Notes under the pieces: generated by a model
What the model was told of the DNA's origin: nothing
What the model saw: the letters and a program-made list of their open reading frames with translations, nothing else
Databases searched by the model: none
Translations under genes and position numbers: made by a program
Origin: Candidatus Enterenecus avicola
GTDB taxonomy: Bacteria > Bacillota > Clostridia > Oscillospirales > Oscillospiraceae
DNA: 34,983 nt
Direction of reading: 5' to 3'
NCBI GenBank assembly: GCA_018715985.1
Contig: DVKO01000110.1
Span: 1 to 34,983, forward strand
In this document: positions 1 through 34,983 of the stretch, piece after piece
Position numbering within the stretch: position 1 is the first letter of the stretch
Layout of the letters: every line of letters starts with the position of its first letter

Positions 1-699
1 CCCACCCCCACGGTCCAGCCCTCTCAGGGCCCCATCACTCCCTACCAGTTCGGCGCCTATGTGGAGGAGTCCGACCCGGTGGAGGACAGCTGGTTTGAGA
101 CCGCCGCGTTTCTGGGCGACTCCCGCACCGAGGGTCTCAAGGCCTTCAGCGGCCTGAAATACGGGGACTTTTTCTTCTCCCGGGGCATGAATGTGTTTCG
201 GGTGGACAACGAGGACTACAAGGTGGTGAACATCGACGGGCAGGACTACACCATCCTGGGGGCGCTGGCCCAGAAACAATATCAGAGCGTGTACATCATG
301 ATGGGCATCAACGAGCTGGGCTACCCCGTGGAGAGCTACCGCTCCGGGCTGTCCAAGCTGTTGGAGCGGGTCATTGAGATCCAGCCCAACGCCGTCATCT
401 ATTTGCAGACCCTTCCCCCCGTCAACGAGGAGACGGCCCAGAAAAACAAGCTGGACGCCTCCATCAACAATGACAATGTGGCCGCCTTCAACCAGGTGAT
501 TGTGGAGCTGGCCACCCAATACAAGGTGGCATTGGTGGACACCGGCGCCGCCTATCGGGACGAAAACGGCTCCCTGCCCGCAGATCTGGCCTCGGACGGC
601 GTCCACTTCACCCCCGGCGCCTACCGGCGTTGGGTGGACTATATGGCCAGCCACACCATGAGCTTCCAGCGGTTTGACCAGAGCCGGAAGCAGGGATGA
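1..699 (+). CDS. SGNH/GDSL-family hydrolase, 5'-truncated by window edge
   Basis: Frame open from base 1 to stop at 699; GDS block (AAFLGDSRTEGL), later GxxE-like MMGINELG and C-terminal SDGVHFTPGAY (DxxH) typical of SGNH hydrolases. Confidence 0.8.
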   Translation, partial: PTPTVQPSQGPITPYQFGAYVEESDPVEDSWFETAAFLGDSRTEGLKAFSGLKYGDFFFSRGMNVFRVDNEDYKVVNIDGQDYTILGALAQKQYQSVYIMMGINELGYPVESYRSGLSKLLERVIEIQPNAVIYLQTLPPVNEETAQKNKLDASINNDNVAAFNQVIVELATQYKVALVDTGAAYRDENGSLPADLASDGVHFTPGAYRRWVDYMASHTMSFQRFDQSRKQG

Positions 700-730
700 C
701 CACCAGACAGATAAGAGGAAGTGCATCAAT

Positions 731-1210
731 ATGAAACGTAAATTGGCTCTGCTCCTGGCCGGGCTGCTGGCGGTGGGGCTGGTGGGCTGCTCTTCCAAGC
801 CTGCAGCCAACCACAAGCCCTCCGCCTACACCGTGGAGGACGCCCAGGTGCTGCTGGACTCCGGCGTATTCAACGGGGAGATGGCGGAGATCGACCTGGA
901 CACTGCGGCCATGCTCTACGGCATTGACCGGGACACCGTGGAGGGCGGGGTGAGCTATCTGGCCTCCAACGCCTCGGTGAGCGCCGACGAGCTGACCATC
1001 CTCATTCTCCAGGATGAGGAGGCCGCCCAGGCCGCTGAGACCGCCTGTGAGAAGCGGCTGGACAACCAGCTGAAAACCTATCAGGACTACGGCCCCGCCG
1101 CCATTCCCCGGCTGGAGAGCGCGGTGATCCGCCGGGCTGGCAACACGGTGCTGCTGGCGGTGGGCGACCCCTCCACCCTGCCCGGTGTGGTGGATCAGCT
1201 GGGGAATTGA
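731..1210 (+). CDS. small lipoprotein, DUF4358-like
   Basis: ATG at 731 (MKRKLALLLAGLLAVGLVGCSSK), signal peptide with lipobox VGCS; downstream of SGNH hydrolase; family assignment by pattern. Confidence 0.65.
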   Translation: MKRKLALLLAGLLAVGLVGCSSKPAANHKPSAYTVEDAQVLLDSGVFNGEMAEIDLDTAAMLYGIDRDTVEGGVSYLASNASVSADELTILILQDEEAAQAAETACEKRLDNQLKTYQDYGPAAIPRLESAVIRRAGNTVLLAVGDPSTLPGVVDQLGN

Positions 1211-1227
1211 ACCGCAACGACGCAAAA

Positions 1228-1270
1228 AACAGGTGGAAGCAGATTGAATTCTGCTTCCACCTGTTTCTTT
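1228..1270 (+). terminator. intrinsic terminator after lipoprotein gene
   Basis: Perfect 13-bp stem CAGGTGGAAGCAG / CTGCTTCCACCTG, loop ATTGAATT, followed by TTTCTTTT. Confidence 0.85.
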
Positions 1271-1299
1271 TATGCCGGTTGGCTGGAGTCCGTTCTTTT

Positions 1300-1427
1300 C
1301 CTGCGCCTCTGGCACAGTCCTGCCAGCCGGGTAACGCTCCGCTGGGGTCTCTTTCTCAGCGATGAGAAAGAGACGAAAGAATCGCCAAAGGAGGGGCCTT
1401 CCCCCTCCTTGTGGAATCCACCCCGCT
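1300..1427 (-). repeat. end module of composite intergenic repeat (inverted copy)
   Basis: Reverse complement reads GGGGTGGATTCCACAAGGAGGGGGAAGGCCCCTCCTTTGGCGATTCTTTCGTCTCTTTCTCATCGCTGAGAAAGAGACCCCAGCGGAGCGTTACCCGGCTGGCA, closely matching 15035-15155. Confidence 0.8.
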
Positions 1428-1599
1428 TTCCTGGGCTGTCAGGAGCTGCTTCCCAGGCCGGGCCGAAGGGCGAGCACCATACCAGGAGGAAAAGCGGCTC
1501 TTCTCTTTTTGGTCGCTGCTGGGGTGGTGCGCCATTCTCTTGTTTTCGGCCCTACCTGTGGCGCACCCCGGCCGACAGCGGCCGGGCGAGGCCGCTCCC

Positions 1600-1816
1600 C
1601 CAGACCTGAGGCCCTGGTGGAAGGAGCGGAAACTGCCAGCGGAGTAGAAATTGCCCAGAGATGTGCCCAGCCACCCAACCAGCCCCACCAGGCCCAGGGC
1701 CGACTTGGGCCCCAACCCGGTACAAACATAAAAATATGGGGTTTCCAAAGGGATCTCCCTTTGGTGGGTCTTTGGTGACTTTCTGCCCATCAGAAAGTCA
1801 CCCTGCGGAGCAAAGG
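1600..1816 (+). repeat. composite intergenic repeat, partial copy
   Basis: Ordered modules AGACCTGA, CCAGGGCCGA, CCCGGTAC and hairpin GGTGACTTTCTgcccatcAGAAAGTCACC then CTGCGGAGCAAA, as in 14820-15125. Confidence 0.65.
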
Positions 1817-1880
1817 GGCGATCATGCTTGCGCTGCGTGCACAGAAAACGAACCCCTTTTCTTCGGCTAAAGCAAATCCC

Positions 1881-3128
1881 TTACCGGATTTGCCCCGTCC
1901 CCCGGACGATGTACTTGTAAGTACACAGCTCCTCCAGCCCCATGGGCCCCCGGGCGTGGAGGCGCTGGGTGGAGATGCCCATCTCACACCCCAGCCCGAA
2001 CTGACCGCCGTCGGTAAAGCGGGTGGAGGCGTTCCAGTACACCGACGAGCTGTCCACCTGGGTGGTGAAGGCCCGGGCGGCGGCTTCATCCGCCGTGATG
2101 ATGGCCTCACTGTGGCCGGTGGAGTGGGTGTTGATGTGGTCGATGGCCTCGTCCAGGCTGTCCACCACCCCAACGGCCAGGATGTAGTCGAGAAACTCCG
2201 TGTCAAAATCCCGCTCCCCTGCGGGCGTGCCCGGGATGATGGCCGCCGCCCGCCGGTCCAGCCGCAGCTGCACCGGATGCTCCTTCTGCTCCTCCACCAG
2301 ACGGCGGCGGAGCATGGGGAGAAAGCGCTCTGCCACGTCCTGGTGCACCAGGCACACCTCGCAGGCGTTGCACACCGAGGGACGGGAGCACTTGGCGTTT
2401 TCCAGGATGTTCAAAGCCATGTCCAGATCGGCGGCTTTGTCCACGTACACGTGACAGATGCCGGTGCCCGTCTCAATGACCGGCACCGTGGCCTGCTCCA
2501 CACAGGCCCGGATGAGCCCCGCCCCGCCCCGGGGAATGAGCAGATCCACCAGGCCGTTGGCCTGCATCAGTTCGGTGGAGGAAGCCCGGGTGGTATCCTC
2601 CACCAGCACCACAGCGTCGGCAGGCAGCCCGGCCTGGGCCAGTCCCTCCCGCAGCGCCGCCACAATGGCGGCGGCGGACTGGTGGGCCTCCTTGCCGCAG
2701 CGCAGCACACAGGCGGAGCCCGCCTTCAGGGCCAGGGCGGCGGCGTCCGAGGTGACGTTGGGGCGGCTCTCATAGATGATGGCAATGACCCCCATGGGGC
2801 TGGCGGTCTTTTCAATCACCAGTCCGTTGGGCCGCTCCTCCCTTCTCAGCACCCGTCCCACCGGGTCGGGCAGCTGGGCCACCTCCCGCATCCCGGCAGC
2901 CATGTCCCGGATGCGCTGCGGGTTGAGCAGCAGCCGATCCACCATCACCGGGGCAATCACCCCCTGCGCCCGCTCCACATCCTGGGCATTGGCAGCCAGA
3001 ATGTCGTCCATGTGGGCCTCCAGACGGTCCGCCATACACAGCAGCGCCTGATTTTTCTCCTCCGTGGCGGCCCCCGCCACCTGTTTTTTGGCCCCTTTGG
3101 CCCGGCGGAGCAATTCTTGGGTGGTCAT
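1881..3128 (-). CDS. proA: glutamate-5-semialdehyde dehydrogenase
   Basis: 415 aa; characteristic ProA sequence ([52 protein letters not shown]). Confidence 0.96.
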
Positions 3129-3143
3129 AGCGGTCTCCTCCTC

Positions 3144-3395
3144 TCAGCCCGGCAGGCCGTTTTCCTGGCGTTCCATGTTCTCAACCACAATGTCGTAAAT
3201 ATCCCCCTGGGAGGCGCAGTACTCCAGCACCTTCCACGGCTCGTTGGTGTGGAAATGCAGCTTCATCACCTCTTCATCCCCCACCACCAGCAGGCAGTCC
3301 CCTGCAAAATGCTCCTTGATGTAGGCGTCCACCTGGTCCTCGCTGGCCTTGCAGCCCTCCACCAGCAGCTGGGTGTCAAACCGATACTCTAACAT
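3144..3395 (-). CDS. small protein resembling the FakA/DAK2-family middle domain
   Basis: 83 aa MLEYRFDTQLLVEG...[60 protein letters not shown] signature; tightly spaced between proB and proA. Confidence 0.7.
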   Translation of the reverse strand: MLEYRFDTQLLVEGCKASEDQVDAYIKEHFAGDCLLVVGDEEVMKLHFHTNEPWKVLEYCASQGDIYDIVVENMERQENGLPG

Positions 3396-3410
3396 AGTGA
3401 TCCTCCTTAC

Positions 3411-4181
3411 TTACCGCTTTTGTCCTACAAACCGGGTTCCCACCGGCTTGCCCTCTACCAAATCATACAGCAGTTCCGGGTGCTCCCCGTGGGAAATGAC
3501 CATGTCACACCCCTGGGCCATGACCATCTCAGCGGCCTGCAGCTTGGTGGCCATGCCGCCGGTGCCCAGCGCGCTGCCCGGGCTTCCGGCCAGGGCCATT
3601 ATTTCCGGGGAAATATGGTCTACCCTGTCAATCAGTTGGGCATCCGGGTTTTTATGGGGGTCTGCGGTGTACAGGCCCCGGATGTCGCTGAGCAGCACCA
3701 GCACATCCGCCCCCACGCTGCAGGCCACGATGGCCCCCAGGGTGTCGTTGTCCCCCACCTTGATCTCAGCGGTGGCCACGGTGTCATTTTCATTGATGAT
3801 GGGCAGCACTCCCATCTCCAGCAGCCGCTCCAGGGTGTTCTGGAAGTTGCGCCGCCGGTCCGGGTGGTCGATGTCCTCCCCGGTCAGGAGGATCTGGGCC
3901 ACCGTGTGGTTGTACATGGCAAACAGCCGGTCATAGGTATACATCAGCTCGCACTGGCCCACGGCGGCCGCGGCCTGCTTGGTGGGCATATCCTGGGGCT
4001 TGCCGGGCAAATTCAGCTTGCCCACCCCCATGCCAATGGCGCCGGAGGAGACCAAAATGGTCTCATGCCCTGCATTTTTCAGATCGGACAGCACCTTTAC
4101 CAGGCTCTCCACGTGGCGGATATTCAGCCGCCCGGTGGGGTGAGCCAGGGTGGAGGTGCCGATTTTCACCACAATTCTCAT
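3411..4181 (-). CDS. proB: glutamate 5-kinase (amino-acid kinase domain only, no PUA domain)
   Basis: 256 aa; VVKIGTSTLAHPTGRLN, LVSSGAIGMG, PIINENDTVAT, GTGGMATKLQAA. Confidence 0.96.
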   Translation of the reverse strand: MRIVVKIGTSTLAHPTGRLNIRHVESLVKVLSDLKNAGHETILVSSGAIGMGVGKLNLPGKPQDMPTKQAAAAVGQCELMYTYDRLFAMYNHTVAQILLTGEDIDHPDRRRNFQNTLERLLEMGVLPIINENDTVATAEIKVGDNDTLGAIVACSVGADVLVLLSDIRGLYTADPHKNPDAQLIDRVDHISPEIMALAGSPGSALGTGGMATKLQAAEMVMAQGCDMVISHGEHPELLYDLVEGKPVGTRFVGQKR

Positions 4182-4236
4182 AAGTACCCCTCTCGCTTTA
4201 ACGTGCTAGATTATAGGTATCATATCACGGGAAGGC

Positions 4237-4267
4237 AAAAAAAGAAAGCCCCTTTTGGGGGGCTTTC
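4237..4267 (-). terminator. intrinsic terminator (lexA-side transcription, upstream of proB)
   Basis: Stem GAAAGCCCC / GGGGCTTTC; on the minus strand followed by a run of seven T. Confidence 0.8.
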
Positions 4268-4290
4268 AGGACTTGTCCGTGGACAACAAT

Positions 4291-4660
4291 TTAATGAAGA
4301 ATGAATAGTGAATAATGAATAACTATGGTGTGCCTGCGGCACGGATTTTATAAGGGGTGGGGCCTGGGGGACTGGAAAAATGGCTCCCTCCGGGAGGGAG
4401 CTGGCTGCCCGTAAGGGCAGTCTGAGGGAGCAAGCGGGCGGCTGAACCTACAAGTCAGCGCAACGCAAAGATCTCCACCAGTCTTCCCGGTCACTCTGGC
4501 ACATTCCGCCCATTGCATCAGTGCCCTTCGGTGCCTATTACAGGCTCCCTCCGTCACCGCCTACGGCGGCGCCACCTCCCTCCCAGAGGGAGGCTTTTGG
4601 TCTGGCGGAGACCTGAGGGCCTGCATTCTTCATTTTTCATTCTTCATTATTCATTTAATA
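4291..4660. repeat. intergenic element bracketed by AT-rich inverted repeats, containing a palindromic unit pair
   Basis: Left TTAATGAAGAATGAATAGTGAATAATGAAT (4291-4320), right ATTCTTCATTTTTCATTCTTCATTATTCATTTAA (to 4658); internal units at 4382-4431 and 4543-4598. Confidence 0.65.
4382..4598. repeat. palindromic repeat pair (locus 1)
   Basis: GGCTCCCTCCGGGAGGGAGCTGGCTGCCCGTAAGGGCAGTCTGAGGGAG and CTCCCTCCGTCACCGCCTACGGCGGCGCCACCTCCCTCCCAGAGGGAGGCTTTT. Confidence 0.8.
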
Positions 4661-5254
4661 GCGGCGAATCACAGCCACCACCCGGCCCAGGATGGAGCAC
4701 CCCTCGCCGTCAATGGGCTGGTACTCCCCGCTGGAGTTCTCCGGGTAGAGCCACACATGGCCGTTTTCCCGCCGGAAGGTCTTCACCGTGGCCTCGTCGT
4801 CAAAGAGGGCCACCACAATGTCCCCGCTCTTGACCTCCTGCTGCTGGTGCACCACCACAAGGTCCCCGGGCAGGATGCCAGCCTCCAGCATGGACTCCCC
4901 CCGCACCCGCAGGGCAAAGTGCTCCCCCACCCGGCCGCCGGTGTCAAAGGTCAGATAGTCCTCGATGCACTCCTCGGCCAAGATGGGGCTGCCGGCGGCC
5001 ACCGAGCCCACCACAGGCACCTGGTCCCGGCGGTTGTGGCAGCCGTCGGTGATGGTGATGGCCCGGGTCTTTCCCTCCGCCTGGCTGATGAGCCCCGCCT
5101 CCCGCAGGCCCTTGAGGTGGAAGTGGACGGTGGAGGGGGACTTGAGCCCCACGTGCTGGGCGATCTCCCGCACCGAGGGGGGGTACCCATTCTCCTGGGC
5201 AAAGGACAAGATGTAGTCGTAGATCTCCTGTTGCTTTTGGCTGAGTTTGCTCAT
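4655..5254 (-). CDS. lexA: LexA repressor
   Basis: Start MSKLSQKQQEIYDYI at 5254 (ORF track start is 17 codons too long; SD AAAGGAG precedes ATG); HTH, AG cleavage site VAAGSPILA, Ser in GESML, Lys in EATVKTF. Confidence 0.95.
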   Translation of the reverse strand: MSKLSQKQQEIYDYILSFAQENGYPPSVREIAQHVGLKSPSTVHFHLKGLREAGLISQAEGKTRAITITDGCHNRRDQVPVVGSVAAGSPILAEECIEDYLTFDTGGRVGEHFALRVRGESMLEAGILPGDLVVVHQQQEVKSGDIVVALFDDEATVKTFRRENGHVWLYPENSSGEYQPIDGEGCSILGRVVAVIRRY

Positions 5255-5295
5255 TCCGCCCAGCTCCTTTCCCGGGTTTTTCATCCTTTTTTCCC

Positions 5296-5324
5296 ATTTT
5301 ACCACGGCCGCCCGCCAATGTCAA
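5296..5324 (-). promoter_or_regulatory. lexA promoter
   Basis: Minus strand TTGACA (5324-5319), 17-nt spacer, TAAAAT (5301-5296). Confidence 0.85.
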
Positions 5325-5334
5325 ACATTTGTTC
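5323..5334. promoter_or_regulatory. LexA (SOS) box
   Basis: AAACatttGTTC on +, i.e. GAACaaatGTTT on -, matching the Gram-positive consensus GAACnnnnGTTY and overlapping the lexA -35. Confidence 0.85.
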
Positions 5335-5375
5335 CATTTATTCAAATTCCCGTCCCGGTTCTCCCGGGGCAGATG

Positions 5376-5404
5376 TTGAAAAACTTCCATAAGTTTGATA
5401 TAAT
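5376..5404 (+). promoter_or_regulatory. recJ promoter
   Basis: TTGAAA (5376-5381), 17-nt spacer, TATAAT (5399-5404). Confidence 0.8.
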
Positions 5405-5436
5405 TGAAGATAATTTTTTCTTAAGGAATGAACCAT

Positions 5437-7515
5437 ATGAAATATGATCGGTGGAATCTCCGTCCACCCGGCAGGCCGGGGGTGCGCACGGAGCTGGAGC
5501 AGGCGGGGCTGCCCCCTTTGTGCGCCGCCGTCCTCTGCGCCCGGGGGGTGGACACCACCCAACAGGCCTCGGCCTTTTTGGCCCACGGCCCCGACCTGCT
5601 CCACGACCCCTTCCTGCTGCGGGATATGGATCGGGCGGTGGCCCGCATCTCCCAGGCCCTGCGGGAGGGAGAGACGGTGGCCGTCTACGGCGACTATGAC
5701 GTGGACGGCATCACCTCCACCTGTCTGCTCACCCAGTTTCTCCGCTCTCTGGGCGGGCAGGTGGTCAGCTACATCCCCGACCGCACCGAAGAGGGGTACG
5801 GTCTCAACAACCACGCCGTGGACACCCTGGCAGGCCAGGGGGTGACCCTGATCGTCACGGTGGACTGCGGCATCACCGCCGTGCGGGAGGTGGAGTACGC
5901 CCAGAGCCTGGGGGTGGATGTGGTGGTCACCGACCACCACCAGTGCAAGGAAACCCTGCCCGGGGCGGTGGCGGTGGTGGACCCCCGCCGGGCCGACTGC
6001 CCCTACCCCTTCCCCGACCTGGCCGGGGTGGGGGTGGCTTTGAAGCTGGCCCTGGCCCTGACCCCCCCTGCCCAGCGCCACCAGGTGGTGAAGGACTACG
6101 GGGAACTGGCCGCCATCGGCACGGTGGCGGATGTGATGCTCCTCCAGGGGGAAAACCGGGCCCTGGTCCACCTGGGCCTGGAGCGGCTGGCCCAGACGTC
6201 CCGCCCCGGCCTCCAGGCCCTGCTGCGGGAGGCGGGCTGTCCCCGGGGGGAGGTCCCCTCCACCGTGACGGTGGGCTACGGCCTGGCCCCCCGCATCAAC
6301 GCCGCCGGGCGCATGGAACAGGCAGGGGTGGCCCTGGAGCTGCTGCTCACCCAGGACCCGGCCCGGGGCGTGGAGCTGGCCCAACAGCTGTGCCAGCTCA
6401 ACCGGCTGCGTCAGGCCATCGAATTGGAAATTTTTCAGCACTGCGACCAGCTGCTCTCCCACACCCCCGCCCTCTCCGCCCCGGTGATCGTACTGGCGGG
6501 GGAGGGTTGGCACCAGGGGGTCATCGGCATTGTGGCCTCCCGGCTGGCGGAAAAATACGCCTGCCCCGCGTTCATGATCAGTCTGGACGGGGACAAGGGC
6601 AAGGGCTCCTGCCGCTCCTTTGGGGGCCTCAATCTCTTTGCCGCCCTGGAGCGGTGCGCCCCCCTGCTGGAGGGGTACGGGGGCCACGAGCTGGCCGCCG
6701 GGTTCTCGGTGCGCCGGGACAACATCCCCGCCCTGCGGGCCGCCCTGGCCGGGCTGGTGGAGGAGTACGCCGGGCACCAGCCCATGGAGTCGTCCCTGGA
6801 TGTGGACTGTGAGATCCAAACCTGCACCCTGCTGTCCACCCAGAATGTGGAGTCCCTGTCCCTGCTGGAGCCCTTCGGGTCGGGCAACCCCAAGCCGGTG
6901 TTTCTGCTGCGCTCGGTGTGCGTGCTCTCCCACACGGATGTGGGCGGCGGACGGCACCTGAAGCTGAAGCTGCGCCGGGACGGTGTGGTGATGGACGCCA
7001 TCTTCTTCTCCGCCAACACCGCCCAGTGCGGCATTGAAAACGGCCAGCGGCTGGACGTGGTCTTTTCCCTTCAGATCAACCAGTTTCGGGGGGTGCGCTC
7101 GGTACAGCTTCAGCTGTGCGATCTGCGCCCTGCCCCCACCCGCTCCCAGCTGGAGCGCACCCTGTTCCACCGCCTGCGGGCGGGGGAGGCCCTCTCCCCC
7201 TGGGAGGCGTCGGTGATGCTCCCCCAGCGCCGGGACTTCGCCCATCTGTGGCGGTACTTGGAGCAGCTGTGCGCCGCCGGGCCCGCCCAGGCCCCTGTGG
7301 ATCAGCTGGTCCGTCAGGCCACCCGCAGCTTTTCCGGCCACTGCTCCTATGGCAAGACCCTGGTGTGCCTCCACGTGATGGATGAGCGGGGGCTCATTGA
7401 GGTGGCCGTGGATCACCAGCTGGCCACCGTACGCCTGTGCCGTCCCCAGGAAAAGGTGGATCTGGAGCAGGCCGGGATGCTGCGGCAGCTGCGGCATGAT
7501 TTGGGCTATATTTGA
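5437..7515 (+). CDS. recJ: single-stranded-DNA-specific exonuclease RecJ
   Basis: DHH motifs YGDYDVDGITST, VTDHHQ; GGHELAAGFSV; SD AAGGA favours ATG at 5437 over 5428. Confidence 0.95.
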   Translation: MKYDRWNLRPPGRPGVRTELEQAGLPPLCAAVLCARGVDTTQQASAFLAHGPDLLHDPFLLRDMDRAVARISQALREGETVAVYGDYDVDGITSTCLLTQFLRSLGGQVVSYIPDRTEEGYGLNNHAVDTLAGQGVTLIVTVDCGITAVREVEYAQSLGVDVVVTDHHQCKETLPGAVAVVDPRRADCPYPFPDLAGVGVALKLALALTPPAQRHQVVKDYGELAAIGTVADVMLLQGENRALVHLGLERLAQTSRPGLQALLREAGCPRGEVPSTVTVGYGLAPRINAAGRMEQAGVALELLLTQDPARGVELAQQLCQLNRLRQAIELEIFQHCDQLLSHTPALSAPVIVLAGEGWHQGVIGIVASRLAEKYACPAFMISLDGDKGKGSCRSFGGLNLFAALERCAPLLEGYGGHELAAGFSVRRDNIPALRAALAGLVEEYAGHQPMESSLDVDCEIQTCTLLSTQNVESLSLLEPFGSGNPKPVFLLRSVCVLSHTDVGGGRHLKLKLRRDGVVMDAIFFSANTAQCGIENGQRLDVVFSLQINQFRGVRSVQLQLCDLRPAPTRSQLERTLFHRLRAGEALSPWEASVMLPQRRDFAHLWRYLEQLCAAGPAQAPVDQLVRQATRSFSGHCSYGKTLVCLHVMDERGLIEVAVDHQLATVRLCRPQEKVDLEQAGMLRQLRHDLGYI

Positions 7516-7593
7516 GAACACTAAGTAAGAGAGAGAGTATGTGGGGCAGCCCACACATCCCCCGCCCTTTGTGGGGGGAAAGGAGGCACTACC

Positions 7594-9837
7594 ATGGAAT
7601 CCATTGAGAAACGCTATCAGGCTCTGGAACACAACGTACTCCAGCGCAACCCCAACGCCGACGTGGCCCGGCTGCGCTCCGCCTTTGAATACGCCAACGC
7701 CCACCACGGCCCCCAGCTGCGCAAGAGTGGGGAGCCCTACATCACCCACCCCATTGCGGTGGCGGAGATTGTCAACGAGCTGGATCTGGACCTGGACTCC
7801 ATCATCGCCGCTCTGCTCCACGACTGCATTGAGGACACCGACGCCTCCCACGACGAGATCGCCAAGCTCTTCGGCGCCTCGGTGGCAGACCTGGTGGAGG
7901 GGGTCACCAAGCTGACCCGGATGCAGTACACCTCCAAGGAGGAGGAGCAGATGGAGAACCTGCGCAAGATGTTCATGGCCATGGCCCAGGACGTGCGGGT
8001 GATCCTCATCAAGCTGTGCGACCGGCTGCACAATATGCGCACCCTCCAGTTCCAGTCGGAGAAGAAGCAGCGGGAAAAGGCCCTGGAGACCATGGAGATC
8101 TACGCTCCCATCGCCCACCGCCTTGGTATGCAGCGCATCAAGTGGGAGCTGGAGGACATCTCCCTGCGCTATCTGGACCCCATCGGGTACGAGGAGGTGG
8201 AGAAGGAGCTGGAGAGCATCACCACCCGCAATGCCCAGTTCTTCTCCAACATCCAGCAGCAGCTGGAGCAGCGCCTGGCCGCCGACGGCATCCAGTGCAA
8301 GGTGTACGGGCGGGTCAAGCACATCTACTCCCTGTACCGGAAGATGTACACTCAGAACAAAAATTTCAAAGAAATTTTTGATTTATATGCCTTCCGCGTC
8401 ATTGTCCCGGACATTCCAAGCTGCTATAATGTGCTGGGCTCCATCCACGATATGTACAACCCGGTGCTGGGCCGGTTCAAGGACTACATCGGCACCCCCA
8501 AGCCCAACGGCTACCAGTCCCTGCACACCACCGTCATCGGCCGGGACGGCATCCCCTTTGAGGTGCAGATCCGCACCTGGGAGATGCACCAGACCGCCGA
8601 ATACGGCGTGGCCGCCCACTGGAAGTACAAGCAGGGCCTGGCCAACGACAAGCTGGGCAGTGAGAAGGAGTTTGAGTGGGTGCGCAAGCTGCTGGAGAGC
8701 CAGCAGGACACCGACGCCGAGGAGTTCGTCAGCACCCTGAAGGTGGATATGTTCGCCGACGAGGTGTTCGTGTTCACCCCCAATGGGGACGTGAAGAGTC
8801 TGCCCGCCGGGGCCACCCCCATCGACTTCGCCTACTCCATCCACTCCGCCGTTGGCAACTCCATGACGGGGGCCCGGGTCAACGGGCGCATCGTCACCTA
8901 CGACACCCCCCTGAAAAACGGAGACATTGTGGAGATCATCACCTCCAAGGCCGCCCGGGGCCCCAGCCGGGACTGGATGAAGATCTGCAAATCCAACGAG
9001 GCCCGGAACAAAATCCGCCAGTGGTTCAAAAAGGAGCGCCGGGAGGAGAACATTGTCACCGGACGGGCCGCCTTTGAAACCGAGCTCAAGCATATGGGCC
9101 TGACCATGGCCCAGGTCACCGCCTCCTCCGAGGTCACCGACGCTCTGCTGCGCCGGCTGCGCTACGGCTCCCTGGACGAGGTGTACGCCGCCATCGGCTA
9201 CGGCGGAATGTCCGCCCAGAAGGCGGTGGCCCGCATCAAGGAGGAGCTGCTGCGCCTGAGCCGGGAGGATCAGCACAAGGCAGAGCAGAAGGCGCTGCAA
9301 ACCTCTCTGAGCAAGGGGGAGACCATCTTCCCCGCCGCGGCCAAGGTCTCCACCCCCTCGGGGCAAAAGCCCCGCCACTCCTCCAGCGGCATTCTGGTGG
9401 AGGGGCTGGACAACTGCACCGTGAAATTCTCCAAATGCTGCACCCCCGTCCCCGGCGACCCGGTGGTGGGCTTCATCACCCGGGGCTATGGGGTGTCCAT
9501 CCACCGCAAGGACTGCCCCAACGCCGACCCCCTGCGCCGCAAGCCGGAGGAGGCGGGCCGCTGGGTGGCGGTGTCCTGGGTGGACAGCGATCAGATCAAC
9601 TACCGCACCTCCCTGGAGATCTCCGCCAAGGACCGGGACGGCCTGGCCCTGGACGTGGCCATGGCCCTGTCCACCCAGAAGGTGAAGGTGAACAACCTCT
9701 CCGCCCGGGCCCAGCCCGACGGCTACGCCATCATCTTCCTGGAGCTGTCGGTGAAGGACCGCAATGAGCTCAACGGCGTCATCAACAAGCTCTCCCAGAT
9801 CCAGGGCGTGTTCCTGGTGCAGAGAGCCAAAGGATAG
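7594..9837 (+). CDS. relA: bifunctional (p)ppGpp synthetase/hydrolase RelA/SpoT
   Basis: 747 aa: HD domain (ALLHDCIEDTDAS), synthetase (YIGTPKPNGYQSLHTTVIG), TGS (VFVFTPNGDVKSLPAGATPIDFAY), C-terminal ACT-like domain. Confidence 0.97.
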   Translation: MESIEKRYQALEHNVLQRNPNADVARLRSAFEYANAHHGPQLRKSGEPYITHPIAVAEIVNELDLDLDSIIAALLHDCIEDTDASHDEIAKLFGASVADLVEGVTKLTRMQYTSKEEEQMENLRKMFMAMAQDVRVILIKLCDRLHNMRTLQFQSEKKQREKALETMEIYAPIAHRLGMQRIKWELEDISLRYLDPIGYEEVEKELESITTRNAQFFSNIQQQLEQRLAADGIQCKVYGRVKHIYSLYRKMYTQNKNFKEIFDLYAFRVIVPDIPSCYNVLGSIHDMYNPVLGRFKDYIGTPKPNGYQSLHTTVIGRDGIPFEVQIRTWEMHQTAEYGVAAHWKYKQGLANDKLGSEKEFEWVRKLLESQQDTDAEEFVSTLKVDMFADEVFVFTPNGDVKSLPAGATPIDFAYSIHSAVGNSMTGARVNGRIVTYDTPLKNGDIVEIITSKAARGPSRDWMKICKSNEARNKIRQWFKKERREENIVTGRAAFETELKHMGLTMAQVTASSEVTDALLRRLRYGSLDEVYAAIGYGGMSAQKAVARIKEELLRLSREDQHKAEQKALQTSLSKGETIFPAAAKVSTPSGQKPRHSSSGILVEGLDNCTVKFSKCCTPVPGDPVVGFITRGYGVSIHRKDCPNADPLRRKPEEAGRWVAVSWVDSDQINYRTSLEISAKDRDGLALDVAMALSTQKVKVNNLSARAQPDGYAIIFLELSVKDRNELNGVINKLSQIQGVFLVQRAKG

Positions 9838-9847
9838 ATCTTTCCCG

Positions 9848-9975
9848 TCAATCCCTCCGACCCGGCTTTCGCCGGGCCACCTCCCTTTCCACAAGGGAGG
9901 CTTGGGGTGCGGCGTGGCCCTAAGGCTCCCCTGTGTAAGGGGAGCTGTCAGCCGTCAGGCTGACTGAGGGGTTGA
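9848..9975. repeat. palindromic repeat pair (locus 2)
   Basis: CAATCCCTCCGACCCGGCTTTCGCCGGGCCACCTCCCTTTCCACAAGGGAGGCTT followed by AAGGCTCCCCTGTGTAAGGGGAGCTGTCAGCCGTCAGGCTGACTGAGGGGTTG. Confidence 0.85.
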
Positions 9976-10014
9976 CCCTCCTCAGATTCAACACATAAAG
10001 GAGTTCTCTTTGAA

Positions 10015-11232
10015 ATGGAAACCCATTCCTTCCAGCCCCTCCTCTTTGGCGGGGACATCAACGTATACAGTGTGGCCCGGGCCTTCCACGAGGCCTACGG
10101 GGTGAAAAGCATCGCCTTCGGCAAGTTCGCCGCCACCTTCCCCTGCGCTTTTTCCTCCATCATCGACTACCGCCCCTGCCTGGACAATGAGGACGCCGAC
10201 GCCTTTTTGAAAAATGTCACCGACGTGGCCCGGGAGGTCTCCCCCAAGACGGTGCTGGTGGTGGGGTGCGGAGACAGCTATGTGAAGCTGGCCGCCCACC
10301 TGAAAGACCGGTTCCCCGAAAACGTCAAGTGCAACTACATCTCGGGGGAAATGCTGGACCGGCTCACCGACAAAGAGCAGTTCTACGCCCTGTGCGACCA
10401 GTACGGCATCGACCACCCCACCACCTTCGTCTACGACCAGGAGATGGGCCACGACTTTGCTCCACCCTTCGGGGCCCCCTACATCGCCAAGCCCGCCGAC
10501 GGGGTGGCCTACTGGGCCACTGGCCACTCCGAGCTGAAGAAGGTGTACCTGTGCGACACCTGGGAGGAACTCCTCTCCGCCCTGGACGAGGTGTATGCCG
10601 CCGGGTATCCGGGCAAAATGATCCTCCAGGAGTTCATCCCCGGGGACGACACCTATATGCGGGTGCTGACCAACTACTCCGACCAGCACGGCAAGGTGAA
10701 GCTCATGTGCCTGGGCCATGTGCTGCTGGAGGAGCACTCCCCCCACGGCATCGGCAACCACGCCGTCATCATCACCGAGCACCAGCAGGAGCTGTGCGAC
10801 AAGATCCGGGGGATGCTGGAGGACCTGGGCTATGTGGGCTTCTCCAACTTCGACATCAAATACGACCAGCGGGACGGCAAGTACAAGGCCTTTGAGATCA
10901 ACTGCCGCCAGGGCCGCTCCAACTACTATGTCACCGGCTCGGGGCACAACATCGCCACCTACCTGGTTGGGGATCTGTTGGAGGGCAAAGACCTGCCCCT
11001 GACGGTGGTGAAAAATCAGAGCCTGTGGCGGATGATCCCCCGCCGCCTGGCCTATGAGTTCATCCCCAAAAACTACCACCCCCAGATGAAGGCCCTCATC
11101 CGGGCCGGGGCAGACCACCACTCCATGGAGTACCGCCCCGACTACACCCCGGGCCGGGTGTGGCGCATCTGGAAAAACCACATCGGCAACATGGTCCGCT
11201 TCCGCAAGTACTGCAAAAAGCCCCAGAACTAA
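10015..11232 (+). CDS. ATP-grasp ligase (carboxylate-amine/D-aspartate-ligase-like)
   Basis: 405 aa; GGDINVYSVARAFHEAYGVKSIAFGK, PYIAKPADG, LQEFIPGDD, AFEINCRQGRSNYYVTGSG ATP-grasp signatures. Confidence 0.8.
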   Translation: METHSFQPLLFGGDINVYSVARAFHEAYGVKSIAFGKFAATFPCAFSSIIDYRPCLDNEDADAFLKNVTDVAREVSPKTVLVVGCGDSYVKLAAHLKDRFPENVKCNYISGEMLDRLTDKEQFYALCDQYGIDHPTTFVYDQEMGHDFAPPFGAPYIAKPADGVAYWATGHSELKKVYLCDTWEELLSALDEVYAAGYPGKMILQEFIPGDDTYMRVLTNYSDQHGKVKLMCLGHVLLEEHSPHGIGNHAVIITEHQQELCDKIRGMLEDLGYVGFSNFDIKYDQRDGKYKAFEINCRQGRSNYYVTGSGHNIATYLVGDLLEGKDLPLTVVKNQSLWRMIPRRLAYEFIPKNYHPQMKALIRAGADHHSMEYRPDYTPGRVWRIWKNHIGNMVRFRKYCKKPQN

Positions 11233-11247
11233 GGGAGATTTCACACT

Positions 11248-11952
11248 ATGACTGAACAAAAGCTGGGCATTTTGGGGGGCATGGGCCCCCAGGCCACCCA
11301 GGTCTTTTACCAATATGTGCTGGACCGCACCGAGGCCAGCTGTGACCAGGAGCACCTGCCCACCCTCATTTTGTCCGACACCAAAATGCCCGACCGCACC
11401 ACCGCCATCCTCTCCGGCCACACCGAGGAGCTGTACGGGCGGCTGCTGGGGGACGCCCGGCTGCTGGAGCGCTGCGGCTGCACCGCCATTGCCATCCCCT
11501 GCAACACCTCCCACTACTTTGTGGATCGGCTCCAGGGGGACATCCACATTCCCATCCTCCACATGATCCGCTCCACCGCCGCCGCCATTGCCGCCCAGGG
11601 CCGCCGCCGTCCCGCCATTCTGGCCACCGACGGCACCATCCGGTCCGGGCTGTACCAGGCCGCCTGCGCCCAGCAGGGCCTGGAGGCCGTGGCCCCCGAC
11701 CCGGACACCCAGAAGCTGGTGATGTCCATCATCTACGACGAGATCAAGCAGGGAGAGCGGGGCAGCCGGGAGAAGTTTGCCGCCATTGACAAGGCCATCC
11801 GCAAGCTGGGCTGTGACTGCGGCATTCTGGCCTGCACCGAGCTGTCCGTGTTCCGCACCTACCACAACCTGCCCCCCTTCTATGTGGATGCCATGGAGGT
11901 GCTGGCGGAGACCGCCGTCACCCGCTGCGGCTACCAGCTGCGCACCATCTGA
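11248..11952 (+). CDS. aspartate/glutamate racemase family protein
   Basis: 234 aa; LGILGGMGPQAT; both catalytic cysteines present (PCNTSHYF, LACTELSV). Confidence 0.92.
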   Translation: MTEQKLGILGGMGPQATQVFYQYVLDRTEASCDQEHLPTLILSDTKMPDRTTAILSGHTEELYGRLLGDARLLERCGCTAIAIPCNTSHYFVDRLQGDIHIPILHMIRSTAAAIAAQGRRRPAILATDGTIRSGLYQAACAQQGLEAVAPDPDTQKLVMSIIYDEIKQGERGSREKFAAIDKAIRKLGCDCGILACTELSVFRTYHNLPPFYVDAMEVLAETAVTRCGYQLRTI

Positions 11953-11983
11953 GCGAAAAAAGGCGACGACAACCCGGGGCACC

Positions 11984-12115
11984 GTCAATCCCTCCGTCAC
12001 GGCCTCAGCGGCCGTGCCACCTCCCTTTGCACAAGGGAGGCTTTCCACTGGCGCTGCCCTTTGGCCCCCTTGTGTAAAGGGGGCTGGCTGCCCGTAGGGC
12101 AGACTGAGGGATTGT
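11984..12115. repeat. palindromic repeat pair (locus 3)
   Basis: CAATCCCTCCGTCACGGCCTCAGCGGCCGTGCCACCTCCCTTTGCACAAGGGAGGCTTT ... GGCCCCCTTGTGTAAAGGGGGCTGGCTGCCCGTAGGGCAGACTGAGGGATTG. Confidence 0.85.
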
Positions 12116-12168
12116 CATCTCGCTTCCTTGATACCTGCACATTTCAACTCTAAATTGAGGTGTCTACC

Positions 12169-14541
12169 ATGAATTTGACCATGTACCGCCTGGATGACTA
12201 CTGTCATCTCCTCACCACCAAAAACCTCCTGGCCGCTCCCCTGCCCGCCGGGCTGGACTTGTCCAGGACGGTGGAGCTGGTGTCCTACGACTCCAAGAAT
12301 GTCGTCCCCGGCACCCTCTTTTTGTGTAAGGGCGCCCACTTCCGCCCCGAATACCTGCAACAGGCCGCTGACCGGGGCGCCTTTGCCTATGTCAGCCAGA
12401 CCCCCTACCCGGAGGTGGACCTGCCCTGCATCCAGGTCACCGATATGCGCCAGGTCATCGCCCCCTTTGCCGTTCTGTACTACAACGACCCCTCCCGGCT
12501 GCTGAACGTCATCGGCATCACCGGCACCAAGGGCAAGTCCTCCACCACCTATTATCTCAAGTACATTCTGGACGAATACCTGTCCAGCCGCGGGGTGCGC
12601 TGCGGGGTCATCTCCTCCATTGACACCTACGACGGGGTGGAGGAGTTTGAGTCCCACCTCACCACCCCCGAGCCCCTGGAACTGCAAAAGCACTTTGCCA
12701 ACGCACTCTGCTCCGGGCTGGGCTACTTGACCATGGAGGTGTCCTCCCAGGCCCTCAAATACCACCGCACCCTGGGCACCCGGTTTGCCGCCGCCTGCTT
12801 TTTGAACATCGGCACCGACCACATCTCCCCCATTGAGCACCCCGACTTTGAGGACTACTTCCAGTCCAAGCTGAAGATCTTCGCCCAGGCGGAGGTGTCC
12901 TGCATCAACCTGGACTGCGACCACGCCGATCGGGTGGAGGAGGCCGCCCGCCGGGACTGCCGCCGGGTGGTCACCTTCTCCCGCACCAACCCCAAGGCGG
13001 ACGTGTACGGCTCCCACATCCGCAAGCGGGGCAACGACATCATCTTCCGGGTCACCATCGCCGGGGGCCAGTCCCGGGAGTTCCAGCTGACCATGCCGGG
13101 CCTCTTTAACACGGAAAACGCCCTGGCCGCCATTGCCGTGTGCCACGCCCTGGGCATCCCCCAGCAGTGCATCTATGTGGGGCTGATGAAGGCCCGGGTG
13201 CCGGGGCGCATGGAGGTGTACACCAACGCCAACGACCACATTACCGCCATTGTGGACTACGCCCACAACCGCATGAGCTTTGAGACCCTGTTCCAGTCGG
13301 TGCTGAAAGAATATCCGGGAAAACGCATTGTCACCGTGTTCGGCTGTCCCGGCAAAAAGGCCCTGGACCGCCGGCAGGACCTGGGGGAGGTGTCGGGGAA
13401 ATACTCCGACCTGGTGGTACTCACCGAGGAGGACTCGGGCGAAGAGGACACCGTGTCCATCTGCAACGAGATTGCCCGGTATGTGGCCGCCCAGGGCTGC
13501 CCCTATGAGATCCAGCCCAACCGGGGCGAGGCCATTCGCCAGGCCATCCTGGGCTGTGGAGACAAGCCCACCGTCATCCTCATCACCGGCAAGGGGGCGG
13601 AGACCCGGCAGAAGCGGGGTCTGGAGTACATCGACACCCCGTCGGATGTGGACTACACCAAGACCTTTTTGCAGGAATACGATGTGACCCACGGCCTGGA
13701 CGGGCTGGAGAAGGTGCGCTCCATCTCCTCCGTCCTCCCCGCCCTGAAAGAGATGGCGGGCCAGACCGTGGTGGTGAAATACGGCGGCTCCGCCCTGGGG
13801 CCCGACGGGGCGGTGGACTCCATCCTCCAGGATGTGGCCACCCTCCAAATGGCGGGGCTGCGGGTGGTGCTGGTCCACGGGGGCGGGAAAAACATCACCG
13901 CCCTGCTGGAGCGGCTCCAGGTGCCCACCCACTTTGAAAATGGCTACCGGGTCACCGACGACGCCGCCCTGGGGGTGGCGGAGATGGCCCTGTCCGCCCA
14001 GGTGAACAAGGCCATTGTCACCGCCCTCCACGGCCTGGACGTGTCCGCCGTGGGCATCTCCGGCAAGGACGGCGGGCTCATTACCGCCCAGTGCAAGGAC
14101 CCCGCCCTGGGCCGGGTGGGACGCATCACCCAGGTGGACACCCGCCTGCTGGAGACCCTGCTGGGCGCCGGCTTCCTCCCCGTCATCTCCCCCATCGCCG
14201 GAGGGGACGGGGCCGGGTACAACTGCAACGCCGACGACGCCGCCCAGGCCATCGCTGAGGCCCTCCACGCCCACCGTCTGGTGTTTCTCACCGACGTGGG
14301 AGGCATCCTCATTGACAGCCACAACACCAAGACCGCCGTGGCCCACATGGACGCCCAGCGGGCAAAGGAGCTTATGGACGCCGGCCTCATTGCCGGGGGC
14401 ATGGTACCCAAAGTCCAGGGCTGTCTCCACGCCCTGGCGGCCGGGGTGGGGGAGGTGTCCATCCTGGACGGACACTGCGAGCACGTGCTGCTGCTGGATG
14501 TGCTGCATCAGCGGGTGTCTGGCACCATTCTCACTCCCTGA
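12169..14541 (+). CDS. fusion protein: MurE-like Mur ligase + N-acetylglutamate-kinase-like amino-acid kinase
   Basis: Single uninterrupted frame; N-terminal VSYDSKNVVPGTLFLCKGAHF, GITGTKGKSSTTYYLKY, MEVSSQALKYHR, VDYAHNRMSFE; C-terminal VVVKYGGSALG, VLVHGGGKNIT, ENGYRVTD, GISGKDGG, NCNADDAAQ, FLTDVGGI, GGMVPKV. Confidence 0.9.
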   Translation: MNLTMYRLDDYCHLLTTKNLLAAPLPAGLDLSRTVELVSYDSKNVVPGTLFLCKGAHFRPEYLQQAADRGAFAYVSQTPYPEVDLPCIQVTDMRQVIAPFAVLYYNDPSRLLNVIGITGTKGKSSTTYYLKYILDEYLSSRGVRCGVISSIDTYDGVEEFESHLTTPEPLELQKHFANALCSGLGYLTMEVSSQALKYHRTLGTRFAAACFLNIGTDHISPIEHPDFEDYFQSKLKIFAQAEVSCINLDCDHADRVEEAARRDCRRVVTFSRTNPKADVYGSHIRKRGNDIIFRVTIAGGQSREFQLTMPGLFNTENALAAIAVCHALGIPQQCIYVGLMKARVPGRMEVYTNANDHITAIVDYAHNRMSFETLFQSVLKEYPGKRIVTVFGCPGKKALDRRQDLGEVSGKYSDLVVLTEEDSGEEDTVSICNEIARYVAAQGCPYEIQPNRGEAIRQAILGCGDKPTVILITGKGAETRQKRGLEYIDTPSDVDYTKTFLQEYDVTHGLDGLEKVRSISSVLPALKEMAGQTVVVKYGGSALGPDGAVDSILQDVATLQMAGLRVVLVHGGGKNITALLERLQVPTHFENGYRVTDDAALGVAEMALSAQVNKAIVTALHGLDVSAVGISGKDGGLITAQCKDPALGRVGRITQVDTRLLETLLGAGFLPVISPIAGGDGAGYNCNADDAAQAIAEALHAHRLVFLTDVGGILIDSHNTKTAVAHMDAQRAKELMDAGLIAGGMVPKVQGCLHALAAGVGEVSILDGHCEHVLLLDVLHQRVSGTILTP

Positions 14542-14559
14542 GAAAATAAATCAAACATG

Positions 14560-14598
14560 AACCGGAGATGCAGAGCAGTCTGCATCTCCGGTTTTTTG
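14560..14598 (+). terminator. intrinsic terminator after MurE-NAGK fusion gene
   Basis: Perfect 15-bp stem AACCGGAGATGCAGA/TCTGCATCTCCGGTT, 4-nt loop, followed by TTTT. Confidence 0.92.
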
Positions 14599-14683
14599 TT
14601 TGTCTTGATTTTCACCATTTCCCTGGCGAAAACCAGCGCCCCAGCCGGGGACGCTCCGCTGGGCCCAGGTTTCTGCCATACCC

Positions 14684-15160
14684 AAAGGCTCCCCTGTGTA
14701 AGGGGAGCTGGCAGCCCGTAGGGCTGACTGAGGGGTTGACGGACCCAGGTGCCAACAATCCCTCCGTCACGGCTTACGCCGTGCCACCTCCCTTTGCACA
14801 AGGGAGGCTTTTGGCCTGGCAGAGACCTGAACGACCTACTTCCGGCGGCGTTTCCGCCGCTGGGAGCCAGGCCCTGATAGCTGGGAACAGCGGCTCACCA
14901 GGGTAAGGTCCTGGGAATAGAAGTACCATCATACAGAGGAGCAGGCACGACCCACAGAATGTCTACGCCATCTATGTGACATGAACCAGTCCAGGGCCGA
15001 AAAGCGGAGGACGCAGGCACACCCCGTACCGCGGGGTGGATTCCACAAGGCGGGGGAAGGCCCCGCCTTTGGCGATTCTTTGGTGACTTTCTCATCGGGG
15101 AGAAAGTCACCCTGCGGAGCAAACCCTGGCTGGCAAGCCTGATACCAGGCTGTTTAGAAG
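14684..15160 (+). repeat. composite intergenic repeat (long copy), beginning with palindromic repeat pair (locus 4, 14684-14812)
   Basis: Module order shared in inverse with 34140-34602; ends with GGTGACTTTCTcatcgggGAGAAAGTCACC and CTGGCTGGCAAGCCTG. Confidence 0.8.
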
Positions 15161-15240
15161 AACAATCTTTGAGCGTGGGAACCACGCCCATCAACCCTGC
15201 ATAGACTGGGTCAAAATCTCTCGTTTCGAGGTGTTGACCC

Positions 15241-16689
15241 ATGAAATTGTCCCAGTTGTTGGCCGCCATTGGACATACCTGTGAGGACGAGGTGGACATT
15301 TCCACCCTCACCTGCGACTCCCGCACCGTCACCCCCGGGGCCCTCTTTGCAGCCATCCCCGGCACCCACACCGATGGAGTGCAGTACATAGACCAGGCCG
15401 TGGCTCAGGGGGCCGCCGCCGTGGTCTCCCCCGTGTCCCGTCCCTGTCCCGTCCCCCTCTTTGTGGTGGAGGACCCCCGCACCGCCCTGGCCCACCTGGC
15501 CGCCGCCTTCTACGACTACCCCGCCAAAGGATTGACCCTCATGGGCATCACCGGCACCAAGGGCAAGACCACCACCGCCCACATGGTGCGGGACATTCTC
15601 CTCTGCGCCGGGCATCCCACCGGCATGATCGGCACCATGGGGGCCTATGTGGGCAAGGCAAAGTGGGCGGACTGCCCCAACACCACCCCGGAGCCTCTGC
15701 TCCTCCACCGGCTCCTCCGGGACATGGCGGACCAGGGGTGCACCCATGTGGTGATGGAGGTGTCCTCCCAGGCCATGAAGCACCACCGTCTGGCGGGGCT
15801 GACCTTTGCCGGAGGGGTGTTTCTCAACCTCTCCCCCGACCACATCGGCCCGGGAGAGCACGCCGACTACGCGGAGTACGCCGCCTGTAAGGCCGCCTTC
15901 TTTTCCCAGTGCGCCATGGCCTCGGGGAACGGAGAGGACATGGCATGGCCTCAAATGGCCGCCCAGCTGCCTCCCAATGCCCCCACCGCCACCTTTGGCT
16001 TTTCCCCCGGCTGTGATGTGCAGGCCGCAGGCGTGGCCCCGGAGGAGACCCCGGACGCCCTGTGTACCCGGTTTACCCTGGCTGGGGAGGAGGAGCCCTA
16101 CTCCATCCCCCTGCCCGGCCGCCACCACGTTCAGGACGCCCTGGCCGCCGTGGCCCTGTGCCGCCAGCTGGGGCTGCCGGAGGGGGCCATCCGCCGGGGT
16201 CTGGAGGGGGCCAAGGTCCCGGGCCGGGCCCAGGTGTTTCCCAATGACCGGGGGGTCCGGGCGGTGGTGGACTATGCCCACAACGCCGCCAGCTTCCGGG
16301 CCATTTTGAGCTGCCTCCACTGTTACCCCCACGGGAACATCATCGTGGTGTTCGGGGCGGGGGGCAACCGCCCCCCCATGCGGCGGCTGGATATGGCCCA
16401 GGTGGCGGCGGAACTGGCGGATTACGCCATTGTCACCACCGACAACCCCCGGTGGGAGCCGGTGGAGGGAATTTGTCGCCAAATTACCCAGGCACTGGGC
16501 CGTCAAATTCCCTGGGAGGTGATCTACGACCGGAAAGCGGCCATTTTCCGGGCTTTGGATCTGGCCCAGCCCGGGGACATGGTGGCCCTGTTGGGCAAGG
16601 GCCACGAGACATACATCGAGACCTGCGGGGTGCGGGAGCCCTTCTCCGAGTGGGAAGTGTTGGAGGAATACTTCCACACCCATCTTTAA
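15241..16689 (+). CDS. murE: UDP-N-acetylmuramyl-tripeptide synthetase (MurE)
   Basis: 482 aa; CDSRTVTPGALFAAIPG, GITGTKGKTTTA, MEVSSQAMKHHR, VDYAHNAASF, DNPR motif, GKGHETY. Confidence 0.93.
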   Translation: MKLSQLLAAIGHTCEDEVDISTLTCDSRTVTPGALFAAIPGTHTDGVQYIDQAVAQGAAAVVSPVSRPCPVPLFVVEDPRTALAHLAAAFYDYPAKGLTLMGITGTKGKTTTAHMVRDILLCAGHPTGMIGTMGAYVGKAKWADCPNTTPEPLLLHRLLRDMADQGCTHVVMEVSSQAMKHHRLAGLTFAGGVFLNLSPDHIGPGEHADYAEYAACKAAFFSQCAMASGNGEDMAWPQMAAQLPPNAPTATFGFSPGCDVQAAGVAPEETPDALCTRFTLAGEEEPYSIPLPGRHHVQDALAAVALCRQLGLPEGAIRRGLEGAKVPGRAQVFPNDRGVRAVVDYAHNAASFRAILSCLHCYPHGNIIVVFGAGGNRPPMRRLDMAQVAAELADYAIVTTDNPRWEPVEGICRQITQALGRQIPWEVIYDRKAAIFRALDLAQPGDMVALLGKGHETYIETCGVREPFSEWEVLEEYFHTHL

Positions 16690-16709
16690 GGCTGTGGAAG
16701 TTTTCACGC

Positions 16710-16755
16710 AAAAACACAGCGCCGGCGTATTCAATTCCGTCGGCGCTGTGTTTTT
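16710..16755. terminator. bidirectional intrinsic terminator between murE and convergent lipoprotein gene
   Basis: AAAAACACAGCGCCG (16710-16724) / CGGCGCTGTGTTTTT (16741-16755), T/A tracts on both sides. Confidence 0.9.
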
Positions 16756-16761
16756 GCCTAC

Positions 16762-17478
16762 TCAGTAACCAAAGCTGCTGTAATCAATGATGGCCAGGTC
16801 AATGGCGTCAAAGTCGTCCTGAGAGGGGGTCCAGATGTCCCCGTCGTCGGTGATCTGCACGGTGTAGGACTCCTCCTCCCCGTTGCCGATGTTGGCCATC
16901 TGGCTCTCCACCAGGTCCAGCACCTTCTCGGCATACAGGTTATCCGCCTTCTGGTAGTCCTCCTCACTCATGGCCTCCAGCTGCTCCTGGCTGGTGACTC
17001 CCATATCCGCCATCACCTGCTCAAAAATCTCCTGGAAATCGTCGGAGGTGAAGTTGGTCATGATGTCAATGGGGCGGACGGTGACCTCCACCACATAGTT
17101 GCCGCTGTCCATCTTGTTGGCGGACACCACGGTGTAGTCGCTGTGGCTGTAAATCTCCTTGTACAGGTCGGTGAGGCGCTGGGTGATCTCGTCGGTGGGA
17201 TAGTCGAAGATGCCAATGGCATTCTCAAAGAACTCCACCTCCACCTGCAAGCCCTGCTCATACCGCTCCTGGGCCTCCTCCTCGGTCAGGTCCATCTCCT
17301 GGAGATAGTCGTCATTGGCCTGCCCCAGGTAGGTCAGATCCAGGTAGCCCTGGACATAGTTTTTCATCCGGTCCGCCTCGCCGCCGCCCAGGTTCAGGCT
17401 GAGACTGCCGCAGCCGCACAGCACACCGGCCAGCACGCCCACTGCCACCACGGTTGTCAGGACGCTCCTCTTTTTCAT
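16762..17478 (-). CDS. putative lipoprotein of unknown function
   Basis: Start MKKRSVLTTVVAVGVLAGVLCGCGS at 17478 with lipobox-like LCGC; acidic extracytoplasmic region. Confidence 0.7.
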   Translation of the reverse strand: MKKRSVLTTVVAVGVLAGVLCGCGSLSLNLGGGEADRMKNYVQGYLDLTYLGQANDDYLQEMDLTEEEAQERYEQGLQVEVEFFENAIGIFDYPTDEITQRLTDLYKEIYSHSDYTVVSANKMDSGNYVVEVTVRPIDIMTNFTSDDFQEIFEQVMADMGVTSQEQLEAMSEEDYQKADNLYAEKVLDLVESQMANIGNGEEESYTVQITDDGDIWTPSQDDFDAIDLAIIDYSSFGY

Positions 17479-17625
17479 GGTTTCTCCCCCTTTTCCATTC
17501 TTCATCCGGGGACGCTCCACTTGCTGTCGTCCCCCATATATGGTGAGTGTATCACAACGGGAGCAATTTGTATAGACTCCCAGCCCACTTTTTCACTCTT
17601 CACTATTCTCTATTCCCTATTCACT

Positions 17626-17673
17626 CAAAAAGGAAGTGCCCCAGAAGTAAAACTTCTGAGGCACTTCTTTTTT
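17626..17673 (-). terminator. terminator of ribosomal superoperon (after rplQ)
   Basis: Stem AAGTGCCyCAGAAGT/ACTTCTGrGGCACTT (the single mismatch is a G.U pair in the minus-strand RNA), then TTTTT on minus strand. Confidence 0.85.
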
Positions 17674-17676
17674 GCA

Positions 17677-18018
17677 TTACACCAGCTGGATGATGGCCAT
17701 CTCGGCGGCGTCGCCGCGACGGGGGCCCATCTTCAGCACTCGGGTATAGCCGCCATTGCGGTCAGCATACTTGGGGCCGATCTGGTCGAAGAGCTTCTTG
17801 GCCACGTCTTCCTTGGTGACGTAGCTGAGCACCTGACGGTAAGCAGCCAGGTTGTTCTTCTTGGCCAGAGTGATCATCTTCTCGGCAATGGGGGCGACCT
17901 CCTTGGCGCGGGCGTAGGTGGTCTTGATCTGACCATTCTCCAACAGGTAGGTGGTCATGGCGCGCAGCATGGCGCGGCGCTGGTCGCTGGTCTTACCCAG
18001 TTTACGGTTCTGAGCCAT
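17677..18018 (-). CDS. rplQ: 50S ribosomal protein L17
   Basis: [34 protein letters not shown]; start refined to 18018. Confidence 0.97.
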
Positions 18019-18222
18019 TTTTAACACTCCTCCGACCTCGCGTTGCGAGATCTTACATAAATTCGTTCTGGCACCCCGGAATGGGGACACCGTTGGGTGT
18101 GGGTGAGGCGGAACGTTACATACCCTCCCCCTGCCTGAGTGGGAGCCACACGGGGAAAGCCGTGTGGTTATCCTCGCACTTCCATGTTGTCATGCTCGCC
18201 TATGCATCTAGGCTCGCACTTC

Positions 18223-19170
18223 TTAGTTCTCTTCACTGGCCAGGGAGAGACCCATCATGGCCAGCTTGTTGATGACCTCTTCCAGGGACTTGCGGCCCAG
18301 GTTGCGCACCTTCATCATCTCGTCCTCGGTCTTGGAGATCAAGTCCTCCACGGTGTTGATGTTGGCCCGCTTGAGGCAGTTGAAGGAACGGACGGACAGG
18401 TCCAGCTCCTCGATGGTCAGCTCCAGCACCTTATCCCGCTGGGTCTCGGCCTTCTCCACCACCGTGGACTTGGAGCCCATGGTCTCAGAGAGATCGGTGA
18501 AGAGGGTAAAGTGGTCCAGCAGAATGCGGGCGCCCAGGGACACGGCGTCCCGGGCGGAGATGGTGCCGTTGGTCCAGACCTCCAGGGTCAGCTTGTCATA
18601 GTCGGTGGCGTCTCCCACGCGGGTGTTCTCCACGGTGTAGTTGACCTTGCGCACGGGGGTGTACACAGAGTCCACAGGAATGACGCCGATGACCGTCTGC
18701 GCGTTCTTGTTCCGGTCCGCGGTGACGTAGCCGCGGCCCTGAGACAAGGTCAGCTCCATGTTCAGGGTGGCGTCAGGGCCCAGGGTGGCGATGTGGTGCT
18801 CGGGGTTGAGAATCTCCACATCGCTGTCGGCCTTGATGTCACCGGCCGTCACGACCCCCTCGCCGGAGGCCTCGATATAGACGGTTTTGACCCCTTCGCT
18901 GTACAGCTTGGCGATGATGCCCTTGATGTTCAGAACGATCTGGGTCACGTCCTCCTTCACCCCGGGGATGGTGGAGAACTCGTGCTGGACGCCGGCGATT
19001 TTCACCGTGGTCACTGCGGTGCCGGGCAGAGAGGAGAGAAGAATGCGGCGCAGGGAGTTGCCAATGGTGGTGCCGTAGCCCCGCTCCAGAGGCTCTACGA
19101 CGTACTTGCCGTAGGACTCCTCACCCATGTTCTCAATGCACTCAATGCGCGGCTTCTGAATTTCTACCAT
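18223..19170 (-). CDS. rpoA: DNA-directed RNA polymerase subunit alpha
   Basis: 315 aa; [27 protein letters not shown]-terminal alpha-[37 protein letters not shown]. Confidence 0.98.
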
Positions 19171-19239
19171 ATCGTGAATACCCTCCTTTTACTGTGGCGT
19201 AGCTTCCAAAAACGGTTGCGAACTGCTTGAGGGTGACGA

Positions 19240-19839
19240 TTACTTGGAGTACAACTCCACGATCAGGTTGACAGCCACATCGAAGTCGATGTCCTCGCGG
19301 GTGGGCATGGCCACGACCTTGCCCTGGAGAGGAGCGTTCTTGGTCTTCTCCAGCCAGGCGGGAGCGGCCACGAACTTGTCCTCCTCCACCAGCTTCTTGA
19401 ACTTGGCGGAGGAACGGCTCTTCTCACAAACGGCGATCTCCTCGCCCACCTTCACCAGGTAGGAGGGGATGTTCACCCGCTTGCCGTTGACGGTGAAATG
19501 GCCGTGGTTGACCAGCTGACGGGCCTCGCGGCGGGTGTTGGCCAGGCCCAGACGGTACACCACGTTGTCCAGACGGCGCTCCAGCAGGGTCATCAGCTCG
19601 TCGCCGGTGTTGCCCTTCATGCGGGCGGCCTTCTCATAGTAGGAGCGGAACTGCTTCTCCAGCACGCCGTAGATGAACTTTACCTTCTGCTTCTCGGTCA
19701 GCTGCAGAGCATACTCGCTCTTCTTGCTCCGACGCTGGGGGCCGGGATTCCGGTTGGACTCCTTGTTCACGCCCATGACAGCGGGAGAAATGCCCAGGGT
19801 TCTGCAACGCTTCAGATAGGGCTGCATATTCTTAGCCAT
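19240..19839 (-). CDS. rpsD: 30S ribosomal protein S4
   Basis: [39 protein letters not shown]. Confidence 0.98.
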
Positions 19840-19860
19840 ATTGCTTTTCCTCCTTCCAGA

Positions 19861-20256
19861 TTACACGCGGCGGCGCTTGGGGGGACGGCAGCCGTTGTGG
19901 GGAACGGGAGTCACGTCCTTGATGAGGGTGACTTCCAGGCCCACGGCCTGCAGAGCCCGGATGGCGGCCTCACGGCCCTGGCCGGGACCCTTCACGTACA
20001 CCTCAACGCTCTTGAGGCCGCACTGCTCGATGGCAGCGTTGGCGGCAGTCTCAGCAGCGGTCTGGGCGGCGAAGGGGGTGGACTTCCGGGAACCACGGAA
20101 GCCCATCTCGCCGGAGGAAGCCCAGGACAGGGCGTTGCCCTGCATATCGGTCACAGTAACCATGGTGTTGTTGAAGGAGGAACGGATGTGCACCTGACCC
20201 TTCTCCACGTTCTTGCGCTCACGACGGCGCTTGATCACTTTCTTAGCAGTAGCCAT
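19861..20256 (-). CDS. rpsK: 30S ribosomal protein S11
   Basis: [43 protein letters not shown]. Confidence 0.98.
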
Positions 20257-20271
20257 GTGTCTTATCCCTCC

Positions 20272-20640
20272 TTACTTCTTCTTGTTGGCCACGGTGCGCT
20301 TGGGACCCTTGCGGGTGCGCGCGTTGGTCTTGGAACGCTGGCCACGGACGGGCAAGCCCTTGCGGTGACGGACGCCGCGGTAGCAGCCGATCTCGGTCAG
20401 ACGCTTGATGTCCATCGCCACATTCCGGCGCAGATCGCCCTCCACCACATACTCGTGGCCGATGATCTCACGCAGCTTGGCCTCGTCGGCGTCGGTGAGG
20501 TCCTTCACGCGGGTGTCGGGGTTGATGCCGGCCTTCTCCAAAATCTTGTTGGCGCTGGTGCGGCCAATGCCGTAGATATAGGTGAGTCCGATCTCGACTC
20601 GCTTCTCCTTAGGCAGATCAATACCTGCAATACGTGCCAT
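20272..20640 (-). CDS. rpsM: 30S ribosomal protein S13
   Basis: [34 protein letters not shown]. Confidence 0.98.
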
Positions 20641-20658
20641 ATTCTTCTTGCCCCTCCT

Positions 20659-20772
20659 TTAACCTTGTCTCTGCTTGTGCTTGGGGTTTTCACAAATGAC
20701 CATAACTTTGCCCTTGCGCTTGATGATCTTGCACTTCTCGCACATGGGCTTGACAGACGGTCTTACTTTCAT
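20659..20772 (-). CDS. rpmJ: 50S ribosomal protein L36 (absent from the supplied ORF track)
   Basis: Manual translation: [37 protein letters not shown]; zinc-ligand C..C..C....H pattern; syntenic position infA-rpmJ-rpsM. Confidence 0.97.
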
Positions 20773-20848
20773 ATCGGTAACCTCCTGTAAATGCCTGATG
20801 GCCCCGAGTCGGGCGGAGGCAAGGCCCCGGCCCTTCCCGGTCGTGTTT

Positions 20849-21067
20849 TTACTTACTTCTCCAGGTAATGCGACCCCTGGTCAGGTCGTAGGGCGACATC
20901 TGTACGGTGACCTTGTCGCCGGGCAGGATGCGGATGAAGTTCATGCGCAGCTTGCCGGAAATGTGGGCCAGGATGATGTGTCCGTTCCCGATGTCCACAT
21001 TAAAGGTTGTATTGGGCAGGGCCTCGGTGACGACGCCCTCCAGCTCGATCATATCGTCCTTCGCCAA
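20849..21067 (-). CDS. infA: translation initiation factor IF-1
   Basis: [72 protein letters not shown]. Confidence 0.98.
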
Positions 21068-21071
21068 AGCT

Positions 21072-21344
21072 TCATACCTCCATTTCGTCCCGGATGGCCG
21101 CCAGGGCTGCCCGCAGCGCGCGGTTGCCTATCTTCTGGCCGGCCCGGACTTTTTCGATGGTTGGGTGGCGGAACTCTCCCACCGCTTGAATGTGCTTGAC
21201 GTTCTTGCGCTTGGGATGTTCCAGCCGACGCCGCTTCCCGTCAGCCAGCAGCACATAGCTGCCGTCCACGGCCACAACCAGGAACAGCTGATCCCTGTCA
21301 TGGCCGGCGCGGGAGCGCACGATTTGGGCTGGTTGGAAACTCAT
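21072..21344 (-). CDS. KOW-domain RNA-binding protein (L14e/L27e-like)
   Basis: Start [52 protein letters not shown] at 21344; syntenic between map and infA in Firmicutes. Confidence 0.85.
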
Positions 21345-21345
21345 G

Positions 21346-22110
21346 TCACATCTCTCCGCACTGGGTGAGAATTTCAACCTCTCCGTCGGTGATGAGTACG
21401 GTGTTTTCGTAATGGGCCGCCAGAGAGCCGTCCACCGTCACGGTGGTCCAGCCATCCTTCAGCACCTTTACCTGCCAGTCTCCGGCGCACACCATGGGCT
21501 CCACGGCAATGGTCATGCCGGGCAGGAGCCGGGGGCCGTGGCCGGCGGGGCCGTAGTTGGGCACCTCGGGGGCCTCGTGGAGTTTCGCGCCCACACCGTG
21601 GCCAACGAAGTCCCGCACGACCGAATAGCCGTAGCTCTCCACATACTTCTGAACCGCATGGGAGATGTCGGACACCCGTTGACCCACCTTGGCGAACTTC
21701 ATGCCCTCCCAGAAGCTCTGCTGGGTGACCTCGATGAGCCGCTTGGCCTCGTCGGAGATCGCCCCGCAGGGGAAGGTAGCGGCACAGTCGCCGTGAAAAC
21801 CATCGATGCAGGCACCCACGTCTACGCTGACAATGTCACCCTCGTGGAGCACCACCTTTTTGGAGGGGATGCCGTGGATGACCACCTGGTTGACCGAGAT
21901 GCACGCCGAGCCGCTAAACCCGGCATAGCCCAGGAAGGAAGGCTTCGCTCCCTGGCTCTCGATGAACTTGCGTACCGCGGTATCAATGTCTAGGGTCGTC
22001 ACGCCGGGGGCCACCATGCGCCCGGCCAGTGCTCTGGCCTGGGCGGCGATGCGGCCTGCCTTGCGCATTGCGTCCAGCTCTCTGGACGACTTGAGCGTAA
22101 TCAGCTCCAT
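21346..22110 (-). CDS. map: type I methionine aminopeptidase
   Basis: 254 aa; SVDVGACIDGFHGDCAATF, GHGVGAKLHEAPEVPNYG, MTIAVEPMV. Confidence 0.97.
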   Translation of the reverse strand: MELITLKSSRELDAMRKAGRIAAQARALAGRMVAPGVTTLDIDTAVRKFIESQGAKPSFLGYAGFSGSACISVNQVVIHGIPSKKVVLHEGDIVSVDVGACIDGFHGDCAATFPCGAISDEAKRLIEVTQQSFWEGMKFAKVGQRVSDISHAVQKYVESYGYSVVRDFVGHGVGAKLHEAPEVPNYGPAGHGPRLLPGMTIAVEPMVCAGDWQVKVLKDGWTTVTVDGSLAAHYENTVLITDGEVEILTQCGEM

Positions 22111-22112
22111 GG

Positions 22113-22745
22113 TTAGATCCCCAGAGCTTTCTCGATGACCTCTGTGGTGGCCTCAATGGTGGACTGATTGTCCACAGAGCAGAGGAGATTCCGCTCGGCA
22201 TAGAAGGCCTTGAGAGGCTCGGTCTCGGCATGGTAGACCTCCAGGCGGTGCTGGACGGTCTCGGGCTTGTCGTCGTCCCGCAGCTCCAGCACGCCGCCGC
22301 ACTTGTCGCACACGCCCTCCACCTTGGAAGGTGCGTTGACCACGTGGTAGGTGGCGCCGCAGGAGGCGCAGAAGCGGCGGCCGCTCATGCGCTGCTTGAT
22401 CTCCTCGTCGGAGATCTCAATGGACAAAACGTGGTCGAACACCACGCCGGCCTTCTCCAGGGCCTCCGCCTGGGCGATGGTGCGGGGCACGCCGTCCAGA
22501 ATGTAGCCCTTGGAGCAGTCGTCTTGGGCCAAGCGCTCGGCTACGATGTCGATGATGACCTGGTCGGGGACCAGTTTCCCGGCATCCATGTAGCTCTTGG
22601 CCTGCAATCCCACGGGAGTGCCGTTCTTCACGGCAGAGCGCAGGATGTTACCAGTGGAAATGGTGGGGATCCCCAGCTTCTCGCTCAAGATGGCGGCCTG
22701 AGTTCCCTTGCCGGCACCGGGGGCGCCCAGCATAATCAGCTTCAT
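22113..22745 (-). CDS. adk: adenylate kinase (zinc-LID type)
   Basis: [30 protein letters not shown]...CDKCGG; start refined to 22745. Confidence 0.97.
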
Positions 22746-22763
22746 CTTGTTCACCTTCTCCAA

Positions 22764-24098
22764 TTACTCAAGGAAGCCCTTGTAGTGGCGCATCATCAGC
22801 TGGGCCTCCAGGGCCTTCACCGTCTCCAGAGCGACACCCACCACGATGATGATGGAAGTACCGCCGATGGCCAGACCGCGGCCGGCAGTGCTGCCGAAGG
22901 CCTGCATGATGTTGCCGGTAATGGCGGGCAGCAGAGCCACCACAGCCAGGTAGATGGCGCCAAACATGGTCAGGCGGTTGATGACCTTGGCCAGGAAGTC
23001 GGCGGTGGGCTTGCCGGGACGGAACCCGGGCACGAAGCCGCCGTTCTTCTTCAGGTTGTTGGAGATCTCCACGGGGTTGAACTGGATGGTGTTGTAGAAG
23101 TAGCTGAAGAGGATGATCAGCAGGAAGTACACCACGCAGTAAATGATGCCGTTGGAGTCAAACACCTTCAGGAAGGTGTTCCAGCCGGAACCATCCACCT
23201 GCGCAGAGGGCACAAACATACCGATGGTGGCGGGGATGGAGGCGATGGCTTGAGCAAAGATGATGGGCATGACGCCGGACATATTCACCTTGATGGGAAT
23301 ATGGCTGGACTGACCGCCGTACATCTTGCGGCCCACCACCCGCTTGGCGTACTGCACCGGCACCCGGCGCTCGGAGTTGGTGATGAACACGATGAACACC
23401 ACCAGCAGCAGCATACCCACCAGGATCAGGGGGATAAAGGCGGGGTGCAGAGAGGAATAAGTGGAGCTGTCCGCGCCGGTCATCCACACCCGGACGCCCA
23501 TGATCATGCTGTATACCATGTTGGGGCCGCGGGCAATGATGCCGCCGAACAGGATGATGGAAATACCGTTGCCCACACCGAACTCGGTGATCTGCTCGCC
23601 CAGCCACATCAGGAAGGCGGAGCCGGCAGTAAAGGCAAAGATGATGACAAAGGCGGGCCAGATTCCCTCAACAGCCACCAGGTTGTTGGCCTTGATGAGG
23701 GTGTAGTAGCCAAAGGCCTGAAGCAGGGCAATGGCCACAGTGGCATAGCGGGTGATGGCGGCGATCTTCTTCTTGCCCTCCTCGCCCTCGTCCTTGGCCA
23801 TCTTCTCCAGAGCGGGGATGGCGATGGTCAACAGCTGGATGATGATGGAGCTGTTGATGTAGGGCTGGATGGACAGAGCAAAGACGGTGGCCTGTGCAAA
23901 GGCGTCGCCGCTCATGACGTTGAGCAGACTGAAGATGCTCAGAGACTGGGAGTTGATATAACTGCTCAGGGTCTGAGCGTCAATGAAGGGGACGGGAATG
24001 GCGGAGCCAACCCGGAAAATCAGCAGAGCAAAGACGGTAAACAGCAGCTTGTTGCGCAGCTCTTGCACCTTCCAGGCACTACGGATGGTCTGAATCAT
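22764..24098 (-). CDS. secY: preprotein translocase subunit SecY
   Basis: 444 aa; KNGGFVPGFRPGKPTADFL, GIIYCVVYFLLIILFSYFY, RHYKGFLE C-terminus. Confidence 0.98.
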   Translation of the reverse strand: MIQTIRSAWKVQELRNKLLFTVFALLIFRVGSAIPVPFIDAQTLSSYINSQSLSIFSLLNVMSGDAFAQATVFALSIQPYINSSIIIQLLTIAIPALEKMAKDEGEEGKKKIAAITRYATVAIALLQAFGYYTLIKANNLVAVEGIWPAFVIIFAFTAGSAFLMWLGEQITEFGVGNGISIILFGGIIARGPNMVYSMIMGVRVWMTGADSSTYSSLHPAFIPLILVGMLLLVVFIVFITNSERRVPVQYAKRVVGRKMYGGQSSHIPIKVNMSGVMPIIFAQAIASIPATIGMFVPSAQVDGSGWNTFLKVFDSNGIIYCVVYFLLIILFSYFYNTIQFNPVEISNNLKKNGGFVPGFRPGKPTADFLAKVINRLTMFGAIYLAVVALLPAITGNIMQAFGSTAGRGLAIGGTSIIIVVGVALETVKALEAQLMMRHYKGFLE

Positions 24099-24099
24099 C

Positions 24100-24540
24100 T
24101 CAGATCACCTCCGCTGTACCGCCTGCCTTTTCGATCTTCTCTTTCGCGGAGGCGGAGAAAGCGGAAGCACGCACGGTGAGCTTCTTGGTGATCTCGCCGT
24201 TGCCCAGCACCTTAACGCCGTACTCACACTTGGAGAGGATGCCCTGTTCCAGCAGGTCGCAGACGTTGACGGTGGCGCCATCCTCAAACTTGTTCAGAGC
24301 GGAGACGTTGATGGTCTCCAGACGCTTGGCAAAGATGTTGTTGAAGCCGCGCTTGGGCAGACGGCGCACCAGAGGCATCTGGCCGCCCTCGAAGCCGGGA
24401 CGGACACCGCCGCCGGAACGAGCCCACTGACCCTTGTGACCACGGCCGGCAGTCTTGCCGTTGCCGGAGCCGGGGCCGCGGCCCTTGCGCTTGCCCACCT
24501 GAGTGGAGCCAGCGGCGGGAGAGAGAGTATGCAGATTCAT
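24100..24540 (-). CDS. rplO: 50S ribosomal protein L15
   Basis: [38 protein letters not shown]; start refined to 24540. Confidence 0.97.
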
Positions 24541-24553
24541 ATCGGGCACCTCC

Positions 24554-24736
24554 TTAGGCGTTCTCGGTGACCTGGAGCAGGTAACCGATGGCGGCAATCT
24601 TGCCGCGGGTGGCAGCGTTGTCGGGCTGCACGGTCACATCGCCGATGTGACGCAGGCCCAGAGCCTCGGCAGTGGCCTTGTGCTTGGCCAGACGGCCGTT
24701 CAGGCTCTTGACGAGCTTGATCTCAATGTTAGCCAT
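24554..24736 (-). CDS. rpmD: 50S ribosomal protein L30
   Basis: [47 protein letters not shown]. Confidence 0.96.
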
Positions 24737-24750
24737 AGTCGTGAGCCTCC

Positions 24751-25251
24751 TTAACCGATGATTTCTTCCACGCTCTTGCCGCGGATACGAGCGACTTCAG
24801 CGGGGCTGCGCAGCGCCTTCAGACCAGCCATGGTGGCAGCCACCACGTTCTGGGGGTTGTTGGTGCGCAGGCACTTGGCACGGATGTCGGACACACCAGC
24901 GGCCTCCATCACAGCACGCACGGGGCCGCCGGCGATGATGCCGGTACCCTTGGAAGCGGGCTTGAGGAGCACGCGGCCGGCGCCGAACTCACCGATGACC
25001 TCGTGGGGAATGGTGGTGCCGGACAGGGTCACGGTCACCATGTTCTTCTTGGCATCCTCGATGCCCTTGCGGATGGCCTCGGCCACCTCAGCGGCCTTGC
25101 CCAGGCCGTAGCCGACCTTGCCCTTCTCGTCGCCCACCACAACCAGGGCGGAGAACTTGGCCACACGGCCGCCCTTGACGGTCTTGGAGACACGGTTCAG
25201 GTAGACAACCTTCTCCACGTACTCCTTGGGTTCTTTCTCAAAACGAGCCAT
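24751..25251 (-). CDS. rpsE: 30S ribosomal protein S5
   Basis: [41 protein letters not shown]. Confidence 0.98.
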
Positions 25252-25268
25252 ACTTTCTTCCTCCTCCC

Positions 25269-25628
25269 TTAGAACTGCAGGCCGCCCTCACGGGCGCCCT
25301 CGGCCAGAGCCTTCACGCGGCCGTGGTACAGATAGCCACCACGGTCAAACACAACGGTCTCAATGCCCTTGGCACGGGCGCGCTCGGCAATGGCCTCGCC
25401 CACCTTCTTGGCAGCTTCGCAGTTGCTGCCGGAGCCTTCAAAGCCCTTCTCCAGGGAAGAAGCAGAAACCAGGGTCACACCCTTGGTGTCGTCGATGATC
25501 TGAGCATAGATGTTGGTCTCGCTGCGGAACACATTCAGACGGGGACGCTCGGAGGTGCCGGACACCTTACCACGAACGCGCTTATGACGATGCAGGCGCT
25601 GAGCCTTAGTGTTGGGTCTGTTAATCAT
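25269..25628 (-). CDS. rplR: 50S ribosomal protein L18
   Basis: [45 protein letters not shown] supports start at 25628. Confidence 0.97.
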
Positions 25629-25647
25629 AATCGGCACACCTCCTTAA

Positions 25648-26193
25648 TTACTTCTTAGCACCGGTCTTACCAACCTTGCGGCGGATAACCTCGTCAGAGT
25701 ACTTAATACCCTTGCCCTTGTAGGGCTCGGGGGGACGCTTCTCGCGGACTTCGGCAGCAAACTGGCCCACCAGCTGCTTGTCATAGCCGGAGATGACGAT
25801 CTGGTTCTGGTTGGGAACCTCAATGGTGATGCCCTCGGGGGCTTCCATGGTCACCTGGTGAGAGAAGCCCAGGTTCATCACCAGCTTGCCGCCCTCCAGC
25901 GCCACACGGTAACCTACGCCGTTGACGTCCAGGGACTTCTTGTAGCCCTCGGTGACACCCACGATCATGTTGTGGATCAGGGTGCGGGTCAGGCCGTGAA
26001 GGGAGCGGTTCTCCTTCAGGTCGTTGGGACGGGTGACCGTCACCACGCCGTCAGCCAGGGTGATGGTCATGTTGGGGTGGAACTGCTCCACCAGGGTGCC
26101 CTTGGGACCCTTGACGGTGACAACGTTGTTGTCAGCAATGCTGACCTCCACGCCGGCGGGGACGGCGATAGGAGCTCTACCAATTCTAGACAT
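25648..26193 (-). CDS. rplF: 50S ribosomal protein L6
   Basis: [59 protein letters not shown]; start refined. Confidence 0.98.
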
Positions 26194-26206
26194 TCCTATA
26201 CCCTCC

Positions 26207-26608
26207 TTACCAAACGAAAGCCAGGACTTCGCCGCCGACATGAGCCTCGCGGGCCTTCTTGTCGGTCATGACGCCCTTGGAAGTGGACACGATGGCAATG
26301 CCCAGGCCACGGAGCACGCGGGGCAGCTCCTCGGCGCCGGCGTACACACGCAGGCCGGGCTTGGACACCCGGCGCAGGCCGCTGATGGCCTTCTCCTTGC
26401 CGGGCTGCAGATACTTCAGAGTGATGCGGATGACACCCTGGGTCCCATCATTGATGGTCTGGAAGTTCTTGATATAGCCCTCGTCCAGCAGGATCTGAGC
26501 GATGGCCTTCTTCATGTTAGAAGCAGGAACGTCCACGGTGTCATGCTTTGCGTTGTTCGCGTTGCGGATGCGAGTGAGCATATCCGCAATGGGATCGGTG
26601 ATTTGCAT
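26207..26608 (-). CDS. rpsH: 30S ribosomal protein S8
   Basis: [34 protein letters not shown]. Confidence 0.98.
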
Positions 26609-26752
26609 GATTTTTACCTCCTATAAAATTTACGGGCTCTCGCCCGTACAGGCGGAAAGGTATCGAAGGCTAGGTTGGTTCCTCCGACCTTTTATCCGTC
26701 TTTTCCCACGCTGGGGGCCTCTTTTACCCGTTGGCACAGTGGCCAACGATTT

Positions 26753-26782
26753 ATTATAACACGCCCATAGGCGGGGGTGCAA
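26753..26782 (-). promoter_or_regulatory. internal promoter upstream of rpsH
   Basis: Minus strand TTGCAC (26782-26777), 18-nt spacer, TATAAT (26758-26753), in an unusual ~235-nt gap between rpsN and rpsH. Confidence 0.65.
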
Positions 26783-26842
26783 CCCCCCGCCTGGGACTTG
26801 TTATCCAAATTTTTCTCCGGTTTTCTGCCGTTACGGGGCAAA

Positions 26843-27028
26843 TTACCAGGAGGCCTTCTTCACGCCGGGGATCTGACCCTTGTAGGCCAGCTCGCGGAAG
26901 CAGATACGGCAGATGCCGTAGTCCCGCAGGTAGGCGTGGGGGCGGCCGCAGATCTTGCAGCGGTTGTAGCGGCGGCTGGAGAACTTGGGCTCAGCCTGCT
27001 GCTTGAGAATCATAGACTTCTTAGCCAT
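26843..27028 (-). CDS. rpsN: 30S ribosomal protein S14 type Z (zinc-binding)
   Basis: 61 aa; [38 protein letters not shown]. Confidence 0.98.
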
Positions 27029-27046
27029 AGCTGGTTCCTCCTTCGA

Positions 27047-27598
27047 TTAACCGTTGGTGGTGAAGGGGGCACCCAGGAGAGTCAGCAGCTCCTTGGCCTC
27101 CTCGTCGGTCTTGGCAGTGGTGCAGATGACGACGTCCATGCCGCGGATCTTGTCGATCTTATCGTACTCGATCTCGGGGAAGATCAGCTGCTCCTTCAGG
27201 CCCAGGGCATAGTTGCCGCGGCCGTCAAAGGCGTTGGGGTTGATGCCGCGGAAGTCACGCACACGGGGCAGGGCCACGTTGAACAGACGATCCATGAACT
27301 CCCACATCTTGTCCTGGCGCAGGGTCACCTTAGCGCCGATGGGCATACCCTCACGGAGCTTAAAGTTAGCCACGGACTTCTTGGCCCGGGTAATGACGGG
27401 CTTCTGGCCGGTGATGGCGGCCAGATCGGACACCACGGACTCCAGCACCTTGGCGTTGTCGCGGGCCTCACCGCAGCCCACGTTCACCACGATCTTGTGG
27501 ATGCGGGGGATCTCCATGGTGGACTTGTAGCCGAACTTCTGCATCAGAGCAGGAGCGATCTCGGCGTTGTACTTAGCCTTCAAATTGGGGTTAGCCAT
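27047..27598 (-). CDS. rplE: 50S ribosomal protein L5
   Basis: [59 protein letters not shown]. Confidence 0.98.
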
Positions 27599-27619
27599 TT
27601 TCTATACTCCTCCTCTTTC

Positions 27620-27931
27620 TCAGATTTCAGCGCCGCAGTGCTTGCACACGCGCACCTTCTTGCCGTCCACGATCTTGTGGGCGACGCGGGTGGCCTTGGA
27701 GCACTTGGGGCACACGGTCATCACCTTGCTGGCGTAGATGGGGGTCTCCTTCTTGACGATGCCACCCTCCTCGCCCTGACGGCGGGGCTTCTGGTGACGG
27801 GTGGCCACGCTGACGCCCTCCACCACGACCTTACCGGCCTGGGGGTTGACGGACAGGACCTTGCCCTGCTTGCCCTTGTCCTTGCCGGACAGGACAACCA
27901 CGGTATCGTTCTTCTTTACGTTCATACTCAT
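27620..27931 (-). CDS. rplX: 50S ribosomal protein L24
   Basis: KKNDTVVVLSGKDKGKQGKVLSVNP (KOW). Confidence 0.97.
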   Translation of the reverse strand: MSMNVKKNDTVVVLSGKDKGKQGKVLSVNPQAGKVVVEGVSVATRHQKPRRQGEEGGIVKKETPIYASKVMTVCPKCSKATRVAHKIVDGKKVRVCKHCGAEI

Positions 27932-27948
27932 ACCTCGTAACCCCCCTC

Positions 27949-28317
27949 TTACAGCACTTCGGGAGCCAGGGACAGGATCTTCATGTAGTCCTTGTCGCGC
28001 AGCTCACGGGCCACTGGGCCAAAGATACGGGTGCCCCGGGGGTTCTTGTCGTCACGGATGATGACGGCGGCGTTGTCGTCGAAACGCACATAGCTGCCGT
28101 CGGCACGGCGCACGCCGCGCTTGGAGCGGACGATAACGGCCTTGACCACTTCGCCCTTCTTCACAGTGCCGCCGGGAGCGGCCTTGCGTACGGAGGCAAC
28201 CACCACGTCGCCGATGTTACCAAACTTGCGCTTGGAGCCGCCCAGTACGCGGATGGTCTTGATCTCCTTGGCGCCGGTGTTGTCGGCAACCTTCAGATAG
28301 CTTTCTTCCTGAATCAT
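27949..28317 (-). CDS. rplN: 50S ribosomal protein L14
   Basis: [37 protein letters not shown]. Confidence 0.98.
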
Positions 28318-28332
28318 ACTGGCACCTCCTTC

Positions 28333-28596
28333 TTACTTCGCCTTCTCGAGGATCTCGACCACGCGCCAGCGCTTGTCCTTGGACAGGGGGCGGGTCTCCA
28401 TCACACGAACACGGTCACCTACGCCGCACTGGTTCAGCTCGTCGTGAGCCTTCAGCTTGTAGGTGCGCTTGACAATCTTCTTATACAGAGGGTGGGCCAC
28501 GCGGTCGGCGATGGCGACCACCACGGTCTTATCCATCTTATCCGAAACCACCAGGCCGACTCTGGTCTTACGAGAAGAGGTTCTCACTTCGCTCAT
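28333..28596 (-). CDS. rpsQ: 30S ribosomal protein S17
   Basis: [45 protein letters not shown]. Confidence 0.98.
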
Positions 28597-28609
28597 CGTT
28601 TACTCCTCC

Positions 28610-28807
28610 TTATCGGCCCTGCTGCTCACGCAGGATGGTCTTGACTCGGGCAATGTCTTTCTTAACCTCTGCGATGCGGATGGGATTCTCCAACTGATTG
28701 GTGGCGTGCTGAAGACGGAGGTTGAACAGGTCCTTCTTCAGCTCCACCAGCTTGGTCTCCAGCTCGGTTGCGCTCATCTTACGGACTTCGTTAGCTTTCA
28801 TCTTCAT
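28610..28807 (-). CDS. rpmC: 50S ribosomal protein L29
   Basis: [42 protein letters not shown]. Confidence 0.97.
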
Positions 28808-29226
28808 TCACCACCATTCGTCTCTTTCTTGATAATCTTGCACTTGACGGGCAGCTTGTGGCTGGCCAGACGGAGGGCCTCACGGGCCACCTCCTCGGAA
28901 ACGCCGGCGATCTCAAACATGACACGGCCGGGCTTGACAACGGCAACCCAGTACTCGGGAGCGCCCTTACCGGAACCCATACGGGTACCCAGGGCCTTCT
29001 TGGTCACGGGCTTGTCGGGGAAGATCTTGATCCAGACCTTACCGCCACGCTTGGTGTAACGGGTCATGGCCACACGGGCGGCCTCGATCTGGTTACCGGT
29101 GATCCAGGCGGGCTCGGTGGTCACCAGGCCGAACTCACCGTAGGCGATGGTGTTGCCACGGGTGGCGACGCCGGTCATACGACCACGGTGCACGCGGCGA
29201 TACTTAACTCTCTTAGGCAGCAGCAT
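28804..29226 (-). CDS. rplP: 50S ribosomal protein L16
   Basis: [43 protein letters not shown]. Confidence 0.98.
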
Positions 29227-30038
29227 TACTGGGCGCCTCCTTCCTTAGCAGCGGGACGGCCCTGACGGTTGCCGCCATTGCGGTTGAAGCCGCCCTGGCG
29301 ACGATCGCCACCGTTGCGGCGGTCGCCGCTGCGGCGATCGCGGCGGGGACGCTGCTCGCGCTCTTTGTAGTTCTTGGTGTCGATGGTGCGGGGAGTGGTG
29401 CGCAGGGTCTGAGTGAGAACCTCGCCCTTGTAGATCCACACCTTGATGCCGATGCGGCCATAGGTGGTGGCAGCCTCAGCAAAGCCGTACTCGATGTCGG
29501 CACGCAGGGTCTGCAGGGGGATGGTGCCGTCGTGGTACTGCTCGGTGCGGGCGATCTCAGCGCCGTTGAGACGGCCGGAGGCCTGCACCTTGATGCCCAG
29601 AGCGCCCATGCGCATGGCGCGGCCCATGGCGTTCTTCATGGCGCGGCGGAAGGCAATGCGCTTCTCCAGCTGCTGAGCGATGTTCTCAGCCACCAGCTGA
29701 GCGTTGGTGTCCACGTTCTTGACCTCAACGATGTTGAGAGCCACGGGCTTGCCCAGCTTCTTCTCCAGCTCCACGCGCAGCTTCTCGATCTCCTCTCCGC
29801 CCTTGCCGATGACCACACCGGGACGGGCGCAGTGCACATAGATGCGGATCTTGGCGTTGTCGCGCTCGATCTCGATCTTGGGCACGCCGGCGGAGTAGAG
29901 CCGCTTCTTCAGGTCGCGGCGGAGATTGTAGTCCTCAACCAGGAGGTCGCCCACTTTCTCATTGCGGGCATACCAACGGGAGTCCCAGTCTTTGATGACG
30001 CCCACGCGAAGGCCGTGGGGGTTAACTTTCTGTCCCAT
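29226..30038 (-). CDS. rpsC: 30S ribosomal protein S3 with Arg/Gly/Asn-rich C-terminal extension
   Basis: [26 protein letters not shown] domain VIGKGGEEI. Confidence 0.98.
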
Positions 30039-30057
30039 TACTCTTTGACCTCCTTAC

Positions 30058-30390
30058 TTAGCGCTCTTTGACCACAACGGTCACGTGAGAAGTTCTCTTG
30101 TTGATGCGGTAGGCACGACCCCGGGCCCGGGGCATGAAGCGCTTGATGATGGGGCCGGGGGTGGCGTAGGTGGCAGCAACGTACAGCTTCTCGGGGTCCA
30201 TGCCGTGGTTGTTCTCGGCATTGGCGGCGGCGCTGTTGACCAGCTTCATCAGGGGCTCAGCAGCGGCCTTGGGGGTCAGAGCCAGGATGGCGTTGGCCTG
30301 AGCGATGCTCTTGCCGCGGATCAGGTCGCACAGGATGCCGACCTTGCGGGGAGAGATACGAATGTATCTCAGTGTTGCTTTAGCTTCCAT
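30058..30390 (-). CDS. rplV: 50S ribosomal protein L22
   Basis: EAKATLRYIRISPRKVGILCDLIRGKS; GPIIKRFMPRARGRAYRINKRTSH. Confidence 0.98.
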   Translation of the reverse strand: MEAKATLRYIRISPRKVGILCDLIRGKSIAQANAILALTPKAAAEPLMKLVNSAAANAENNHGMDPEKLYVAATYATPGPIIKRFMPRARGRAYRINKRTSHVTVVVKER

Positions 30391-30404
30391 TCTATCTCTC
30401 CTCC

Positions 30405-30677
30405 TTACTTACCAGTCTTGCTGCCCGCGTGACCCTTGAAGGTGCGGGTGGGAGCAAACTCGCCCAGCTTGTGGCCAACCATATCCTCGGTGACATACAC
30501 GGGGACGTGCTTGCGGCCGTCGTGGACGGCAAAGGTGTGGCCCACGAAGGAGGGGAAGATGGTGGAGGCGCGGCTCCAGGTCTTCAGCACCTTCTTCTCG
30601 TTGGCCTTGTTCATTTCGTCGACCCGCTTCAGCAGCTCGGGAGCGCAAAAGGGGCCTTTCTTGATACTTCTGCTCAT
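30405..30677 (-). CDS. rpsS: 30S ribosomal protein S19
   Basis: [66 protein letters not shown]. Confidence 0.98.
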
Positions 30678-30691
30678 CTTTTACTGCCTCC

Positions 30692-31525
30692 TTACTTACC
30701 GTTACGACGCTTGACGATGAACTTATCCGTGGGGTTCTTCTTCTTGCGGGTCTTGTAACCCATCGCAGGCTTGCCCCAGGGAGTGACAGGGCCGGGACGA
30801 CCCACGGGGCTCTTGCCCTCACCACCGCCGTGGGGGTGGTCATTGGGGTTCATGACAGAGCCGCGCACGGTGGGGCGCCAACCCATGTGGCGCTTGCGGC
30901 CGGCCTTACCGATGTGGATGTTGGCCCAATCGGTGTTGCCCACCTGGCCGATGGTGGCCTGGCACTCCTCACGGATGAGGCGGACCTCACCGGAGGGCAG
31001 ACGCACCTGAGCCATGCCGTTCTCCTTGGCCATCAGCTGAGCGGCCACGCCGGCGGAACGCACCAGCTGGGCGCCCTTGCCGGGGTGCAGCTCGATGCAG
31101 TGGATCATTTCACCCACGGGGATGTTGGCGATGGGCAGGCAGTTGCCGGGCAGGATGTCGGCCTCGGGACCGGTCATGATGATGTGGCCGGCCTTCAGAC
31201 CCACGGGAGCCAGGATATAGCGGCGCTCGCCGTCCTCATACTCGATGAGGGCGATGTTGGCGGAGCGGTTGGGGTCGTACTGCAGGTTGATGACGGTAGC
31301 GCTGCCCACCTTATCGCGCTTGAAGTCGATGATGCGGTACTTGCGCTTGTTGCCGCCGCCGCGGTGGCGGACGGTGATGCGGCCGTAGCTGTTGCGGCCG
31401 GCGTGCTTCTGGAGCACCTCAGTGAGGGAGCGCTCCGGCTTGGCCTTCTTATCAATGCCCTCGAAGGCGGACACAGTCATGTGACGGCGGGAGGGCGTTG
31501 TGGGCTTGTATACGCGAATAGCCAT
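30692..31525 (-). CDS. rplB: 50S ribosomal protein L2
   Basis: [57 protein letters not shown]. Confidence 0.98.
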
Positions 31526-31542
31526 AATTCAATCTCCTCCTC

Positions 31543-31839
31543 TTACACCATACCCTCGAAGAACTCGATGGTCTTGGACTCCTCGGTCAGAGTCACAACA
31601 GCCTTCTTCCAGCTGGCCCGACGGCCCTGGGGATAACGGCCCATGCGCTTGACCTTGCCCTGCATATTCAGGGTGTTGACCTTGGCCACATTCACACCGA
31701 AGATCTCCTCGACGGCCTTGGCGATCTCGATCTTGTTGGCGTCCTTGGCGACCTCGAAGGTGTACTTCTTATCGGCGGCCAGGATCATGGACTTCTCGGT
31801 GACGATGGGGCGCTTGATAATATCGTAAGCGGTCTTCAT
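31543..31839 (-). CDS. rplW: 50S ribosomal protein L23
   Basis: [54 protein letters not shown]. Confidence 0.97.
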
Positions 31840-32453
31840 CAGGCGAACACCTCCTCGATGGTGGCCAGCGCAGCCTTGTCGATGATGAGCTGGTTGGCAT
31901 TGACAATGTCATAGACATTGATCAGGTTGGCGGGAGTGGTGACCACGCCGGGGATGTTGCGGGCGGACTTGACCACGTTGGCGCAGCTGGTGACAACCAC
32001 GGCCTTGTCGGCCTCCACGGCGTTGAGGAAGCCCTGGAAGGTACGGGTCTTGATCTGGTCCATGCCCAGGCCGTCCACCACCAGCAGGTTGCCCTCGGCA
32101 GCCTTGGCGGACAGAACGGACTTGAGCGCCAGGCGCTTCACCTTCTTGTTGAGGGTGTAGCTGTAATCCCGGGGCTTGGGGGCGAACACGATGCCGCCGT
32201 GGGTCCACTGAGGAGCACGGGTGGAACCCTGACGGGCGTGACCGGTGCCCTTCTGGCGCCAGGGCTTGCGGCCGCCGCCGGAAACCTCGGCGCGGGTCAG
32301 AGCGCTCTGTGTGCCCTGACGGCAGTTGGCCAGGTGATTCTTGACCACATCATGAACGACGTACTGGTTGGGCTCGATGCCGAAGATGGACTCGGAGAGC
32401 TCGACCTCGCCGATCTGCTTACCGGCCATATCATAAAGGTTAGCTTTAGGCAT
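31839..32453 (-). CDS. rplD: 50S ribosomal protein L4
   Basis: [45 protein letters not shown]. Confidence 0.98.
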
Positions 32454-32471
32454 TTGTCATTCTCTCCTTTC

Positions 32472-33194
32472 TTACTTGTTACGCGCAGAGGCCTTCTGGG
32501 GATTGACACGAGCGGAAGCCTTCTGAGGATTGACGCGTCCGGCCTCGGCGATTTTCTTCTCCATGACCTTCTTGACGGAGCTGCGCAGAGCCACCACGCC
32601 GCCCTTGGGGCCGGGGATGGCGCCGCGCACGGCGATGAGGCCCAGCTCCTCGTCCACCTGAACCACGTCCAGGTTCATGACGGTGACCTGCTCGTTGCCC
32701 ATCTGTCCGGCGCCGATCTTGCCCTTGAAGATGCGGGAGGGATCGGTGCTGGAGCCCATGGAGCCGGCGTGACGGTGCACAGGGCCGGTACCGTGGGTGT
32801 TCTTCAGGGTGTGAGCGCCCCAGCGCTTGATGACGCCCTGGTAGCCGTGGCCCTTGCTGATGCCGGTCACGTCCACCCGGTCGCCGGCGGCAAACACGGT
32901 GGCGTTGATCTCATCGCCCACATTGAGCTCAGCGGCGTTGTCCAGCTTGAACTCCTTGAGGACGCGGAGCACCTTGCCGGACTTCTTGCTGTGGCCCAGC
33001 TCGGGCTTGGAGAGCTTGCGCTCGGGGACTTCTTCAAATCCCAGCTGAACGGCGGTGTAGCCGTCCTTTTCCTCGGTCTTCTTCTGCACCACGGTGCAGG
33101 GGCCTGCCTGGATGACAGTGACCGGGATGACCTTGCCGGCTTCATCGAAGATCTGGGTCATGCCCACCTTCTTGCCGATAATGGCCTTTTCCAT
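32472..33194 (-). CDS. rplC: 50S ribosomal protein L3
   Basis: [77 protein letters not shown]. Confidence 0.98.
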
Positions 33195-33454
33195 GTGTAT
33201 TCCTCCTTAAATAAGGTTATTGGTTGAAAAACGTGAGACATTGGGTGCTCATTGGTTTTCCAACATGACCCGCTCACCTCAATGGATCGGTGAGCTGCGG
33301 GTACAACAAAGTTGTGTGAAATCAGTTGTAATGTTGTCACGCTCCAAAGCCTTCGCGACGGTCGCTTTCCCTTCGACTCGCTTCTCAAACAGAAGTGTTT
33401 CCCACTTCTTGGTTTGACGTCCAAGCTCCCTGCTCCCGGCTTTTCCACGCTTCG

Positions 33455-33769
33455 TTACAGCTTGATTTCAATGTCCACGCCAGCGGGCAGATCCAGGCTC
33501 ATCAGAGCCTCCACAGTCTTGGCAGAGGGCTTCACCACGTCGATGAGACGCTTGTGGGTGCGACGCTCAAACTGCTCACGGCTGTCCTTGTACTTGTGGA
33601 CGGCGCGCAGGATGGTGACCACTTCCTTCTTAGTGGGCAGGGGGATGGGGCCGGAGACGGTGGCGCCGGAGCGCTTGGCGGTCTCCACGATCTTCTCGGC
33701 GGCCTGGTCGATCAGCTGATGATCGTAAGCCTTGAGCCGAATGCGAATCATTTCTTTCTGAGCTGCCAT
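33455..33769 (-). CDS. rpsJ: 30S ribosomal protein S10
   Basis: [36 protein letters not shown]; start refined to 33769 (ORF track extends spuriously into leader). Confidence 0.98.
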
Positions 33770-33869
33770 TTGGGTTTTCCTCCTTAATAACATACGAAGT
33801 GATGATTGGTCGTCCCTTCGTACGGTGAAAAACTTCATCCACGTTTCCGTGCGTATCACTCCGGGCCAT

Positions 33870-33900
33870 GAATAAAACCGGCGCAAAAGCTGGCCGGTTT
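33870..33900 (-). terminator. terminator-like hairpin inside the S10 operon leader (possible attenuator)
   Basis: Minus strand AAACCGGC-10 nt loop-GCCGGTTT immediately followed by TATTC; lies between promoter and rpsJ. Confidence 0.5.
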
Positions 33901-34036
33901 CACCCATTCCCGGCGATATACGCCGTGAACAAGTCTCTCAGCCGCCCGATTTCCGGACATACTCCGCGGAAGTTACCTCGTTTCCACGAGCAATCTCCCA
34001 CATCATCGCATATGCGCGCTTTTCACGCGCTCAATC

Positions 34037-34065
34037 ATTGTACTATATTCATTTTGCAAAGTCAA
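34037..34065 (-). promoter_or_regulatory. principal promoter of S10 superoperon
   Basis: Minus strand TTGACT (34065-34060), 17-nt spacer, TACAAT (34042-34037). Confidence 0.85.
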
Positions 34066-34139
34066 GGGAAAATTCGAGATTTTCTCCCCTGAAACTCCAC
34101 CAGTTTGGGGCGGAAATCTTCTGGGTTTTGTGTGCAGTT

Positions 34140-34602
34140 TGACCTTCTCCATGCTCTCCGGTTCAGGCTTGCCAGCCTGGTGGGGACGCTTCCCGCTGGG
34201 GGTTTCTTTTGATCGGGCAAAAGAAACCAAAACCCGCTTAGGGCGTTCCCCCCTAAGAACCTCCCCGGGGTACGAGGCTGGCCCTGCGTCAGTTCTACGG
34301 TCGGCCCTGGCACCGGTGGGGTCACATGGATGGTCTGGCAAGTCTATGGACAGTGCCCCCTTCTCTGTGAGACGGCCCCTCTCCTTCCAGGGCCTTACCC
34401 TGGTGTGCGGCGTTCCCGCCGCCGTCAGGTCTCCACCAGGCCAAAAAGCCTCCCTTGTGTAAAGGGAGGTGGCGCCGCCCTAGGCGGCGACGGAGGGATT
34501 GACGGGACAGAGCATCCTTATATCGGACATTTCCCGTTATCTGGCACAGACAACCCCTCAGTCAGCTTACGCTGACAGCTCCCCTTACACAGGGGAGCCT
34601 TT
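34140..34602 (-). repeat. composite intergenic repeat (long inverted copy) including palindromic repeat pair (locus 5, 34447-34602)
   Basis: Reverse complement follows the module order of 14684-15160: pair, GGCCTGGTGGAGACCTGA, CCAGGGTAAGGCCCTGG, CCATGTGAC, CCAGGGCCGA, GACGCAGG, CGTACCCCGGGG, hairpin TTGGTTTCTTTT/AAAAGAAACC, CTGGCAAGCCTGA. Confidence 0.8.
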
Positions 34603-34607
34603 GGCGC

Positions 34608-34808
34608 TCAGCCGCAGCAGCCGCCAGAGCAGCCACAGCCGCTCCCCGGCGTTTCCCGCAGGTGATCAGGCAGAGAGTCGTCCTCCTCGATCCACTCCTT
34701 CTCCACGTCCACGATGCGGTATTCCCAGGCACCTGCGAAGCAGGGACGGCCTTTGGCCGCACAAGTGTTTTGCCCCGTGGGCAAAACCTTGGCGCAGGCG
34801 GAATTCAC
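34608..34808 (-). CDS. small protein with Cys-rich C-terminal tail (GSGCGCSGGCCG)
   Basis: 66 aa from GTG start; WEYRIVDVEKEWIEEDDSLPDHLRETPGSGCGCSGGCCG; C-terminal part duplicated at 34866-34983; exact start uncertain. Confidence 0.5.
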   Translation of the reverse strand: MNSACAKVLPTGQNTCAAKGRPCFAGAWEYRIVDVEKEWIEEDDSLPDHLRETPGSGCGCSGGCCG

Positions 34809-34865
34809 TTCCGCCGAGCATTAAAAATCATGGGTCCCCACGGAATACCGCCCACAGGGTCGCTG

Positions 34866-34983
34866 TCAGCCGCAGCAGCCGCCAGAGCAGCCACAGCCGC
34901 TCCCCGGCGTTTCCCGCAGGTGATCAGGCAGAGAGTCGTCCTCCTCGATCCACTCCTTCTCCACGTCCACGATGCGGTATTCC
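34866..34983 (-). CDS. second copy of Cys-rich-tail small protein, N-terminus beyond window
   Basis: 118-bp identical copy of 34608-34725, same frame ending in TGA; runs off window edge. Confidence 0.5.
   Translation of the reverse strand, partial: EYRIVDVEKEWIEEDDSLPDHLRETPGSGCGCSGGCCG

Follow-up and report, generated by a model that had tools for sequence, protein, structure and literature searches.

A second MurE fused to an N-acetylglutamate-kinase domain lies beside predicted D-aspartate genes in gut Oscillospiraceae and suggests possible non-DAP wall units

The window, the whole stretch of 34,983 nucleotides from Candidatus Enterenecus avicola analysed here, encodes a MurE2:NAGK fusion on the + strand at 12169..14541 (stop included), which translates as a single open frame of 790 amino acids. 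The ORF lister placed a GTG at 12160, three codons upstream of the ATG at 12169; the latter is the likely start, because GAGGTG lies just 5′ of it and homologues begin at that ATG. Pfam assigned Mur_ligase_M to residues 117-325, Mur_ligase_C to residues 346-476 and AA_kinase to residues 533-766, all well over cut-off, and the protein passed both the NCBIfam murE model TIGR01085 (294.8 bits versus a cut-off of 257.3) and the argB model TIGR00761 (227.6 versus 151.3 bits). The first-pass annotation had described one frame carrying a Mur-ligase and an ArgB-type signature set, and this was borne out by translation, Pfam and NCBIfam, with all of its quoted motifs present. The AlphaFold model of the fusion had a mean pLDDT of 86.7 and matched solved structures of MurE at a TMt of about 0.85 and of hexameric-type NAGK at about 0.9.

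The fusion recurs, at 50-96% identity, in roughly 50 of the genomes sampled, among them the isolates Pseudoflavonifractor sp. An85 and P. phocaeensis An901. The same full-length protein elsewhere excludes an assembly artefact, and both ways in which, according to the annotation, the fusion could fall, a sequencing error joining two ORFs or homologues that are always separate genes, are removed by this recurrence. In MurE-MurF (8f5d) and cyanophycin synthetase, a Mur ligase is likewise covalently fused to a second enzyme domain, but without the NAGK-type kinase of MurE2:NAGK, and our literature search found no paper describing a MurE-NAGK fusion.

The MurE-type ligase domain (12169..13683, residues 1-505; Pfam, NCBIfam) retains in alignment the ATP loop (TGTKGKS, 12520..12540, residues 118-124), TTPE, SSQ...R, the UDP-MurNAc residues and the carbamylated-lysine position of Mur ligases (K234, 12868..12870). 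At the position of DNPR in DAP enzymes, MurE2 carries the motif E421-D-S/P/A-G, which in the window reads E-D-S-G (13429..13440, residues 421-424). The Arg of DNPR, which binds the DAP carboxylate in DAP-type MurE (PMC3829189), is absent, and the window's MurE2 therefore does not have the pocket of a DAP-adding enzyme. In S. aureus MurE, the lysine amine is bound by Asp406, the first residue of the motif, together with Glu460 (PMC3829189); in the window's MurE2, comparison identified E478 (13600..13602) as the counterpart of Glu460, while the first motif residue is acidic as in Lys-adding enzymes, but is Glu rather than Asp. The motif of the Lys-type MurE of E. faecalis and L. curvatus is D-D-P-A/G. 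MurE2 thus shares with the L-lysine-type enzymes of S. aureus and E. faecalis the fold, the ATP and UDP-MurNAc residues, a non-DAP pocket and an acidic motif position 1, and differs from them in the Glu, the E-D-x-G motif and the C-terminal kinase.

Glu occupies motif position 1 in every intact fusion compared. Glu is one carbon longer than Asp and may suit ornithine, which is one carbon shorter than lysine. The MurE of Collinsella, which we take to be of the ornithine type, has the motif E-D-P-A. We did not adopt a Glu pocket as a general rule for ornithine, since Deinococcus MurE, presumably also of the Orn type, is without the motif-position-1 Glu and breaks the rule. Inside the fused group, Glu was replaced by Asp twice, each time in a lineage without a working kinase; two such events give too small a basis for a test. 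L. fermentum murE, sought as an Orn-type test (we assume that its wall is Orn-D-Asp), was not among the matches listed.

Upstream of the fusion, on the same strand, lie an ATP-grasp ligase of the AslA/Aslfm (D-aspartate ligase) type by similarity and profile search (10015..11232), an Asp/Glu racemase by Pfam and NCBIfam with the two Cys motifs PCNTS and ACTE (11248..11952), and a RelA-like gene, named from its sequence, that is a conserved upstream neighbour in several genera (7594..9837). The order RecJ-RelA-ATP-grasp-racemase-MurE2 is kept across several genera. An AslA-type ligase and/or racemase adjoins MurE2 in 72 of the loci fetched, which were the best 80 of 567. Two others start at a contig end, and in the remaining six (four from Intestinimonas, two from Clostridia), each with 4 kb or more of upstream sequence, neither gene is beside MurE2. 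The AslA-type ligase was found in four of four genomes with an EDxG/DDPG-type MurE2 versus none of ten without MurE2 (Fisher p = 0.001, or p = 0.008 once two ligase-free genomes whose MurE2-like gene is more distant are included); in two of the four it lies on a contig other than that of MurE2.

Aligned over about 98% of its length, the ATP-grasp enzyme shares 34-36% identity with proteins annotated as 'carboxylate--amine ligases' in lactobacilli; these served for the comparison in place of the assayed AslA/Aslfm enzymes. The matching ligase gene comes after an amino acid racemase gene in L. curvatus and after asnB in L. crispatus, and racD-aslA is a known D-Asp cross-bridge pair (PMC4155827). 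With both full-length similarity and racemase gene pairing, the window's enzyme resembles the AslA/Aslfm family and is predicted to be a D-aspartate ligase. The racemase just passes a cysteate-racemase model (198.1 versus 190). The AslA/Aslfm and RacD systems of Lactococcus, Enterococcus faecium and lactobacilli likewise pair an ATP-grasp ligase with an amino acid racemase, whereas the set described here also includes a second MurE dedicated to it, which often bears a kinase domain, in a genome that retains a DNPR-type MurE as well. In a Collinsella aerofaciens locus (L135, 5910-9464), asnB lies directly 5′ of MurE and is a possible D-Asp amidation gene.

The DNPR-type enzyme of the window is MurE1 (15241..16689, + strand; Pfam, NCBIfam and motif), with DNPR at 16441-16452. 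Another MurE-like gene was present in all 24 carrier genomes checked, and DNPR was read in the window's MurE1 and in the other MurE of ten carrier genomes. DAP stems are therefore expected too, and DAP need not be replaced.

These genes could together form a wall module, in which MurE2 would add ornithine (lysine possible) to UDP-MurNAc-Ala-Glu, the neighbouring racemase would make D-aspartate, and the ATP-grasp enzyme would join D-Asp to the side-chain amine of the diamino acid. The resulting stem peptide would be of the A4 type, (Orn or Lys)-D-Asp, and would coexist with the DAP stem from MurE1. One of the two chief rivals is that MurE2 adds L-lysine (Lys-D-Asp, A4alpha), with the fused NAGK serving general arginine/ornithine supply and the fusion being incidental. 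Known AslA-RacD systems mostly serve Lys-D-Asp walls (PMC4155827), D-D-P-G MurE2 relatives without a kinase have the same operon, and Lys use by S. aureus MurE is set by pool size more than by pocket (PMC3829189). We nevertheless consider the lysine version somewhat unlikely, as the Glu of all intact fusions differs from the Lys-type enzymes compared and the fused kinase is an enzyme of the ornithine pathway rather than of lysine synthesis. A non-wall peptide or a cyanophycin-like storage polymer, made by the ATP-grasp and Mur ligase pair, would employ the same two enzyme classes and would leave the wall to the DNPR-type MurE that is already there; it is highly improbable given the failed cyanophycin synthetase model TIGR02068 (69.7 versus a cut-off of 850), the conserved UDP-MurNAc-site motifs of MurE2 and the AslA-like ATP-grasp enzyme.

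The N-acetylglutamate-kinase domain (13705..14538, residues 513-790) includes the N-terminal helix of hexameric NAGK. It carries every residue expected of a NAGK: the catalytic Lys K537 (VKYGG, 13777..13779), the GGG loop (HGGGK, 13876..13890, residues 570-574), the substrate Arg R594 (GYRVTD, 13948..13950), NxNAD (NCNAD, 14221..14235, residues 685-689) and GGMxPK with the catalytic Lys K748 (GGMVPK, 14410..14412). The catalytic positions are invariant in 26 intact fused kinases, and dN/dS of these kinases is 0.03-0.35, in step with MurE2, so that purifying selection acts on them as it does on the ligase. In the phylogeny, the fused kinases form one clade, separate from the ArgB of the same and related genomes (support 100/100). 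The domain resembles hexameric arginine-sensitive ArgB in passing TIGR00761, in the N-terminal helix, in the catalytic residues and in structure (TMt of about 0.9 with the Synechococcus and Arabidopsis NAGK), and is set apart by its joining to MurE, its own clade, the GGGK loop and the former arginine site. In this region (14482..14526, residues 772-786), the first Gly of GxGT is replaced in the fusions compared, while it is retained in the ArgB of the same genomes. Arginine-sensitive NAGKs combine the N-helix with a C-terminal E...GxGT, and only the helix is kept intact here. Together with established NAGK knowledge, the replaced Gly predicts weak arginine inhibition, and the fused NAGK is probably arginine-insensitive.

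The first-pass annotation had offered two roles for the kinase, the first being a LysZ-like phosphorylation of a carboxylate carried by the Mur product or by another bound substrate. The physical fusion would fit this role, as would GGGK and GYR, which differ from the ArgB of the same genomes. GGGK was dropped as proof of a new substrate when the same GGGK and NADDAA residues appeared in the nearest ArgB of the tree, from an argJ-argB-argD cluster (L170), and the GYR position varies among solved NAGKs. The domain also fell below the LysW-kinase cut-offs of NF010659, NF010661 and NF010662 (133.1, 113.0 and 101.9 versus 223, 251 and 194 bits) while passing the argB model, and no partner reductase, aminotransferase or carrier gene was seen adjoining the fusion in the loci examined. 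This role found no support and is very unlikely, also in view of the NAG kinase activity suggested by the genome described below.

No other arginine genes lie within the window, as had been noted; they sit elsewhere in the genome, where the proposed check for a separate argB found a canonical one beside argG-argH-argJ-argD; the genome also has an argC. This rules out the fused kinase as the sole ArgB of the window's organism. A further argB-argD lies at the end of another contig (4760-6737) of the same genome, as a duplicate or on a stray contig. Separate ArgB and ArgJ are present in nearly all carriers, and the fused domain is therefore usually an extra isozyme and usually not needed for ornithine. 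We found no separate argB in the carriers G099, G063, G071 and G325 (the same as G008, 76% complete), of which only G099 was used as evidence; argC is shortened and argJ absent in G063, and both argC and argJ are absent in G071. Genomes of the G072 type, once thought to lack a separate argB, do have one.

The one NAGK that we found in G099 (Intestinimonas sp. bin_14) is the fused kinase, which is intact there. The argC-argJ-argD genes of this genome lie in an ungapped stretch with 85-91% DNA identity to two sister genomes, from which exactly argB is missing: 97 bases separate the end of argJ from the point at which homology picks up again, at the extreme end of argB in the sisters (L200, 3288-3402). 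If the assembly is complete here, the fused domain must supply the NAG kinase activity. The function of the fused domain finds its strongest support in this single metagenome-assembled genome, which points to a NAGK but whose argB may have escaped assembly.

The second role that had been offered, supply of an ornithine precursor, fits better because of the D-Asp neighbours, the non-DAP MurE pocket and G099. That part of the earlier proposal is compatible with the data. Architecture, gene set, motifs, conservation, selection and phylogeny are direct results here, and both substrates are inferred. In our preferred reading, held tentatively and at slightly less than an even chance, MurE2 is Orn-adding, its neighbours add D-Asp and the fused domain is an additional NAGK for ornithine supply. 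Several observations weigh against this reading: all carriers checked have another MurE, most have a separate ArgB, the kinase was repeatedly lost or eroded, and at six loci MurE2 is without the partner genes. The domain would catalyse a committed step of ornithine synthesis, with the remaining steps provided in trans by ArgC, ArgD and ArgJ. Since the arginine site looks disabled, the fused NAGK could go on supplying ornithine to the wall while the normal ArgB is shut off by arginine. The reason for the fusion may lie in tethering, stoichiometry or a shared assembly into hexamers; against direct channelling, the kinase is three enzymes away from ornithine and cannot pass its product straight to MurE2.

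Within the window's genus, 12 of the 37 genomes searched carry the fusion, one of these copies being truncated at a contig end; a further 23 have only the MurE part, at 66-76% identity, and MurE2 was not detected in two (G002, G025). The last two are also without a detectable D-Asp ligase, a natural loss of the module, with G025 only 74% complete. A named search, covering the best 80 of 567 loci and biased towards full-length matches, recovered the fusion in Pseudoflavonifractor, Lawsonibacter, Intestinimonas, Evtepia and other Clostridia, and an order-wide draw of 245 genomes gave MurE2 relatives in 23, with fusion-length frames in six of these. A tree of 79 family members requires one kinase gain, one clean loss (17 sequences of the window's genus) and one erosion group. 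A second tree with unfused relatives placed a further kinase loss (G130, G160, G213, G258 and G287) inside the fused group, on a long branch. The trees fit a fusion that arose once, followed by clean losses and by a dead remnant in Flintibacter-like lineages; the kinase was lost or eroded several times with MurE2 and its partner genes retained. We do not claim that the fusion is ancestral to all MurE2, given the search bias and the unfused MurE2 of other genera in the order-wide draw.

The remnants have lost all catalytic motifs and keep the N-helix, the C-terminus and an open frame. Their dN/dS of 0.15-0.87 is faster than that of MurE2 and below neutrality in every pair measured, and a remnant model (pLDDT 81) is predicted to fold, with NAGK as its best, weak matches. 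This leaves room for a structural role or for slow decay. The other chief rival builds on the remnants and takes the kinase domain as mainly structural or sensing, building a MurE2 hexamer or sensing arginine/ornithine to tune the ligase. We regard it as quite improbable, because intact copies retain every catalytic residue at low dN/dS, the clean losses make the domain dispensable for MurE2, G099 suggests catalysis, and the remnants evolve faster than MurE2. Lawsonibacter-type MurE2 at three loci (L121, L122 and L123) has the pocket DDSE alongside an eroded kinase. In Flintibacter muris and its allies, the argG/argH-adjacent ArgB (L162, L164, L166 and L168) is full length with its catalytic motifs lost (VRYDSG, HGGT and GEMVHK in L162), and a second argCJBD cluster elsewhere has intact motifs (L161, L163, L165 and L167). 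This second cluster does not explain the kinase decay, since G080 has a remnant and one intact ArgB.

Taken together, these data suggest that many gut Oscillospiraceae carry an ordinary MurE and a second MurE fused to a kinase, beside predicted D-aspartate genes, with non-DAP wall units possible. Peptidoglycan is uncharted for most Oscillospiraceae genera: Table 1 of PMC11382707 lists mesoDAP for Faecalibacterium and is blank for Oscillibacter, and our search turned up no paper on wall chemistry in Intestinimonas, Flavonifractor or Lawsonibacter. If Orn- or Lys-D-Asp stems do occur beside DAP, one cell would hold two MurE specificities, muropeptides of common gut bacteria would signal differently to the host, and a biosynthetic kinase joined to a wall enzyme that uses the end product of its pathway would be a new coupling of amino-acid supply to the wall. 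More speculatively, and in our estimate unlikely, the two MurE would specify different stems (DAP and Orn-D-Asp) and the fused NAGK, as supplier of ornithine or as sensor, would tie the choice between them to amino-acid status. Wall chemistry would then shift with metabolism, and host NOD1/NOD2 signalling with it. As minor observations, MurE1 is less conserved than MurE2 within the window's genus, and it carries GGNRP or GGDRP there versus mostly GGDRD in the DAP-type MurE of other genomes.
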